Shown here piece after piece: positions 1 through 64,000 of a stretch of DNA of 64,000 nt. The stretch is from an uncultured Dehalococcoidia bacterium (GTDB lineage: Bacteria; Chloroflexota; Dehalococcoidia; Lucifugimonadales; G958296245), in contig OY282458.1 of the NCBI GenBank assembly GCA_958296245.1, forward strand, positions 496,001 through 560,000. Direction: 5' to 3'. Position 1 is the stretch's first letter; every line of letters starts with the position of its first letter. The notes below the pieces were generated by a model, which had not been told where the DNA came from, did no database searches, and saw only the letters and a program-made list of their open reading frames with translations. A program made the position numbers and the translations under genes.

Positions 1-2816
1 ACGCCGTCGCTGACCACGGTGGCGCCGCCACTGCCGCGTACTGCCGGGAACAGCGTCTGCTCGCCGATTCGCATCGAAACGTCGTAGTGCTCCCGCCCGA
101 AGCCGAACGAGCCGGCCATGCCACAGCAGCCGGAAGCTATCTCCTCAACCTCACAGCCCGGAATCGAGCCCAGGACGTCCAAGGCCGCGGCTGTGCCGAC
201 GAGCGCCTTCTGGTGGCAGTGCCCGTGAAGCAGGACACGCCCGGGCGGTTTGGTATAGATCAGCCCCTCGCCCCCCGATTCGGACTCGTGCCGTAGGAAC
301 TCCTCGAATAGCACCGCGCCCGCGGCGGCGGCGCTGACCTTCCGGTCCCGCGGCAGCAGATCGACGTACTCGTCGCGGAAGCTCAGGATGCAACTGGGCT
401 CCAGGCCTACGAGCTTGGCGCCGCCCTCCAAGAGGGGATAGACCGCATCGACGTTCGCGCGGGCGTTCCGCCTAGCGGCGTCCATCATGCCCGCCGATAG
501 CATCGGACGCCCGCAGCATTTCGTCTCCGGCAAGACGACCTCGTACCCAAGGCGCTCGAGGACCGTTGTAGCCGCCTTCCCGATCTCCGGGTGATTGTAG
601 TTCATGAAGGTGTCTACGAAGAGCACCACCTGCCCTCTGACGGCGGACGCCTGCCGCGGGCCTCTGGCCCTGAACCACTGCCTGAAGGTCTGGCTCGCGA
701 AGTGGGGCAGCTTCCGGCGCCTGTCAATGGCCGCGTACCGCTCCAGCAGGTCTTCGAATGTCCCGGACCTCAGGACCAGATTGGATACGGGGGCCATGAA
801 CGACCCAAGCCTGCTGAGGGTAGCTATGTTGCCGAATAGCCTGCTCCTAGTGGAGAACCCGTTGGCCTTGTGGTACCGGTCGAGGAACTCATACTTCAGT
901 TTGGCCACGTCCACGTTGGAAGGGCACTCGCTCTTGCAACCCTTGCACTCCAAACAGAGGTCCAACACGTCATGGAGACGCCTGCCAGTCAGGGAGCTCA
1001 ATGGCAGCGCGCCTGAAATGGCCGCGCGGAGGGCGTTGGCCCGCCCTCGGGTGGAGTGCTCCTCGTCGCGCGTAACCATGTACGACGGGCACATCGTCCC
1101 CGACGTCACCTTACGGCAGGCGCCCTGTCCGTTGCACATCTCGATCGCGCCCCTGAAACCGCCCTGCCCCGCAAATGAGAGGCCCGTATCCGGTTCCACG
1201 GCGCTGTATGAGGGGTCGATACGCAGGTTCTCGGTCATGGGCGCCGGATCGACGATCTTGCCGGGGTTCATGATCCCGTCCGGATCGAAGGCCTGCTTGG
1301 TCCGGCGAAAGGCCTCGTACAGCTTCGGCCCGAACATCTTCTCGATCCACGGGCTGCGGGCCAGCCCGTCCCCGTGTTCGCCGCTCATGGCGCCGCCGAA
1401 CTCCAGCACGAGGTCGCTGACGTCCGACGCAATGGCGGCCATGCGATCGACCCCCTCCTGGCTCTTGAGGTCGATCAGCGGGCGAATGTGTAGGCAGCCC
1501 ACACTTGCGTGACCGTAATACCCCGCCGTCGTGCCGTGCGAGCGCACTATTTCATCGAACCGCCGGACGTATTCGGGCAGTCTCTCGGGATCGACTGCGG
1601 TGTCCTCGACGAACGGGAGGGGTTTCGCACTCCCGGGAACGTTCATCATCAGACCGAGACCGGCTTTGCGCACCGCCCACACCTGCGCCTGCGCGCTCTC
1701 CTCCATCACACGCCGCGCCGCGTACCCCATCCGCGAGCGCTCCAGGCTGCGCTCCAAGGCGTCGAGCTTCGACACGACCTCGGCCTGGGAGTCTCCCGTC
1801 AGTTCCACCAGCAAGACCGCCTCGGGGTCTCCTTCCAGGAAGCCCATCTTCCGCGAGTATTCGAGGTTGGAGCGCGCCTGCCTGAGGATCATCGAGTCGA
1901 CCAGCTCCACCGACGCCGGGCCGACTTCCAGGATGGGCACGGTCGCCTCGACCGATTCCACCATCTCGTTGAAGTGGATGACCGAGAGCGCCTTGTGGTT
2001 GGGGCGCGGTACGATCTTGACCTTTACGTCGGTCACGGTTAGCAGGGTGCCCTCCGAGCCGACGACGAATCGCGCTAGGTCCAATCCGCCTGAAGGGTCG
2101 GCCGCCTCGTCGAGGTTGTACCCTGAGACTCGCCGTTGTATCTGCGGAAACCTGGCGGCGACCTCGTCCCGATTCTCCGCGCCTATCTCCGCGATGCTGC
2201 GGTAGATGCGGCCCTCCAGGGAGTCGCGGCGCATCCGTTCATCGAGTTGCTCGGCGCTGATCGGCCCCAGCGTGGCAAAGTCGCCATTGGACAGTACGGC
2301 GGTTAGCTCGGAGACGTTGTCCACCGTCTTGCCCCACACGATGGAATGAGCGCCGCAGGAGTTATTGCCGACGGCCCCCCCGACGTTGCCCCGGTTGCTG
2401 GTGCTGGGGTCGGGCGCGAACATCATGCCCGTGGGCGTGAGGAGCCGATTCAACTCGTCGAGGATGATCCCCGGCTGCACGTGGGCCCATCCCTCCTCGA
2501 CGTTGGTTTCTAGCACCCCCCGCATGTATTTGGAGAAGTCGATGACGACAGCGTGCCCGACCGTCTGCCCCGCAAGGCTGGTCCCCCCGCCGCGCGGCAA
2601 CACCGGCGCCCCGTGGCGGCCCGCCGTCTCCACGACGGCGGCCACGTCCTCAGCCGTCCTGGGCAGCACGACGCCAATCGGTTCGATCTGGTAGATGCTG
2701 GCGTCGGTGCTGTAGAGGGCGCGGGTCATCGCGTCGAAGCGCACCTCCCCGGACACCACCCGCCTGAGGTCTTCTACGAGTGACCTATCGTCGAGGGATG
2801 CTGCCGGCGCCGGCAT
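1..2816 (-). CDS. FAD-binding and Fe-S oxidoreductase (GlcD/GlcF fusion, YdiJ-like), 3' end outside window
   Basis: About 938 codons are present and the frame is still open at position 1. The FAD-binding type 4 domain is N-terminal, with PRGGGTSLAGQ at residues 74-84. The FAD-oxidase C-terminal domain follows, with VGSEGTL and GEHGDG near residue 477. Next is a di-cluster ferredoxin part, with a CxxxGxCR...MCP group near 560-575 and CLECKGCKSECP near 620. Two CCG repeats end it, with CCGRPM near 765 and CCGMAGSFG near 895. This order is that of GlcD+GlcF fusions and of E. coli YdiJ, which oxidise D-2-hydroxyacids and pass electrons to the quinone pool. The exact substrate cannot be read from sequence. 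The ATG sits inside the stop of the upstream antiporter gene (TGATG), so the two are probably translationally coupled. Confidence 0.9.
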   Translation of the reverse strand, partial: MPAPAASLDDRSLVEDLRRVVSGEVRFDAMTRALYSTDASIYQIEPIGVVLPRTAEDVAAVVETAGRHGAPVLPRGGGTSLAGQTVGHAVVIDFSKYMRGVLETNVEEGWAHVQPGIILDELNRLLTPTGMMFAPDPSTSNRGNVGGAVGNNSCGAHSIVWGKTVDNVSELTAVLSNGDFATLGPISAEQLDERMRRDSLEGRIYRSIAEIGAENRDEVAARFPQIQRRVSGYNLDEAADPSGGLDLARFVVGSEGTLLTVTDVKVKIVPRPNHKALSVIHFNEMVESVEATVPILEVGPASVELVDSMILRQARSNLEYSRKMGFLEGDPEAVLLVELTGDSQAEVVSKLDALERSLERSRMGYAARRVMEESAQAQVWAVRKAGLGLMMNVPGSAKPLPFVEDTAVDPERLPEYVRRFDEIVRSHGTTAGYYGHASVGCLHIRPLIDLKSQEGVDRMAAIASDVSDLVLEFGGAMSGEHGDGLARSPWIEKMFGPKLYEAFRRTKQAFDPDGIMNPGKIVDPAPMTENLRIDPSYSAVEPDTGLSFAGQGGFRGAIEMCNGQGACRKVTSGTMCPSYMVTRDEEHSTRGRANALRAAISGALPLSSLTGRRLHDVLDLCLECKGCKSECPSNVDVAKLKYEFLDRYHKANGFSTRSRLFGNIATLSRLGSFMAPVSNLVLRSGTFEDLLERYAAIDRRRKLPHFASQTFRQWFRARGPRQASAVRGQVVLFVDTFMNYNHPEIGKAATTVLERLGYEVVLPETKCCGRPMLSAGMMDAARRNARANVDAVYPLLEGGAKLVGLEPSCILSFRDEYVDLLPRDRKVSAAAAGAVLFEEFLRHESESGGEGLIYTKPPGRVLLHGHCHQKALVGTAAALDVLGSIPGCEVEEIASGCCGMAGSFGFGREHYDVSMRIGEQTLFPAVRGSGGATVVSDG

Positions 2817-4102
2817 CACGCCCCGTTCGCGGCGGCGGGTTTCCGGGTGCCGGGAGCGTCTCCACGGAAGGACAGAGCCAGGAGCGGCGGCGCCAACGCC
2901 GTGGTGACTATCGTCATCAGGATGGCCACGCCGTAAAGGTCCGCGGTGAGTATCCCCCTGCTTATTCCGATGCCGGCCATGATGAGGGCCACCTCTCCCC
3001 GAGGCAGCATGCCGAAGCCTATTCTCCAAGCGCCGCGTCTATTGAACCCGACCAGCAGCGCCGGCAGACCGGAGCCCCCGACCTTGCCTATGACCGCCGC
3101 AACGGTGATGACAGCCCCGAACACGAGAACGCCCCCCAAGGCGCTTACGTCTACGAGCATGCCCATAACCACGAAGAAGACTGGCACCAGGAACGCATAG
3201 ATGGCTCTCAGGGGTTTGTCTAGATTGTGGGCTAGGTCGGTGCCCGAGAGGGCTAGGCCAATGGAGAAGGCGCCGATGATCATCGCAAGCCCGAAGCTCT
3301 CGGCGAGGCCGGCCGCCAGAAGCGCAATGGCCAGCGCCAGAGCAACCGAGGCGCCGCTCACTTTGAACCGCTGGAGCAAGTCCGAAATGTGTCCGGATAG
3401 CAGTATCCCGATCCCGGTCAACGCCACCCAGAACCCCAACGTCTTGAAGATCACCCACGCTATGGAAGTAGCCTCGAATTCCCCTGTGTCTGCGAGGCCC
3501 ACTACGATCGTGAGCACCAGTATCCCAATGACGTCGTCCAGCACGGCTGCGCCCAGTGTCGTGACCCCTTCGGGTGACGCAAGGCGTCGTAGGTCTGCCA
3601 GCACCCGGACCGTGATCCCTATGGACGTGGCGGTCATGATGGCGCCGATGAACAGCGATTTGTCGCTGCCGTAGCCGGCGGCGTATCCGAACAGGACGGT
3701 CAGCACCAGGCCGAACGCGAACGGCGCCACAACCCCGCCGGCCGCGACCGCGGTTGCTTGCCTCGCGTAGCGTAGGAATTGCTTCAGATCGGTCTCGAGG
3801 CCTGCCATGAAGAGCAGTACCACCGAGCCCAGCTGCGCGATGGACCACAGCTCCCAGGAGACCGGTATGGCTGAGAAGGCTTCGCCCGCCGCGGCTTCGG
3901 GGCGGGCGAACATCGGCCCCACCCTCCAGAAATCAATCCCGCCAAGGGCGAAGGGGCCTATCAGGATGCCAACCGCAAGCTCGCCCAGAACCGCCGGCAT
4001 CTTGAAAACCCGCTCGCAGAGCTCCCCCCCCAGCTTCGCAGCGATGAGTATCACAGCGAGTTGGAAGACCAGCCTGACTACTGCTTCTTGCGTGTGCTCC
4101 AT
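2816..4102 (-). CDS. Cation:proton antiporter, CPA2 family (NapA/KefB-like)
   Basis: 428 residues, almost wholly hydrophobic, with about 12-13 membrane segments and only a short charged C-terminal tail. There is no C-terminal RCK/TrkA-N domain, unlike full KefB. The segment GAAVLDDVIGILVL carries the paired aspartates typical of electrogenic CPA2 exchangers such as NapA. The likely role is Na+ (or K+) for H+ exchange across the inner membrane. It lies between the CoA-transferase genes upstream and the FAD/Fe-S oxidoreductase downstream, on the same strand. The stop overlaps the next start by one base. Ion specificity is not determinable here. Confidence 0.88.
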   Translation of the reverse strand: MEHTQEAVVRLVFQLAVILIAAKLGGELCERVFKMPAVLGELAVGILIGPFALGGIDFWRVGPMFARPEAAAGEAFSAIPVSWELWSIAQLGSVVLLFMAGLETDLKQFLRYARQATAVAAGGVVAPFAFGLVLTVLFGYAAGYGSDKSLFIGAIMTATSIGITVRVLADLRRLASPEGVTTLGAAVLDDVIGILVLTIVVGLADTGEFEATSIAWVIFKTLGFWVALTGIGILLSGHISDLLQRFKVSGASVALALAIALLAAGLAESFGLAMIIGAFSIGLALSGTDLAHNLDKPLRAIYAFLVPVFFVVMGMLVDVSALGGVLVFGAVITVAAVIGKVGGSGLPALLVGFNRRGAWRIGFGMLPRGEVALIMAGIGISRGILTADLYGVAILMTIVTTALAPPLLALSFRGDAPGTRKPAAANGA

Positions 4103-4139
4103 AGTTTCTTTCCCAAGGGTCCTTCTGTCGGATTAGATC

Positions 4140-4916
4140 TCACGCCCTCTTCACGTATACGTTGCCGGGGTCGACCTCCTCCCGGAGGACGCGGAGCTCG
4201 GCGGGCGACGGCGTTTCCGTCGTCTCTATGGACGGCGGCTGCATGGGCTCGAAGCCGGTGTTCTCCAGGAGGTGCTCCAGCGATACGCCCGGCATCAGCT
4301 TATCCACCCTCAGCCGGCCCGCCTGCTTGTCTATGGACATCACCGTCATGTCTGTTACCACCACCACGTCCGGGTAGGGGGTCGGCAGTGCGGCCCGCTT
4401 CCTGCCGTGAGGACCGTCGACGTATCCCGGGCTGGTCACGTAGTCGCAATGGGTTGGGAACCGCCTCCGCTCATGGCGAGTTATGATCAGCACCTTCTTA
4501 GCGTGCGAGGCAACGTCGTTGGCGCCGCCGCTGCCCGGGAACCGGACCTTGGGGCGGGCGCTGTCTCCGATCAGGGTGGAGTTCACGTTGGCGAACTGGT
4601 CCACCTGCGCGCCTCCGATGAACCCGACGTCCACCAATCCGCGTTGCAGCACACCGCCTAGGGACTCCAGCAGCGAGCCCACGCGGGCGGCCCGGTACAT
4701 GACCCGCGGGTCCGAAACCGAGACCGGCGTCGGTATCACCTCGGGGGCGATCGGCCCGGTCTCCACTACGTAGCACATGTTGGGCGCGTGGCTCTTCAAC
4801 GCCATCAGCGCGGCTACCATGGGCAGGCCGGTACCCACCAGCACGACGTCGCCGTCCGAGATGTGCCGGGAGGCCTCGACGACCATTAGCTCGTCCAGGA
4901 TGAACGGCGCCGTCAA
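4140..4916 (-). CDS. CoA-transferase family I, subunit B (GctB-like)
   Basis: 258 residues. It has the NagB/RpiA/CoA-transferase-like fold signature of the beta subunit: DGDVVLVGTGLPMVAA near the N-terminus, FIGGAQVDQFANVNST in the middle and TDMTVMSIDK later. VVETGPIAPEV places a glutamate at residue 52, close to the catalytic Glu54 known for glutaconate CoA-transferase beta; this correspondence is by position only. Its start overlaps the stop of subunit A by 4 bases (ATGA), as expected for a stoichiometric heteromer. Relatives include glutaconate and 3-oxoacid CoA-transferases and the IpdAB hydrolase, so the acyl substrate is unknown. Confidence 0.88.
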   Translation of the reverse strand: MTAPFILDELMVVEASRHISDGDVVLVGTGLPMVAALMALKSHAPNMCYVVETGPIAPEVIPTPVSVSDPRVMYRAARVGSLLESLGGVLQRGLVDVGFIGGAQVDQFANVNSTLIGDSARPKVRFPGSGGANDVASHAKKVLIITRHERRRFPTHCDYVTSPGYVDGPHGRKRAALPTPYPDVVVVTDMTVMSIDKQAGRLRVDKLMPGVSLEHLLENTGFEPMQPPSIETTETPSPAELRVLREEVDPGNVYVKRA

Positions 4917-5836
4917 ATCACCGCCTCCATAGCCTTGCGCAGCTCCTCCAGCCTGGCCGGCCCGGCGGCCTCTTCCAGAAACTCGTCGAAGGTCGAGCAG
5001 CCGCGGACGTACCTGTCCAGGTATTCCTCGTACTGACTCCCGCCGGCGCGGGCTGCCCGCTGGTAGCTCAGAATGTGGGCGTCGTCGTGCTCATAGTAGC
5101 GGTGCGCCGCCGTCGGATATGCCCCCCACGGCTGCACGACCACCGCGTCCACGTACAAGTACGGAATGGTAGTCCTGTCCGGGCAGCCCTTGATGTCGTC
5201 GGGGCTCACCAGCTCCTCGCAGCTGACGACCACCGCCTTCGACGCCCTCACCATCTCCGGCTCGTGCGTAGTGAACCCGTCTATTACGACGTTGCCCATC
5301 TCGTCGGCCCTCTGCGCGTGCACGATAGACACGTCCGGGGTGCAGGCCGGCAGCAGCACGACCCGGTCCTCACGGTCCCACGGATTCGAGACCAGCGCGA
5401 ACGGAGGCACGCCGTCCCGCCCCTCCTGGCGCAGTATGTCTGTGCCGAGCATACTCTTGGACGGCATGAAGGGCAGCCCAAGAGACCCTGCAAGGAACCG
5501 CAGGGCCATGGCGAGGTGGCTGTGGTCGACGACTTCGATGCGCCCCTCCTCGACCGCGCGCCGCCAACGGAAGGTCCCGCCGTAACGCTCCAGGTTGCCT
5601 GTCCCGCATTCGGTGCTCCGCACCAACCCGGCGCCCACCAGCAAGTCCATGGTCATGGACATGCTGCACCCCACCAGACGGAGGTCCTTCTTGCCCTGCC
5701 GGACCATCTCGTGGACCAGAGCCATGCTGCATCTGCCGATGGTCTGGCCTCCGATGCCCACGGTGGCCCCGTCGTGGATGAGCCTGCTGACGGCCTCTGA
5801 GGCGGTTGTTACCTTCGATTCGAACTTGCGGGCCAT
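4913..5836 (-). CDS. CoA-transferase family I, subunit A (GctA-like)
   Basis: 307 residues from the ATG at 5836. A longer frame reaches 6076, but that extension overlaps thiD and does not look like family sequence. The protein opens with a short basic segment, then GATVGIGGQTIGRCSMALVH, the glycine-rich CoA-transferase loop. It continues with LRLVGCSMSMTMDLLVGAG and a GxxGLPFMPSKSMLGTD segment typical of GctA/IpdA-like alpha subunits. Paired with the B subunit downstream through a 4-base overlap. It should move CoA between a carboxylate and an acyl-CoA, or, if IpdAB-like, hydrolyse a cyclic acyl-CoA. Confidence 0.88.
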   Translation of the reverse strand: MARKFESKVTTASEAVSRLIHDGATVGIGGQTIGRCSMALVHEMVRQGKKDLRLVGCSMSMTMDLLVGAGLVRSTECGTGNLERYGGTFRWRRAVEEGRIEVVDHSHLAMALRFLAGSLGLPFMPSKSMLGTDILRQEGRDGVPPFALVSNPWDREDRVVLLPACTPDVSIVHAQRADEMGNVVIDGFTTHEPEMVRASKAVVVSCEELVSPDDIKGCPDRTTIPYLYVDAVVVQPWGAYPTAAHRYYEHDDAHILSYQRAARAGGSQYEEYLDRYVRGCSTFDEFLEEAAGPARLEELRKAMEAVI

Positions 5837-5874
5837 ATGTATCCCTGTGGGGGTGGGGTCTGGACAGCCAACGT

Positions 5875-5880
5875 ATTCTA
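5875..5880 (-). promoter_or_regulatory. Candidate -10 box for the CoA-transferase operon
   Basis: TAGAAT on the minus strand, about 39 bases before the subunit A start. It matches the -10 hexamer seen at the well-formed promoters elsewhere in the window, but no convincing -35 is found at 17-18 bases. Confidence 0.3.
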
Positions 5881-5913
5881 CCAGACCCCCCGTGCGGTTC
5901 TCTCTTCCCGTCT

Positions 5914-6732
5914 TCACTCCCAGTGAGCGTGGAAGTGGTTCAACGGCCCGTGGCCTCTGCCTATGGGGAACGCCTCCCGGATGGCAGCCGTCACGTATCT
6001 CTTCGCCCGAGACACTGCGTCTCTCAGGGGCATTCCACAGGCAACCCCCGCCGCGATAGCCGATGCGAAGGTGCATCCGGTGCCGTGCGTGCTGGTGGTG
6101 GGAATCCTGGGCGACGTGAACACGCGGAGTTCGCCGCCGTCGAAGAAGACGTCCGATGCCGGACCCTCCGACAGGTGCCCCCCCTTGACGACCGCGGCCC
6201 CGGCGCCCATGTCGACGATCTGCATGGCGGCGTCGCGGGCGTCTTCGACGGAGGCGACCTTCCTTCCGGTCAACGCCTCGGCCTCGGGGGCGTTGGGCGT
6301 CACGACGGCAGCGGCCGGCACCAGCAGCGTCCTCAGCGCCTCTACGGCGTCCTCACGGAGCAGCCTCCCACCCGACTTAGCCACCATCACAGGGTCCACA
6401 ACGAGGTTGCTCAGGCCATGCTCTGCAACCTTCTCAGCCACGGCCTCGATGATGGCCGACGAGGATAACATCCCCGTCTTGACCGCGTCCGCGCCGATGT
6501 CGCCAAGTACGGCGTCGATCTGAGACCGCACGGTCTGGACCGGTATCTCCACCACGTCGGCGACCTCGAGGGTGTTCTGAGCCGTGACGGCCGTTATGAC
6601 CGTCGTCCCGTACACCCCCAGCGCGGCAAAGGTCTTCATGTCCGCCTGGACCCCGGCTCCGCCCCCGGAGTCCGACCCCGCAATCGTCATGGCTTTGGGT
6701 ACGGGTCTGCCCGTCCCGGGTGAGCTGTTCAA
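5914..6732 (-). CDS. thiD: Hydroxymethylpyrimidine/phosphomethylpyrimidine kinase
   Basis: 272 residues, the usual length. It phosphorylates HMP and HMP-phosphate to HMP-PP for thiamine synthesis. The ribokinase-like signature is clear: [20 protein letters not shown] at the N-terminus, [11 protein letters not shown] in the middle, [12 protein letters not shown], and the anion-hole motif [15 protein letters not shown] at the C-terminal side. The start is TTG with GAGGT seven bases upstream. It lies downstream of the DUF4349 lipoprotein and a tiny ORF on the same strand. No other thi genes and no TPP riboswitch were seen here. Confidence 0.96.
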
Positions 6733-6744
6733 TGTCTACCTCGG

Positions 6745-6801
6745 CTACTCCTGAGCCTTCAACAGGTCGGCGCTCTTCAGGATCTCAAACCGCCCGTTCA
6801 T
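6745..6801 (-). CDS. Possible 18-residue ORF between the DUF4349 gene and thiD
   Basis: ATG with GAGGT just upstream, 18 codons and a TAG. It begins 6 bases after the DUF4349 stop and ends 12 bases before the thiD start, so it fills the gap like a coupling or leader ORF. The peptide ([18 protein letters not shown]) is not recognised. It could be chance. Confidence 0.3.
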
Positions 6802-6807
6802 GCTACC

Positions 6808-8793
6808 TCACGCCTCCGCGTCCCCCTGTCGGCTGCGCGGCGGGTTCTCTTGGGGCTCCGGCGCTCCCTCCGGGCCGGCCGGCTTCGGGCGCTTGGGCCT
6901 CGAACCCCAGCGGGTGCCTACGCGGTTCAGCACGATCACGGCGCCAAGCAAAATTGCCCAGATCGGGCTGAGGATGATAAGCCAGATGGCCGCTGTCACG
7001 AGGCTCCTGGCGACCGTCGAGAGCAACCTGACGGCGTCCTTGGCGTCTCCCTGCAGGTCGTACCCGCCAACTATCCAGCCCCTCCCCTCCACCACGGTGA
7101 CGTCTACCTGACTCGACGCCTCCACCATGCCGACCTCGCTCTCGCCCGTGATGGTGAGCGTAGCGGCGTATGGTCCTTGGTGAAGATACTCGTGATGCGC
7201 CTCGACGGCGCTGCTATCTTCGTCGAGAGCGGCCTCCTCGGGAGCCGAGCCGTCGCCGAAAACCCACCGGTACCTCATGTTAGCAACCCCAGGCGGGCGG
7301 GTGAACGTTCCGCGCAGCTTGGCCGTGGCGCCCTCTTCGACCGTAACCGGCCCGTCGGCGGAGACGATCAACACAGGCAGCTCCGTCACGGTCACGACAG
7401 CCTTGTCCGATCCCTCGACGACGCCGGCCTCGCCGATGCCCGTCATATTGATCTGAACGATGTACGGCGACTCCAAGGCGCTCCCATATGCGTGATGGGT
7501 GACCGCGGTTACCATGCGGGCGGAGTCCTCCGTCAGGATGGCGCGGTTGCCGGTGATTGGGGGGCTGCCGTCTCCAAAGTCCCACGTGTAGGTGAACTGA
7601 TCAATGTCCGCCGGCGGCTCGAAGAAGGCGCGGAACCGAACGCTGCGGCCCACGGCGGTGGTCTGGTCCTCGCCGGCGTCCACCGGCATCTGCTCAGTGT
7701 CGAGGACGGTGACCTTGATGGTGTCCTGGCCGAACAGCGGGCTCGACTCTGAAGAGCCGGATATCCTCACGTCGACGAAGTACGGTGAGTCGCGGTAGTC
7801 GTCGAATACGTGCGAGATCGAGGCGGTGACTCGGGTGCCCGGCTGGGTGGTTGCCGCGGTGAACGTGTCGGTGACCGGCCCCGAGCGGTCGCCGAAGTCC
7901 CACTCCACCAAGTAGTCGGAGCCGGCGGCGGGAGGCCGGAAGTTCGCCTTGAACCGGAGCGTCTGGCCAATGCTGACGGTCCGGTCAGGGCCCGCGTCGA
8001 CGCGGAGGTCGACACGCTCGACCTGCATGGCCACGTTTATCAGCGAGAATGCCGACGTCTCCTCCAGCAGTTTGAGCCTCCCCAGAAGAACCTCGATCTC
8101 CTCCTGCACCTCCGAAAGCGACTCCCGGATGTCGAGGGCGTCGCGGGCATCCGACGCCTGTTCGAGCAGGTTCAGCATGGCTGTCGCCGTCGCCCGCAGG
8201 TTCCGCAGCCGCGACTGAGAATCGAAGTATTCGGCGGTTACGTCCTTGCTGGTGGTGACCTCCGACTCGACCTCTACGGCAATGTCTCTGATCCGCGCGA
8301 TGGCCTCGTCCAGCCGCTCGGCCGGTACTCGCACGGCGATATTGCCGCTAAAGTCGTCCGACCTCTCCGAAGACACGGTCCACCCGCCCATGCCGTTCGC
8401 CACGGCTGCGACTTCGTCCATCGACGCCTGGATGCCGGACACCACGAGGCCCATGGCCACCGTACGCACGACGATGCGTTGTTGCCGCGCCAGCGTCGCA
8501 GTCTCGCCGTCGACGGCCTCGACTTCGAGCGCCGCCGCCTCTTTCTTCGCTGCGTCAGCGGTCGTCTCGCTCTGCGCTCCAACACCATCCGCCCCAACCG
8601 GCACCTTCCCGACCACCTCTTTCGCCACCTCCACCACGACCGTTTCTCTCTCCGGCTCTACCGCCTCCCCGCGCGGCTCCACCGCCTCATCCGTCATCGA
8701 CTCGATGGAATCTTCTCCTACTCCTGCGCACCCCACGATTACGAGCGCCGCCAGGACCCACCATGAGGCCATGACCAAATATCTGCTCACCAC
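6808..8793 (-). CDS. DUF4349 lipoprotein with three PKD-like domains and a C-terminal membrane anchor
   Basis: 661 residues. A signal peptide ends in the lipobox VIVGC near residue 22, and an acidic, Val/Glu-rich linker follows. Residues about 105-260 match DUF4349, with RIVVRTVAMGLVVSG, VPAERLDEAIARI and a predicted coiled coil around LSEVQEEIEVLLGRLK. Three PKD-like beta-sandwich repeats follow, each with WDFGDGS-type motifs (WDFGDRSGP, WDFGDGSPP, WVFGDGSAP). The last 70 residues hold one hydrophobic helix and a basic, proline-rich tail. The protein is probably a cell-surface sensor or adhesive protein; its function is unknown. Start is one of two adjacent GTG codons after AAGGGGG. Confidence 0.85.
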   Translation of the reverse strand: MVSRYLVMASWWVLAALVIVGCAGVGEDSIESMTDEAVEPRGEAVEPERETVVVEVAKEVVGKVPVGADGVGAQSETTADAAKKEAAALEVEAVDGETATLARQQRIVVRTVAMGLVVSGIQASMDEVAAVANGMGGWTVSSERSDDFSGNIAVRVPAERLDEAIARIRDIAVEVESEVTTSKDVTAEYFDSQSRLRNLRATATAMLNLLEQASDARDALDIRESLSEVQEEIEVLLGRLKLLEETSAFSLINVAMQVERVDLRVDAGPDRTVSIGQTLRFKANFRPPAAGSDYLVEWDFGDRSGPVTDTFTAATTQPGTRVTASISHVFDDYRDSPYFVDVRISGSSESSPLFGQDTIKVTVLDTEQMPVDAGEDQTTAVGRSVRFRAFFEPPADIDQFTYTWDFGDGSPPITGNRAILTEDSARMVTAVTHHAYGSALESPYIVQINMTGIGEAGVVEGSDKAVVTVTELPVLIVSADGPVTVEEGATAKLRGTFTRPPGVANMRYRWVFGDGSAPEEAALDEDSSAVEAHHEYLHQGPYAATLTITGESEVGMVEASSQVDVTVVEGRGWIVGGYDLQGDAKDAVRLLSTVARSLVTAAIWLIILSPIWAILLGAVIVLNRVGTRWGSRPKRPKPAGPEGAPEPQENPPRSRQGDAEA

Positions 8794-8833
8794 AACCCCC
8801 TTCCCGAGCGCGCCGGCAGCGGCAGCCGTGCGC

Positions 8834-9424
8834 CTACGCTACGCTTCCGGAGCCGGACTGCTTCTTGAGCCTCGATAGGTACTGCTTGCGAAACTTCGCC
8901 ACCTTGGGCGCAACGACGACCCTGCAATAGGGCTGACCGGGGTTTCGTCTGAAGTAGTCTTGGTGGTACGTCTCCGCCGGGTAGAACTCCGTAAGCGGGA
9001 CGACCTCCGTCACGACGCGCCGGCCCCAGGGGCCTGTCTCGTCCATCTCCCGGATCGCCTGCTGCGCGGCTGCCCTCTGCCCCTCATCGTGGTAGAAGAC
9101 GGCGGAGCGGTACTGCGTCCCCACGTCGTTCCCCTGCCGGTTCAGCGTAGTGGGGTCGTGGATCGTGAAGAAGACCGCCAGAATGTCCTCGTAGCTCACG
9201 ACCTCGGGGTCGAAGGTGATCCGGACAACCTCCGCGTGCCCCGTAGATCCCGTGCAGACCTGCTCGTAGGACGGGTTGCTCACCGTCCCGCCCGCGTAGC
9301 CTGAAACGACCTTCCGGACGCCCGCGAGCTCGTCATACACAGCTTCGAGGCACCAGAAGCAGCCTCCGGCCAGTGTCGCGTCGGATATGCTGCCGGGGCG
9401 TATCTTGTCGTAGTCGTTGCTCAC
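8834..9424 (-). CDS. msrA: Peptide-methionine (S)-S-oxide reductase
   Basis: 196 residues. The catalytic motif GCFWC is at residues about 22-26, followed by GVRKVVSGYAGG, the GHAEVV segment and YHQDYF, all characteristic of MsrA. It repairs oxidised methionine (S-sulfoxide) using thioredoxin. The start is GTG preceded by a strong AGGAGGTGA site. No MsrB domain is fused or adjacent. It lies between the PhyH-like gene and the DUF4349 lipoprotein on the same strand. Confidence 0.97.
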   Translation of the reverse strand: MSNDYDKIRPGSISDATLAGGCFWCLEAVYDELAGVRKVVSGYAGGTVSNPSYEQVCTGSTGHAEVVRITFDPEVVSYEDILAVFFTIHDPTTLNRQGNDVGTQYRSAVFYHDEGQRAAAQQAIREMDETGPWGRRVVTEVVPLTEFYPAETYHQDYFRRNPGQPYCRVVVAPKVAKFRKQYLSRLKKQSGSGSVA

Positions 9425-9471
9425 TCGTCACCTCCTGGCTGCTGCCCATCTGCCGCCGAAGAATAGCCGTG

Positions 9472-10320
9472 TCAGCTCCTGGAAGGCTCTTCCATCTCTT
9501 CCTGCGCCTTCCGGGTCAGCTCGGGGAGGTGGCTGTCGTTGGCGAGGCGCTGCTCCAGGTGGCGCATCCTGCCCGGGCCGGCTGTCCGTATCATGACGTC
9601 ACCGTATGCCCGCAGCCTCCAGAACCTTGCTGCTTCCGCGATCTCGTCCCGGAGCAGCGGCAGGTCCGCTTCGTCGAACCGCTCTTGGAAGTTCAGGGTG
9701 AACATGCGCCGCCGCGTGCCGCCGCCAAAGGAAGCGTGCTTCGTTTGGTGATTGAACATGATCAGGTCGCCGGGCTGCGTGTTCAAGGCCAGCGCGGGCA
9801 CCTGGTCCGGCTCTATCCCCCACATCGTGGGGGCCTGTTCGGGCCTGGGCTGCTGGGCCACGGGCTGAAGAGAGTCGGCAAAAGCATCTCCCATCTTGTG
9901 GCTGCCGGGTATGACCCGGAGGCATCCCGATTCGTGAGTGACCGGGTCCAAGTAGAAGGCCATCTTGAAGGACGTGTACTTCCTCGGGGTGTATCTATCG
10001 GAATGCCACTGCGTGTTCCCCACGTAGTAGTTGCCGTCGCTGCCGGTGTAGTTGTAATCGTCGCCCAGCAGGGACGCGGCAACGTCGTCGATGCGCGGGT
10101 CATCGATCAGGCTGCTGAGGTATTCGTCCTGGTCGATGAACTCCGCGAGGGCGGACCTCCGCATGTGATCGTGAGGCCTTCCGTCGTGGCCGCCGCCGTG
10201 CGCGGTCCATATCCCCTCGAACGCATCCGATATACGCTCGGCCTCCCCGGCGAACAGCCCGGGGAAGGAGAGGAAGCCAAACGTGTCGAAGTACCTGACC
10301 TGCTGTTCCGTTAGCCTCAT
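9472..10320 (-). CDS. Phytanoyl-CoA dioxygenase (PhyH) family protein
   Basis: 282 residues of the Fe(II)/2-oxoglutarate-dependent double-stranded beta-helix type. The metal-binding pair HSD sits in TQWHSDRYTP, followed by the conserved SGCLRVIPGSHK segment. The distal histidine and 2OG-binding arginine are likely in HASFGGGTRRR. Members hydroxylate or halogenate varied small molecules, so the substrate is unknown. ATG is preceded by AGGAGG. The gene is divergent from the class III aminotransferase at 10477, with about 155 bases between them. Confidence 0.9.
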   Translation of the reverse strand: MRLTEQQVRYFDTFGFLSFPGLFAGEAERISDAFEGIWTAHGGGHDGRPHDHMRRSALAEFIDQDEYLSSLIDDPRIDDVAASLLGDDYNYTGSDGNYYVGNTQWHSDRYTPRKYTSFKMAFYLDPVTHESGCLRVIPGSHKMGDAFADSLQPVAQQPRPEQAPTMWGIEPDQVPALALNTQPGDLIMFNHQTKHASFGGGTRRRMFTLNFQERFDEADLPLLRDEIAEAARFWRLRAYGDVMIRTAGPGRMRHLEQRLANDSHLPELTRKAQEEMEEPSRS

Positions 10321-10476
10321 GGCGGACCTCCTGAAATTCCGAGTACCGGATAGTGGAGACTATACAACAACCGGCCAATCTTGCGCCGCCCGCCCCGGCG
10401 GTGTAGGCTCAAAACCTGTCCGAGGAACCGACGTGTCCGGCGCAGCCGGCTGCCGGACTGCGAGGGGGTAACCATA

Positions 10477-11811
10477 ATGTACGTAGACCCGAGAGCCGAA
10501 AAGTCGATGGATCTATACGACCGGGCCGCGGAGCTCATCCCGGGCCGGGTCCAGCTAATCAGCCGCCGCGCGAGCCGGTTCGCCAGCGGCGTCAGCCCGG
10601 TCTACGCCGCCAGCGCAAAGGGATCGCACTTCATCGACGTCGACGGCAACGAATACGTCGACTGGGCAAACGCCGTCGGCGCCGTCATATTGGGACACGC
10701 TGACGACGTGGTCGACAGCGCCGTCAAGGAGCAGATAGACAGGGGCAGCATCTACACGTTGAACAGCCCCCAGGAGATCGAACTCGCCGAACTGCTCGTT
10801 TCGACCATCCCCAGCGCCGAGATGGTCAGGTACACCAAGGGAGGCGGGGAGGCGTGCGCCGTAGCGGCCCGCATAGCACGCGGAGCTACAGGGCGCGACG
10901 TGATCCTGTTCAGCGGCTACCACGGCTGGCACGACTGGTACCAATCGGCCAACTATCTCGCCGACCCGACCACGGGCGAGAACCCCTTCTCCGGGATCGA
11001 GCCCATCGGCGTCCCAAGGTCGCTCGCCGGCACCGCCATACCCTTCCCCGAAAACGACCTAGAGTGTTTGAAGCGTCTGCTGAAGGAGAACGAAGGCCGG
11101 GTTGCCGCGATAATGATGGAGCCTATGAGGTCCGAGCTCCCGCCCGAAGGCTACCTCGCCAGCGTCAAAGAGCTGGCGTCCGAGAACGGCTCGGTACTGA
11201 TCTACGATGAGGTGACCTGCGGGTTCCGGATCGCCGTCGGCGGCGCTCAAGAGTACCTCGGCGTCGTCCCGGACATGACCGTCATCGCCAAGTGCATGTC
11301 TAACGGCTACCCCATGGGCGCGGTCGTGGGCTCACGCGAGGTGATGGAACCGGCGGGCCGGATGTTCGTCTCCAGCTCGTACTGGAGCGACAACGTCGGC
11401 CTCGCCGCCTCTATCACCACGATCAACGAACTGCTGCGGCGCGACTCCAAGAAGGGGTTCGAGGAGATAGGCGAGAAGCTCAAGGCCGCGTTGGGGGAGG
11501 CGATAGACGCCGCCGGCGTACCCGCGCGGTGCACCGGGTTCTACACGCATCCCCATATCGACTTCGACGTACCGGACGAGTCACTCCAGCCCAAGGTAAA
11601 GACCCTGTTCGTCCAGGAGATGGCCCGTCGGGGGATACATACGGACGGCGGCTTCAAGGCCTCGCTCGCCAACGACGACGAGGACATCCGCGTGACGGCC
11701 GAGGCGGCCTCCGAGTCCTTCCGGGTGGTGATGCAGGGCTTGGAGGGCAGTCTCGACGAACTCCTGAAGGCAGACCTCACCCAGGAACCCTTCCGCCGCC
11801 TGGTACGCTGA
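10477..11811 (+). CDS. Class III aminotransferase (glutamate-1-semialdehyde aminomutase-like)
   Basis: 444 residues from the ATG at 10477, chosen because GAGGGGG lies just upstream; a longer frame from 10381 has no support. PLP-enzyme signatures are present: HFIDVDGNEYVDW, KGGGEACAVAARIARG, SGYHGWHDWY, LIYDEVTCGFR, and the PLP lysine in VIAKCMSNGYPMGAVVG. Relatives include HemL and omega-aminotransferases. It is unlikely to be the housekeeping HemL because the neighbours are a PhyH-like dioxygenase and a glycosidase-like protein rather than heme genes. The amino donor and acceptor are unknown. Confidence 0.9.
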   Translation: MYVDPRAEKSMDLYDRAAELIPGRVQLISRRASRFASGVSPVYAASAKGSHFIDVDGNEYVDWANAVGAVILGHADDVVDSAVKEQIDRGSIYTLNSPQEIELAELLVSTIPSAEMVRYTKGGGEACAVAARIARGATGRDVILFSGYHGWHDWYQSANYLADPTTGENPFSGIEPIGVPRSLAGTAIPFPENDLECLKRLLKENEGRVAAIMMEPMRSELPPEGYLASVKELASENGSVLIYDEVTCGFRIAVGGAQEYLGVVPDMTVIAKCMSNGYPMGAVVGSREVMEPAGRMFVSSSYWSDNVGLAASITTINELLRRDSKKGFEEIGEKLKAALGEAIDAAGVPARCTGFYTHPHIDFDVPDESLQPKVKTLFVQEMARRGIHTDGGFKASLANDDEDIRVTAEAASESFRVVMQGLEGSLDELLKADLTQEPFRRLVR

Positions 11812-11836
11812 CCATTGGAGAGATGGAGGAAAAGAC

Positions 11837-13081
11837 ATGACCGGCAAGCACCGCATACTGGGAGTCGACTATGCCGACGACGTGGAGGTCGCGTACCGCC
11901 GCGGCGAACTGGGCGACACTCCCCTGATCGAGCAGATAATGGACGATGCCGCCGAGGCGGGCATGACCCACGTCGCGTGGCGGGTGAGCCACATCGGCAA
12001 GCTGACCTACCGCACCAGGGCCGGCACGGTCCAGGACGGCCACCAAGCGGTGAGGCTGTCCCTGACGCCCTTCGGCCTGATCATGAAGCGCTGCGACCCC
12101 ATGGAGGAGGCCGTCAGGGCCGCCCACGAACGCGGCCTGAAGCTATGGTTCTATATCTGCCTATTCGACGAGCGGTACCAGTATCCCACGGGTGAAGTTA
12201 CCGAGTCCCGGCTGGGCGCACAGCGCCCCGAATACTACTCCCAGCACTTCTCTCAGCCGGACGAGCGCGTCCGGGGGGTCTTCTCGCTCGCCTATCCCGA
12301 AGTGAAGAAGTACTTCCTCGACATCCTGAAAGAGGGACTCGACTACGGCTCCGACGCCGTCTACTTGGACTGCGCCCGGACCCACGCCAGCGCCAACATG
12401 GTCCCCGTCGGCGGGTGGTGGCCCCACTGGAGCAACCCCTACCTGGCCTACGGGTATAACGAACCCGACGTCTCCAGGTATCGGAGCCTCTACGGGGAAG
12501 AGCCGCCCACGCCGGACACGACCGTTCGCCCGGACGTCGAGCCGGGCGAGGCCGAGCGCAACTGGAACCGCGTGCGGGGGGAGGCGTTGACCGATCTCGT
12601 GCGGGAGGTCAGGCCCCTGGCCCAGTCCTACGACTCCGACGTAGTGGCGTGCTTCAACCCTCCGTCATACAACGACCAGAACCCGGGGTACCACTGCCGC
12701 CCCGCGTTGGGGCGGTACTTCGTGGACTGGAAGACCTGGGTCGATGACGGGCTGATCGACGCTATACGCCTCAACGTCGATCACTCCAGGTTCGGTTACG
12801 ACGACTGGATGGCCTCCTCTGCGCGAACTTACAGGCCCGCCCAGGATAAGGGCGTCAAGGTTTACGTGGACTGCGCCATAGAGTCCGAGTACGAAAAGAT
12901 GGAAGACCCGCCTTATCCCCTGCCCGTCAAGAAGGCGCAGCACCCCGACCGGTTCTTCGAGCTGATGGGCACTATGACGGCCAAGATGCTGAAGACGTCA
13001 GCCGACGGCGTCTTCTACTACGAGAACGCCGGCAACGACGAACGCACCTACCGCACCCTCCGCGCCGCACACGCCCTCTAG
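11837..13081 (+). CDS. Putative glycosidase-like TIM-barrel protein
   Basis: 414 residues with GGAGG seven bases before the ATG, 25 bases after the aminotransferase. The fold looks like a beta/alpha barrel of the bacterial glycosyl-hydrolase-like families: AAHERGLKLWFYICLFDE, FSLAYPEVKKYFLDILKEG, DAVYLDCARTH, and WVDDGLIDAIRLNVDHSRFG near the C-terminal strands. The acidic residues at strand ends could be catalytic but cannot be assigned. No signal peptide is seen, so it is probably cytoplasmic. The substrate is unknown. Confidence 0.65.
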   Translation: MTGKHRILGVDYADDVEVAYRRGELGDTPLIEQIMDDAAEAGMTHVAWRVSHIGKLTYRTRAGTVQDGHQAVRLSLTPFGLIMKRCDPMEEAVRAAHERGLKLWFYICLFDERYQYPTGEVTESRLGAQRPEYYSQHFSQPDERVRGVFSLAYPEVKKYFLDILKEGLDYGSDAVYLDCARTHASANMVPVGGWWPHWSNPYLAYGYNEPDVSRYRSLYGEEPPTPDTTVRPDVEPGEAERNWNRVRGEALTDLVREVRPLAQSYDSDVVACFNPPSYNDQNPGYHCRPALGRYFVDWKTWVDDGLIDAIRLNVDHSRFGYDDWMASSARTYRPAQDKGVKVYVDCAIESEYEKMEDPPYPLPVKKAQHPDRFFELMGTMTAKMLKTSADGVFYYENAGNDERTYRTLRAAHAL

Positions 13082-13142
13082 CCGCCTCGCTGACTGATCG
13101 AGCGCCGCGGGGTCCTCTGGACAACCCGGCGTAAGCAGTAAG

Positions 13143-14912
13143 ATGAGGCAAGAGAAGCATCAAGTGGGCGCGTCGGCGGAGCCCCGCATCATATCCCCAT
13201 ACGGAGGCGAACTTGTGAACCTCCTCGTCCCCCCTGACGACGCGCCGCGCCTATTGGAACGCGCCAACGACTACCCGTCGGTCCAATTGTCCGAGCGCGC
13301 CGTATGCGACCTCGAAGTCCTCGCCACGGGCGGATTCTCCCCTCTCGATCGGTTCATGCGGCAGGCGGACTACCATAGCGTCCTCGACCGGATGCGCCTT
13401 ACCGGCGGCCACGTATTCCCCATCCCCGTGACCCTCCCGGTAGACCCGGGCCCAGGGATAGAATCCGGCAACGAAATTGCGCTCAGAGACTCGAAAAACG
13501 TGCTCCTAGCGACGATGGTCATCGAAGAGGTCTACCGCTGGGAGATCGACGAGGCCGCGTCCAAGGTATTCGGCACCACCGACACCCGCCACCCCATCGT
13601 CGCGGAGATGCACCGCTGGGGCAAGGTTAACGTCGCAGGCAAGCCGCAAGTCATCAGGCTCCCGGAACATTTCGACTTCCAAGAACTCCGGCTGACCCCC
13701 GCGGACACTCGGGTTCGCCTTCAGGAGATGGGAACGCCGAACGTCGTAGCCTTTCAGACGCGCAACCCCATGCATCGAGTCCATGAGGAGATGACCAGGC
13801 GGGCGATCCGGGGGGTGGACGGCGTTCTGCTGTTGCATCCCGTAGTGGGCTTGACCAACCCGGGCGACATTGACTACGTCACGCGAGTGAGGACGTACAA
13901 GGCGCTGACCGCGAACTACTTCGGAGCCGGCGAAGCCCTGCTCGCCCTTCTCCCATTGGCGATGAGGATGGGCGGCCCCAGAGAAGCCCTCTGGCACGCT
14001 CTGATCCGACGCAATCATGGAGCGAATCATCTGATCGTGGGCCGCGACCATGCAGGCCCCGGCCTCGATTCCTCAGGCAAGCCGTTCTACGGCCCCTACC
14101 ACTCCCAGGAACTCGTCGAGCAGTACTCGGAGGAGCTGGGGGTTAAGGCGGTGCCCTTCAGGGAACTGGTCTATCTGCCGAGGGAGAAACGGTACGAGGA
14201 AGTCTCGAAGGTCCCGGACGGGACACCCACCTACTCCATATCCGGCACGCAACAGCGGACCGACTACCTCCAAAAGGGTCGGCAACTACCCGGATGGTTC
14301 ACCCGTCCCGAAATAGGCAAGATATTGATGGGTTCCTATCCTCCGCAACATATGCAGGGAGTATGCTTGTGGTTCACGGGCCTGAGCGGATCCGGCAAGT
14401 CGACCACCGCCGAAATGCTGGCGGCGAGGCTGATCGAGCTCGGACGCCGGGTCACCGTACTAGACGGCGACGTCGTGAGGACCAACCTCTCCAGGGGATT
14501 GGGCTTCAGCAAGAAGGACCGCGACGCGAACATTCGCCGCATCGGCTTCGTCGCCGCCGAGATTGTCAGGCACGGCGGGCTAGTGATCTGCGCGGCCGTA
14601 AGCCCGTACAAAGCCGTGCGCGATGACGTGCGCAACATGGTTGGCGCCGGGAATTTCGTGGAGGTCTTCGTAGATACCCCGCTGCACGTGTGCGAGGAGC
14701 GCGATACGAAGGGGATGTACGCCAAGGCGCGGCGCGGTGAGATCAAGAACTTCACCGGCATCGACGATCCCTACGAGCCCCCCGACGACCCCGAGATCAC
14801 CCTAGAGACAGTCGAAAGCTCCGCTGACCGTAACGTCCAATCCATTTTGGAACACCTCGCCGTCGGGGGGTTCGTCCGCAGCGAGACTGCGGAGCCGGAG
14901 ACCGTGCCTTGA
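13143..14912 (+). CDS. sat-cysC: Bifunctional ATP sulfurylase / APS kinase
   Basis: 589 residues. The N-terminal about 390 residues are ATP sulfurylase, with QTRNPMHRVHEEM, RRNHGANHLIVGRDHAGPG and SGTQQRTDYL. Residues about 400-580 are APS kinase, with the P-loop GLSGSGKSTTAEML, DGDVVRTNLSRGLGFSKKDR and VSPYKAVRDDVR. Together they convert sulfate to PAPS through APS. The order Sat then CysC matches the Aquifex/fungal arrangement; animal PAPS synthase is reversed. All expected catalytic motifs are intact, so both activities are likely. No reductase (cysH/cysI) is in the window. No clear ribosome site precedes the ATG. Confidence 0.94.
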   Translation: MRQEKHQVGASAEPRIISPYGGELVNLLVPPDDAPRLLERANDYPSVQLSERAVCDLEVLATGGFSPLDRFMRQADYHSVLDRMRLTGGHVFPIPVTLPVDPGPGIESGNEIALRDSKNVLLATMVIEEVYRWEIDEAASKVFGTTDTRHPIVAEMHRWGKVNVAGKPQVIRLPEHFDFQELRLTPADTRVRLQEMGTPNVVAFQTRNPMHRVHEEMTRRAIRGVDGVLLLHPVVGLTNPGDIDYVTRVRTYKALTANYFGAGEALLALLPLAMRMGGPREALWHALIRRNHGANHLIVGRDHAGPGLDSSGKPFYGPYHSQELVEQYSEELGVKAVPFRELVYLPREKRYEEVSKVPDGTPTYSISGTQQRTDYLQKGRQLPGWFTRPEIGKILMGSYPPQHMQGVCLWFTGLSGSGKSTTAEMLAARLIELGRRVTVLDGDVVRTNLSRGLGFSKKDRDANIRRIGFVAAEIVRHGGLVICAAVSPYKAVRDDVRNMVGAGNFVEVFVDTPLHVCEERDTKGMYAKARRGEIKNFTGIDDPYEPPDDPEITLETVESSADRNVQSILEHLAVGGFVRSETAEPETVP

Positions 14913-14988
14913 AGCCCATCGCCGGTCCGGCAGCGCCCCGTTGATGGGGGCGGCGGCGGAAGCTCCAATTTAAGCGGCCATTTGGCCC

Positions 14989-15014
14989 ACCCCGCTATAA
15001 AGACGCGGCGGGGT
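14989..15014. terminator. Small hairpin between convergent genes
   Basis: ACCCCGC and GCGGGGT form a 7-bp stem with a 12-base loop between the ends of sat-cysC and the antiporter. There is no T-run. A weak bidirectional terminator is possible. Confidence 0.3.
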
Positions 15015-16627
15015 CAAGGGCGATCAACGCCTGCCAGGGAAGCGCCGTCATCCGACACCGTCGTCGGCTCGGTGGGATAGCGCCACGTTTCTAACCCCCC
15101 CTTCAGGGCCACCGCGTTGATGCCATGGTACCGGAGCTGCTGCGCTGCGCGGGCGCTGGTGGCCTCGTCGTTGCAGGTACAGTACGCAACGACCATCCGG
15201 TGGGTGGGGAGGTCGCCGACCCACTCGGCGACCTGGTCCGGAAGCACTCTCACGCTTCTGGGTATCTGCTGTCCTTCTCCCTCGTAGCTGGAACGCGACC
15301 GTACGTCCAGAACGAGGGGTGGATTCGGACCCGACAGGAGCTGGTGTAGCATCTCCGGCGCGATCATGTTGATGTCCACCTCGTCGTGGACGAACAGGTC
15401 CGCCGCCGTGCTTTCACGCTCCTCGACCAGGGTCTCCTTCGAGGCCCTCCGCCCGTACCAGGCGCTGGCGGGCGCCGCCGAGGCGCCGTGGATCGTCACG
15501 GACACCAACACCACGACCCCCACGACCCCCAACAGCATCTCTGCTCCCGGCACCTCGGCTTGCGCCACTACCAAGACCAAGAGCAAGGAATTCAGACCCC
15601 TGGGCCCGAACCACGCGATGAAGGCGTGCGCCTCCCGGCTCATTCGCGCCCTGGACAGCACAAGGCCCAGAACGCCGGGCCGGATGACCAGGACCACCAG
15701 CGCCGACATGAGCAGCGCTTGGGCGAGCGGCACCGTGTCCAGGATACCCGACAACAGGGCGCCAAACAGCACGAACGCCGCCATCATGGCCATCTCTGAG
15801 GTGACCTCGCCGTACTCCAAGAAGCAATCGCACAGCTTCTGGTTGAACACGACAACCGAGGCGCCCGCCGCGAACGCGCTCAAGAAGCCGTCTCCCCCGG
15901 CGGCGGTGGCAGCCGCGTAAGAACCCAGCACCAGCCCCACGACGTAGAGGGCCTGGTATTCGCGGCGGATGCTGGCCACGCGGTCGGCCCATCCGATCAG
16001 CCAGGCGCCTGCGCCGCCAATGGCCAGGCCGAGCAGCGGGCCCACCAGCAGAAGCCTGCCCAGGAAGTCCGCCCACCCGGCGGCTGAGTGTACGCCCCCG
16101 ACCGCAACCGCGATCAGGATGAGTACGACGGGCAGAACGACGATGTCGTTCATGCCGGCCTCGATTCTCAGTATCTGGCGCACCGAGCGCGGTATACGCG
16201 CGTCCCTGACGATTTCGCGGAGCACCACCGGGTCCGTCGAGGCCAGCACGGCCCCGCCGATGAAGGCCAGGACCCATCCGAAGTCGAACAAGTACGCCAG
16301 CGGAGCCGCGCTTAGTGCGATGATCAGCCCTGTACCGGGCACGAGCACCAAGAACGGCACCAGCCACCGCCGGCCCAACTCGCTGAGTTGGAGCTTGGTT
16401 GCGTCGAGGAACAGCACCAGCGACAGGGTCAGCGTAGCCACTACTCCCAGGGTCTCGTCTCGCGTGGTTATATCGACCAGGCCCAGGCCGCTGCGCCCGA
16501 GGGCGAACCCGATAGCAAGGAACATGAGAGGGAAAGAGAGCGGCAAGCGTTCGATCAGCCCGGCCGCAAGGGTAGCCACAGTCAGTATCAAGGCGACCAG
16601 CGCAAAGACTTGTACGAAATCAGACAC
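15014..16627 (-). CDS. Cation:proton antiporter (CPA1/NhaP type) with C-terminal rhodanese domain
   Basis: 537 residues. The first about 410 residues hold roughly 12-13 membrane helices with the CPA1 signatures VLASTDPVV and GMNDIVVLPV; the Asn-Asp pair points to an electroneutral exchanger. After a charged linker, residues about 430-520 form a rhodanese-like domain: LVLDVRSRSSYEGE and a cysteine loop VAYCTCNDEATS, then GGLETW. Known members exchange Na+ for H+. The tail may bind persulfide or sense redox or sulfur state; this is inference. The convergent neighbour makes PAPS, an intriguing but unproven sulfur link. Start is GTG. Confidence 0.87.
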   Translation of the reverse strand: MSDFVQVFALVALILTVATLAAGLIERLPLSFPLMFLAIGFALGRSGLGLVDITTRDETLGVVATLTLSLVLFLDATKLQLSELGRRWLVPFLVLVPGTGLIIALSAAPLAYLFDFGWVLAFIGGAVLASTDPVVLREIVRDARIPRSVRQILRIEAGMNDIVVLPVVLILIAVAVGGVHSAAGWADFLGRLLLVGPLLGLAIGGAGAWLIGWADRVASIRREYQALYVVGLVLGSYAAATAAGGDGFLSAFAAGASVVVFNQKLCDCFLEYGEVTSEMAMMAAFVLFGALLSGILDTVPLAQALLMSALVVLVIRPGVLGLVLSRARMSREAHAFIAWFGPRGLNSLLLVLVVAQAEVPGAEMLLGVVGVVVLVSVTIHGASAAPASAWYGRRASKETLVEERESTAADLFVHDEVDINMIAPEMLHQLLSGPNPPLVLDVRSRSSYEGEGQQIPRSVRVLPDQVAEWVGDLPTHRMVVAYCTCNDEATSARAAQQLRYHGINAVALKGGLETWRYPTEPTTVSDDGASLAGVDRP

Positions 16628-16902
16628 GAAGGCCCCCGGTCAGGCTGGCTCGAACACGACTTGGCTCAGGCCCCACGGGGAAAGGGGCAGTGTCCGCGCC
16701 ATGCGCCGCGCCGCAGCGTCTGGGCGGGGCTGTGAACGCCCCCGGGCTGTCTATGCCCGCCGTTAGCGGGGGCTCCGGTACGTCGGAGGCGCGGCGGAGC
16801 GTGTATCCCGGACTACAGCCTATGTCAACGGCGAGATTGGGATTCTCCATGCGCCTCGCTCGGAAAGGGCCGCGGCGATCTGAGGGGCGCCCTCAGACTT
16901 CC
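16628..16902. other. Intergenic stretch, no gene seen
   Basis: Between the antiporter start and the family B repeat. Frames here are short and do not resemble proteins. It should hold the antiporter promoter, but none was convincing. Confidence 0.4.
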
Positions 16903-16950
16903 GACGGGGGGGTCTGCCCCCTGCACTCCCTGTATTTCAGCAGCCTTAGG
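16903..16950 (+). repeat. Dispersed intergenic repeat, family B, copy 1
   Basis: Contains CTCAGACTTCCGACGGGG, then TGCCCCCTGCACTCCCTGTA and CAGCAGCCTTAGG. It lines up with copies near 22543, 27279, 39560 and 55375. It abuts the 3' end of the sialidase-like gene. Confidence 0.6.
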
Positions 16951-18064
16951 GCAGGGCCTCATCTTCAGAGTAGATGCTCCCGCCAATGTAGCGCATCCCG
17001 TCTTCGTCGTGGAAGTAGTAGACCGTCAGGATTCGGCCATCCTCCAGCAGTATGGACGCCGGATACCCCAAGTCTCGGTGGAGGCCGTCGCCTCGGATGA
17101 CTATCTCATTGCTCACGTCCCAGGTTTCCCCCTCGTCGTCACTGAGGCAAGCGCGTATCCCGAACGGCTTCCGGCGGTACCCGTAGGCGCACAGGACCCG
17201 GCCGCTCCTCAGCTGTATGCAGTGGGCGGGGTATCCCCATATCGGGGACTGCTTGACGCCCTGCCACGTCCAACCGTCATCGTCCGAGTATGCCTGATAC
17301 AGATGCTCCCCTGTACGCATCATCGAGAGGAGTCTGCCGCTGGCGAGCCGCACTAAGGAAGGCTCGCCGAAGCCGACCTGCCCCTCGGGGTCGAGCGCCG
17401 CCAACGAGGGCTGCGCCCAGGTCCGGCCCCCGTCTCCGGAGCGGGCGGCGTAGACGCCGCTCGACGCCCCCGACACGGCGGTCGCGTTGAACATGAGCAG
17501 GAGTTGGCCGCCTGGCATCTCCAGCACGCCGTCCTTGCCGGTGTGGGGCTGGAAGGTCAGGCCGTCGATGGCGAAGCGCTCCGGAGCGCTCCAGGTGCGC
17601 CCGCCGTCGGCGGAGCGGTACATGTACAGACTATCGGCGACCATCTCCCCGAACCGCTCGCTGTAGTGTGCGGCGGCCAGCACCTTGCGGTCGGGGCTCA
17701 TCGACTCGGCCTGCTCCTTGCTCACGTGCAGGAACCAGCGGTGGTTGTTCAAGAGCAGTTCCCCGGACGAGAGCTGGGCCGCCATGGCCATATTGAGGTC
17801 CTGTGTGCCGTCGGATTGGTCGACGACCACGCGCGTCGCCGGGTCCCAGGTCCGCCCGTCGTCGGTCGAGCGCACGAGCGCGATACAGGAGTTGTCGTCC
17901 AGGTGGTAGTGTGAGACCTTCTCGTTGCCCTCCCACGTCGACGCGGCGCCAGGGCGCGCCGGGGCCTCGCGGAAGACGCAAGTCAGGCTGCCGTCCTGCA
18001 GCCTGATGACGTGGGGAAAGGCGGCGTGGCGGTCGGCGCCCTTATAGATTGTGATGTGCTCCAT
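16946..18064 (-). CDS. Sialidase/BNR-repeat family protein
   Basis: 372 residues. Five Asp-box motifs of the SxDxGxTW type are visible: STDDGRTW, SADGGRTW, SGDGGRTW, SDDDGWTW and SDDEGETW, diagnostic of the six-bladed sialidase propeller. An RIP-like N-terminal region (FPHVIRLQDGSLTCVFRE) may hold the first arginine. There is no signal peptide, so a cytoplasmic or non-sialidase role is possible. True exo-sialidase activity needs an arginine triad and a Tyr/Glu pair, which cannot be confirmed by eye. The ribosome site lies in a hairpin next to the ATG. Confidence 0.82.
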   Translation of the reverse strand: MEHITIYKGADRHAAFPHVIRLQDGSLTCVFREAPARPGAASTWEGNEKVSHYHLDDNSCIALVRSTDDGRTWDPATRVVVDQSDGTQDLNMAMAAQLSSGELLLNNHRWFLHVSKEQAESMSPDRKVLAAAHYSERFGEMVADSLYMYRSADGGRTWSAPERFAIDGLTFQPHTGKDGVLEMPGGQLLLMFNATAVSGASSGVYAARSGDGGRTWAQPSLAALDPEGQVGFGEPSLVRLASGRLLSMMRTGEHLYQAYSDDDGWTWQGVKQSPIWGYPAHCIQLRSGRVLCAYGYRRKPFGIRACLSDDEGETWDVSNEIVIRGDGLHRDLGYPASILLEDGRILTVYYFHDEDGMRYIGGSIYSEDEALP

Positions 18065-18065
18065 G

Positions 18066-18082
18066 CCGCCTCACGGAGGCGG
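18066..18082 (-). promoter_or_regulatory. Hairpin covering the ribosome-binding site of the sialidase-like gene
   Basis: On the minus strand CCGCCTC, a 3-base loop and GAGGCGG form a perfect 7-bp stem one base before the ATG. The GAGG of the ribosome site is inside the stem, so translation could be repressed when it folds. Confidence 0.4.
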
Positions 18083-18138
18083 GCGTTCACGCCGTAGGCC
18101 GACCCTTGCCCATGCGGACGCCCGATCCTGCGGGCCAG

Positions 18139-18168
18139 AGTCTAAAGCAAGGCGTTCCGTTTTGTAAA
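18139..18168 (-). promoter_or_regulatory. Candidate promoter of the sialidase-like gene
   Basis: TTTACA and TAGACT on the minus strand with an 18-base spacer, the spacing seen at other promoters in this window. The leader would be about 70 bases. Confidence 0.45.
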
Positions 18169-18213
18169 CCCAGAGTGAACGTCCTGTAGATGTTCAGGCC
18201 TTAGATCCCCACC

Positions 18214-18460
18214 CGCCCGCCCCTTGGGGTCTGGGGGCACAGCCCCCAGACCCATGCCGGAAGGGAGAACCACTAGGCGGCGCACCGAGAATATGGGCGT
18301 GGCCCCCAGACCCCTGCCAGAGGATAGAACCTCCACCGTCGCACCCCAGACGGAGGGGTATCTCCCAGACCCCTTGCCGGAAGAGAGAACCACCAGGCGG
18401 CGCACCGAGAATATGGGCGTGCCCCCCCAGACCCCCTGCCAGAGGGGAGAACCTCTCTGG
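18214..18460 (+). repeat. Intergenic repeat array, family A, period about 60 bases
   Basis: Four copies of a core like CCCAGACCCCCTGCCAGAGG followed by GGAGAACC start at 18245, 18305, 18364 and 18426. The segments between copies 1-2 and 3-4 are nearly identical (both contain GGCGGCGCACCGAGAATATG), so a unit of about 120 bases has been duplicated. A GC-rich palindrome (GTCTGGGGGCACAGCCCCCAGAC) opens the array. The same kind of array, inverted, is at 53203-53351. No protein-coding potential is seen. Confidence 0.8.
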
Positions 18461-18514
18461 ACTTCCCGTAAAGGTCTCACAGAGTCTGAACAGTCACTGG
18501 CTCTTTCTGTACCC

Positions 18515-18543
18515 GGCGGTAGTGTACAATGGCGGTAGTGTAC
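18515..18543 (+). promoter_or_regulatory. Tandem 13-base direct repeat upstream of the ABC exporter operon
   Basis: GGCGGTAGTGTAC occurs at 18515-18527 and 18531-18543, separated by AAT. TACAAT at 18525-18530 could be a -10 box. The second copy ends 24 bases before the first start codon. It could be a regulator site; the -35 is poor. Confidence 0.4.
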
Positions 18544-18567
18544 GGGTAGTCGGTTGAGGAGTGAGGT

Positions 18568-19470
18568 TTGACGTCTCTGCTCAGGGCTGAGGGTCTTACG
18601 AAGCGTTACGGGCAGGTTATAGCGTTAAACTCGGTTGACTTCGAGGTCAACGAAGGAGTCACCGGCCTACTCGGTCCCAACGGCGCTGGGAAGAGCACCG
18701 CCATCAAGCTGTTCCTGGGTCTACTCACCCCCACCGCGGGGACCGCCGAGGTAATGGGGCGCAGTACCTACCGGACCGTCGAGGCGCGGACCCGCCTTGG
18801 GTATATGCCCGAGCACAACTGCCTCCCCCGCACCGGCTCCGCATCTGAGTTCCTAACGCACATGGCCCAGGTAAGCGGCCTGCCCCCGGTCCAAGCCCGC
18901 ACCAGAGCGGCCGACGTCCTCAGGCACATCGGACTCGCCGAGGAGCGCTACCGCTCCCTCGGCGAGTACTCCACCGGCATGAAGCAGCGCGTCAAGCTGG
19001 CGCAGGCCCTGGTCCACGACCCCGTACTGGTACTGCTCGACGAACCGACCGCGGGCATGGACCCCGCCGGCCGCGAGGAGATGCAGGACCTGATCAACCG
19101 CACCAATCGAGAGTTCGGTATAAGCATCGTCCTGTCCTCCCATCTCATGGGAGACGTCGAGCGCACGTGTGACCGGATCATCGTGTTGGAGGGGGGCGAG
19201 GTCGTCGAGCAGGGCGAGGTCGCACAGCTCACCCGCGAAACGGAGACGGTCATCCTCGAGGTCGACGACCGCCGCGACGAACTCGCCGCCGCCCTTGACG
19301 AGGCCGGCCTACCCGCCGCCGTACAGGGCGCCGAACTCGTCATCGAGATGACCGCCGACGAACAGTACGACTTGATCCGCGACGCGCTCGTGAAGGTGGG
19401 CGCCCGTCTGCGCAGGCTCTCACCGAGGAGGCGGCAGCTCACCGACATCTTCAGGAGCGTGGACGCTTGA
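18568..19470 (+). CDS. ABC transporter ATP-binding protein (ABC-2 exporter, pair 1)
   Basis: 300 residues. Walker A GPNGAGKST, signature YSTGMKQRVKLAQAL (the S-T-G-M variant common in ABC-2 exporters), Walker B VLVLLDEPTAGMDP and the H-loop SSHLMGD are all present. A C-terminal about 80-residue regulatory region follows. The start is TTG with GGAGTGAGG upstream. It is the first gene of four; its stop overlaps the next start by 4 bases (TTGA). It should power export by the permease that follows. The substrate is unknown. Confidence 0.93.
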   Translation: MTSLLRAEGLTKRYGQVIALNSVDFEVNEGVTGLLGPNGAGKSTAIKLFLGLLTPTAGTAEVMGRSTYRTVEARTRLGYMPEHNCLPRTGSASEFLTHMAQVSGLPPVQARTRAADVLRHIGLAEERYRSLGEYSTGMKQRVKLAQALVHDPVLVLLDEPTAGMDPAGREEMQDLINRTNREFGISIVLSSHLMGDVERTCDRIIVLEGGEVVEQGEVAQLTRETETVILEVDDRRDELAAALDEAGLPAAVQGAELVIEMTADEQYDLIRDALVKVGARLRRLSPRRRQLTDIFRSVDA

Positions 19471-20342
19471 CGCAACAGGGCGAAGTTTATGACATCGGAT
19501 ATCAGCGCTATCTGGGCCCGCGCGAAGGCCGGTGGCGCGCCCGCAAAGCCCTGTGGGCCAACGGGGTGCGCCTCTCCCTCGGCCTCGGCCGACCGCTGCT
19601 CGCAAAGGTGTTCCCGTGGGGGTTCATGGCGCTGGCGGTCGCGATCTCCGGCGTCGCGGTCATCATCGCCTCCTTCACGGCGAACTTCATCAGCGACGCC
19701 GACGCGGCGGGACTCTGGGGCTACAACGACTACTACGAGGTAATATCCTACTTCCTGATGATATTCGCCGCCGTCGTTGCCCCGGAGCTGCTGTGCCCGG
19801 ACCGGCGGGACGGAGTGCTGAGTCTGTACTTGGTCAGGCCGATCACGCCTACCGACTACGTGGCCGCCCGGTTCCTAGCCTTCTTGACGATCGCCTTATG
19901 CGCGCTCTATCTCGGTCAGATAGTCTTGATAGTGGGCTACGCGTTGTCCGCCTCCGAACCCGTCGAATACCTTCGGAATAACTGGCTCGCGGTGCCCAGG
20001 TTCATGGCGTCGGGCCTCGCCCTTACCCTGTTCGCCGCGTCGATCTCGATGGCGGTGGCTTCGCTGACGACGCGGCGCGCCTACGCCGCCGCAGGTGTGG
20101 TCGGTCTCTTCATCGTCTCGACCACCGCCGCCGGCGTCTTGGTCGGGACGAGCACCAACGCTTGGTTCAACCTCTTGGGCATCCTCTCGACCCCGATCTA
20201 CCTCAACAGCGTCATCTTCGGCTCCGAACAAGCCGTATTCTCACCCCCACTTCCGACCGGCGTGCCCGAGTTGTGGTACGCGGCCATAGTTGGTGGGGCG
20301 TGCTTCTTGCTCTGGCTGCGCTACAGGAGGCTCGCCGCATGA
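19467..20342 (+). CDS. ABC-2 type permease (pair 1)
   Basis: 291 residues. A soluble N-terminal part (YDIGYQRYLGPREGRWRARK) is followed by about six membrane helices. The motif PELLCPDRRDGVLSLYLVRP resembles the cytoplasmic loop of ABC-2 permeases that contacts the ATPase. The TTG start overlaps the upstream ATPase stop, and its own stop overlaps the next ATG by 4 bases. It is probably the membrane subunit of an exporter. Confidence 0.85.
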   Translation: MTQQGEVYDIGYQRYLGPREGRWRARKALWANGVRLSLGLGRPLLAKVFPWGFMALAVAISGVAVIIASFTANFISDADAAGLWGYNDYYEVISYFLMIFAAVVAPELLCPDRRDGVLSLYLVRPITPTDYVAARFLAFLTIALCALYLGQIVLIVGYALSASEPVEYLRNNWLAVPRFMASGLALTLFAASISMAVASLTTRRAYAAAGVVGLFIVSTTAAGVLVGTSTNAWFNLLGILSTPIYLNSVIFGSEQAVFSPPLPTGVPELWYAAIVGGACFLLWLRYRRLAA

Positions 20343-21262
20343 CCGGACCCGCCATAGAGGCGCGCTCCGTCTCCAAGTGGTTCGGGGACGTCGTCGCGGT
20401 CAGCGACGTGTCCTTTGAGGTACAACCCGGCGTCACCGGGCTGTTGGGACCAAACGGCGCCGGCAAGACGACCCTGCTGCACGTCATATCAGGGCTTGCG
20501 CGCCCCTCCCAAGGCGAAGCCTTCATGCTGGGCGAGAGGGTCTGGAACAACCCCGAGGTGTACAGGAGGGTCGGCTTCGTATCGGAGCACGAATCAGCCT
20601 ATGGCTTCTACACGGGCAGCCAGTTCGTGGAACTTTCGGCTTGCCTCTTCGGCCTGCCGGACCCCGCCGACGCGGCGGACCGCGCTATCGGCTACGTTGC
20701 TATGGAGCACGCACAATCCAGGAAGATCGACACCTACTCCAGAGGCATGAGGCAGAGGATACGGCTTGCTGCCGCCATCGTTCACGAACCTGAAGTGCTG
20801 CTCTTGGACGAGCCGCTGAACGGGACGGACCCACGCCAGCGAGTACAGTTCCAGGAGTTGATGCGTAAAATGGTCGAAGACGAGGGGCGGACGGTACTCA
20901 TCTCCTCCCACATCCTGGAGGAGGTCGAATCGGTGGCCGACCGGATTCTCCTCATGGTGGGCGGAAAGCTGGCCGCCGCCGGGGACTTCAGGGCCATCCG
21001 AGCCAAGCTCGACGAGCAGCCCTACCGCGTGCGCATCGTCGCCAGCGAGCCGCGGCGGCTGGCTGCGGCCCTGGTGCGCATGGACGAGTTGGACTCCATA
21101 TCGGTCGACGACGACGGCGCGCTGATTGCACTGAGCCGGAACGTCGGAGTCCTCCAAACGGCGGTGCCCAAGTCCGCCGCCGAACTCGGGATTCGCATCC
21201 TCCGCGTCGAACCCTTGGACGAGTCCCTGGAGAGCGTCTTCAGCTACGTGGTAGAGCGTTGA
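20339..21262 (+). CDS. ABC transporter ATP-binding protein (ABC-2 exporter, pair 2)
   Basis: 307 residues from the ATG at 20339, which overlaps the upstream stop (ATGA); a longer frame upstream lies inside the permease gene and is rejected. Walker A GPNGAGKTT, signature YSRGMRQRIRLAAAI, Walker B LLLDEPLNGTDPRQR and the H-loop SSHILEEV are intact. The C-terminal extension resembles that of the first ATPase only loosely, so this is an old duplication or separate recruitment, not a recent copy. Confidence 0.93.
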   Translation: MTGPAIEARSVSKWFGDVVAVSDVSFEVQPGVTGLLGPNGAGKTTLLHVISGLARPSQGEAFMLGERVWNNPEVYRRVGFVSEHESAYGFYTGSQFVELSACLFGLPDPADAADRAIGYVAMEHAQSRKIDTYSRGMRQRIRLAAAIVHEPEVLLLDEPLNGTDPRQRVQFQELMRKMVEDEGRTVLISSHILEEVESVADRILLMVGGKLAAAGDFRAIRAKLDEQPYRVRIVASEPRRLAAALVRMDELDSISVDDDGALIALSRNVGVLQTAVPKSAAELGIRILRVEPLDESLESVFSYVVER

Positions 21263-21978
21263 CACACGTATTCAGGCTATCCCTGAGGCAACTCCTCGGC
21301 CGGTGGCGCGTCACCGTCATCCTGGCGCTGTCGGGGCTGATGATCGCGCTCACCGCTATCGCAGCCGGCCAGGCCGACCTGAGCGAGGATGCCGGGGTGG
21401 TCGTCCTGATCTTCGACGGCCTGCTGATCAGAGCCCTACTCCCCATAGTGATCATGACGCTGGCGACTGCGGCGTTCGGCAACGAGCTCGAGGACCGGAC
21501 CCTGAGCTACCTGACCATCAAGCCGGTGCCCCGATGGCGCATCGCTCTTCCCAAGCTCCTTGCCAGCCTGACCGTCGGGGGGCCGGTCGTCATACTGACC
21601 GGCGTCATCATGACGATGATTGCCTTCGGATTGGACGCCAAGCCTGTCGCCGCGACCGCGGCCGCCCTCGCCGTCGGCGTCACTGCTTACGCCGCCATCT
21701 TCACGTGGGCCGGGCTCGTAACCGCGAACGCGCTCCCCTTCTGTCTCCTGTACGTCTTCATCTGGGAGGCCCTGGCGGGCGCCCTGCTGAGCGGCATCTC
21801 TTATCTCAGCGTGCGCGCCTACTCCCTCAGCGTCATGCACGCCATCGACGATAACAGCTTCAGTGGGGTCGCCGACGGGGTCATCGCGCTGCCTGTGGCC
21901 GTAGGCAGCGCAGCCCTCGTGATCGCAGTCTTCTTTGCCCTGACCGTCCTACGCCTGCGCCGCATGGACACCCCGTAG
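21259..21978 (+). CDS. ABC-2 type permease (pair 2)
   Basis: 239 residues with six predicted membrane helices. The loop FGNELEDRTLSYLTIKPVPRW is the typical permease segment facing the ATPase. The TTG start overlaps the previous stop. It ends only 19 bases before the convergent CoxG-like gene, with no clear terminator between. It is the last gene of the four-gene unit. Confidence 0.85.
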   Translation: MTHVFRLSLRQLLGRWRVTVILALSGLMIALTAIAAGQADLSEDAGVVVLIFDGLLIRALLPIVIMTLATAAFGNELEDRTLSYLTIKPVPRWRIALPKLLASLTVGGPVVILTGVIMTMIAFGLDAKPVAATAAALAVGVTAYAAIFTWAGLVTANALPFCLLYVFIWEALAGALLSGISYLSVRAYSLSVMHAIDDNSFSGVADGVIALPVAVGSAALVIAVFFALTVLRLRRMDTP

Positions 21979-21997
21979 CCCCGGCCCCGCCGAGGGA

Positions 21998-22438
21998 TTA
22001 CGGACCCTCCAGCTTCCCTTTCAGACAGCCGAAGAACCGGTCCATCAACGTCTTGGAGACGCCGCCGAGAAGGCGCTGCCCCACTCTGGCCACCACCCCG
22101 GTGACCTGCGCGTCGCCCTCCGCCGTCAAAGCCGTGCCCGCCCCGCGCTCGGCTAAGCTCAGCAGACCCTCACCCCTCACCGAGCCTCCACGGCCCTGGG
22201 CCGCCACGGTCATCTTGAACGATGAGGGCTCGTCGATCTCGCTCAGCCACACCTCACCCGAATATGTCCCCCGGACGGCCCCGACCCCCACCTTCATCAC
22301 GACGCGGTATCTATTCGGGCCGGTCTCCTCGAAGGCTTCGCAACCCGGAATGCACCCCGCAAGGGTTTCGGGCGAGAGCAGCCCCCGCCACACGCTATCC
22401 CGCGGGCTGTCGACGTCGTAGCGGCCCTGTACTTTCAT
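21998..22438 (-). CDS. CoxG-like SRPBCC-domain protein (carbon monoxide dehydrogenase subunit G family)
   Basis: 146 residues, the family's usual core length. It has MKVQGRYDVDSPRDSVW at the start and LAGCIPGCEAFEE, the SRPBCC/CoxG signature. VGVGAVRGTYSGEVWL and a C-terminal amphipathic region follow. CoxG in CO oxidisers anchors CODH to the membrane, but many genomes have CoxG homologues linked to molybdenum hydroxylases or to nothing. No coxLMS genes are seen here, so the role is open. Confidence 0.85.
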   Translation of the reverse strand: MKVQGRYDVDSPRDSVWRGLLSPETLAGCIPGCEAFEETGPNRYRVVMKVGVGAVRGTYSGEVWLSEIDEPSSFKMTVAAQGRGGSVRGEGLLSLAERGAGTALTAEGDAQVTGVVARVGQRLLGGVSKTLMDRFFGCLKGKLEGP

Positions 22439-22542
22439 GCTCCCTCTCCCTAAACCCCATGCTGGAACTCGTACCTACAGCGCGTTCTAGCAGGCTGCGG
22501 CTCCTTCCTCTCAGAAAGAGGAGGAGAATTATAGTCTGGGAT

Positions 22543-22621
22543 GCTCAGGGCAGGCTCTCAGACACCCGGTAGAGGGGAACCGTCCACTCTGCACACCCCG
22601 TATTCCCGCAGGCTCCTAACG
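22543..22621 (+). repeat. Dispersed intergenic repeat, family B, copy 2
   Basis: GATGCTCAGGGCAGGCTCTC, then CAGACACCCGGTAGAGGGG, CTCTGCACACCCCGTATTCC and CGCAGGCTCCTAA. It is closely similar, in the opposite orientation, to the copy at 27279-27355. The rest of 22439-22760 holds no recognisable gene. Confidence 0.65.
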
Positions 22622-22760
22622 CGGACATGTAGCAGGATACCCTGCCTCACGCGTAATTCAAGCGGCCTGCCGGAGGAATCCCCGCAAGTTCGTGGACGGC
22701 GGCGGGGGCTCGCGTGTCCTTGGCGCCGTCGGAATGCTGCCGCCTCTCCGGGCGCCGCAC

Positions 22761-24869
22761 TTATAGGAACAGGGGCGCGAAGACGAGGGCTACGATGGAC
22801 ATGAGCTTGATGAGGATGTTGAGGGCTGGGCCGGACGTGTCCTTGAAGGGGTCTCCGACCGTGTCCCCCACGACGGAGGCGGTGTGGGCATCGGAGCCCT
22901 TGCCGCCCAGATGACCGGCCTCGATGTACTTCTTCGCGTTGTCCCAAGCGCCGCCCGCATTGGCCATCATGATGGCCAGCAGGAACCCCGTGGCGATGGC
23001 GCCTATGAGCAGCCCGCCCAGGGCTTCGGGGCCTAGGACTGCGCCCACGGCCACGGGCGCGATGATGGCGATCAGTCCCGGCAGAACCATCTCTCTCATG
23101 GCGCCCCGGGTGCTTATATCTACCGCACGCGCGTAGTCCGCCTGGGCCGTGCCCTCCACCAAGCCGGTTATCTCGCGGAACTGCCGCCGTATCTCCGCAA
23201 CCATTGCGGCGGCAGCCCTGCCAACCGCCTGCATGGTCAGCGCCGCGAACAGGAAGGGCATGATACTGCCTAAGATGAGCCCAATGAGCACGTTCGTGTC
23301 CCTCAGGTCGAACACATCCACGTTGGCGACCTGTGAGTAGGCTGCCATGAGGGCCAGAGCCGTCAGTACCGCCGAGCCGATTGCGAAACCCTTGCCGGTG
23401 GCCGCCGTCGTGTTCCCGAGGGAGTCGAGGGCGTCGGTCCGCTCGCGCACCTCGGGGGGCATGTGCGCCTGCTCGGCGATCCCGCCGGCGTTGTCGGCTA
23501 CGGGCCCGTAGGCGTCCGTCGCGAGGGTGATTCCAAGGGTGGACAGCATCCCCACGGCAGCCAGGGCGACGCCGTAGACGCCGGCGAGCTCGTTGGCTAT
23601 CCACATTGATATGACCACCACGACGCCCGGGATCACGGTGCTGAGCATCCCGAGGCCCATCCCGGCTATGATGACCGTTGCCGGTCCCGTTTCGGCTTGC
23701 GCCGCGATGTCCTTTGTGAATTTGAACTCGTAAGAGGTGTAGACCTCCGACGAGGTCCCGATCACCTGGCCTGCGATCAATCCTACGACGATGACCCAGA
23801 AAAGGGTAAACGGAAGCTCCAGCGCGGTAATGGCGATTCCGGCGCCCACAAGCACCAGCGCCCCCGCGCCGAATATCCCGATTCGAAGCGACCAGAGCAG
23901 GCGTCCCATGCTAGCGCCTTCCCCGGTGCGTACCAGGAACGTTCCCAGGATGGAGGCGAACAGACCGGTGGCCGCCACCAGGATGGGAAGCAGGAACATG
24001 GACGCCTCGAAGTTGGAGCTTATGTCGTTGGCGCCCGCGAGCCCCCTCAGGGACTCGAACTGCGCCTGCGCGGCGGCGCTGAGGGCCGTCTCCTCCAGCA
24101 GGAACACCGCGCCGGAGGCGGCAAGCGCGATGGTAGCTATGATCGAGCCTACGTAGGACTCGAACAGGTCGGCCCCCATGCCGGCCACGTCACCCACGTT
24201 GTCCCCGACGTTGTCGGCTACTGTGCCGGGGTTTCGAGGGTCGTCTTCCGGTATGCCTGCCTCTATCTTGCCCACGAGGTCCGCGCCGACGTCAGCGGCT
24301 TTGGTGTAGATGCCGCCGCCCACCCTGGCGAACAGGGCAATCGACGACGCACCCATGCCGAAGCCCGCGATGATGCCTATGTCCTTGAATATCCAGTACA
24401 GCACGGTGATGCCGATGAGGCCGATGCCCACCACGGAAACGCCCATCACGGCGCCGCTGCTGAATGCCACGCGGAGGGCTGGGTTAAGGCCGATCTGAGC
24501 CTTGACGGCGGTGCGTGTGTTGGCCCTGACCGCGATGCTCATGCCAATGTACCCCGCAAGGGCCGAGCCGACGGCGCCGGCCAGGTAGGCTAACGCGGTG
24601 CTTGGGAACGAGCGCTCCTCGCCTCTTCCTATCCTGTCTAGGACGTCGTAGTCGATGAACAGGGCCAGGATGATCACGACCACAATGACGAAGCCGGCGA
24701 GGAATAAGTACTCCCGCTTCAGGAACGCGTTGGCGCCCTCCTGGATAGCGCGTCCAATGAACCGGACCTGCTCGTTCCCTTGGTCTTGGCGCAGGACGTA
24801 GAGGGTCAGGGCAAGGGCAAAGCTGAGGCCGGCGATCCCTGCGGCGATGGCGAGATAGAGTATTGTCAA
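22761..24869 (-). CDS. hppA: Membrane-bound ion-translocating pyrophosphatase, K+-dependent type
   Basis: 702 residues from a TTG at 24869, chosen because GGAG lies 9 bases upstream and the protein then begins with the first helix; a GTG at 24920 would add 17 residues but has no ribosome site. About 16 membrane helices. The catalytic segment reads [18 protein letters not shown] then [20 protein letters not shown]. In [16 protein letters not shown] the alanine after GNTTA, rather than lysine, marks the K+-dependent class. It hydrolyses PPi and pumps H+ or Na+. Which ion is not decided here. Confidence 0.95.
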
Positions 24870-24941
24870 AGAGGTGTCTCCGAAGGCCTCCCGATTCGAG
24901 GGAGATCCTAGTACTAGCACTCGTAGCAGCGATGCGGCGAC

Positions 24942-24970
24942 AAGCTACCACAGGGGTGTAGGGCAGTCAA
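24942..24970 (-). promoter_or_regulatory. Candidate promoter of hppA
   Basis: TTGACT and TAGCTT on the minus strand with a 17-base spacer. The predicted transcript start near 24935 leaves a leader of about 66 bases before the TTG start. Confidence 0.45.
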
Positions 24971-24983
24971 GACACATTTGTAA

Positions 24984-25085
24984 CTGGGTACACAGCCCCA
25001 GCCTCCCTGCCGGAGGGGAGAACCCTTCCCTTCGGGTCCCACAGGCTCTGAACAGTTTCTGCCGACCTGTTACTGTTCAGGCTCC
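24984..25085 (+). repeat. Single-unit copy of intergenic repeat family A
   Basis: Has the core CTGCCGGAGGGGAGAACC and the tail with GGGTCCCACAGGCTCTGAAC seen at the end of the 18214-18460 array. GAACAG and CTGTTC near its end could pair. The remainder of 24921-25243 holds the divergent promoters of hppA and the Fur-type regulator. Confidence 0.6.
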
Positions 25086-25180
25086 ATGAGCCGAACCGTG
25101 AGAATAATTACGGCTGAGTCCCCCGCACTCCGGTGATATTGCGTCTCATAAACCCGGCACTGTTGCGCGAGTACACGCAT

Positions 25181-25210
25181 TTGACATGGCCTAAGGACCC
25201 TAGTTAGAAT
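25181..25210 (+). promoter_or_regulatory. Promoter of the Fur/Zur-type regulator gene
   Basis: TTGACA and TAGAAT separated by exactly 18 bases. A transcript would start near 25217, giving a leader of about 55 bases that contains the palindrome at 25257. Confidence 0.65.
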
Positions 25211-25256
25211 AATCGCGCCCCTAGCAACAGAGCCTGATTCGCCTTGGCGAGATACC

Positions 25257-25269
25257 GATACTCAGTATC
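25257..25269 (+). promoter_or_regulatory. Candidate Zur operator 1
   Basis: GATACT-C-AGTATC, a perfect 6-1-6 palindrome directly before the ATG at 25271. Together with flanks it matches the second site at 25751 (shared GAkACTCArTATCAA), suggesting autoregulation. Confidence 0.55.
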
Positions 25270-25270
25270 A

Positions 25271-25708
25271 ATGAACCCAGTACTGACATCCAGGCCGGAC
25301 ATCATGGCCGTCCTCGAAGACCGAGGCCACCGCTCCACGGCCCCGAGGCGCGCGATCATCCGCTTTCTGCAAGGTAAGCAGGAGGGCTTCACAGCCGAGG
25401 AGATCGGCAGGGAGCTGCCGGACGTGGGCCGAGCGACCATCTTCCGGACGGTCAAGCTCCTCCTGAAGGCAGGCGTCATATGCAGGCTGAACCTCCCGGA
25501 CGGGGCGCCGAAATACAGCCTGTCCCGCGTAGAGCATCACCACCACACGGTCTGCGTCAGGTGCGGGAACGTAGGCGAGTTCCGCGCCGCCACTATCGAG
25601 CGTCTGATGCGGGCCATTGGCGGTGACATCCCCGGCGAGGCCGTCGGCCACCGCATCGAGCTGCACATAATCTGTAATCAGTGCCTCTTGGAGGCGGACA
25701 GCCGATAG
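25271..25708 (+). CDS. Fur-family metal-dependent repressor, probably Zur
   Basis: 145 residues from the ATG at 25271; a TTG at 25244 is possible, but the intervening codons overlap the operator. An N-terminal winged helix (AIIRFLQGKQ, ATIFRTVKLLLKAG) is followed by the dimer/metal domain, with EHHHHTVCVRCGNVGEF and HIICNQC. The two CxxC pairs would form the structural zinc site. Position next to a ZnuABC-type operon, and matching palindromes before both, argue for a zinc-responsive repressor; Fur or Mur specificity is not excluded by sequence. No strong ribosome site is seen, so translation may be leader-poor. Confidence 0.85.
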   Translation: MNPVLTSRPDIMAVLEDRGHRSTAPRRAIIRFLQGKQEGFTAEEIGRELPDVGRATIFRTVKLLLKAGVICRLNLPDGAPKYSLSRVEHHHHTVCVRCGNVGEFRAATIERLMRAIGGDIPGEAVGHRIELHIICNQCLLEADSR

Positions 25709-25750
25709 GACCTACTCGCGTATCTTCGCGTCGGAGGGGGCGCAGCCCAT

Positions 25751-25765
25751 TATTGAGACTCAATA
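25751..25765 (+). promoter_or_regulatory. Candidate Zur operator 2, upstream of znuA
   Basis: TATTGAG-A-CTCAATA, a perfect 7-1-7 palindrome in the 126-base gap before znuA. Shares GAkACTCArTATCAA with site 1. Confidence 0.6.
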
Positions 25766-25834
25766 TCAACAACTGGCCGCAGCCCCGCGTGGGGTCTGCG
25801 AGGACAGGGCCTCGAAACCAAAGGAGGAAGTGAG

Positions 25835-27238
25835 ATGAGAACATTGGCGAAGACAGTCTTCCTGACGCTCATCCTGAGCGTCGCCACAGCCGCGTGCGCC
25901 GACGATACCGGCAGCACCAACCCCACCCGGGCAGCGCCAACGGCCTCGCCTACCCAGGCAGCGCCAACGGCCTCGCCTACCCCGGCGGCGATCAACGTCG
26001 TCACCACGACCAACTTCGTCGCAGACTGGGTCAGGAACGTGGGCGGCGGCAACGTGGAGGTCTTCAGCCTCGTGCCCCTGGGGGCCGACCCGCACTCGTT
26101 CCAGCCGGGCGCCCGCGACGTGTCCAGGATTGCCGACGCCGACGTCGTACTGAGCGTCGGGCTGGGCTTGGAGGCTGGCTGGCTCGACGAGCTCCTAGAC
26201 AACGCTGCGAGTGACCCTTCGATCATCGTTGAGATGGGGCGCGTCATAGATCCGATCGACTTCGTGGACACGCAAGCCCACGACGAGGACGAGGACGGGG
26301 ACGGCCACGACGAGGACGGGGATGGGGACGGCCACGACGAGGACGAGGACGGGGACGGCCACGACGAGGACGGGGATGGGGACGGCCACGACGAGGACGG
26401 GGACGAGGAAGCCCACGACGAGGACGGGGACGGGGAAGCCCACGATGAGGACGGGGATGGGGACGGCCACGACGAGGACGGGGATGGGGACGGCCACGAC
26501 GAGGACGGGGATGGGGACGGCCACGACGAGGACGGGGACGAGGAAGCCCACGATGAGGACGGGGACGAGGAAGCCCACGATGAGGACGAGGATGGGGACG
26601 GCCACGACGAGGACGGGGACGAGGAAGCCCACGATGAGGACGAGGATGGGGACGGCCACGACGAGGACGGGGACGGGGACGGGGAAGCCCACGACGAGGA
26701 CGAGCACGGCCACTCCCTCGATCCGCATTTCTGGTTCGACCCGCTGCGCGTGAAGCGAGTCGTGAACGACGTCGCCGCTCGCCTGGCGGTGCTCGATCCG
26801 GAGCGGGGCGATACGTACCGCGCCAACGCCGCCGCGTACAGCCGGCAACTCGACGAGTTGCACGCCTGGACGCAACTGCAAGTCAGCGCGGTGCGCGATG
26901 GGCGCAGGGTACTCGTAACGTCCCACGACAGCCTGGGGTACTTCGCGCAGCTATACGGGTTCCAGGTCGTCGGGACCATACTGCCGGTCACCGCCGCAGG
27001 GGAGGTGTCAGCGGAGCACATGGCAGACTTGGTCAAGGAGATCGAGGAGTACGGCGTTCCCGCAATCTTCGGCGAGACGACGGTGAGCGAGCGCCTGGCG
27101 AGCGCCTTGGCCAACGAGACCGGCGCCAAGCTCGTCCGGCTCTACTCCGGTTCCCTCGGAGCCGAGGGCAGCGGCGCCGAGACGTACTTAGACATGGTGC
27201 GGACGAACGTTGAGCGTATAGTTGAGGCCCTGAAGTGA
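25835..27238 (+). CDS. znuA: Zinc ABC transporter substrate-binding lipoprotein (ZnuA/AdcA-like) with giant His-Asp loop
   Basis: 467 residues. The signal peptide ends at the lipobox ATAAC (Cys21), and a spacer has three AAPTASPT-like repeats. The cluster A-I fold follows: GADPHSFQPGARD carries the first metal histidine, DPHFWFDPLRV the second, SHDSLGYFAQLYGF a third ligand, and IFGETTVSERLA the acidic one. Between the first two lies the His-rich loop, here greatly expanded to sixteen 9-residue HDED repeats (residues about 149-290). Such loops bind Zn2+ and may act as a reservoir or sensor. AGGAGG precedes the ATG. It heads the ABC genes and lies after operator 2. Confidence 0.94.
   Translation: MRTLAKTVFLTLILSVATAACADDTGSTNPTRAAPTASPTQAAPTASPTPAAINVVTTTNFVADWVRNVGGGNVEVFSLVPLGADPHSFQPGARDVSRIADADVVLSVGLGLEAGWLDELLDNAASDPSIIVEMGRVIDPIDFVDTQAHDEDEDGDGHDEDGDGDGHDEDEDGDGHDEDGDGDGHDEDGDEEAHDEDGDGEAHDEDGDGDGHDEDGDGDGHDEDGDGDGHDEDGDEEAHDEDGDEEAHDEDEDGDGHDEDGDEEAHDEDEDGDGHDEDGDGDGEAHDEDEHGHSLDPHFWFDPLRVKRVVNDVAARLAVLDPERGDTYRANAAAYSRQLDELHAWTQLQVSAVRDGRRVLVTSHDSLGYFAQLYGFQVVGTILPVTAAGEVSAEHMADLVKEIEEYGVPAIFGETTVSERLASALANETGAKLVRLYSGSLGAEGSGAETYLDMVRTNVERIVEALK
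26279..26705 (+). repeat. 27-base tandem repeat inside znuA
   Basis: Sixteen in-frame units encode HDEDGDGDG, HDEDEDGDG, HDEDGDEEA and similar. The units differ by few bases and period 27 is kept, so copy number could vary between strains without a frameshift. Confidence 0.9.
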
Positions 27239-27278
27239 ATACGCAGACCCAAAACGCAGTCTGGACTGCGGCGGCCCG

Positions 27279-27355
27279 AGAATACGAGGTGTGCAGAGGG
27301 GCAGATCCCCTCTGCCGGGAGTCTGAGATCCCGCCCTGAGCCTGCTGAAAGCGTG
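27279..27355 (-). repeat. Dispersed intergenic repeat, family B, copy 3
   Basis: Reverse-strand match to the 22543 copy: CAGGCTCAGGGCGGGATCTC, ACTCCCGGCAGAGGGG, CTCTGCACACCTCGTATTC. It has an internal inverted repeat (CAGAGGGG / CCCCTCTG). It lies between znuA and the ATPase gene. Confidence 0.65.
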
Positions 27356-27463
27356 TTCCCCCAGCCCGTTGGAGCAACCCATGCGCATCCGACGACGCGC
27401 GGCGCGAGCCGACCACGGTCAATCCGGCAGCGGTGACCTGCTCGGCCATGTTAGGAGGGGACT

Positions 27464-28237
27464 TTGACCGCAAAGATAGCTTCAGGACCCGGCCTGACCG
27501 TCGAGGGCCTGACCGTCGAGTTCGGCGAGCACAAGACGCTGAGTGACGTGACCTTTGCCGTTGGCCCCGGCACGCTCATGGGCGTCGTAGGACCCAACGG
27601 CGCAGGCAAGAGCACACTGTTCAACGCCATCGCGGGACTGCTGCCGGCCCAGAAGGGCGTGGTAACCATCCGGGGCGCGGAGGGACGGCGCAGCCGGGCG
27701 CTTGCGTACGTGCCCCAGCGTGAGAACGTGAACTGGCGATTCCCCGTGACGGTCTTAGACGTGGTCATGATGGGGCGGAGCTGCGATCTGGGATGGTTCC
27801 GGCGGCCGGGCAGGCGGGATCGGGAACTCGTCCAAGTCTGTCTGAGGCGCGTCGGCCTGTGGGAGCAGAGGGCGGCTCTGATGACCGAGCTTTCGGGAGG
27901 GCAGCGGCAGCGCGTGTTCGTGGCCCGCGCCCTCGCGCAGGGGGCGGACATCATCCTGCTCGACGAGGCGTTCAGCGGCGTTGACGTGGGCGCGCAGGAG
28001 GGCCTTGTCGAGGTCCTGAAATCGCTGCGGGACGAGGGGCGCATCGTCTTGCTCGCCACCCACGACCTGACCAACCTGGCAGAGCGCTTCGATCAGCTGC
28101 TCTGCCTGAATCATCACGTCTGCGCCTACGGACCGCCGGACGAGGCGTTCACGCCCGCGGTGCTCGAAGAGCTGTACGGCGCGCACGGAGTCCACTACGC
28201 GCTTACCGGAGACCGGTTCGAGGAGCCGGGGGCATGA
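27464..28237 (+). CDS. znuC: Metal ABC transporter ATP-binding protein (ZnuC-like)
   Basis: 257 residues. Walker A GPNGAGKST, Q-loop VPQRENVNW, signature LSGGQRQRVFVARALAQ, Walker B IILLDEAFSGVD and H-loop LATHDLTNL are intact. The length and the VPQR(x)NVNW segment match ATPases of the manganese/zinc/iron chelate family. The start is TTG after AGGAGGGG. It overlaps the permease start by 4 bases (ATGA). A 225-base gap with a repeat separates it from znuA. Confidence 0.93.
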   Translation: MTAKIASGPGLTVEGLTVEFGEHKTLSDVTFAVGPGTLMGVVGPNGAGKSTLFNAIAGLLPAQKGVVTIRGAEGRRSRALAYVPQRENVNWRFPVTVLDVVMMGRSCDLGWFRRPGRRDRELVQVCLRRVGLWEQRAALMTELSGGQRQRVFVARALAQGADIILLDEAFSGVDVGAQEGLVEVLKSLRDEGRIVLLATHDLTNLAERFDQLLCLNHHVCAYGPPDEAFTPAVLEELYGAHGVHYALTGDRFEEPGA

Positions 28238-29055
28238 TCGACTACGTCACCGAGCCGCTCCAGTACAGCTTCATGGTGCGGGGGCTCGCCGTTTCGGTCC
28301 TCGTGGGCGTGATGTGCCCCCTCATCGGCGCATACGTCGTAACGCGGGGGCTCGCCTTCATGGGCGACGCGCTCGCCCACGCCGTGCTGCCCGGCATGGT
28401 AGTCGGCATCCTCCTCGGCTTTGGCCTGATTGCCGCGGTGCCCTCGGGTATCGCCGTAGCCCTGTTGATAGGACTCGTGAGCCGCCGTTCCGGTATCAGC
28501 GAGGATACGACCATCGGCATCCTGTTCGCGGGGATGTTCGCGCTCGGACTCGTCCTGCTATCGGCTTCCACAGGCATCAACGTCGATATCGAAGATTTGT
28601 TGCTCGGTCAGCCGCTCGGCGTCTCGCAGTCGGAGGTGTTCGTTGCCCTCGCTCTAACCGGAGTGGTGGTGATGGGGCTGTACTTCTTCCACCATCAGTT
28701 GGTGCTTACCAGCTTCGACCCCGAGGGGGCGAAGGTCGTCGGCATCCCGACTAACTTGATCGACAACGTGCTTCTCGTGCTCCTGTCCGTGGTCATCGTC
28801 GTCGGCATCCTGGCCGCGGGGATAGTCCTCGTCATGGCAATGCTGGTAACACCCGCCGCCACCGCGTATCTGCTCGTCCGCCGGTTCGTTACCATGATGG
28901 CCGTTGGGGCCGCCATCGGCGCGGTCTCCGCCGTCATGGGGCTCTACCTTTCGTACCACCTGAACATACCCTCCGGCCCTGCGATGACGCTGGTTGCCAC
29001 CGGGATATTCATGGCGGCGGTTGTGGTCAGGCGGGCGCCCAGACTGAGCCGTTAG
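28234..29055 (+). CDS. znuB: Metal ABC transporter permease (ZnuB-like)
   Basis: 273 residues, 7-8 membrane helices. Family sequence of the ABC-3 type: CPLIGAYVVTRGLAFMGDALAHAVLPG at the N-terminal side (conserved GDALxHAVLPG), TGINVDIEDLLLGQPLGVS, and VGILAAGIVLVMAMLVTPAATAYLL. It should form the channel for zinc, or manganese, taken from the lipoprotein. It is the last gene of the zinc unit; no clear terminator was found after it. Confidence 0.93.
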   Translation: MIDYVTEPLQYSFMVRGLAVSVLVGVMCPLIGAYVVTRGLAFMGDALAHAVLPGMVVGILLGFGLIAAVPSGIAVALLIGLVSRRSGISEDTTIGILFAGMFALGLVLLSASTGINVDIEDLLLGQPLGVSQSEVFVALALTGVVVMGLYFFHHQLVLTSFDPEGAKVVGIPTNLIDNVLLVLLSVVIVVGILAAGIVLVMAMLVTPAATAYLLVRRFVTMMAVGAAIGAVSAVMGLYLSYHLNIPSGPAMTLVATGIFMAAVVVRRAPRLSR

Positions 29056-29384
29056 GGGCCGGCTGGTGCAGGCGCAGCTCCGCCCCGCTGCTCATCTACC
29101 ATCAATTCGAGGCGGGGACCGATGGCGATAGGCTGATTTGGAGGGTTGTGGAGTCCAGCCATACTCAAAAACACCTTCCTACTGAATGAAAACCCACCTT
29201 CGCGTTCACGGGCCGAGCACGAAACGCGCTCGCTCGTTCCTCAGCATCTCGTACGGCGTTACGCACTTGATACCAATTCCGATGCAAACATCGGGAATCT
29301 GCGTGAAGCGTCATTACGACAAGCCACCACGGAGGCCGTGAATTCGGCTTGGGACTTTCGAACAGTGGGGCCGCTGGCCGGGAG
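29056..29384. other. Intergenic stretch without recognisable gene
   Basis: The 3' ends of znuB and the oligopeptide operon face each other here. One frame of 80 codons exists on the plus strand and a shorter one on the minus strand reads VTPYEMLRNERARFVLGP before a stop. Neither is convincing. The segment around 29150-29330 is AT-richer than its surroundings and may be decayed foreign DNA. Confidence 0.35.
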
Positions 29385-30452
29385 CTAGTCGGTTGTCTGG
29401 GGGCTGGCCATCTCGCCGATGCCCACCAGCTCCAGCTCCTTGGCCCGGTGGCAGCTCACGGAGTGGCCGGGGGCGACCTCCTCGAGGGCGGGGGTTACCT
29501 CACGGCATACGTCGGTGGCGAACGGGCACCGCGGATGGAAGTAGCAGCCGGACGGGGGATTGGCCGGGTTGGCGACTTCGCCGCTGAGAACCGTGCGGCT
29601 CGATTGGCGGGCCCGGGGGTCCGGAATCGGCGCGGCTGACAGAAGCGCCGCCGTGTACGGGTGCTTGGGGTTGGCGTACAACTCCTCCGTCTCGGCGACC
29701 TCGACGATCTTGCCGACGTACATGACGACGACGCGGTCGGCTATCTGCTTCACGACGCTCAGGTCGTGCGCCACGAAGAGGTAGGTCAGGCTCAACTCTT
29801 CCTGCAGGTCCATCAGCAGGTTGATGACCTGCGCCTGCACGGAGACGTCGAGCGCCGATACGGGCTCGTCGGCCACCACGAGGCGTGGATTGAGCGCCAG
29901 CGCCCGCGCGATTCCGATGCGCTGCCTCTCGCCGCCGCTGAACGCGTGCGGGAACCGGCGCATGTACTCCGGGCGCAGCCCCACCAGACGCATCAGCTCG
30001 GCCACGCGGTCTGCGCGGCTGCCGCTGGACTTCATGCCGTGGACGAAGAGAGGCTCCCCCACGATGTCGAACAGGGTCATCCTGGGGTTGAGCGACGAGA
30101 AGGGGTCCTGGAAGATCATCTGCATCTCTCTGCGCAGAGAGCGGAGCTCGCCGCCGGATAGGGAGGCTATGTCCACCGTCCGGTCGTCGCCGGTGTGAAA
30201 GAGTATCTCCCCTTCGGTGACGTCGTAGGCTCGGAGCACGCAGCGGGCGGTGGTCGTCTTGCCGCAGCCGCTCTCGCCGACCAGGCCGAGGGTCTCGCCC
30301 TCGTGCAGGTCGAAGGTGACGTCGTCGACCGCCCGAACGTGCCCGACGGTGCGCTTCAGGAAGCCCTTCTGTATCGGGAAGAACTTCTTGAGCCCCTTAA
30401 CCTGCAGGAGCTTGTCGTTGCTTTCCGGCTGGGTCGCGTTCGAATCATCCAT
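29385..30452 (-). CDS. Oligopeptide/dipeptide ABC transporter ATP-binding protein (OppF/DppF-like)
   Basis: 355 residues. Walker [11 protein letters not shown], signature [19 protein letters not shown], Walker [15 protein letters not shown] and H-loop VAHDLSVV are intact. The C-terminal oligopeptide-transporter extension carries a cysteine-containing [15 protein letters not shown] segment, which binds a [4Fe-4S] cluster in some relatives. Last gene of the SBP-B-C-D-F operon; overlaps the D gene by 8 bases. Confidence 0.93.
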
Positions 30453-31539
30453 CGTTTTCGGCCTCTGCCGTGACGGGATTCCCCTGCGCGTCGTGGTACA
30501 GGAAGCACCTCACCAGGTGGGGCCCCTCCAGTGGGAGGAACAGGGGCGGGTCATGGTCGCAGACGCCCGGCATGAAGCTGGGGCATCTGGGGTTGAAGGT
30601 GCAGCCGGGGGGGCGGTTGAACGGATGGGGTATGGACCCGGCTATGGGCTGCATCCGCTCGCCGCGCTTCGTGTAGATGCTCGGTATGGAGGTTAGCAAC
30701 GAGGTGGTGTACGGGTGCTTGGGGTTGTGGAACATGTCGTCCGAGGGCCCGAACTCCACGCCGCGGCCCAGGTACATGACCAGCACCTCGTCCGCCATCT
30801 CCGCGATCACTCCCAGGTCGTGGGTGATCAGCATGATCGCCATGCCCTGGCTCTCCTGCAACTCGCGGAGCAGATCGAGGATCTGGGCCTGTGTGGTCAC
30901 GTCGAGCGCCGTGGTGGGCTCGTCGGCGATTAGCAGCTTGGGCTCGCATGAGATGGCCATGGCTATCATGGCGCGCTGCCGGATGCCGCCGCTCAACTGG
31001 TGTGAGAACTCGTCGATGCGCTGCCGCGGGTTGGAGATGCCCACCATGCTCAGCAACTCCACGGCCCACTCGCGGGCCTCTCTCTTGCTGTAGCCGCGGT
31101 GAGACCGGATGGCCTCGATCATCTGGTTCCCGATCGTGTGTACCGGGCTGAACGAGGTCATGGGCTCCTGGAAGATGAGCGAGATGTCCGCCCACCGGAC
31201 GGCGCGCATAGGTCCGCTGTTGGGGCCGAGGGAGGCTAGGTCCACGGCGTCATCCGGGTCGGTCTCGGGGTCGAGGCGCAGCTCTATGGAGCCGTTCACG
31301 ATCCGGCCCGGTCTGTCGAGGATCTGCAGGATCGCCCGCCCGACCGTGCTCTTGCCGCAGCCGCTCTCTCCGACGACGCCCAGTGTGCGCCCAGGGAAGA
31401 TGTCGAAGGAGACCCCGTCCACGGCGCGCACCAAGCCCTCGTCCGTGGGGAAGTGGACCTCCAGGTCCGTTACGGAGATAAGGGGCGTGCCCCGGCCGGC
31501 GGCCATGTCCGGTCTACTGGCTGTAGGGGTCTGCTGCAT
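30445..31539 (-). CDS. Oligopeptide/dipeptide ABC transporter ATP-binding protein (OppD/DppD-like)
   Basis: 364 residues. Walker [10 protein letters not shown], signature [19 protein letters not shown], Walker [15 protein letters not shown] and H-loop ITHDLGVI. The C-terminal extension has [11 protein letters not shown] and a further cysteine (CDHDPP). It pairs with the F subunit to form the ATPase dimer. It overlaps the permease C gene by 26 bases, a sign of tight coupling. Confidence 0.93.
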
Positions 31540-32644
31540 CCCTTATTCCGTCTCCCATGAAGTTGAACGCAAGGACGGCGACCGTTACCGCGATGGCGGG
31601 TACCATCAGCCACTGGTAGAGCGCGACCGCCTGGAGGTTCTGCGCGGCCTGCAACAGGACACCGTAGCTGATGGCTGGGGCCTGCAGGCCCAGACCGAGG
31701 AAGCTCAGGGCCGTCTCCGCTATGATCATGCCCGGAATCGCCAGGGACATGACTGTGATGATGTGGCTGGCGAACGACGGCACCATGTGTCGGAATATGA
31801 CCCTGGCCGTTGAGGCGCCGGCCAGCCTTGCGGCCATTACGAACTCCTCCTCACGCATGGCGAGGAACCTGCCCCGCACGACACGCGCGGTGTCGGTCCA
31901 GGCGAATAGCGAGATCACGATGGTGATGGCGAAGTAGAGCTTGAGGGGGCCCCAGTCGCGCGGCACGGAGGCGGCCAACGCCATCCACAGCGGCAAAGTA
32001 GGAACGGCGCGCACGATCTCTATTAAGCGCTGGATGACCGTGTCCGTAATCCCGCCGAAGAACCCGGAAACCCCGCCCAGGGAGACTCCCAACAGCAGGC
32101 TGATGCCGACGCCAACAAGTCCGATGGACATCGAGACGCGCGTGCCGTACATCAGCCGCGACCACATGTCGCGGCCCAGCCTGTCGGTCCCCAGGACGTA
32201 TGGGCCCGCCCTGTCGTAGCCTTCGGGGACGCCCATCAGGTGCCGGTCGATCTTTATGAACCCCAGGAACTTGTACTCGAAGCCGCGCACGAAGAAGTGG
32301 ACCGGGATCTTGTCGTCCGGGTCGGTCTCATACACGCGCTGGAAGGACTCGGGGTCGATGCCGCCGGAGACGGCCTTGACGTGCGGATGGAACCCGCTGT
32401 CGAACCAGTGGATCGTCTGCGGGGCAAGGTAGCCGATGCTCGTCTCGACGTCCTCGGGGTGGGCCATGGAGAAGAACTCGGCCGCCACTGCGATTACGTA
32501 GAGGAAGACGAGCACCCATGCTGCAATCACTGCCGCCCGGTGCTTCTTGAAGCGCCACCACATGAGCTGCCACTGCGACGCGACGAATACGCGCTCTTCT
32601 TCAGTGACCTCGACCTGCCGCGCCGGGACGGCTGCTTCTGTCAT
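31514..32644 (-). CDS. Oligopeptide ABC transporter permease (OppC/DppC-like)
   Basis: 376 residues. The N-terminal cytoplasmic part carries the first helix near residues 38-56 ([19 protein letters not shown]). A long periplasmic insert follows (about residues 60-140), larger than in E. coli DppC. The BPD_transp_1 domain then begins at [17 protein letters not shown], the OppC hallmark, and the EAA loop is at [20 protein letters not shown]. It should form the translocation channel with OppB, three bases downstream of it. Confidence 0.92.
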
Positions 32645-32647
32645 TTC

Positions 32648-33655
32648 TTACGATATTCTTATTCGCGGGTCGATGATGACCAGCAGGATGTCGGAGAGCA
32701 GCGTTCCGACAACCGTCATGACGCCGAGAAGCAAGATAATGCTGGATGCCAGGAAGAGGTCCTGGGTGAAAAGGCTCTGGAGTAGCACGGGCCCCAGCGT
32801 TGGCAGGCTCAGAACGACGGATACGATGATGCTCCCTGAGATGAGGTAGGGCAGCAGGTAGCCGATGGTGCTAACCAGCGGGTTCAGCGCCACTCGGACG
32901 GGGTATTTCATGATGAGCCGCCACTCTGCAAGCCCCTTTGCCCGGGCGGTGACGACGTAGGGCTTTCTCAGCTCGTCCAGGAGGTTGGCGCGCATGACCC
33001 GGATCAGCCCGGCGGTGCCGGACGTCCCGAGGATCAGCGCTGGTATCCACAGGTGGACGAACAGGTCCCAGGCGCGAGCCAGGGACCAGCCGACGGACTG
33101 AAACTCCGGCGAGAACAGACCTCCCACGCTGAAGTTGAAGTAGACGAAGGCCATGTACATCAGGATGAGGGCCAGCAGGAAATCGGGCGTGGCGAGGCCC
33201 AAGAACCCCACGAACGTGAAAGAGTAGTCGGCTATCGAGCGTTGCTTGACCGCGGTATATATGCCTATGGGTATCGCAAGAGCCCACGTGAACACGATGG
33301 TAGCCGCGGCAAGGATGATGGTGAGGAACAGCCGGTCTTTGATCACATCCCAGATCGGCAGCCTGTACTCCAGGGCTTGGCCGAACCGTCCTTGCACTAC
33401 CCTTCCAATCCACTTGAAGTACTGGATGTACATCGGCCTATCCAGGCCGTACAGTTTTCTGAGGGCCTCCTTCCGCTCCAGCAATCCCTCCGCTGACGAC
33501 CTCTGGACGCCCCCGAAGCCCTCCTCGATCTGCCGAAGGATATAGCTGTCGACGTAGTCGCCCGCCGGCAACTGGATGATCATGAAGGAGAAGATCGAGA
33601 TCGAGAAGATCGTGAATATCGCGAGGACTGTGCGCCGGATGAGGAAGGCAAGCAT
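32648..33655 (-). CDS. Oligopeptide ABC transporter permease (OppB/DppB-like)
   Basis: 335 residues, six membrane helices. The N-terminus FLIRRTVLAIFTIFSISIFSF is the classic OppB first helix. The EAA loop is at PYVVTARAKGLAEWRLIMKY, and the C-terminal ending has LLSDILLVIIDPRIR. Between this gene and the substrate-binding protein upstream lies a strong hairpin, which would let the lipoprotein message accumulate above the permease message. Confidence 0.92.
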   Translation of the reverse strand: MLAFLIRRTVLAIFTIFSISIFSFMIIQLPAGDYVDSYILRQIEEGFGGVQRSSAEGLLERKEALRKLYGLDRPMYIQYFKWIGRVVQGRFGQALEYRLPIWDVIKDRLFLTIILAAATIVFTWALAIPIGIYTAVKQRSIADYSFTFVGFLGLATPDFLLALILMYMAFVYFNFSVGGLFSPEFQSVGWSLARAWDLFVHLWIPALILGTSGTAGLIRVMRANLLDELRKPYVVTARAKGLAEWRLIMKYPVRVALNPLVSTIGYLLPYLISGSIIVSVVLSLPTLGPVLLQSLFTQDLFLASSIILLLGVMTVVGTLLSDILLVIIDPRIRIS

Positions 33656-33763
33656 TTTAGGACAGGCACCCTTGGGGAGCTTTCATGCGCGGCCGCGTAT
33701 CGGTAGCTTCAGGGTAGTCCAAAAGAGCGGGCCTCACTCCCCGGCAGTTTTGGGGACGTTGTA

Positions 33764-33800
33764 CAGGTGGCCGGGGCGGACTGACCGCCCCGGCCACCTG
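33764..33800 (-). terminator. Strong stem-loop between the substrate-binding gene and the permease gene
   Basis: CAGGTGGCCGGGGCGG and its exact complement form a 16-bp stem with a 5-base loop. It starts 21 bases after the SBP stop. There is no T-run. A partial terminator or message-stabilising hairpin is the usual reading at this place in binding-protein-dependent operons. Confidence 0.65.
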
Positions 33801-33821
33801 TCAAGATGAGCTTAACGCTGT

Positions 33822-35999
33822 CTAGTAGCCGGCGTCGTTCTTACCGTCTATGAAGAACCACTGCTCCGGCCTTTGCTCCACCGGGATGTGGGAGATGTCC
33901 GGTACCCCTATGGGGGTGTTCCGGAAGTTCTCCTTCACCACCAGCACGCCCATGAATCCGGGGGCCGCGTGGTTGAAGGTGATGCCGAGAGCGTTCTCGA
34001 TCTGAAGCATGAAGCCTCTCTGGTACGCCTCTTTGCGGTCGCCCTGCTTCAGAGGCTGCGTCTCGAGGGCGATGTCGTTCAGTTCCTTAATTACTCCGGA
34101 CGGCTCAACGCCCTGTTCACCGTCGGTCTCTACGTACAGCCCAACGGCAGGCGCGAGGTCGGAATAGCTGTGTAACGCGTTGTACGGGGCGCGGCCCGAT
34201 GGGCCTCCCGATACCATTGTCATGTTCAGGTTCTTCTCGCGCCGGTCTCCGTATAAACTGACGTCCATGGGGTTGATCGCTACCTTGACACCGACGTTCT
34301 CGGCCCACTGGGCCCTCAGCAGGTCGGCCATTCCGCAGTAGTTGGCGAAGTAGCCGGTCACGCAACCGACCTCGATTGTGAGCGGCCCGCCGCCATCCGC
34401 ACGAAGCCTGAAGCCGGACGAGTCCTTCTCCGTCAGGCCGATGCCATCAAGCATTGCGTTGGCCTGTTCGACGTCCAGGTAGTTCCACAGCGTGTCGTAC
34501 TTCTCGCCGAGGTAGAAGCCGTGAGACGGCAGCGGCGATGCGTTGCGGATGTAGCCCATGCCCTGGAAGAAAGCCTCGTAGAAGCCCTCCCTGTCGGTGG
34601 CAACGGCCATCGCCTGCCTGAACTCCGTGTTGTTGAACAGCTCGCCGATGTACGGGTCCTCGGCGTAGGTCAGGTTCCAGGTGAACCCGGTACCGCCTGG
34701 GTGGTCTGTGAGCTGGACCCTGTAGTTGCCGACGTCCTGGGACGCGATTAGCAGCGGCAGCTTGTCGAGACCGACGTGCCGGCGCTGGTAGTCGACGTCG
34801 CCGCGCATCGCCCTAAGGGCGAGCACCTCGGTGTTGGTGAAAAGCGACATTACGATCTTGTCAATGTAAGGAAGCTGGTTGCCTTCTTGGTCGACGACCC
34901 AGTAGTAGGGGTTGCGCTCGAGCTCCCACGTCTGCTCGGTGGGAGGCACCACGACCTTCCACGGGCCCACCATCGGCACGTCGGGGTTCCTGTGGGCGTC
35001 CGCCTTGTCCAAGAAGAGCGCCGCCCAACTCTCGTACTCGCCGTCCTGAACCCACTGCTCGATCTGGGCCTGGTCGCCGTAGTCCATGTGGAACTGCTTC
35101 AGGTAGTGAGCAGGATAGGCGATCGACCCGCCTGCCCGGACCCAAATGTTGATCTCGCCCACTCCAGGACTGGCCAGCTCGTCCAAGAACGCAGGGGTGG
35201 GACTGTCGAAGTGGTATCTGATCGTGTACTGGTCTATCTTCTCGAATCGCGGCGCGAAACCGGAACCGCCGGCTCCGCCTCCGCCGATGGAACCCTTCCT
35301 GCCGGGGTTGATCACCTCGTTCTCGATCACGTCCAGCTTGGCGAACTCGAAGTCATCCGCCGTGAAGGGCGCGCCGTCGGACCACCTCATCCCCTCTCTG
35401 AGGTAGAGGGTGAATTCGGTATCGTCCTCGTTCACGTCCCACCCCTTTGCGATGTTCGGGTAGATGTCGACGCCGTTCGTGTCCCACATCAGTATGTGGT
35501 CCGGGGTGAGGCGGTTCATGTTCTCGTTGTCGTTGGGGCCGGTGAAGCCTCGGCGCCATGTTCCGCCATAGTCCCCTACGCGCTCCACGGTGGGGAGTAC
35601 CATAGGCTCATTGGGCAGCCTCTCCTCGACCGGCGGAAGATCGCCTGCTGCCACCATTGCCGCCAGCAACGGCGACTCGCCGTAGCTCGTGGGCGGCGGG
35701 CCGGTATGGATGAAGCTGTGGAGGTCCTCACCGAAGAACTCCCGCTCGATGCCCCTGCCCTCGGCCGGCACCTCGACCTCTTTCACCACCTCGACTTCTT
35801 TCACGACCTCCTTCACCACCTCCACTTCCTTCACCACTTCGACCTCTTTCACCACCTCCACTTCCTTCACCACCTCCACCGGGACCTCTTTGATGACCTC
35901 GACTTCCTTGACGGTCTCCGACCCGCAGGCGATAGCGAGTGTTGCAGCCAGACCCGCCATCAAGACGAGTAGGGTCTTCCAATTACATATTCGGCCCAT
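33822..35999 (-). CDS. ABC transporter substrate-binding lipoprotein, family 5 (oligopeptide type)
   Basis: 725 residues, longer than E. coli OppA/DppA (about 540). The signal peptide ends at the lipobox LAIAC. Residues about 27-80 are a spacer of repeated V-K-E-V-E units. The SBP_bac_5 domain follows: TLYLREGMRWSDGAPFTADD, NPYYWVVDQEGNQLPYIDKI, FNNTEFRQAMAVATDREGF. It should bind peptides or another small ligand for the downstream permeases. AGGAGGG precedes the ATG. It is the first gene of the operon. The ligand is not predictable. Confidence 0.92.
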   Translation of the reverse strand: MGRICNWKTLLVLMAGLAATLAIACGSETVKEVEVIKEVPVEVVKEVEVVKEVEVVKEVEVVKEVVKEVEVVKEVEVPAEGRGIEREFFGEDLHSFIHTGPPPTSYGESPLLAAMVAAGDLPPVEERLPNEPMVLPTVERVGDYGGTWRRGFTGPNDNENMNRLTPDHILMWDTNGVDIYPNIAKGWDVNEDDTEFTLYLREGMRWSDGAPFTADDFEFAKLDVIENEVINPGRKGSIGGGGAGGSGFAPRFEKIDQYTIRYHFDSPTPAFLDELASPGVGEINIWVRAGGSIAYPAHYLKQFHMDYGDQAQIEQWVQDGEYESWAALFLDKADAHRNPDVPMVGPWKVVVPPTEQTWELERNPYYWVVDQEGNQLPYIDKIVMSLFTNTEVLALRAMRGDVDYQRRHVGLDKLPLLIASQDVGNYRVQLTDHPGGTGFTWNLTYAEDPYIGELFNNTEFRQAMAVATDREGFYEAFFQGMGYIRNASPLPSHGFYLGEKYDTLWNYLDVEQANAMLDGIGLTEKDSSGFRLRADGGGPLTIEVGCVTGYFANYCGMADLLRAQWAENVGVKVAINPMDVSLYGDRREKNLNMTMVSGGPSGRAPYNALHSYSDLAPAVGLYVETDGEQGVEPSGVIKELNDIALETQPLKQGDRKEAYQRGFMLQIENALGITFNHAAPGFMGVLVVKENFRNTPIGVPDISHIPVEQRPEQWFFIDGKNDAGY

Positions 36000-36539
36000 A
36001 TCAATTCCCTCCTGAGAAGCGCGCGAGATTCGTACCCCGCCGCGCCCATGGCTTCTACGCAGGCCTTGACCAGCCGGCGCCAGAGAGGCCAGCCTCTACA
36101 AGTCAAGGAAGGCTATCCTATTGAGTGGCTGCCCGTCAACCTCAGTCTTTACATGGGGAGTCTGTCCCAGGTTAGTTAGTAGGCGGTGTCGTTTCATTAG
36201 GATGGCGCTACACTCATACGTCTTTCCGGCCTGCGTCGGAATAGGGTGGTGCGGGCGAGACGCCCGCGCTCCCAGGAAGAGGGGATTGATGGCCTGCGCG
36301 CGTATGATGCCTACCTCATGGCGAAGAAAGATCTGCGGATCCGGTTGTTGTTGGTATAATCAAGCGGACGGGCGGCGCAGCAGAAGTGCGCCCGGTTTGG
36401 CGCCGGGAGGACGCCGGGTTCGACAGCCAGGCGCAGCACGCGCCCAGTCCTGGTCGGCGCAGAAATCGTGGAGCATCATACCGCGTGGGACCACTTGTCA
36501 CGCACGCACTCCCAACGTCGACCCGAGGAGGATGTTCCG
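36000..36539. other. Intergenic stretch with an inverted repeat and a promoter
   Basis: Divergent upstream region of the SBP gene and the DUF4377 lipoprotein. It contains a perfect GCGGGCG-AGA-CGCCCGC hairpin at 36251-36267 followed by GCTCCCAGG, which recurs inside the repeat array at 53235-53257. The rest has no recognisable gene. Confidence 0.5.
36352..36360 (+). promoter_or_regulatory. Extended -10 promoter element
   Basis: TGGTATAAT: a consensus TATAAT with the TGn extension. No -35 match is needed for such promoters. A start near 36367 would give a leader of about 170 bases before the DUF4377 gene. Confidence 0.45.
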
Positions 36540-36986
36540 TTGACCACAACGTTGAGGGTGCTGTTCGTCGTCGCTATGATCGTTATCGTTGCCGCTTGCG
36601 GCGAGCTCAAGTTCACAGTCGGACCAGAACCGGAGAACGACCCGGTGACCGTAGAGGTGACCGAAGCTACAGCCGAGCCTGAAACAAGGGGCGGCGAGGT
36701 GATGGAAGCTACAGCCGAGCCTGAAACAAGGGGCGGCGAGGTGATGGAGGTCACAGTCGGGCCTGAGCTGGAAGAGTGCGTGGGCGTAGCTCCCATGCAG
36801 TGCATGGTGGTCGATGGCGGATTGTTCTACGAACCCATAGAAGGCTTCGATCATGAAGAGGGGTATACCTATCGACTGAGGATCGAGCGTTACGACGCCT
36901 GGCCGGACGTGGAAGAGCCGCCGCAGGACGCGTCGCTATACGGCTACCGGCTCATCGAGGTCATAAGCAAAACGCTGGAGGAATGA
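36540..36986 (+). CDS. DUF4377-domain lipoprotein
   Basis: 148 residues from a TTG with GAGGAG nine bases upstream; longer starts add residues without a signal. The signal peptide ends at the lipobox IVAAC. A spacer contains two identical 14-residue repeats (EATAEPETRGGEVM) encoded by a 42-base tandem repeat at 36663-36746. The C-terminal 70 residues fit DUF4377: CVGVAPMQCMVVDGG, FYEPIEGFDHEEGYTYRLRI, with the two conserved cysteines. DUF4377 proteins are secreted or lipoproteins, sometimes tied to META/HslJ domains. Function is unknown. Confidence 0.75.
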   Translation: MTTTLRVLFVVAMIVIVAACGELKFTVGPEPENDPVTVEVTEATAEPETRGGEVMEATAEPETRGGEVMEVTVGPELEECVGVAPMQCMVVDGGLFYEPIEGFDHEEGYTYRLRIERYDAWPDVEEPPQDASLYGYRLIEVISKTLEE

Positions 36987-37074
36987 CGCAATCGCGGGCG
37001 CATCGCCCCGGGCGCGGAGGACTGGCAACCATCCCACCCGCGTGGATGAAGCGACAGGCTGGCTGCGGACGGGG

Positions 37075-39108
37075 CTACCGGGCGCCGGTGTGTACGAAGT
37101 GGGCCAGGCGGCGCCAGAGGTCTACGCCGCGCAGGGCTAGGGTCACCTCCTCGCCCGGTGAGTACGACTTGGGGAGTTCGACGCGGGCCCTGAAAGGGTA
37201 CTCTGCGAGCTCCACGAGCGCCCTTCGCCGAGGGTCCGTCTCCAGCACGGCGGCGGCAAACGTGCCGCAGTCTGCCGGGGCTTGCGGCGGCAACCGCTCA
37301 GCCTGCAGGAACTTCAGGAACCAGTAGCGCTTGCGTTGCGTCTCGACGCGGGCGACTTCTCGAATCTGGACCTCGGCCCGTTGGGCGACGGACATGACGG
37401 CCTCGACTGTGTATAGAGGCTTCCCCGATTCGAGGAACTGGCTAATCTGCCGCTGTAGGACCAGGTCGGGGTAGCGCCTGAGCGGGGAGGTGGACTGGAC
37501 GTAGACGGGGACGCCGAGGCTGCTATGGGGCCCAGGCGTGACGTCCAGTTCAGCCGGGCGCAGCCTCTTTGCGACGAGGTACCGGCGCAGCGTCTGCTGC
37601 GCTTCGGTGCGTTCCTCGGCCGGCGCGGCCTGCGGCATGTCCGACACGTCGGGCGGGGGCTGCACCCGGAAGACGGACGGCAACTGCTCCGAGCGGCAGA
37701 GGTCTCCGAGTAGAGCGTTGTACAGGATCATCATCTCGGCGACCATGCGCCGGCTGGGGCTGGCCCGGTCGAGCACTCTCACCGTGACCTCGCCGGTCGA
37801 GGACGCTCGGACGGACATTTCGGGCTGTTCGAGATTGATCGCGCCCGCGTCGCTGCGGATATTCCTCCTTGCCTCCGCGATCCCGTGGAGGACAGCGAGG
37901 GGCTCGCGCCGCGGTCCGGTCTCGTTCTCGAGCGCGTGGTCGGCCTCCTCGTAGGTCATGGCGCCCCGGCTGCGGAGCAGGGACGGCGTTACCTCGCGGT
38001 CGAGGACGGCGCCTGCGGCGTCGAGGCGTACGATGAGGCTAACGCCGGCCCGTGTCCGGCCGGGGTCCAAACTGCCTGCCCGCCGGGTGAGTTCCGGCGG
38101 GAGCATGGCGACGGCGCCCTCGGGCAAGTAGAGCGAGGTCATGCGGCGGCCAGCTTCGCGGTCTATGGGAGACCCTGGGGGGACCAGTCCTCCCGCGTCG
38201 GCAACGTGTATGCCGACGAGGTACTCATCGCCGGTCCCGGGGGCGGGTCCCACCGATAGAGCGTCATCCCGGTCCTGGGTCCCGGCGTCGTCGATTGTGA
38301 ATGCGTCCAGGTGAGTGAGGTCCCGTCGGCCCAACTCGGACGCGGCGCCGGTCGAGTCGACCTGGGAGAGGACGCTTGCCGGGAAGCGGGTCGGTATCTC
38401 GGCGCGGTGGAGTTCCAGCGGCTCGTCAGGCGCGAATACGCCGCCTGCCACGAGCATCTCGAAGCACAGCCTCTGCGGGTCGCCGGACTTCCGGCCCGTC
38501 TTGGCTAGGAAGGCCCTTGCAGCGCGGCCTCGGGGATAATCTTCGCCGTGAATCGCGAAGCCGCGGAGCATATCCACCAAGGCGGATTGGCTGGGAGTGA
38601 GCGGTTCAGGCAGCCGCCCCTCCGCGAGGGCCTCGGTCAGCGCCCGCTCTTCCTCCATACGCTCTGCTTCGCGTCTCCTACGGGCCAGGAGTTCCTCCAC
38701 GTACGACTTCGACTTGACGGCGTAGCCATCCGCAGCGCGTTCGAAGTAATCGGAGCCGTCAAGGTGGATGACGAGCGCGGCGAGGCGCTCCGGCCCCACG
38801 GGGCCGCTCCAGCACAGGCCCGCGAGGTCCTCCAGGCTCAAGCAGGCCGTCTCGTCGTCCGCGAACGCGTCCCATACTTCGGACAGGTCGAGGCCGTCCG
38901 CCTCCGTGCGGGCCGCCTGGGCGAACTCGTCCAGCTGCTGTTCGCTGGCGGCGACGATGCCCGTAGCCAGCAAGATGCGCTGGAGCGGCAAGCGGGCCTG
39001 CCGGTTCCTGCCCACCGCGACGGCTGCCCGCCCTTCTTCCTCCCGTACCAGCAGTACGACGGACGGCCCTCTGGCCAGGCCCGCGACGACTATTTCCCCA
39101 GTCTGCAT
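37075..39108 (-). CDS. RNB-domain exoribonuclease (RNase II/R family)
   Basis: 677 residues. The RNB catalytic block is clear: LDAFTIDDAGTQDRDDALSV with the metal-binding aspartates, then GIHVADAGGLVPPGSPIDREA, the SLYLPEGAVAMLPPEL segment, and SPLRRYPDLVLQRQI near the C-terminal side. The about 250-residue N-terminal region matches the organellar/cyanobacterial RNase II type rather than E. coli RNase R, and no separate C-terminal S1 domain with the usual motif is visible. It should degrade RNA 3' to 5'. Confidence 0.9.
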   Translation of the reverse strand: MQTGEIVVAGLARGPSVVLLVREEEGRAAVAVGRNRQARLPLQRILLATGIVAASEQQLDEFAQAARTEADGLDLSEVWDAFADDETACLSLEDLAGLCWSGPVGPERLAALVIHLDGSDYFERAADGYAVKSKSYVEELLARRRREAERMEEERALTEALAEGRLPEPLTPSQSALVDMLRGFAIHGEDYPRGRAARAFLAKTGRKSGDPQRLCFEMLVAGGVFAPDEPLELHRAEIPTRFPASVLSQVDSTGAASELGRRDLTHLDAFTIDDAGTQDRDDALSVGPAPGTGDEYLVGIHVADAGGLVPPGSPIDREAGRRMTSLYLPEGAVAMLPPELTRRAGSLDPGRTRAGVSLIVRLDAAGAVLDREVTPSLLRSRGAMTYEEADHALENETGPRREPLAVLHGIAEARRNIRSDAGAINLEQPEMSVRASSTGEVTVRVLDRASPSRRMVAEMMILYNALLGDLCRSEQLPSVFRVQPPPDVSDMPQAAPAEERTEAQQTLRRYLVAKRLRPAELDVTPGPHSSLGVPVYVQSTSPLRRYPDLVLQRQISQFLESGKPLYTVEAVMSVAQRAEVQIREVARVETQRKRYWFLKFLQAERLPPQAPADCGTFAAAVLETDPRRRALVELAEYPFRARVELPKSYSPGEEVTLALRGVDLWRRLAHFVHTGAR

Positions 39109-39283
39109 CTGGTCGCTCTCACGTCGAGTATCACGACAGCACTATATGACAAATGGCGCCCGGAGGGGGAGTACCCTTGTCAAGGGCCGAGATGGGTAAC
39201 CACCAAGACAGGCACGCGCCCGGGCGTGTGAGAGATGCTGTCCTGCGGGGTGCGCGGGCTGTTAGCGCCGTTGTGGAGTGGGG

Positions 39284-39478
39284 TCAGCCGCAGTAGCGGC
39301 AGCGCATGTTTTCGTCGGCGAAGATCAGGTCGGGGTCTGCGTCTTGGATTGCGTAGTCCAGTAGCACCCGCAGGGCTTTGCTCGCGTCGATGAAGCTGTA
39401 TTCGTCGGCCATGCGGTCGAGCCATTCGCCTTGGCCGCCGGCGATTTCGAAGGTCAGTTCGATCTTGTCATCGGCCAT
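39284..39478 (-). CDS. Small conserved-looking protein with C-terminal CxxC
   Basis: 64 residues. Acidic, with a helical middle (EWLDRMADEYSFIDASKALR) and an ending MRCRYCG that could bind a metal or form a disulfide. The pattern ELTFEI at the start, then a helix pair, resembles ribbon-helix-helix proteins, but this is only suggestive. AGGGAGGGACC stands just before the ATG. It lies alone between the RNB nuclease and the LLM oxidoreductase. Confidence 0.6.
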   Translation of the reverse strand: MADDKIELTFEIAGGQGEWLDRMADEYSFIDASKALRVLLDYAIQDADPDLIFADENMRCRYCG

Positions 39479-39559
39479 TTGGTCCCTCCCTAGTTCAGAC
39501 TGCCGAGCGTCCTTCCATGCTTTCCTTGAGTCTTTCCTGGATTAGGACGGGGGCTGGAT

Positions 39560-39641
39560 TTGTATCTGAGGGATACCCTCAGACCCCCTGGCGGGGGCTC
39601 CGCCCCGAAGACTCCGTAAATTTTCCCCACAGGCTGTTAGC
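39560..39641 (+). repeat. Dispersed intergenic repeat, family B, copy 4
   Basis: CTCAGACCCCCTGGCGGGGG, then CTCCGCCCCGAAGACTCCG and CCCCACAGGCTGTTAG. GGGGCTCCGCCCC forms a hairpin. It touches the 3' end of the LLM gene. Confidence 0.6.
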
Positions 39642-40719
39642 TCAGGTCGGCGAGGTTGGGCATGACCTCATCGACGAGTAGGGTCATGGAGCGCAGCCAC
39701 TTGTCTTTAGGCTGCCACTCGTGGCCCATTGCGAGCAGGACGCCGAATCCCCCGACCTCTTGGTGGATGGCGCGGATCTTGGCCGAGACCTCGTCGGGCG
39801 TGCCCACCAGCCAGATGTTGTCCACGAGGTATTCGGGTGTTACGCCGGAGTCGGGCATGTCGGGGTCGGTCTTGATCAGGTGCATCATCTTGGAGTGGGG
39901 CAGGAGGCGGAGGAAGTAGTCCTGGAAGTCCCTGGTCATCACGCCTTCAAGGGCCTCCTTCCGGGCTTGCCCGGGGCTGTCGGCGACGAATACCTCCCTG
40001 GCTATGCGCCACTGACTCCTTTCGGCGGTGCGCCCGGCGGAGCGGGCTCCTTGCTCGACGGACTCCCAGTGGGTGGAGAGTGTGGAGACGGGCACTATGT
40101 TGATGCTCATTGGTATGTATCCGCGTTCTCCGGCGAGTACGAGCGTGTCGGACTTGGGGGAGACTCCGGCGACGCCTATGGGTGGGTGGGGCTTCTGGTA
40201 GGGTTTGAGGTGGAAGGCTAGGCCGTACTCCTCTACGGGTTCCGGGACGGTGAAGCGCCAGAATTTGTGCTCGTAGAGGCCGGGGGTGGGGTCTTCCCAG
40301 AGTTTCAGGACGACGTCGAGGGCGTCGCGGGTCATGGTCCTGTGCTCGCCGGTCTGGGAATCGAACCCGAAGACTTCGAAATCTCCCGGGAAGCCCCCGG
40401 AGCCTACTCCCCATCTGAAGCGGCCGTGCGCCATGTGGTCCAGTTGTGCGATGCGGTGGGCGATCATGAAGGGGTTGTGGTTGGGCATACAGGTTACGCC
40501 GGTGCCCAGGACGATGTTGTCGGTGAGTCCCAGGGCCTTTGCGATGAACAGGTCAGGCGAGGGGATGTTTTCCCACCGGGCGGTGAAGTGTTCCCCGATC
40601 CAGGCCTCGGAGTAGCCGAGGCGGTCGAGGGTGACGATCTGATCAAGGTCGTCGTCGAGGGTCTGAGTGAAGTCCGAGCCCGGCGGATGCAGGGGCATTG
40701 TGAAGTAGCCGATCTTCAT
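39637..40719 (-). CDS. LLM class flavin-dependent oxidoreductase
   Basis: 360 residues from the ATG at 40719, with GGAG eight bases upstream; an upstream ATG at 40773 adds an 18-residue tail unlike the family. Bacterial luciferase-like TIM barrel: MKIGYFTMPLHPPG, LDRLGYSEAWIGEHF, GTGVTCMPNHNPFMIAHRIA, FRWGVGSGGFPGDFEVFG. Such enzymes use FMNH2 or F420 to oxidise small organic compounds; related ones are abundant in SAR202 genomes, where roles in degrading recalcitrant compounds have been proposed. The substrate is unknown. Confidence 0.92.
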   Translation of the reverse strand: MKIGYFTMPLHPPGSDFTQTLDDDLDQIVTLDRLGYSEAWIGEHFTARWENIPSPDLFIAKALGLTDNIVLGTGVTCMPNHNPFMIAHRIAQLDHMAHGRFRWGVGSGGFPGDFEVFGFDSQTGEHRTMTRDALDVVLKLWEDPTPGLYEHKFWRFTVPEPVEEYGLAFHLKPYQKPHPPIGVAGVSPKSDTLVLAGERGYIPMSINIVPVSTLSTHWESVEQGARSAGRTAERSQWRIAREVFVADSPGQARKEALEGVMTRDFQDYFLRLLPHSKMMHLIKTDPDMPDSGVTPEYLVDNIWLVGTPDEVSAKIRAIHQEVGGFGVLLAMGHEWQPKDKWLRSMTLLVDEVMPNLADLS

Positions 40720-40761
40720 GGGGCGATCTCCATAGCGCCAAGGCTCGCAAAGAGTGGTGGA

Positions 40762-40790
40762 AGTATAGGGCATGAGAGTAGGAGCGACAA
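40762..40790 (-). promoter_or_regulatory. Candidate promoter of the LLM oxidoreductase
   Basis: TTGTCG and TATACT on the minus strand, 17 bases apart; the leader would be about 37 bases. Confidence 0.4.
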
Positions 40791-40877
40791 GGCGGTTGGT
40801 GCGGCCAAGATCCCCGCCTAATTCGGGGCGGGCGGCGTTTGTGGGAGGGGGTGAGGGGGTGCTAAGGTTGGGGGGTC

Positions 40878-41993
40878 ATGGGATGTAAGGAACTGGGGCG
40901 TGAGGATGCGCGGGCGGTCGAGGTGCTGAGGTGCCTCGGCTCGGCTCCGGCGGCTCCGTTCTTCGAGGAGCCGGTGGCGCGCCTCATCTTGCGCCATCTT
41001 CGGGAGATGGGCGTCCAGCACTGGCGGGACGTGTACGGCAACGTGCTGGCGCATTACTGCCACGGTGAGGCGGCTCGGCGCCCGGCGGCTGCGTTCGTGG
41101 CTCACATGGACCATCCCGGTTTCGAGGTGGTGGAGATGGACGGTCTCCGGGCCGCGGCGGCGGCCCTGGGGGGTGTGCCGGCGGCGTCGCTGAGCAGGGC
41201 CGCGGCGGTGCATGTGGTGGCGCCCGATGGCTCGCGGACGGCGGCGGTCACTGTCCCGGATGGCGGCGCGGGGCGCCGTGTGGGGCTGGACCTAGCCTCG
41301 CCGATCGAGGCTTCGCCGCCGCTGCCGGCGGTGTTCGACCTGCCGGACTTCGAGTTGGAGGGCGGCGTGATTACGATGCGCGCGTTGGATGATCTGGCCG
41401 GCTGCGCCAGCATCATAGCGGCGCTGGAGCGCATTGTGCGCAGGGAGGAGGAGGCGAACGTGTACGCTGTCTTCACGCGCGCCGAGGAGACCGGCCTATA
41501 CGGGGCCCGTCTCGCGGCGGAGTCGGGACGGTTGCCGCAGGACACCGTCATCGTCTCGGTGGAGTCCAGCGCCGTCATTCCCGGGGTGTCTCAGGGCGGG
41601 GGGCCGATAATCAGGACGGGGGACCGGGCGTCGACTTTCGACGACGGGGCGGAGCAGATGTTGGTGTCCGCCGGGGAGGTTCTGAAAAAGGGAGAGGGAG
41701 GGTTCCCCGTGCAGCGCCAGCTTATGACAGGCGGGGTCTGCGAGGCCACGGCGTTCGGGTCCTACGGGTACAGGGTGACCGGCCTAGCGTATCCGCTTGG
41801 GAACTATCACAACGCGACGACGACGGCGGCGGACCCGGACGGGGGCGTTGGGGCGGAATATATTCGTTTGTCCGACTATCTGGGGGGCGTGGCGCTGCTG
41901 CGGCAGGCGGCGATAGGAGGGGCGGCGGTCAGCGAGCGTCGGGGGTGGCTGCGAGAGTTGCCGGATGAGGCGCGGCGGCGTCTGAAGGGGTAG
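40878..41993 (+). CDS. M42-like metallopeptidase (FrvX/glutamyl aminopeptidase type)
   Basis: 371 residues. Metal ligands of the M42/M20 kind can be followed: VAHMDHPGF (His and Asp), MRALDDLAGC (bridging Asp), TRAEETGLYGA (catalytic Glu pair) and a C-terminal GNYHNATTT (His). The usual Asp in the SVD segment is Glu here (VSVESS), an acceptable variant in some members. The protein probably binds two Zn2+ or Co2+ and trims N-terminal residues from peptides in the cytoplasm. It stands alone on the plus strand. Confidence 0.85.
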   Translation: MGCKELGREDARAVEVLRCLGSAPAAPFFEEPVARLILRHLREMGVQHWRDVYGNVLAHYCHGEAARRPAAAFVAHMDHPGFEVVEMDGLRAAAAALGGVPAASLSRAAAVHVVAPDGSRTAAVTVPDGGAGRRVGLDLASPIEASPPLPAVFDLPDFELEGGVITMRALDDLAGCASIIAALERIVRREEEANVYAVFTRAEETGLYGARLAAESGRLPQDTVIVSVESSAVIPGVSQGGGPIIRTGDRASTFDDGAEQMLVSAGEVLKKGEGGFPVQRQLMTGGVCEATAFGSYGYRVTGLAYPLGNYHNATTTAADPDGGVGAEYIRLSDYLGGVALLRQAAIGGAAVSERRGWLRELPDEARRRLKG

Positions 41994-42107
41994 TTGTCCG
42001 GACCGGGATTTCGGAATGACAATTTGGGAGGCTCTCACGGTTCGACTCATGGAGGTTTGAGCAGTTACAGAGCCTCAGAGACTGGCTACGGGGATGCCGT
42101 TATAGGC

Positions 42108-42113
42108 TATAAT
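42108..42113 (+). promoter_or_regulatory. Candidate -10 box of the cupredoxin gene
   Basis: Perfect TATAAT 84 bases before the ATG; no good -35. The rest of 41994-42196 holds no gene. Confidence 0.35.
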
Positions 42114-42196
42114 CGGCGCAACGGCGGCCCCTCGCTCACGTCACCTCAGGGTTGGTATGATTGGGGCCTGCCTCGTCCGGTGCGTTTGGGGGAAGT

Positions 42197-42685
42197 ATGA
42201 TCAGAAAAGCTTTGTTGTTGGCCGTCGCCGTGGCGCTCCTGGGATTGAGCGCCGCTTGCAGTACCTCTACTGAGACGGGGCTTGTACGCACCTCTGGGGT
42301 CTCTCCTCCTCCCCCGCCGAGCGCGCCTGTAGATCTGGTCTCACGGGTCGCCGCCGCCGTCTCCCAGCCGGTGCAAGAAAGCGCGGCGGCCGGCGAGGTG
42401 GAAGGAACGCCCTTCGAGGTCAACCTGGAAGACCCCGGCGGCAGTGGGCGGTACGTGTTCGACCCCGGAGGTCTGACATTCAACGTCGGGGACGTGATCG
42501 CCTTTTCGCTGACGGGCGAAACGGAGTTCCACACGTTCACCGTGGACGACCTTGACATCGACCAAGCCGTGGATGCTTCCGAGACGATCAGGTTCTCCTT
42601 CACCTTCGACCGGCCTGGGACTTACGACCTGACCTGCATCCCGCACGAGGCCCAGGGGATGGTAGGCACCATCACGGTGCGTTAG
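42197..42685 (+). CDS. Cupredoxin-domain lipoprotein (plastocyanin-like)
   Basis: 162 residues from the ATG at 42197, after GGGGGAAG. The signal peptide ends at the lipobox LSAAC, followed by a proline-rich spacer. The C-terminal about 95 residues form a blue-copper fold: GLTFNVGDVIAFSL, TEFHTFTVDD (first His), and the C-H-M loop TCIPHEAQGMVG. All four type 1 copper ligands are present, so it is likely an electron carrier or copper-binding protein on the outer face. The ligand loop is short, as in plastocyanin/azurin-like proteins. A phosphotriesterase-family gene follows 41 bases later. Confidence 0.88.
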   Translation: MIRKALLLAVAVALLGLSAACSTSTETGLVRTSGVSPPPPPSAPVDLVSRVAAAVSQPVQESAAAGEVEGTPFEVNLEDPGGSGRYVFDPGGLTFNVGDVIAFSLTGETEFHTFTVDDLDIDQAVDASETIRFSFTFDRPGTYDLTCIPHEAQGMVGTITVR

Positions 42686-42726
42686 CCTGCGCGCTCAAGT
42701 ACGACCGCAAGCCGAACGGGGACGTG

Positions 42727-43785
42727 ATGCTCGACGTTGAAGGCAAGGTGCAGACGGTGCTCGGGCCTGTTGAGCCGGCAGATATTGGCGTCACCTTGAC
42801 CCACGAGCACCTCCTCGTTGACCTCCGGGTGCTCTACGGCAACGCCCATCAGGAAACAGACGACGATTTCTACAACGCCCCCGTGTCCATCGGCGCCATC
42901 GGCCGGATCCGGCATCAGGGAGCCCCCAATGCCGACAACTCGGTACTCTCCAGCGTAGAGACGGCGATCGACGAGGTGATGCTATTCAACCGGTACGGAG
43001 GCGGCTGCTTGGTCGACGCCACCAGTTGCGGCATCGCCCGCGACCCGAGGGGATTGGCCCAGATATCGAAGGCAACGGGGGTGCACGTGGTGATGGGCGC
43101 CTCCTACTACGTCGGCGCCGCGCACCCGGCCCGGATGAACGCCATGAGCGAGGATGACGTGTTCGAAGAGGTCGTGAGAGACGTCACAGAGGGGATGGAA
43201 GGCGGCATCCGCTCCGGCATCATTGGGGAGGTCGGATGCTCGTGGCCCCTGGAAGAGAACGAACGTAAGGTGTTGAGGGCATCGGCGCGGGCGCAGCGGG
43301 CGACCGGCGCCCCGCTCCTGATTCACCCTGGACGGGACGAAGCCGCGCCAATGCAGATAATCGACGAGATCGTTGAAGCAGGCGGCGACCCGAGCCGTTC
43401 TATCATGGCGCACGTAGACCGCACCGTCTTTCTCAGGGACACCCTCCTTGACCTTGCGCGGGCCGGATGCTACTTGGAATGGGATCTGTTTGGCCGCGAA
43501 GAATCGTACTACCCCGCGAACACCCGCATAGACATGCCAAACGACGCCAAGCGCATGGACGACATAGCCTGGCTCTCGTCGCAGGGATACGGCGACAGGA
43601 TCGTCGTAGCGCATGACATATGCACCAAGCACCGCCTGGAGCGGTACGGCGGCCACGGATACCATTACATCCTGTCCCACATAGCAGACAGGATGCGCGC
43701 CCGCGGGTTCGGCGAGCAGACTCTCCGAAACATCTTGGTCGACAACCCGCAGCGCGCCCTGACTATGGCCGCTCCCCAGTCCTAG
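42727..43785 (+). CDS. Phosphotriesterase-family metal-dependent hydrolase
   Basis: 352 residues from ATG at 42727 (an adjacent GTG at 42724 is equally possible). Binuclear-metal amidohydrolase signature: GVTLTHEHLLVD (HxH), a bridging acid in IGEVGCSW (Glu instead of the carboxylated Lys of true phosphotriesterase, as in PHP proteins and several lactonases), LLIHPGRD and AHVDRT (His ligands), and VVAHDICTK (Asp). Natural substrates of such enzymes are often lactones. No signal peptide. Confidence 0.9.
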   Translation: MLDVEGKVQTVLGPVEPADIGVTLTHEHLLVDLRVLYGNAHQETDDDFYNAPVSIGAIGRIRHQGAPNADNSVLSSVETAIDEVMLFNRYGGGCLVDATSCGIARDPRGLAQISKATGVHVVMGASYYVGAAHPARMNAMSEDDVFEEVVRDVTEGMEGGIRSGIIGEVGCSWPLEENERKVLRASARAQRATGAPLLIHPGRDEAAPMQIIDEIVEAGGDPSRSIMAHVDRTVFLRDTLLDLARAGCYLEWDLFGREESYYPANTRIDMPNDAKRMDDIAWLSSQGYGDRIVVAHDICTKHRLERYGGHGYHYILSHIADRMRARGFGEQTLRNILVDNPQRALTMAAPQS

Positions 43786-43797
43786 TTTCCTGAGCGT

Positions 43798-43832
43798 CCA
43801 AGCTGAGGCATACGGGTTCTTCCGCAGCTTGG
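43798..43832 (+). terminator. Hairpin after the phosphotriesterase-family gene
   Basis: CCAAGCTG and CAGCTTGG pair perfectly over 8 bases with a 19-base loop, 13 bases after the stop. No T-run. Confidence 0.35.
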
Positions 43833-43933
43833 GATCCAGGACCGCCCACCACGCAGGGAGAACATCGCGGGTCCCCCATAGGCAATCCTCTGCCCGGCAA
43901 CCCGTTTTCAGCCCATTGAACGCGTGCGTGACG

Positions 43934-43963
43934 TTGACATCGATTCGCCGCTGCGGCTAGAAT
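43934..43963 (+). promoter_or_regulatory. Promoter of the rpsP operon
   Basis: TTGACA and TAGAAT with an 18-base spacer. The predicted start near 43970 leaves about 48 bases before rpsP. Confidence 0.65.
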
Positions 43964-44018
43964 CCCCGTAGGCGGCCCGGTAGGGGCGCTGTTCGTTTTC
44001 GAGGAGACACCGGCAAAC

Positions 44019-44276
44019 ATGCTGCGAATTCGACTGAGAAGAGTTGGCGCCAAGAAGCAGCCGAGCTACCGCGTCGTGGTTGCGGACCAGCGGGAGGCGC
44101 GTGACGGCAACTTCGTGGACCACCTGGGACACTACAACCCCCGGACCGAGCCCCCGACCATCGTAATCGACGAAGAGAAGGCCCTGAAGTGGCTGAAGGT
44201 AGGCGCGCAGCCCTCGGACGCGGTGGCGCAGATGCTCCAACGTTCAGGCACTATGGACAAGCTCAAGGAACGATGA
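44019..44276 (+). CDS. rpsP: 30S ribosomal protein S16
   Basis: 85 residues, full length. [20 protein letters not shown] at the start, then DHLGHYNPR and [15 protein letters not shown], all standard bS16 sequence. It binds 16S rRNA in the body of the 30S subunit. It overlaps the KH-domain gene by 4 bases (ATGA), the order rpsP-khpA-rimM seen in many bacteria. Confidence 0.98.
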
Positions 44277-44500
44277 AGGATCTCGTCGAGTACATCGCGC
44301 GGTCCATAGCCACCCACCCTGATGACGTAAAGGTCACCGAGGAAGACGACGGCGGGCAGATAGTGCTTCGCCTCGAAGTCTCCCCGGAGGATAAGGGGAA
44401 GGTGATCGGCCGCCAAGGCCGCGTCGCTCAGTCGATGCGCACGCTGCTGAGGGTCGCAGCCGTCAAACGCGGCGCCCGCGCCGTTTTGGAAATCGTCTAG
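44273..44500 (+). CDS. khpA: KH-domain RNA-binding protein KhpA
   Basis: 75 residues from the ATG that overlaps the rpsP stop; a longer frame upstream lies inside rpsP and is rejected. [19 protein letters not shown] at the start and the KH motif [18 protein letters not shown]. KhpA (YlqC) binds RNA and affects cell elongation and ribosome function in Gram-positive bacteria. Co-transcribed with rpsP and rimM. Confidence 0.96.
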
Positions 44501-44563
44501 CCTTCCCGGATACGCTCGATCCCTGTGTGTCCTGAGCAGCCCGACGCCTCAGGAGCCGCCAGC

Positions 44564-45076
44564 GTGGACGTGGGCCGCGTCGTGGCCCCCTGGGGGATCA
44601 GGGGCGAGTTGCGGGTCGCTCCTCTCACCGACTTCCCCGGACGTTTTCGACCTGGCAGCGTCTTGCGCCTGCGCGGCCGCCCCGTAAAGGTGACGCGGTC
44701 CAGGAAGTCGGGTCAGCATCTCGTTGCAAAGCTGGACGGGATCGACGACCGCAACGCCGCCGAAGCCCTGCGCGGAGAGCGTCTGACCATTAGCCCTGAG
44801 GAGGCGCCGCCCCTCGACCGGGAGAGGACCTACTACCATTTCCAAATCATCGGCATCGAGGTATACGACGAGAGCTTAGGCCGCTTGGGTAAGGTCACGG
44901 AGATCCTGCCCACCGGGGGAAACGACGTCTACGCAGTTCGGGACGGCAGCGGACGCGAGACCCTGCTGCCTGCCATCTCCGACGTCGTGCAAGAGGTGGA
45001 CACCGAGCGCGGCAGGATGATTGTCCGCCTCCCGGACGGCCTCCAGAAAGCGCCCACAACGACGCGGGACAGATGA
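44564..45076 (+). CDS. rimM: Ribosome maturation factor RimM
   Basis: 170 residues from the GTG at 44564, chosen because AGGAG lies 8 bases upstream and the protein then opens directly with the family sequence DVGRVVAPWGIRGELRV; a GTG at 44525 would add 13 residues. The N-terminal beta-barrel has PLTDFPGRF. The PRC-barrel half has YYHFQIIGIEVYDE, GKVTEILPTGGNDVYAVR and LLPAISDVV. RimM helps assemble the 30S head around S19. Confidence 0.95.
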   Translation: MDVGRVVAPWGIRGELRVAPLTDFPGRFRPGSVLRLRGRPVKVTRSRKSGQHLVAKLDGIDDRNAAEALRGERLTISPEEAPPLDRERTYYHFQIIGIEVYDESLGRLGKVTEILPTGGNDVYAVRDGSGRETLLPAISDVVQEVDTERGRMIVRLPDGLQKAPTTTRDR

Positions 45077-45188
45077 TCACAGCGATCCCAAGCTACGCTG
45101 CAATAGCGGCAGGCCGTACTCAGGCCCGATGGGACCTACAGAGCAGCGCTCCTCTACGGGCACGAATAGCAGCCGAGAAGGAGACATC

Positions 45189-45587
45189 ATGTACTGCACA
45201 AACTGTGGCACCGAGAATGACGACGGCGCAAGGTTTTGCAAGAGCTGCGGAAAGGCCATAGCTGAGCCGGCGCCTAGCGCAAGGAGATTCGAGCCTAAGC
45301 TCACAGAGGCTGCTGCCGAAGGGATGGAAGACGTGGCAGCCGGGCCGCTGCCGCACGTACCCAACTACCTGGTGCATGCCATCCTCGTGACGATCTTCTG
45401 CTGCCTGCCCTTCGGAATCGTGTCCATCGTCTACGCTGCCCAGGTGAACGGGAAACTCCAGGCCGGAGACATCGCGGGCGCTCGTCAGGCTTCTGCCGCC
45501 GCACGGACATGGGCGTGGGTATCGTTCGGAGTAGGGCTCGCCAGTGTTGTGCTATGGGGGTTGCTATTCATCATCATCGCCGCGTAG
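45189..45587 (+). CDS. Zinc-ribbon plus CD225/dispanin-type membrane protein
   Basis: 132 residues from the ATG at 45189, with GAAGGAGAC upstream. N-terminal zinc ribbon: MYCTNCGTENDDGARFCKSC. After a spacer, two hydrophobic helices: one with HAILVTIFCCLPFGIVSIVYA and a loop QVNGKLQAGDIAGARQAS, the second near the C-terminus. This loop-between-helices pattern is that of CD225/dispanin family proteins, related in fold to IFITM. Function in bacteria is unknown. A DUF2752 protein follows 16 bases later. Confidence 0.8.
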   Translation: MYCTNCGTENDDGARFCKSCGKAIAEPAPSARRFEPKLTEAAAEGMEDVAAGPLPHVPNYLVHAILVTIFCCLPFGIVSIVYAAQVNGKLQAGDIAGARQASAAARTWAWVSFGVGLASVVLWGLLFIIIAA

Positions 45588-45603
45588 GGAGCCGATTGTT
45601 CTG

Positions 45604-46020
45604 ATGCTTAGAGGGTACTCGTTTTCGCCGCGAGCCTCGTACGTGGGGCTGGCGCTTCTGGGACTCGCGGGCCTTGCAGTGCTGTACGCTGTCGATCCCC
45701 GGAACTCGGGCAGCTATCCCATCTGCCCATTCTTGGGGCTGACCGGGTGCTACTGCCCGGGCTGCGGTACTCTGCGCGCGCTCCATATACTGATGCACGG
45801 GGACATCGCGAGCGCACTCGGTTACAATCCTTTGGCTATTCTGTCGCTGCCGTTCATTGTCTACTCGTTCTCCGCGGGGGCGCTGCGGGCGTTCCACCTC
45901 CCGGCGCCCCGTCCGGTCTTCCTACAGCCACTGTGGATATGGGCACTCCTGGCTGGAGTCGTCGCATTCTGGGCGCTCAGAAACCTGCCCTTCGGTCTGC
46001 TGACCGTCCTTGCCCCCTAG
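45604..46020 (+). CDS. DUF2752 membrane protein
   Basis: 138 residues from the ATG at 45604. DUF2752 hallmark: ICPFLGLTGCYCPGCGTLRA with the CPGCG(x)xRA core, then LMHGDIASALGYNPL. Three to four membrane helices. The cysteine group suggests a bound metal or disulfide at the membrane surface. It pairs with the zinc-ribbon/CD225 gene upstream, a combination also known in other phyla. Function is unknown. Confidence 0.88.
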   Translation: MLRGYSFSPRASYVGLALLGLAGLAVLYAVDPRNSGSYPICPFLGLTGCYCPGCGTLRALHILMHGDIASALGYNPLAILSLPFIVYSFSAGALRAFHLPAPRPVFLQPLWIWALLAGVVAFWALRNLPFGLLTVLAP

Positions 46021-46048
46021 CGGTCCAACATCTTTGTATTGATGAGAT

Positions 46049-46125
46049 TCCCACCCACCCGCCCTATGTGGAGGTGGGGGGCACCCCCACGCCCCCGGCG
46101 AGGGGGCCGCGCCCCTCCACTAGCC
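46049..46125 (+). repeat. GC-rich intergenic repeat related to family A head
   Basis: GATTCCCACCCACCCGCCC followed by a GC palindrome region (GGGGGCACCCCCACGCCCCC), resembling the opening of the array at 18214. No core copies follow. Confidence 0.45.
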
Positions 46126-46184
46126 CGCCCGCATCCCACCGTCTCATCCGTGTCCACCCTGTCCATCCATGTTACGAGGCGGCT

Positions 46185-46214
46185 TTGACCGCCCTATTTA
46201 GCCGGTGCTAGAAT
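46185..46214 (+). promoter_or_regulatory. Promoter of yebC
   Basis: TTGACC and TAGAAT with an 18-base spacer; start near 46221, then GGAGGG and the ATG at 46247. Confidence 0.65.
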
Positions 46215-46246
46215 GGGGCCGGATCATCTACTTGGAGGGTTCGGCG

Positions 46247-47005
46247 ATGTCAGGCCATTCCAAATGGTCGACCATCAAGCACGGCAAGGCGGTCACCGAC
46301 GCCCGGCGCGGCCAGTTGTTCACCAAGCTGACCCGGGAGATCATCGTTGCCGCAAAGCAGGGCGGCCCCGACGTCGAGGCGAACTTCCGCCTTCGCATGG
46401 CCGTCCAGCGCGCTAGGGAAAGCAATATGCCGAATCACACCATAGACCGGGCCATCAAGCGCGGGTCCGGCTCCGGGCCGGGCCAGGACCAGATGGTAGA
46501 GGCCACGTACGAGGGCTACGGGCCGGGCGGCACTGCGATCCTGCTCCAGGCCCTGACCGACAACCGCAACCGCACCGTGTCCGACATCCGCTCGACACTG
46601 ACCAAAGGCGGCGGGAGCATGTCCGAGGCCGGCGCGGTTGCCTGGCAGTTCGAGCAGAAGGGGGTAGTCGTTGCTGAGGCGGCGAGCGGCGATGCCGAAG
46701 ACGTGGCCCTAGCGGCGATAGACGCGGGCGCAGACGACTTCGAGACCGACGACTTGACGCTGCACGCCTACACCACGCCCGATCTGCTCGACAGCATCCG
46801 CAAGACCCTCGAGGAGGCCGGCGCGTCGATAAAGTCATCCCAGCTCTCCATGATAGCCAAGAGCACGGTGCCGCTGGACGACAAGACTGCGAAACAAGCC
46901 CTCAAGCTGCTCGATAGCCTCGAAGAGCTGGACGACGTGCAGAGGGTATTCTCCAACGCCGACTTCCCTGACGACGCCCTGGAAGAGTACCAGTCCAAGG
47001 GCTAG
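46247..47005 (+). CDS. yebC: YebC/PmpR family protein (TACO1-like)
   Basis: 252 residues from the ATG at 46247, after GGAGGG. MSGHSKWSTIKHGKAVTDAR is the invariant opening; YEGYGPGGTAILLQALTDNRNRT and GSMSEAGAVAWQFEQKG follow. Members act as regulators or ease ribosome stalling at polyproline. In many bacteria the next gene is ruvC; here two accessory genes come in between. Confidence 0.96.
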   Translation: MSGHSKWSTIKHGKAVTDARRGQLFTKLTREIIVAAKQGGPDVEANFRLRMAVQRARESNMPNHTIDRAIKRGSGSGPGQDQMVEATYEGYGPGGTAILLQALTDNRNRTVSDIRSTLTKGGGSMSEAGAVAWQFEQKGVVVAEAASGDAEDVALAAIDAGADDFETDDLTLHAYTTPDLLDSIRKTLEEAGASIKSSQLSMIAKSTVPLDDKTAKQALKLLDSLEELDDVQRVFSNADFPDDALEEYQSKG

Positions 47006-47100
47006 GCTCGGGGCGTGATCGCCGCCACGCTGCTCTTCCTGCTGGTCGGTACGAGCGGTACTGCCGGAATGGGTCGAATCCGTCGACAAGGAGGCCTGAG

Positions 47101-47295
47101 ATGTCAGGACGACAAGAGAATTTAAGAATCTCCCGTGGCGCCCTGCAAGAGGTGAAGCGGGCCTTGGAGAAGTACGAGGAAGCAGTCAATAATTCCCTGA
47201 TGACTGTCGAAAGCAAGAAGACGTACAAGGGACACTCGAATAATTTTGTTCGCTGGCTGGAGCGTGATTTCGAGCCAGGTGGAAACCTGCTCTAG
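47101..47295 (+). CDS. Small protein resembling an isolated recombinase core-binding (SAM-like) domain
   Basis: 64 residues with a strong AAGGAGG site. The sequence ALEKYEEAVNNSLMTVESKK then TYKGHSNNFVRWLERDFEPGG resembles the four-helix N-terminal DNA-binding domain of tyrosine recombinases, but no catalytic domain follows. It may bind DNA or act as accessory to the nuclease 80 bases downstream. The local base composition is lower in GC than the neighbours. Family assignment is by eye and tentative. Confidence 0.6.
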   Translation: MSGRQENLRISRGALQEVKRALEKYEEAVNNSLMTVESKKTYKGHSNNFVRWLERDFEPGGNLL

Positions 47296-47375
47296 TCTAG
47301 GCGCACAAGCCTTCTCTAAATGCGCCTAGCCGTAAGGTCCAAGCACCAAGTTCTCGCGGAGGCTGAGGGGAACAC

Positions 47376-49040
47376 ATGCCTGCGAAGATAACGGCAACCG
47401 AGCAAAGCTTGATTCAAGTGTTTAGTGATGATTATTTCTTTAAGATCCCCCAATACCAACGTCCCTACGCGTGGACTACTGAACATGTCGAGGAGTTGCT
47501 GGGCGATCTAATAGACGCAATGAGGCGAGACAGCGATGCGCCATATTTCTTGGGAAGCATCGTCCTGATCAAGAGCGACGACGATGCAAAAAGTGAAGTC
47601 GTCGATGGCCAGCAGCGTCTGACGACACTCACCATGTTGCTTTGTGTACTGCGCGACATCTCTAGCAACGACGAGATCGACGAGCTTATCCGTCAAGCTG
47701 GACGTGAGATTAAGGGCACTAAGGATAGGTTCCGTCTCAGGGCAAGACAACGCGACCAGAGCTTCTTCGAGGAGAATATCCAGAGGAAGAACAGCCTGAA
47801 ATGTTTCCTTCGACGCGACCCTGTGGAATTCTCAGACAGCCAAAAGCATATGTTTAAGAACATGAGATATCTGAGACAAGAACTCTCCGAACTCGATGAT
47901 GGAGAGAGACACAATCTCGCCATATATGTCGCACAGAAATGCTTTCTGGTGGTGGTTTCGGCATCTGACGTAGATTCGGCACACCGAATATTCTCGGTAA
48001 TGAACGATAGAGGCCTTGATTTATCTCCTACTGACGTGCTGAAGGCAGATGTCCTAGGCGCTATCTCGGATTCTAAATCCCAGGATGAGTACGCCGTCAA
48101 ATGGGAGGGCGTCGAGGAGGAGATTAGACGAGATAATTTTAAAGACCTCTTTGCACACATACGGATGATATACCGAAAAGAAAAATTGCGTCGTACGTTG
48201 GAAAAGGAATTCCAGACCCACGTTCTGGGTAACTTGAGCTCCGAGAAGGCCATTGAATTCGTAGATGACGTACTTCAACCCTATGCTGATGCTTACAGAA
48301 TAGTATCGAAAGCGGTGTATCAAAGCACTGAGGACTCCGAGAAAGTCAACGCCCTCTTGCGTCACCTGAAGAGGCTCGACAACTTTGATTGGATACCTCC
48401 TGCAATAGCCTATTTTCACCTGAGGAAGGGACAAACTGATCTACTCTTGAAATTCACTCGTGATCTAGAACGGCTCGCCTATGGGTTGTTCATTCGACGC
48501 GCAAACATCAACGAACGCATCCGTCGGTATGCACAGGTGATCCGCGCCATCCAGAATGGGGACGAACTATTTGAAGACGGCAACCCTCTCCAGCTTTCAC
48601 ACACCGAAAGGACGGAAATCTTGGAGAAACTAGATGGAGACATTTATAACCAATACTACAACCTTGCCGCCCTGTTGCAACGGTTGGACAGCGTTGTAGC
48701 CGAAGAGGGGGCCACTTATCAGCATTCGATAGTCAGCATCGAGCACGTCTTGCCGCAGAGTCCTCCGGACTACTCTCAGTGGATGTGCTGGTTCCCGGAT
48801 GAAGAAGAGCGTAAGCAGTGGACACACCGGCTCGCAAATCTCGTCTTGCTGTCGCGCCGGAAGAATAGTCGGGCGTCAAACTTCGAGTTCGAACGGAAGA
48901 AGAACGAATACTTCCAAAATGGGACAACCACCTTCGCGCTGACTACTCAGGTCGTAGGTCAGTCTAAATGGACGCCGAAAATCCTTGAGTGTCGCCAGCA
49001 AGAGTTGATTGGTGCACTCAAGAAAGAATGGCGGCTATAG
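47376..49040 (+). CDS. DUF262-DUF1524 protein (GmrSD/SspE-type nuclease)
   Basis: 554 residues after a GAGGGG site. The N-terminal DUF262 (ParB-like NTPase) part has FKIPQYQRPYAW (residues 23-33), YFLGSIVL and VVDGQQRLTTLTML (DGQQR at 77-81). The C-terminal DUF1524 HNH-type part has SIEHVLPQ (His457) and LANLVLLSRRKN then NFEFERKKNEYF with the conserved Asn and Lys. Known relatives cut modified phage DNA (GmrSD, BrxU) or nick phage DNA in phosphorothioate-dependent defence (SspE). GC content is visibly lower than the flanks, and the pair interrupts yebC-ruvC. Probably horizontally acquired defence. Confidence 0.9.
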   Translation: MPAKITATEQSLIQVFSDDYFFKIPQYQRPYAWTTEHVEELLGDLIDAMRRDSDAPYFLGSIVLIKSDDDAKSEVVDGQQRLTTLTMLLCVLRDISSNDEIDELIRQAGREIKGTKDRFRLRARQRDQSFFEENIQRKNSLKCFLRRDPVEFSDSQKHMFKNMRYLRQELSELDDGERHNLAIYVAQKCFLVVVSASDVDSAHRIFSVMNDRGLDLSPTDVLKADVLGAISDSKSQDEYAVKWEGVEEEIRRDNFKDLFAHIRMIYRKEKLRRTLEKEFQTHVLGNLSSEKAIEFVDDVLQPYADAYRIVSKAVYQSTEDSEKVNALLRHLKRLDNFDWIPPAIAYFHLRKGQTDLLLKFTRDLERLAYGLFIRRANINERIRRYAQVIRAIQNGDELFEDGNPLQLSHTERTEILEKLDGDIYNQYYNLAALLQRLDSVVAEEGATYQHSIVSIEHVLPQSPPDYSQWMCWFPDEEERKQWTHRLANLVLLSRRKNSRASNFEFERKKNEYFQNGTTTFALTTQVVGQSKWTPKILECRQQELIGALKKEWRL

Positions 49041-49089
49041 ATAGCGGGGACCGCTGTCCCTCCCAAGGTGGATACTCCCGGAGCAGTCG

Positions 49090-49581
49090 GTGCGCGTCCT
49101 TGGCGTTGATCCCGGAACCTACAGGATGGGCGTGGGTGTAGTCGACTCAGAGAGGGGCGCGCTCACGGCGGCCCACTACGACGTGCTAGCGCCGCCGCGT
49201 CGAGAACCCCTCCCCAACCGGCTTCACTACCTGTACGCAGCCCTATGCGACACGATACGGGAGTGGGCGCCCGTGGAGGTCTCCATCGAGCAGCCTTTCG
49301 CGGCTCGCAACGTGCGGTCCGCCATCTCCATCGGTCACGCCGAGGCTATGGCCATGGCGGCTGCCGCCAAGCACGGCTTGCCGGTGTACACCTACGCCCC
49401 GCGGCAGGTCAAGCAGGCTGTCACGGACCACGGCGGCAGCTCCAAGGAGCAGGTGCAAGGCATGGTGGCGCTCCTGCTCGGACTACACGGCTCCCTCGAG
49501 TCGAGCGACGCCGCCGACGCGCTGGCCGTTGCTATCTGCCACATCAACGCGACCGAAGCCAACTCGGCGATGACCCTTTGA
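49090..49581 (+). CDS. ruvC: Holliday junction endonuclease RuvC
   Basis: 163 residues. The RNase H-like fold has catalytic acids in VLGVDPGTYRMG (Asp), VSIEQPF (Glu) and SSDAADALAVA (two Asp). It resolves Holliday junctions bound by RuvAB. The start is GTG with GGAG upstream. Its stop overlaps the ruvA TTG start (TTGA). Confidence 0.96.
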   Translation: MRVLGVDPGTYRMGVGVVDSERGALTAAHYDVLAPPRREPLPNRLHYLYAALCDTIREWAPVEVSIEQPFAARNVRSAISIGHAEAMAMAAAAKHGLPVYTYAPRQVKQAVTDHGGSSKEQVQGMVALLLGLHGSLESSDAADALAVAICHINATEANSAMTL

Positions 49582-50162
49582 TTACGTCTGTCGAGGGAAC
49601 GCTGGCAGGTTCCGGGGTGGGATGGGTCGACGTCTCGGTAGGCGGAGTCACCCTCAGAGCCATGATGCCCGAATCGGCTGTCGAAGCGGTTGGCGGTTTG
49701 GGGGAGCGGGTCCGCATCTTCACGCTCCTCAACGTCCGCGACGACAGCATCACGTTGTTCGGGTTCCCCACCGAGGAGGCGCGGTCTGCCTTTGAGGCGT
49801 TGATCACCGTCAGCGGGGTGGGCCCGCGCATTGCGTTGGCGATCCTGTCCGCCCTGAGTACCGAGGCCCTCGCCGCGGCCATCGACGGCTCGGACACAAG
49901 CGCCTTCAAGGCCGCCCCCGGGGTCGGCGCCAAGACCGCCAACCGCATCGTCTTGGAGCTCAAGGGCAAGCTCGACTGGGAGTCCGTCTCGCCGCTGGGG
50001 GCACAGGCCGACGACCTGGCCTCGGCTCTAATGGCCTTAGGCTACACCACGGCCGAGATCAGGGCTGCAACGTCGTCCCTGCCCCGCGACCCCTCGATGA
50101 CGCTGGAAGATCAGGTGCGGCGCAGCATAGAGAAGATGAGCGCCGACGACGGGCGCCGATGA
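49578..50162 (+). CDS. ruvA: Holliday junction DNA helicase subunit RuvA
   Basis: 194 residues from a TTG overlapping the ruvC stop; the longer frame reaching back into ruvC is rejected. Domain I (ITSVEGTLAGSGVGWVDVSV), the helix-hairpin-helix pair (ALITVSGVGPRIALAILSAL and KAAPGVGAKTANRIVLEL), and a C-terminal domain III (DDLASALMALGYTTAEI) for RuvB contact. It binds the junction as a tetramer. ruvB is not next to it but at 61051. Confidence 0.95.
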   Translation: MITSVEGTLAGSGVGWVDVSVGGVTLRAMMPESAVEAVGGLGERVRIFTLLNVRDDSITLFGFPTEEARSAFEALITVSGVGPRIALAILSALSTEALAAAIDGSDTSAFKAAPGVGAKTANRIVLELKGKLDWESVSPLGAQADDLASALMALGYTTAEIRAATSSLPRDPSMTLEDQVRRSIEKMSADDGRR

Positions 50163-50932
50163 CCATACGCTTCGACGACTGGTCCGACGTCTACGACGCG
50201 GTATACGCCTACGTCAGGCAGGACTTGCCGTTCTACGTCGAAGAGGCCGCCGCCTCGGGCGGCCCCGTCCTGGAGCTCGGCTGCGGCACAGGCCGCGTCT
50301 CCGTTGCGGTCGCCAGGGCGGGGGTGGACGTGTTCGGGCTGGACTCCTCCCCGGAGATGCTGGAGAAGGCGAGGCTCAAGGCTGACACCCTACAGAATGG
50401 CAGTGGGTCGCTCACGCTGATACGGGCGGACATGAGGAGCTACGAGCTGGACGGGCGCTTCCCGCTTATCATCGTCCCCTTCCGAGGGTTCTTATCGCTG
50501 CTGACCGTGGAGGACCAGACGAGGACCTTGCTCAACGCCAAGCGCCACCTTGCGCCCGGCGGGCGCCTGGTCTTCAACATCTTCGTCCCGGACTTGGACA
50601 TGCTCGTCCAGGACGACGACGCCCCGCGCCACCTGCGCGACGTGACCGACCCGGACACAGGCTTCAACCGCGTCCTCTGGCACCTGAGCGACTTCGATAA
50701 CTACAACCAGACCATCTCCACCCGCCTGATCATCGAGGAGCTCGACTGCGGGGGAGCAGTGAAACGGCGCGTCTACCGCGACTTCCAGCTGCGCTACTCC
50801 CACCGCTGGGAGATACACCACCTGCTGAAGTCCTGCGGATATGAGGTAATCGACCTATACGGCAGCTTCGACCGCGCCGCGTTCGACGAAGAGAGCACCG
50901 AGATGATTTGGGTTGCAGCGGCGGCCGCGTAG
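50159..50932 (+). CDS. Class I SAM-dependent methyltransferase
   Basis: 257 residues; ATG overlaps the ruvA stop. Motif I VLELGCGTGRVSVAVARAG, motif II acid in VFGLDSSPEMLEKAR, and LIRADMRSYEL. The downstream part, with LTVEDQTRTLLNAKRHLAPGGR, matches small-molecule or protein methyltransferases of the Methyltransf_25/11 group. Substrate unknown. The coupling to ruvCA is by operon position only. Confidence 0.9.
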   Translation: MTIRFDDWSDVYDAVYAYVRQDLPFYVEEAAASGGPVLELGCGTGRVSVAVARAGVDVFGLDSSPEMLEKARLKADTLQNGSGSLTLIRADMRSYELDGRFPLIIVPFRGFLSLLTVEDQTRTLLNAKRHLAPGGRLVFNIFVPDLDMLVQDDDAPRHLRDVTDPDTGFNRVLWHLSDFDNYNQTISTRLIIEELDCGGAVKRRVYRDFQLRYSHRWEIHHLLKSCGYEVIDLYGSFDRAAFDEESTEMIWVAAAAA

Positions 50933-50993
50933 GGCCGCTGTGCATCTGGCCGCGCCCGCTCCCTTGGGCTATGATGTCGGCAGGAAACTATCA

Positions 50994-51143
50994 GTGAGTA
51001 CATTCACAAGTCCGATTACATTGCATTCGGCCTCCGAAGACCGCAGCGAGGCGGTGGGGGCTTTGGTGGACACCGGCTCCGCCTTCACCGCAGTGGATCC
51101 GGTCGAAGAGCGGCTGACGCCGTCGGAAGCTCTGTGGACGTGA
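50994..51143 (+). pseudogene. Fragment of a retropepsin-like (clan AA) aspartic protease
   Basis: 49 codons from a GTG preceded by CAGGAAA. SEAVGALVDTGSAFTAV carries the D-T-G active-site motif of clan AA proteases in the usual context. The protein then diverges and stops after 25 more residues, without the flap and second motif, so it is far shorter than the about 110-130 residues usual. It ends 4 bases before the uvrB start. Likely a decayed gene, or a short expressed peptide upstream of uvrB. Confidence 0.45.
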
Positions 51144-51147
51144 AGAC

Positions 51148-53142
51148 GTGCCCGACTTCGAGATAACGTCCGACTTCGTGCCGACAGGCGACCAGCCGCA
51201 GGCCATCGACAAGATGGTCGACGGCCTTGAGCTCGGCTTGAGACATCAGACGCTGTTGGGCGTTACCGGCAGCGGTAAGACGTTCACGATGGCCAACGTC
51301 ATGGCGAGAGTCCGAAAGCCGACTCTGGTCATCGCGCATAACAAGACGCTGGCCGCACAGCTGGCCACGGAATTCAAAGACTTCCTGCCCCAGAACGCCG
51401 TCGAATACTTCGTGAGCTATTACGACTACTACCAGCCGGAAGCCTACGTTCCCCGCACCGACACCTACATAGAGAAGGACGCCGACGTCAACGACGAACT
51501 GGACAAGCTGAGGCACGCGGCAACCCGAGCGCTGCTGACCCGCCGCGACGTGGTCATCGTCGCTTCGGTCTCCTGCATATTCGGTCTGGGCTCCCCCGAG
51601 GAGTACCAAAGCTTCGTCGCCTTCCTGCGCAAGGGAGAGAGGCGCAGCCGTAACCGCCTGGTGCGGCAACTCGTCGACATGCAGTACGAGCGCAACGACT
51701 ACGACCTCTCCCGGGGGCGCTTCAGGGTCAGGGGCGACACCCTCGAGATCCTGCCGGCGTACGAGCACGAGGTGGGGGTGAGAGTAGAATTCTGGGGAGA
51801 CGAGATCGACCGCATCGTCACCCTGGACCCACTGACCGGCGAGCTGCTGAGCGAGGTCGACGACATCGAGATATACCCTGCCAAACATTTCGTAACATCC
51901 GAAGACAGGCTGCGGATGGCCATCACCGACATCGAGGAGGAACTCGACGAGCACCTATCCGGGCTCAAGGCGTCGGGCAATCTGCTGGAGGCGCAGCGCC
52001 TGGAGTCACGGACCCGGTACGACTTGGAGATGCTGCGCGAGACCGGGTACTGCTCCGGCGTGGAGAACTACTCTCGCCATCTGGCTCAGCGGCCCGCCGG
52101 GAGCACTCCGCACACGCTGTTGGACTACTTCCCGGAGGATTTCCTGATCTTCATCGACGAGTCCCACATGACCTTGCCTCAGATCAGGGCGATGTACGGC
52201 GGGGACCGGTCACGTAAAGAGGTACTGGTGGAATTCGGCTTCCGGCTGCCGTCGGCCCTGGACAACCGGCCGCTCAACTTCGGCGAGTTCGAGCAGCGAG
52301 TCAACCAGATCATCTACATCTCCGCCACGCCGGGGCCATACGAGTACGAGCACAGCCAGCAGATCGTCGAACAGGTCATCAGACCCACCGGTCTCACCGA
52401 CCCGGTCGTAGAGGTAAAGCCCACCGAGGGCCAGATCGACGACCTCCTGCATCAGATCGCCCTCCGCATCCAGAAGGGCGAACGATCTCTGGTGACCACC
52501 CTCACCAAGCGCATGGCGGAGGAGTTAGCCGACTACCTGCGAGAGGCCGGCGTAAAGACTCACTACATCCATTCGGAGGTCGACACCCTGGAGCGCAGCG
52601 AAATACTCAGGGACTTGCGGCTGGGCGTCTACGACGTGGTGGTCGGGATCAATCTGCTGCGTGAGGGTCTCGACCTGCCGGAGGTAAGCATGGTGGCCGT
52701 GTTGGACGCCGACAAGGAAGGATATTTGCGGTCCCAGACTGCCCTCGTACAGACCATCGGCAGGGCCGCCAGGCACGTCGACGGCAGGGTCATCATGTAC
52801 GCCGACGTGATGACCGCCTCCATGCGGCGCGCCATCGACGAGACCAACCGCCGCAGGAAGCTCCAGGAGGCTTACAACCTGGAGCATGGCATCACCCCGC
52901 AGGGCATAAAGAAGACGGTCCACGACATCACTGAGAGGGTGAAGGCCGTCGCCGAAACGCCCGCACCCTACGTCGTCCAGGGTAAGATTCCCAAGGAAGA
53001 CCTGCTGAGTCTGATCAAAGACTTGGAGGGCCAGATGAAGCAGGCGTCCAAAGACTTGGAGTTCGAAAAAGCCGCTCTCCTGCGCGATCAGGTCATCGAC
53101 CTGCGCAAGGTAATAGCCGACAGCGAGACCTTCGCCCGGTAG
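51148..53142 (+). CDS. uvrB: Excinuclease ABC subunit B
   Basis: 664 residues, full length. Walker [16 protein letters not shown], the beta-hairpin region [19 protein letters not shown] box [16 protein letters not shown], motifs V-VI ([32 protein letters not shown]) and the C-terminal UVR motif for UvrC contact ([20 protein letters not shown]). It verifies damage and loads UvrC in nucleotide excision repair. GTG start. uvrA and uvrC are not in the window. Confidence 0.98.
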
Positions 53143-53154
53143 ACCTATCGTCCA

Positions 53155-53420
53155 CCCGGAACTTGTTCAGACTCCGTGAGACCCGAAGGGGGGAAGTCCG
53201 GAGAGGTTCTCCCCTCTAGCAGGGGGTTTGGCAGGCGGGTCGCCTGCGCTCCCAGGGCGTCAAGAGGTTCTCCCACCTGGCAGGGGGTCTGGGGCTGACG
53301 CCCAAGCGTTCATCGCGTTCGAGGCTTTCCCCTCTGGCAGGGGGTCTGGGGGCTGTGCCCCCAGATACCAAGGGGTGGGTGGGGATCAAAAACATCTGCT
53401 TTATCGGGGCTACGCCAGTT
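53155..53420 (-). repeat. Intergenic repeat array, family A, inverted copy
   Basis: Three reverse-strand cores start at 53203, 53264 and 53321 (GAGGTTCTCCCCTCTAGCAG; AGGTTCTCCCACCTGGCAGG; GAGGCTTTCCCCTCTGGCAG), 57-61 bases apart. The opening palindrome and the closing GTCTCACGGAGTCTGAAC match the array at 18214 in inverse order. It fills the gap after uvrB. Confidence 0.8.
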
Positions 53421-53469
53421 GAAAGGGCCTCACGAAGTCTGAATAGTAACGTCCACCACCGCGTATATT

Positions 53470-53499
53470 TTGACACCTGTTCCGGCGGGCCGATAGAAT
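53470..53499 (+). promoter_or_regulatory. Promoter of the DUF59 gene
   Basis: TTGACA and TAGAAT with an 18-base spacer. The start near 53506 gives an 84-base leader, ending in AGGAGG before the ATG. Confidence 0.65.
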
Positions 53500-53589
53500 G
53501 AATCATCATCTCAAGAGCTTGAGTTGAAACTAAGGGTCCGTTAGCAGGCTGCCCGAGGGCGCGGCAGCACCGTCTTCAGGAGGCGTTAG

Positions 53590-53907
53590 ATGGCTGAGAC
53601 GACAGAGTTGACCAAAGAGAGCGTACTCGAGGCGCTTCGTGACGTATTCGATCCTGAGATCCCGGTCAACGTGGTCGATTTGGGCCTCGTGTACGACTGC
53701 GCCGTCGACGACGAGGGCGACGTTAGCGTCAAGATGACCCTGACCTTCCCCGGCTGCGGCATGGGTCCTTACATCGCGCAGCAGGCCGAGTGGCGCATAG
53801 CCGAGTTGGACGGCGTCGAGGACGTCGAGGTGGAGATGGTCTACGACCCGCCGTGGAATCCCGACATGATCTCGCAGGAGGGCAAAGCCCAGCTGGGCTT
53901 GGATTGA
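53590..53907 (+). CDS. DUF59/MIP18-type iron-sulfur assembly protein
   Basis: 105 residues. [16 protein letters not shown] is the DUF59 hallmark and TFPGCGMGP carries the conserved cysteine. The C-terminal part [20 protein letters not shown] is the PaaD/SufT ending. Such proteins assist Fe-S maturation. In many bacteria this domain is fused to the N-terminus of Mrp; here it is a separate gene just before an Mrp-type ATPase. Confidence 0.93.
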
Positions 53908-53941
53908 ACGCCGCGCGCGGCTGTATCCGAATCACGAAGCC

Positions 53942-53980
53942 GATAGGGGCGGGCTTGCAGTGTTGCAGCCCGCCCCTATC
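53942..53980 (+). terminator. Hairpin between the DUF59 and Mrp genes
   Basis: GATAGGGGCGGGCT and AGCCCGCCCCTATC pair over 14 bases around an 11-base loop, 34 bases after the first stop and 21 before the next start. No T-run. Probably an attenuating or stabilising stem. Confidence 0.6.
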
Positions 53981-54001
53981 ACCGCCGGAAGGAGTCCAAA
54001 C

Positions 54002-54847
54002 ATGAACCGACCGGGTCCGGATAACCCCCCCAATCCGCAGGCCGCCCAGGCCCGCGCCAGAATCGAGCAGATGAAGCGCCAGTTCGAGCAGAAGCGCGCC
54101 ATCGAGTCGAGCCTTGCGGGCATCAAGACGAAGATCGGGGTGTACAGCGGCAAGGGCGGCGTTGGAAAGACTACTGTCGCCGTCAACCTCGCGGTCACCC
54201 TGGCGCAGGACGGCGCCGGCGCAGGACTCCTGGACGTGGACATCGACTGCCCCAACGTCGTTAGGGCAATGAACGTCGCCGAGCCCCCCAAGGTGGGCGA
54301 GGACAACCGGCTCAGCCCGCCGGAACGGTTTGGGGTCAAGGTGATGTCCATGGGCTTCTTCCAAAAGAAGGAAGAGGAGGCCATCATCTGGCGCGGCCCT
54401 ATGATCCACAACGCCATCAACCAGCTCCTTCAGGCCACCGATTGGGGCGAGCTGGACTATCTTCTCATCGACCTTCCTCCAGGCACCTCTGACTCGCCTC
54501 TCACGGTCATGCAGACCCTCGCGGTGGACGGATTCGTGGTCGTGACGACGCCCCAAGAGCTAGCCATGATAGACGCGATGCGCTCCATAAACATGATCCG
54601 TACCCTGAACGTCGACGTGCTAGGGGTCGTCGAAAACTTCGCCGGTCCGATCTTCGGTTCCGGCGCCGGCGAGCAGTTGGCCAGAGAGATGCAGGTCCCC
54701 TTCTTGGGCCGGCTGGAGCTCAGGAAAGACTACCGGGACACGTCCCGACCAACCGTCCTCAACAGCGCGCCGGTGCTTCGGGAGTACCGCCAGATCGCTT
54801 CCCGAACTAAGGCGGCGCTGGACGGCGTAACCGTGAAGGCGGTCTAG
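54002..54847 (+). CDS. Mrp/NBP35-family P-loop ATPase, lacking the CxxC pair
   Basis: 281 residues from the ATG at 54002 after GGAAGGAG. A charged N-terminal helix (IEQMKRQFEQKRAIES) precedes the deviant Walker A VYSGKGGVGKTTVAVNLAV. DVDIDCPNVV, WRGPMIHNAINQLL and DYLLIDLPPGTSD follow, the full Mrp signature. In Mrp/NBP35 the segment after VEN normally carries a CxxC that bridges an Fe-S cluster; here it reads VVENFAGPIFGSGAG with no cysteine. It may thus be a carrier that cannot hold a cluster in the standard way. Confidence 0.92.
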   Translation: MNRPGPDNPPNPQAAQARARIEQMKRQFEQKRAIESSLAGIKTKIGVYSGKGGVGKTTVAVNLAVTLAQDGAGAGLLDVDIDCPNVVRAMNVAEPPKVGEDNRLSPPERFGVKVMSMGFFQKKEEEAIIWRGPMIHNAINQLLQATDWGELDYLLIDLPPGTSDSPLTVMQTLAVDGFVVVTTPQELAMIDAMRSINMIRTLNVDVLGVVENFAGPIFGSGAGEQLAREMQVPFLGRLELRKDYRDTSRPTVLNSAPVLREYRQIASRTKAALDGVTVKAV

Positions 54848-54887
54848 CTGGCCCAGGAAGATCGTAGCGGACGCGCGCCGGCCAGCG

Positions 54888-54917
54888 TTGACCCAGCCGC
54901 AGCGCCTTCTATAGAAT
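54888..54917 (+). promoter_or_regulatory. Promoter of the ABM-domain gene
   Basis: TTGACC and TAGAAT with an 18-base spacer, 33 bases before the ATG. Confidence 0.6.
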
Positions 54918-54949
54918 CCAGCCGCAACCTGAAGTCTGGGAGAGCGGCC

Positions 54950-55282
54950 ATGATCACACTTCACGTTTATCTCAACCCCAAGCCGGGTAAGGACGGCGAG
55001 TTGGTGTCGGCTACCCTGGAGAGGTGGCTGCCCGCGATGGCGGATCAGCCCGGGTTCATAAGCTGCGCGTTGGTCAGACCCCTCCCGGAGTCGGAGTTGT
55101 CCGCCATGAACGCCGGCTCGCCACCCGCCTCCTTTGAGGTCGTCGCCCTCTGGAGGTCGGAGCAGGAACGCAAGGATTGGGTCGCGCGGCCGATTCACGA
55201 CGAGGTCTTCTCCTCGGTAATAGACGCTGCGGAGAGCGTCTCGTGGACCGTCCAGAGCGTCGAGCGCGCTTGGGGAGTGTAG
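54950..55282 (+). CDS. Antibiotic biosynthesis monooxygenase (ABM)-domain protein
   Basis: 110 residues. Dimeric alpha-beta barrel pattern: ITLHVYLNPKPGKDGELV at the start, ADQPGFISCALVRP in the middle, and FEVVALWRSEQERKDWV at the second strand. Members include small oxygenases and heme-degrading enzymes, many with no known substrate. It has its own promoter and stands alone. Confidence 0.8.
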   Translation: MITLHVYLNPKPGKDGELVSATLERWLPAMADQPGFISCALVRPLPESELSAMNAGSPPASFEVVALWRSEQERKDWVARPIHDEVFSSVIDAAESVSWTVQSVERAWGV

Positions 55283-55374
55283 CCGAAGCGAGCGCCGCAG
55301 CCTGGAGATACTCCCTCGAAATGCTGACGCTTCGCAGTAGGATCCTGGAAGCGACTCAGGAAAACACGAGGGTA

Positions 55375-55450
55375 TGCACTTAGGGGGCTCCGCCCCTACC
55401 GGGAGTCTGAAGGCCTCCCCCGCAGCCTGCTAATGACGCGCTCCCGCGTC
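55375..55450 (-). repeat. Dispersed intergenic repeat, family B, copy 5
   Basis: Reverse-strand match: GCAGGCTGCGGGGGAGGCC, CAGACTCCCGGTAGGGGCGG, AGCCCCCTAAGTGCATACCC. GGGGCTCCGCCCC forms a hairpin. It abuts the 3' end of the VWA protein gene. Confidence 0.6.
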
Positions 55451-58400
55451 ACATGGTGAGGCGCTTGTACAGGTATAGCAGGCGCTGGGGCAGTTCGTAG
55501 ACGTTCTCCAGTATCTCGTAGCCGATGTCCTCGCACATGTACTTGAGATAGTCATGACCGCTCTTATCCACCGTCAGGCAGAAGGCGTTGATGTCCTTGT
55601 CTCTGGCCTCGTCGAGGGCCTTTTTCGTATCGTGGACCGCGTACTCCTTCTCCACTCCCTCCCTGCTGTAGCCGCGGTCCTGGGGCCGACCGTCGCTGAT
55701 GAGGAACAGCAGCTTAGTGCGGGCATCCTGACCGTCCAGCTTGGACGCCGCGTGCCTGATGGCGGGGCCCATCCGGGTCGCGTGAAGCGGGGCGATGCGG
55801 TCAATGCGGTTCTTCACGCTCTGCGACAGCGCCTCCCCTATATCCTTCACCGTATAGAACTCGACGTTCTCTCTGCCGTAGCCTGAAAAGCCGTAGATCC
55901 CATACAGGTCGCCTATCGATTCCAGCGCGTTGATCAGGAGCACCACGGCCTCCTTCTCGACGTCGATGATCCGCTTGTAGGAGCGGCGCATCCCGTCGCC
56001 GCGGCGGTTTCTGAGCCACGTCATATACTCGACCGGGTCATCGGGGGCTTCCCAGTCGTCAGCGGCCTTCCGGGTGTCTTCGATGGCCTCGGCTGTCGAC
56101 GCGCTCGTGTCGAGTAGGAAGACGACCGCGACGTCGCGCTGGACCTTGTTGCGCCTCCAGTACAGCTTCTCGCTGGGGCCTGCCCCCGTCTTGATGTCTA
56201 CCACCGCCTCTATTACGTCGTCGATGTCGATCTCTTCGCCGTCCTCCAGCTTGCGGACCTTCTTGAACATCTCCGGCGTCATCAGCTCGAACTGTCGTTT
56301 TACCTGATTCACAAGCGAGCCGTAGCTCCGCAGCGTCGCGCTATAGAAGGTTGGATCGCCTTCCGCCATACCCTTCTGGCGCACCACGCACCAATTGGGC
56401 TTGTAGTCGTCGGCTCGGAAGTCCCACTCGTCGTAGGCGAAGGTCTCCGGCTCCGTGGGGTCGAGGGCCCCCTCTCCTTCATCGACGTGGGTCAACGGGC
56501 CTTGTCCGGTGTCCGGCGACCTCGGAGCGCTCAGACCGGCCTCTTTCAGCATATTCTCGGCGAACTCGCCTCCGGCCTCCTTGGCGCCGCCCTCGGCAGC
56601 CTCCATCTCGACCTCGGCGCTGCTTGCCAGCAACTCTTCCAAGGCTTCCTGGCTCATCGGCTCTCCGTTGCCGTCGGCCGGCGCGTCCCGGCTGGCGCGC
56701 AGCTGCGCCAAGAGCTGGACCGTCTCGGGCTTGAATTCCCCCCTGTAGTCCACCTCGCGCACCTGTTCGTATTGACTCTCGGCGCCGTCCCCGCCCGGCG
56801 TCTCCTCCGGGCCCGCCGCCGCCTGCTCAAGCAGATTCTCGATCTCTTCCGGGCTCAGATCGTCGTCCTCCTCCTCCGAGTCCACGTCGACGTACTGCCA
56901 GTCCTCGACCTGCTCGTTGGGTATACCGTCCAGGATCGCGTGTATCCTGATGACCGCTTCGGCGGTATCCTCCACGGTGGCATCGGGGTCCATCACGCGG
57001 CGGGCGAAACGGGCGATCCTGCCGGCTTGGTTTGCGTACTTGGCCGGGACCGTCAGGCCGTCTTTCTTATCCAGGCTAATCCGGACGAGGAACTCGACCA
57101 AGGCTTCTTGGGCCGGCAGAGACTCGATACCCGGCCTGGACTTTACGGAGTCGCCCTGTACGGCGGTGTAGTCGGCCCTAATGCCGAGATACTCCTTCTT
57201 GACCTTGGCGTCGAGCCTGCCGTCCTCGACCACGGTGAACACGTCCAGCGCGAGCTTGCGGTTCGCGAACATGTCGAAGAACCTCTGCATGTCGGTTACC
57301 CACGAGCCCCCGCCTTCTCCTTCGGGCGCGGCGTCGGAGCGCTGCCGTGGACCGCTCAGCGTCGGGCGCAGGTCATTGAAGCGAGTCGATGGACGGTCGT
57401 ACTCGAACAGGAAGCTGCCGAACTCTAGGTGCGCCACCTGATGGGTCGATACCACCTTATACATCGTGAAGTTCCGCGCCTTGCACGGGTACTTGTCGAA
57501 CACGGACGGGACGTATACCGCCCTGCCTTCCGTGGAGGGCGCATCTTCCGATACCCAGCCGATATGCCGGTCGGCCAGTTCGCGGCTTTCGCGAAGCTCT
57601 ACGTCGGCCCCGGCCAGCGCCTTGCAGTACCTCTCCATCAGGTCCTTGATGCGAGCCAGCTCCACACTGGATGATAGCGCCTCCAGGATCTGCAAGGACC
57701 GCGACGATTCCAACTTGAAGTACGACAACCCCGCGTCGGAGTTTTCCTGCATCGTGGCGAGGCCCTGATCGAACCACCTCGTCAACTGGCTCATCGATAC
57801 TCGCTCCAAGACAGGGGGGCAGCTGCGGACGAATGGCGTTACGGCCCCCGGCGAGGCCCCGGCGAGGCGTTCGGCGAAGCCGAGTATCTCGCCGCTCGTT
57901 GACCTGTCCATATCGCCCATCGCCGCAGAGACCTCGATCATCGACTCAGAGGCGCTGACTCCTGCCTCGCGAAGTCGGTCCGCCAACTCCAAGAACCGCA
58001 TCCGATGGCTCGGGTCCACCTTGGGGAGGGACCTGGAGGCGGCCTCGAACAGGCCCTTGACCTGCCTCCAACTGCCCGCCGCTAAGGACGAGGCCATCGA
58101 GAGGAAGGCTCCTTTATCCTCACCAAGCTGTGGGAATATCTTCAGACCGGCGGTGATGGCCTCAGCGGCGAGGTCGTAAGAGCGGTGCGACAACTGACTC
58201 AACAGCGCAACGAACCGCTCGAGCTCCGGCACGGTCAGGGTTTCCAGCAGGGACGGGCTGGACTCGAAGAACTTGGTGCTCAGGGCGCCGGACTTCCAGG
58301 TCCCCCTGTAGAGGCTCCGGCCCATCGCTGCCCATGACTCGATGTGACGGGACCTGAGCCGCGCCATTGCGCCTGGGCTCGCCCGGTAGTACGCCGCCCC

Positions 58401-58700
58401 CAACACCGGTGAGGTGCCGTTGAGATCCCTGCCGCTTTCGGCCCACCTGACGAAGTAGTTGAAGGGCATCATACTGACGACGCGCGGGCTGGCCGCGAAG
58501 TACTCCACGGCGGACTCCCACGAGCGTATCGTCTCTCCGGCAAGGCGCAGCCCCAACTCGGCCCAGTCTGCGAGCTGGCGCTCGTTGACCGAGGCGCACA
58601 TCGCCTTCCATGACTTCTCGAATTCCTCCGATACTTCGGGGGGATACGCGCCCAGTTCCTGGAGGACCCTCTCCCGGGTTAGGACAGTCTGTTCGTCCAT
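55449..58700 (-). CDS. VWA-domain protein, NorD/CbbO-like, unusually long
   Basis: 1083 residues; NorD is about 600-640 and CbbO about 780. The C-terminal about 220 residues form a von Willebrand A domain with a MIDAS: VFLLDTSAS (residue about 860), ATRMGPAIRHA and LFLISDGRPQDRGYSREG, the last typical of NorD. The middle has an acidic stretch rich in Glu/Asp. The N-terminal about 400 residues look helical and repetitive (AxxFFESSPSLLETL-like units), possibly alpha-solenoid. Partner MoxR ATPase is two genes upstream. Such pairs remodel or insert metal in enzymes (NorQ-NorD, CbbQ-CbbO). The target here is unknown. Confidence 0.88.
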   Translation of the reverse strand: MDEQTVLTRERVLQELGAYPPEVSEEFEKSWKAMCASVNERQLADWAELGLRLAGETIRSWESAVEYFAASPRVVSMMPFNYFVRWAESGRDLNGTSPVLGAAYYRASPGAMARLRSRHIESWAAMGRSLYRGTWKSGALSTKFFESSPSLLETLTVPELERFVALLSQLSHRSYDLAAEAITAGLKIFPQLGEDKGAFLSMASSLAAGSWRQVKGLFEAASRSLPKVDPSHRMRFLELADRLREAGVSASESMIEVSAAMGDMDRSTSGEILGFAERLAGASPGAVTPFVRSCPPVLERVSMSQLTRWFDQGLATMQENSDAGLSYFKLESSRSLQILEALSSSVELARIKDLMERYCKALAGADVELRESRELADRHIGWVSEDAPSTEGRAVYVPSVFDKYPCKARNFTMYKVVSTHQVAHLEFGSFLFEYDRPSTRFNDLRPTLSGPRQRSDAAPEGEGGGSWVTDMQRFFDMFANRKLALDVFTVVEDGRLDAKVKKEYLGIRADYTAVQGDSVKSRPGIESLPAQEALVEFLVRISLDKKDGLTVPAKYANQAGRIARFARRVMDPDATVEDTAEAVIRIHAILDGIPNEQVEDWQYVDVDSEEEDDDLSPEEIENLLEQAAAGPEETPGGDGAESQYEQVREVDYRGEFKPETVQLLAQLRASRDAPADGNGEPMSQEALEELLASSAEVEMEAAEGGAKEAGGEFAENMLKEAGLSAPRSPDTGQGPLTHVDEGEGALDPTEPETFAYDEWDFRADDYKPNWCVVRQKGMAEGDPTFYSATLRSYGSLVNQVKRQFELMTPEMFKKVRKLEDGEEIDIDDVIEAVVDIKTGAGPSEKLYWRRNKVQRDVAVVFLLDTSASTAEAIEDTRKAADDWEAPDDPVEYMTWLRNRRGDGMRRSYKRIIDVEKEAVVLLINALESIGDLYGIYGFSGYGRENVEFYTVKDIGEALSQSVKNRIDRIAPLHATRMGPAIRHAASKLDGQDARTKLLFLISDGRPQDRGYSREGVEKEYAVHDTKKALDEARDKDINAFCLTVDKSGHDYLKYMCEDIGYEILENVYELPQRLLYLYKRLTM

Positions 58701-59206
58701 CCGGACTCCTTACCCCATGCCTCCGTCACTACGTCGAGGAACCGGCCGAGTATCTGCGCGGTCGCGCCGTAGATCAGGTGTCCTCTGTAGCCGAAGGCTG
58801 GCCTATGGCGGATGCGCCCCTCGGCCACCCAGGCGTCGCCGCGGCAACTGCCGGGGGCGAGCAGGCAGCTCACCGAGGCTTCGATGACCTCGGCTACCTC
58901 TTCGTTGGGGGCGAACGGATAGGGCGCGGGAATCGTCCCCACAAAAGTGCGGACGGCATACTTCGAGATGGTCGCCACGTCGTCCAGCCCACCCAACACC
59001 TGCACGTCGGAGGGCAACACGCCCATCTCCTCGTAGGTCTCGCGGAGCGCCGTGTCCAGAAGGTCCGAGTCCCCCTCGTCCCATCTGCCGCCGGGCAACG
59101 CGATCTCTCCCTTGTGCTCTTCCACGGAGTCGCTGCGCTTGTTCAGAAGGATGCGGTAGCCGCCGGCCTTGGGGTATAGCAAGAGCAGTACGGCTGCGGG
59201 CGTCAA
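58679..59206 (-). CDS. Nudix hydrolase, CoA pyrophosphatase-like (NudL type)
   Basis: 175 residues from a TTG at 59206. The Nudix segment is IALPGGRWDEGDSDLLDTAL then RETYEEMGV, and ALPGG(x)xDExD is the NudL/NUDT7-type variant. KRSDSVEEHKGEIALPGG matches CoA diphosphatases, which cut CoA to phosphopantetheine and ADP. The true start is uncertain: the frame stays open upstream into the end of the ATPase gene, and a strong AGGAGGTGA there has only an ATT at a plausible distance. It overlaps the VWA gene by 22 bases. Confidence 0.85.
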   Translation of the reverse strand: MTPAAVLLLLYPKAGGYRILLNKRSDSVEEHKGEIALPGGRWDEGDSDLLDTALRETYEEMGVLPSDVQVLGGLDDVATISKYAVRTFVGTIPAPYPFAPNEEVAEVIEASVSCLLAPGSCRGDAWVAEGRIRHRPAFGYRGHLIYGATAQILGRFLDVVTEAWGKESGWTNRLS

Positions 59207-59322
59207 CGACGAGTCATCGAGAACCGTATTCGGGCTGCTGGCGAGACCGCTTTGTATGGCGGCCAGATAGGGGTCCGCGAGGAGCGTGACTAGGCCGGCG
59301 CCCGACTGGGGTATGGCCCGGC

Positions 59323-60219
59323 CTACTCGAATATCGACGAGATCACCTCCTCGATGCTTCGTTGCAGCGGCTCGTCGTCCGTAACCGCCCAGTTCACGGC
59401 GACCTGGCAGGCGCGCCTGGGGCTGATGTCGTTGACCATCAGTTTGCCTGCGTAGATCAAGAGCCTCGTGCTGGCGCCCTCGGCAAGGCCGTGCTCCCGG
59501 AGATTGCGCACCTTCTCACCCAGCTTGGCCAGACGCTTAGCAGTGTCCGCGTCGATGCCGGATTCGTGCTCGATTATCTGCGCCTCGATGTCGGGCGGAG
59601 GCGAGTCGAACTCGATGGCCACGAACCTCTGGCGCGTGCTGTGCTTCAGGTCCTTCAACGCGCTCTGGTAGCCGGGGTTGTAGGACATCACGAGCAGGAA
59701 GCCGTCGGCGGCCTCCAGGAGCTCGCCGCGCTTCTCGATGGGCAGGATGCGGCGGTGGTCGGTCAATGGGTGAATGAGAACCGTCGTATCCTTGCGGGCC
59801 TCGACGATCTCGTCGAGATAGCAGATGCCGCCCGCCTTCACGGCACGGGTCAGCGGCCCATCTATCCAGATCGTGCTGTCCCCCTGCAGGAGATACCGGC
59901 CCACGAGATCGCTTGCCGTCAAGTCCTCGTGGCAGGCGATTGTGACCAGGGGCAGGGACCCGTTGCCGCCGGCCCGCCTATTGTCGGAGCGCCCAGCCGT
60001 TACCTTGGTCATGGGTCGACCCATGCGGTAGGACATGTACTCGACGAAGCGCGTCTTACCGCAGCCGGTCGGGCCTTTGAACAGCACCGGTATCTTGGAG
60101 TGGTAGGCGGCCTCGAAGAGGTCTATCTCGTCGCCGACGGGCACGTAGTACGGCTCCTCGGTCAGCGAGTACTCCTCGACGATGTAGCTGCGAAATAGGG
60201 TCGTGGTGGGGGTGGTCAT
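59323..60219 (-). CDS. MoxR-type AAA+ ATPase (NorQ/CbbQ-like)
   Basis: 298 residues. Walker A FKGPTGCGKTRFVEYMSYR near residue 50, Walker B GGICYLDEIVEARKD, sensor region MSYNPGYQSALKDLKHSTRQ, RFVAIEFDSPP, all as in NorQ/NirQ/CbbQ. It acts as a ring ATPase together with a VWA partner to activate enzymes. One base separates it from coaE upstream. No nor or cbb structural genes are in the window. Confidence 0.94.
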   Translation of the reverse strand: MTTPTTTLFRSYIVEEYSLTEEPYYVPVGDEIDLFEAAYHSKIPVLFKGPTGCGKTRFVEYMSYRMGRPMTKVTAGRSDNRRAGGNGSLPLVTIACHEDLTASDLVGRYLLQGDSTIWIDGPLTRAVKAGGICYLDEIVEARKDTTVLIHPLTDHRRILPIEKRGELLEAADGFLLVMSYNPGYQSALKDLKHSTRQRFVAIEFDSPPPDIEAQIIEHESGIDADTAKRLAKLGEKVRNLREHGLAEGASTRLLIYAGKLMVNDISPRRACQVAVNWAVTDDEPLQRSIEEVISSIFE

Positions 60220-60220
60220 A

Positions 60221-60832
60221 TCAGGGTTCTTTCCGCGTTCCTTTCGTCAGTAACCGCCAGTTTGCCTCGACGGTCTTTTCGAGCTCGCATATGCTGGAGC
60301 CGTTGTCGATGATAACCTCTGCGAGGGCTGCCCGCTCCTCTTGCGGCATCTGTGACGCCATTCGCGCCTCGACCTCACAGGGGGCAAGGCGGCCGCGTTC
60401 TACGGCTCTCTCCACTGCCTGCGACGGAGCGGCTATGGTAACCCATACTTGGTCAACCACGTCGACCCATCCCGCCTCCAGGAGGAGGGGCGCTTCAACG
60501 ACCGCAACGCCGACGCCCTCTGCGCGCAAACGCTCCAACTCCGTCTCCACAATGGAACGGGCGCGCGGGTGGACGATGGAGTTTAGCCGTTCGAGGGCTG
60601 CCCTGTCCTCGAAGACCAACGCTGCGAGCTTCTGCCGGTCCACGCGGCCCTCGGCGGTCAAGAAACCTTCGCCAAAAGCGCCCACGATCTCGGCCCAACC
60701 CTCGCTGCCCTTGGAGTAGACCTCATGAGCTACCACGTCGGCGTTGACGACCGCTGCGCCAAGCCCTCCTAGTATCCGGGCGACCTCAGTCTTTCCTGTC
60801 CCGATGCCTCCGGTAAGCCCTATCACGATCAT
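60221..60832 (-). CDS. coaE: Dephospho-CoA kinase
   Basis: 203 residues. P-loop MIVIGLTGGIGTGKTEVARI; NADVVAHEVYSKGSEGW; VDRQKLAALVFED; LLLEAGWVDVVDQVWV. It makes CoA from dephospho-CoA and ATP. The first gene of a four-gene minus-strand unit with the ATPase, a Nudix CoA hydrolase and the VWA protein. Confidence 0.96.
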   Translation of the reverse strand: MIVIGLTGGIGTGKTEVARILGGLGAAVVNADVVAHEVYSKGSEGWAEIVGAFGEGFLTAEGRVDRQKLAALVFEDRAALERLNSIVHPRARSIVETELERLRAEGVGVAVVEAPLLLEAGWVDVVDQVWVTIAAPSQAVERAVERGRLAPCEVEARMASQMPQEERAALAEVIIDNGSSICELEKTVEANWRLLTKGTRKEP

Positions 60833-60869
60833 GGGCGTCGAGCTTTCTCAATCAGAAGGAGCATTGGAC

Positions 60870-60899
60870 ATTCTAGCAACGGGCAAGTTGAAGGGTCAA
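60870..60899 (-). promoter_or_regulatory. Promoter of the coaE operon
   Basis: TTGACC and TAGAAT on the minus strand with an 18-base spacer; leader about 30 bases. Confidence 0.65.
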
Positions 60900-60970
60900 T
60901 AGCGTGTACGAGCCTGTATCAGTTTAGTAGGCTGAGCAGGCGGGACATGCTCTCTGTCACAACGGAGCCA

Positions 60971-61000
60971 TTGGACTACCCTTACTCTTCGTATTAGAAT
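60971..61000 (+). promoter_or_regulatory. Promoter of ruvB
   Basis: TTGGAC and TAGAAT with an 18-base spacer; start near 61007, then GGGGGGAGG and GTG at 61051. Divergent from the coaE promoter about 70 bases away. Confidence 0.55.
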
Positions 61001-61050
61001 CAGGGGCGCTCAATTTAGGATGAACACCGGTTATATCGGGGGGAGGCTAC

Positions 61051-62079
61051 GTGAACGACCGCGTCGTTTCGGGCGTCCGCCAGCAAGACGACGATTCTCT
61101 CGACGGCAGCCTGCGGCCTCGCAGGCTGCAAGACTACGTGGGCCAAGATCGGTTGAAGGTCAACCTTGAGATAGCAATCGAGGCGGCCAAACAGCGGAAC
61201 GAAGCGCTCGACCACCTGTTGTTGTATGGGCCGCCCGGTCTGGGCAAGACGACGCTGGCCAACATCGTGGCCAACGAAATGGACACCTCGATCAAGACGA
61301 CCTCCGGCCCCGCAATAGAGCGGCCGGGCGACATGGTCTCGATCCTGACCCGTCTGCAGCCGCAGGAGGTCTTGTTCATAGACGAGGTGCACCGGCTGAG
61401 CAGAGTGGTTGAAGAGGTGTTGTACGGGGCCATGGAGGACTTCGTCGTTTCGTGGGTCATAGACAAGGGACTCAAGGCGCGCAGCATCAATCTATCCATC
61501 AAGCCGTTCACACTGGTCGGCGCCACGACCCGGTACGGGATGGTTAGCTCGCCGCTCCGCGACAGGTTTGGCATGACCCACCGCCTGGACTTCTACGACG
61601 AGGAGGCGATGGAGACGATCGTGGAGAGGTCGGCCCGCATTCTCGAGATCGACGCCCAGCGGGAGGGCATGGCTGAGGTCGCCCGGAGGGCCAGGGGCAC
61701 CCCGAGGGTCGCCAACCGCCTGCTCAAGCGGGTGCGCGACTACGCGCAGGTGATGGCTGATAACGTGGTCACGGGCGGCGTTGCCCGTGAAGCGCTGACT
61801 AGGCTGGAGGTGGACCGCTTAGGCTTGGACGACGTCGATCACATGGTGCTCCGATCGATCATCGACAAGTTCGACGGCGGGCCGGTGGGAGTCGAGACTC
61901 TGGCGGCTGCCACCAGCGAAGAGGCGGACACGATCATGGACGTGTACGAGCCGTATCTCCTCCAGATAGGGTTCCTGGACCGGACCCGGCGTGGGCGTGT
62001 GGCGACGAGGCGCGCCTACGAGCATATGGGCGTGCCCTACCAGGCCGCGCCGCCGACCCCGCAGGGGAACCTCTTCTAG
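61051..62079 (+). CDS. ruvB: Holliday junction branch-migration ATPase RuvB
   Basis: 342 residues. Opens with [13 protein letters not shown]; Walker [33 protein letters not shown]; Walker [17 protein letters not shown]; sensor [20 protein letters not shown]-terminal winged helix [20 protein letters not shown]. It drives branch migration with RuvA. The gene is GTG-started, separate from ruvCA by about 11 kb. Confidence 0.98.
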
Positions 62080-62235
62080 CGCCCCGTCCCGGCTGAGTTA
62101 CGGCGCCCGCCAAGGTAACCGTTCGGACTTGAGGAACTTCTCGATCAGCAGTGGTCACCGATAGGCAACTCCGGCTCTGAGCAGTGTTGTATCCCCGGCT
62201 CCTCTCTGAACAGCTTGCCAGCCAGCCCCACCGCA

Positions 62236-62263
62236 TTGACACCCGCAGGCCGTGGACTATAAT
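62236..62263 (+). promoter_or_regulatory. Promoter of tRNA-Ala
   Basis: TTGACA and TATAAT, both perfect consensus, with a 16-base spacer; 20 bases before the tRNA. The upstream stretch 62080-62235 holds nothing recognised. Confidence 0.7.
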
Positions 62264-62283
62264 CGACTTGGATCCTCGGGCGT

Positions 62284-62359
62284 GGGGATATAGCTCAACT
62301 GGGAGAGCGCGGCGTTCGCAATGCCGAGGTTGGGGGTTCGAGTCCCCCTATCTCCACCA
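62284..62359 (+). tRNA. tRNA-Ala (anticodon CGC)
   Basis: Cloverleaf folds fully: acceptor GGGGATA/TATCTCC (one G-U), D stem GCTC/GAGC, anticodon stem CGGCG/TGCCG with loop TTCGCAA giving anticodon CGC, and T arm GGGGG-TTCGAGT-CCCCC. Discriminator A at 62356 and an encoded CCA at 62357-62359. It reads GCG codons. Confidence 0.96.
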
Positions 62360-62470
62360 CTCATTGACAGCAGCCTACGGCCCCTCCTCCGCATACCGCT
62401 TCCTCACCTTGGCGACCGTCTACGACAATACTACCTGGGACCAGTACATAATCAGCCTGCTGCCGGCATC

Positions 62471-64000
62471 ATGAGTATAGGAGAGATCCTGAACAAACTG
62501 CGGGCCGCCCCGCGCCTCTACTACGCGGCTTGCATATGCCTGCTGCTCGCCGCCGCCGCGCTCCGCTTCTACGACCTCGGCGGCAACTCTCTTCGATTCG
62601 ACGAGGCCCTGGCCGCCATCAATTCAAGAGGCTCTTTCTTGGAAGCCGTCGAGCACACGCAGCATCGCAATTCTTCACCAGTACTCTACCCCCTCGTCCT
62701 GTGGGCTGTGCAGAAGGTGGAGAGCTCGGCTTTCACCGTCCGCATGGTCCCGGCTGCCGCGAGCGTTGGGACCGTCGCAGTCCTGCTATTCCTGCTGCCC
62801 CGCGTTGGCGTCAGCCGTTGGGCCGCGTTCATGGCCGCGCTGCTGACAACCGTCTCCGCCGAAGCGATACGCCACGCCCAGGACGTGCGGGAATACTCCG
62901 TTGACGCACTCATGGCCGCCCTCATGATAGTCGGCCTGCTGTCCCACCTCCGAAATCAAAATGGGGGGGGCAAAACGAGTGTTCTTCTTTGCGCGGCTCT
63001 GTTCATCGCGCCGCTGGTGCAATACGGCCTCGTACTCTTCGGAATTGCCGTATTGGGGACCCTTGCCCTCGTGGAAGCGAGCGGCATATTCCGCCGACGG
63101 GACACGCTGCGTGAGGGTCTGCGCCCGTACATAGGCAGGGCTTGGAGCAAATTGCGGAGCGCGGCATGGCCCGCCGCGTCCTTCACCGCCGGATGCGCGG
63201 TAAGTTACGTCACAACCCTCCGCTACCAGTGGGAGCCCGGGGGCTTCGGCGCGGATCACTATCTCGAAGAAGGGTACTACTCAGGCGGGTACACCGACGA
63301 GCGAGCCGTCATAGAGTTCGTTATCGTCGAGACGCGGCAACTGTTCTACAACCACTTGCCTGAGCTCCTTACTCTCGATTTCCTGCCGCTTCAGTCACTG
63401 CGAATACACGAGACGGAGCTATTTCTCCTGGCCGCCTTCTTCGGACTCGGCGTGTTCCCGCCCGCGTCCGTCCGAAAAGTAAGACTCGACGCCATCACCG
63501 TCCTGTTCTTGCTGTCCATTGCAATCGCGCTCTGCGCCGCGATGCTGCGGATATACCCTCAAAGCGGCAGGCATTCCATGTATCTCGCTCCCATCATCTT
63601 CATCATGTTAGGCTGCGTATTCCATTCGCTAGACAGCGCCGCGCCCGTGATTGCGCGCCGCGAATGGCTGCCCCACGTGATGTCCCTGCTCGCAGCTATC
63701 GTCATACTTGGCGGAACGATCAGCATCATAGACCGCAAGCCATACGACGAGTACGAGTACCTCATCAACAGTGTCCTCTTCGCCTTGGAAGAGCGTGAAC
63801 AAGAAGGCGACGTCGTCTATGTGGCCCAAGGAGCGCACCATCTCATGAAGTTCTATTACGATGAGAAGCCGGACAACTACTACTACATATATTGTTACTA
63901 CCTCGCAAATATCCAAGCATGTATTGACGACGTACTCGAAGCGGCCACCCCCGCGAATAGACTATGGCTCGTCTTCACTGAACGGGAAGTAGCACACTTG
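62471..64000 (+). CDS. GT39-like membrane glycosyltransferase family protein, 3' end outside window
   Basis: 510 codons with no stop before the right edge. An N-terminal helix is followed by NSLRFDEALAAINSRGS, the acidic loop (xxFDEA) of PMT/ArnT-like glycosyltransferases, and then multiple hydrophobic helices to about residue 410. HTQHRNSSPVLYPLVLW fits the same loop. A soluble C-terminal domain begins near residue 420. Likely transfers sugar from a lipid-linked donor at the outer face of the membrane. The substrate is unknown. Confidence 0.8.
   Translation, partial: MSIGEILNKLRAAPRLYYAACICLLLAAAALRFYDLGGNSLRFDEALAAINSRGSFLEAVEHTQHRNSSPVLYPLVLWAVQKVESSAFTVRMVPAAASVGTVAVLLFLLPRVGVSRWAAFMAALLTTVSAEAIRHAQDVREYSVDALMAALMIVGLLSHLRNQNGGGKTSVLLCAALFIAPLVQYGLVLFGIAVLGTLALVEASGIFRRRDTLREGLRPYIGRAWSKLRSAAWPAASFTAGCAVSYVTTLRYQWEPGGFGADHYLEEGYYSGGYTDERAVIEFVIVETRQLFYNHLPELLTLDFLPLQSLRIHETELFLLAAFFGLGVFPPASVRKVRLDAITVLFLLSIAIALCAAMLRIYPQSGRHSMYLAPIIFIMLGCVFHSLDSAAPVIARREWLPHVMSLLAAIVILGGTISIIDRKPYDEYEYLINSVLFALEEREQEGDVVYVAQGAHHLMKFYYDEKPDNYYYIYCYYLANIQACIDDVLEAATPANRLWLVFTEREVAHL

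Follow-up and report, generated by a model that had tools for sequence, protein, structure and literature searches.

A horizontally acquired segment between yebC and ruvC of a Dehalococcoidia bacterium carries a GmrSD-type nuclease gene and a small gene that probably acts apart from it

Introduction

Enzymes that join a DUF262 domain to a DUF1524 domain, such as GmrSD, BrxU and SspE, act against phage DNA. The motifs of GmrSD were defined by Machnicka et al., and GmrSD enzymes are mostly single-chain proteins that have been moved horizontally and form part of defence islands (PMC4619093). BrxU, a relative of solved structure, is sufficient alone for phage protection, and it hydrolyzes nucleotides while cleaving DNA that carries 5mC, 5hmC or glucosylation (PMC8565348). 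Here we describe a gene of this type and its small upstream neighbour in a window of 64,000 nucleotides (the whole stretch of DNA that was analyzed) from contig OY282458.1 of an uncultured Dehalococcoidia bacterium. An earlier note on this DNA had proposed that the two genes form a compact system in which the small protein is the specificity or control partner of the nuclease.

Results

A low-GC segment separates yebC from ruvC

The ORFs of 64 and 554 residues that had been reported between yebC and ruvC were both confirmed (Table 1), and these two genes, yebC, ruvC and ruvA are all encoded on the plus strand, with the identity of ruvA, like those of yebC and ruvC, backed by NCBIfam. The base composition agrees with the earlier proposal of an AT-richer insertion that splits yebC from ruvC: the GC content is 50% for the small gene and 49% for the nuclease gene versus 64% for the window, whereas yebC, ruvC and the outer spacers are at 65-67%. 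At third codon positions the respective values are 62% and 58% for the two inserted genes, and 82-86% for yebC and ruvC. Positions 47,101-49,040 are the sole low-GC stretch of the window, no 1665-nt stretch equally low in GC being present elsewhere in it. The earlier note had also pointed to the yebC-ruvC gap in relatives as a test, and in all eight comparable relatives, which are of the same order and all from other families (none of the same family or genus), the gap was gene-free, lacking both genes, and only 12-201 nt long. Given the low GC, the host-like spacers at its ends and the empty gap in the eight relatives, the pair arrived as an insert; that is, a foreign, horizontally acquired AT-rich segment of ~1.9 kb with two genes lies at the yebC-ruvC junction.

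Table 1. Features of the yebC-ruvC region, with positions in the window
Feature	Position	Strand	Basis or remark
yebC, left flank of insert	46247..47005	+	NCBIfam NF001030, E 4e-95; GC 65%
High-GC spacer (66%), yebC to insert	47006..47100	+	GGAGG ribosome-binding site immediately 5' of 47101
Gene for 64-aa standalone two-helix protein	47101..47295	+	Helices 12-30, 36-53; motif TY..HS..FVRWL..DFEPG
Inverted repeat with 9-bp perfect arms, CTAGGCGCA / TGCGCCTAG	47297..47329	.	Immediately 3' of small gene
Gene for 554-aa single-chain GmrSD-type (DUF262-DUF1524) restriction nuclease, probably intact	47376..49040	+	Domains, motifs
High-GC spacer (65%), insert to ruvC	49041..49089	+	GC
ruvC, right flank of insert, followed by ruvA	49090..49581	+	NCBIfam NF000711, TIGR00228

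A search for a target-site duplication at the ends of the insert found shared 6-mers only and no longer flanking direct repeat. The two genes share one strand and a common low GC, with 80 nt between them, and the inverted repeat in that spacer is possibly a weak terminator or attenuator; the predicted RNA fold of the spacer was no better than those of shuffled sequences. A promoter scan of positions 46,900-49,300 returned two weak sites versus 1.3 expected, neither of which is in the spacer between yebC and the small gene, and no riboswitch or known RNA was found.

The 554-residue protein is a GmrSD-type nuclease

The earlier identification of the larger protein as a DUF262-DUF1524 nuclease of the anti-phage type, with DGQQR and HNH motifs, was upheld by the matches to GmrSD_N (PF03235, E 4e-40) and GmrSD_C (PF07510, E 9e-25), both in one chain. 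Across 21 homologues, the DGQQR motif (residues 77-81), EHVLP (456-460, with E456 and H457 of the HNH motif), N488, N497 and N502 show at least 95% conservation, and in BrxU a substitution of any of the equivalent Q, R, D and H residues abolishes function (PMC8565348). Judged by these sequence features, the protein is probably an intact single-chain GmrSD-type enzyme. Among the candidate defence proteins of PADLOC, Orf5 (PDLC02686), the profile of the nuclease's own clade, matches it end to end (E 9e-172), and the HEC-06 profiles reach 1e-62 at best. The host genome has three further GmrSD_N genes beside that of the insert.

Two described types invite comparison. Single-chain GmrSD enzymes of Type IV, such as Eco94GmrSD and BrxU, likewise have DUF262 and DUF1524 in one chain with the DGQQR and E/D-H-N-N motifs, and are likewise often solitary and horizontally moved. 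In contrast to that type, the nuclease described here is encoded in a housekeeping operon and not beside BREX: no BREX island surrounds it, its neighbors being yebC, the small gene, ruvC and ruvA. SspE, a phosphorothioate-sensing DUF262-DUF1524 nuclease, has the same domain order but is about 770 aa long versus 554 aa, and its profile matches only weakly (2.5e-22). The earlier remark that no dnd or ssp modification genes are adjacent extends to the whole genome (one contig, 98% complete), in which no DndC/SspD-type gene was found with TIGR03183 at E ≤ 0.001. Because of the absence of such a gene, an SspE-like system dependent on phosphorothioate is unlikely. By analogy with BrxU, the nuclease most likely needs no partner and has modified phage DNA as its substrate.

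Homologues of the nuclease were compared at 26 loci (22-58% identity) from bacteria, an archaeon and plasmids. These included 14 fetched Chloroflexota loci at 40-58% identity and plasmid homologues at 43-45% from Methylorubrum, Rhodococcus, Klebsiella and an archaeon; within the order, GmrSD genes that fall outside the nuclease's clade were 22-26% identical to it. One relative of the same order (L099, G075:C1:138000-149000) has a 47%-identical nuclease at 4408-6089 of the locus, where it interrupts the nuo operon at the nuoK-nuoL junction; upstream of it is an unrelated 96-aa ORF (4093-4383). Another (L102, G096:C5:15000-23000) has a GmrSD nuclease of ~25% identity (3464-5161) alone between proB and proA. 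The three junctions (yebC-ruvC, nuoK-nuoL and proB-proA) suggest that solo GmrSD genes are recurrently inserted into housekeeping operons.

Some homologues have other neighbors. At L100 the nuclease gene is preceded by a 62-aa ORF of HicB-like appearance, as judged by its sequence. On a Klebsiella plasmid (L198, NZ_CP130916.1) a 43%-identical homologue lies between genes for a WYL regulator and a class I DNA methyltransferase, and the three possibly form a unit. A homologue of the nuclease is carried by many Klebsiella and Enterobacter plasmids.

The small gene belongs to a widespread family

A profile was built from 27 members of the small-protein family, which are standalone proteins of ~60 aa with the motif TY..HA..FVRWL..DF.PG, in which Y25, Y42, F49, V50, R51, W52, L53, D56, F57, P59 and G60 are invariant or nearly so. 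Members have their own ATG or GTG start, often preceded by a Shine-Dalgarno-like site, and stop a few residues past DF.PG. For three pairs of small genes dN/dS was 0.06, 0.15 and 0.30. The 64-aa ORF is a genuine gene, and its family is under purifying selection.

The family was found in 17 of 250 genomes of the order, in other Chloroflexota and in phage contigs. Scanning 84,980 species with a DNA pattern gave 20 hits, one of which (L064) was a chance frame, and placed members in Alphaproteobacteria, a Clostridiales bacterium, Phycisphaerae and Thermoflexus. In all, the family spans at least four phyla and many unrelated gene contexts; none of the plasmid and phage records searched matched within the E-value limits that were set, though viral contigs hold members. 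The small ORFs are often AT-richer than the loci around them, which fits horizontal spread. No model of Pfam, NCBIfam, PHROGs or PADLOC claims the family, which is undescribed in these four libraries and is the more novel part of the locus.

The hairpin that these genes encode is not always single. In a Phycisphaerales contig (L076, QZJT01000063.1), the C-terminus of a Ser/Thr kinase (2258-4378) consists of two tandem copies, and a third follows the kinase gene as a separate small ORF (4435-4599). Genome G492 has two copies (L128 and L129), 88% identical, of a 641-bp segment that holds the small gene and, after it, a 76-aa ORF; each copy has a gene for what looks by sequence like an ISXO2-like transposase ~3.5 kb downstream. 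Two copies in genome G089 (L024 and L027) gave weak PADLOC matches (CARF7, 1.4e-6; RT, 3.3e-5) which were confined to these two and are probably due to chance. A mobile-element unit around the small gene was considered and rejected, as DNA similarity between loci ends at the coding region, except between close orthologues and in two cases of recent duplication within a genome, and there are no constant inverted repeats.

The small protein resembles half of an integrase domain

In the AlphaFold2 model (pLDDT 91) the small protein is a hairpin of the two helices listed in Table 1. Pfam Phage_int_SAM_4, a model of the core-binding (SAM-like) domain of tyrosine recombinases, weakly matched seven of the 27 family members (best E 0.0056) over about positions 1-37 of its 85 positions. 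Profile-profile comparison with N-terminal integrase sequences of the same genomes gave a score of 34.0, versus at most 16.2 for 60 column-shuffled controls, and the 41 aligned columns matched helices A and B in register. The earlier suggestion that the small protein resembles the DNA-binding domain of a recombinase therefore stands for the resemblance itself but not for the whole domain: by these sequence comparisons it is homologous to the first two helices alone. The remaining helices and the R-H-R-Y catalytic domain are missing from the protein, which stops at residue 64 and has instead a specific DF.PG end that is absent from full-length integrases of the same genomes. Foldseek returned no significant PDB match for the hairpin or for the natural tandem copy, so the fold gives no function. 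The model of the tandem copy (pTM 0.71) is compatible with two hairpins packed together.

The small gene has no fixed partner

Co-occurrence spoke against the proposed two-gene system. A small-family gene was near none of the 26 nuclease homologues, including the 14 from Chloroflexota, and conversely, 24 of the 27 small-gene copies (22 genomes) did not adjoin a DUF262 gene. In the other two of the three that did, the neighbor is not a close relative of the 554-aa nuclease. Among the 46 GmrSD_N genes in the genomes with small genes, 42 lacked a small gene beside them. A fixed partnership was rejected on these counts, and the association that the earlier note had expected to recur elsewhere did not do so with relatives of this nuclease. 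However, a GmrSD gene lay within 700 nt of a small gene three times versus 0.06 expected (27 copies, 46 GmrSD_N genes, 22 genomes), or twice versus 0.05 expected with the window left out (P about 0.001); a matched background was computed for GmrSD neighbors alone among the defence genes.

In the wider survey of about 33 independent loci, several small genes were beside defence genes. One adjoins two GmrSD genes and a gene for a protein with a PD-ExK-like motif, as judged by sequence (L025), one a DNA methylase and endonuclease VII (L026), and one a helicase/RNase H-like protein and WYL (L035). At L124 (G482:C419), which is a BREX-type defence island, the small gene is flanked by BrxL, an AAA_12 helicase and a DUF262 gene that is interrupted downstream of its N-terminal region; the small gene is divergent in orientation, and orientation varies across loci. 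At L125 (G493:C94:47000-55967) a CRISPR array (6527-8968) of 61-nt period, with the repeat GGTCTATCCCCGCGTGTGCGGGGGAACC and an internal 244-nt duplication, starts 72 nt past the stop codon of the small gene. Weaker cases involve HNH or DUF3800 genes (L033, L028 and L079), other copies are among plain housekeeping genes, for example after what appear by sequence to be cysK (L081) and dnaN (L071), and some loci hold transposase remnants. The small gene is thus tied statistically to restriction genes and defence regions generally, with no fixed partnership; a loose functional link of the family to restriction is compatible with these data.

Discussion

On the grounds of the insert, the compositions, the domain content, the intact motifs, the purifying selection on the small family and the lack of constant co-occurrence, we consider it probable that the foreign insert combines a GmrSD nuclease sufficient by itself with a small passenger gene that is independent of it in function. 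A segment of ~1.9 kb would have entered the yebC-ruvC junction, and the nuclease would probably be read from the yebC/ruv transcript by read-through. As a Type IV-like single-chain restriction enzyme, it would bind and hydrolyze NTP through the DGQQR motif of its DUF262 domain, and its DUF1524 HNH domain would cut incoming DNA with modified bases, the presumed target, so that the host would have no need of a matching modification enzyme. This solo, modification-dependent activity is, by analogy, the straightforward reading of the nuclease. The small two-helix protein looks like an independent member of a gene pool shared by defence islands and phages. It probably packs against a partner or itself, because its conserved hydrophobic residues, which are buried in the full domain, lack the other helices; its mode of action would follow from such contacts.

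Certain features of the locus argue against two unrelated genes, namely the shared low GC, the short spacing, the common strand and the single insert, together with the above-chance adjacency of small genes to GmrSD genes and the GmrSD, PD-ExK-like or BREX genes at L025 and L124. They are what would be expected of a two-gene restriction module in which the small protein controls or specifies the nuclease, travels with GmrSD-type enzymes and swaps among their subfamilies. The copies beside a methylase and endonuclease VII and beside BrxL and a DUF262 fragment fit such a module too. We nevertheless regard such a module as unlikely, since no homologue of the nuclease has the small gene, most GmrSD_N genes and most small genes lack the other, and the orientation is not constant.

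The likeness to integrases raises further possibilities. Conceivably, although we hold it only tentatively, the small gene founds an undescribed standalone family of half core-binding domains that has moved between phyla and phages, whose members would be shared accessory factors of restriction and defence loci, or inhibitors of invading integrases, pairing via the exposed face of the hairpin. The narrower proposal of an anti-recombinase, in which half a domain would trap the integrases of incoming elements in dead-end pairs and so prevent these elements from integrating, draws on the in-register homology with helices A and B, a hydrophobic face conserved despite the absence of the rest of the domain, and the presence of the family in defence-rich loci and phage contigs; but an integrase is not a constant neighbor and no solved structure was matched significantly, and we think it quite improbable. 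That the small ORF is merely a decayed, functionless integrase fragment, as its span over the first half of a single domain and the transposase remnants at some loci might imply, is highly improbable: it is largely refuted by a length and motif that are conserved across phyla, at least four of which share the same arrangement of start and stop, and the low dN/dS and the family's own DF.PG end also speak against it.

The preferred reading, of a self-sufficient nuclease beside an independent passenger, makes the nuclease one more solo GmrSD enzyme of a known kind. Solo GmrSD genes slotted into operon junctions would escape searches for defence islands. The small family is the more useful lead, with no model in four libraries and several copies near restriction, BREX or CRISPR genes; if functional at defence loci, it would be a general defence accessory hidden by gene-size cut-offs.
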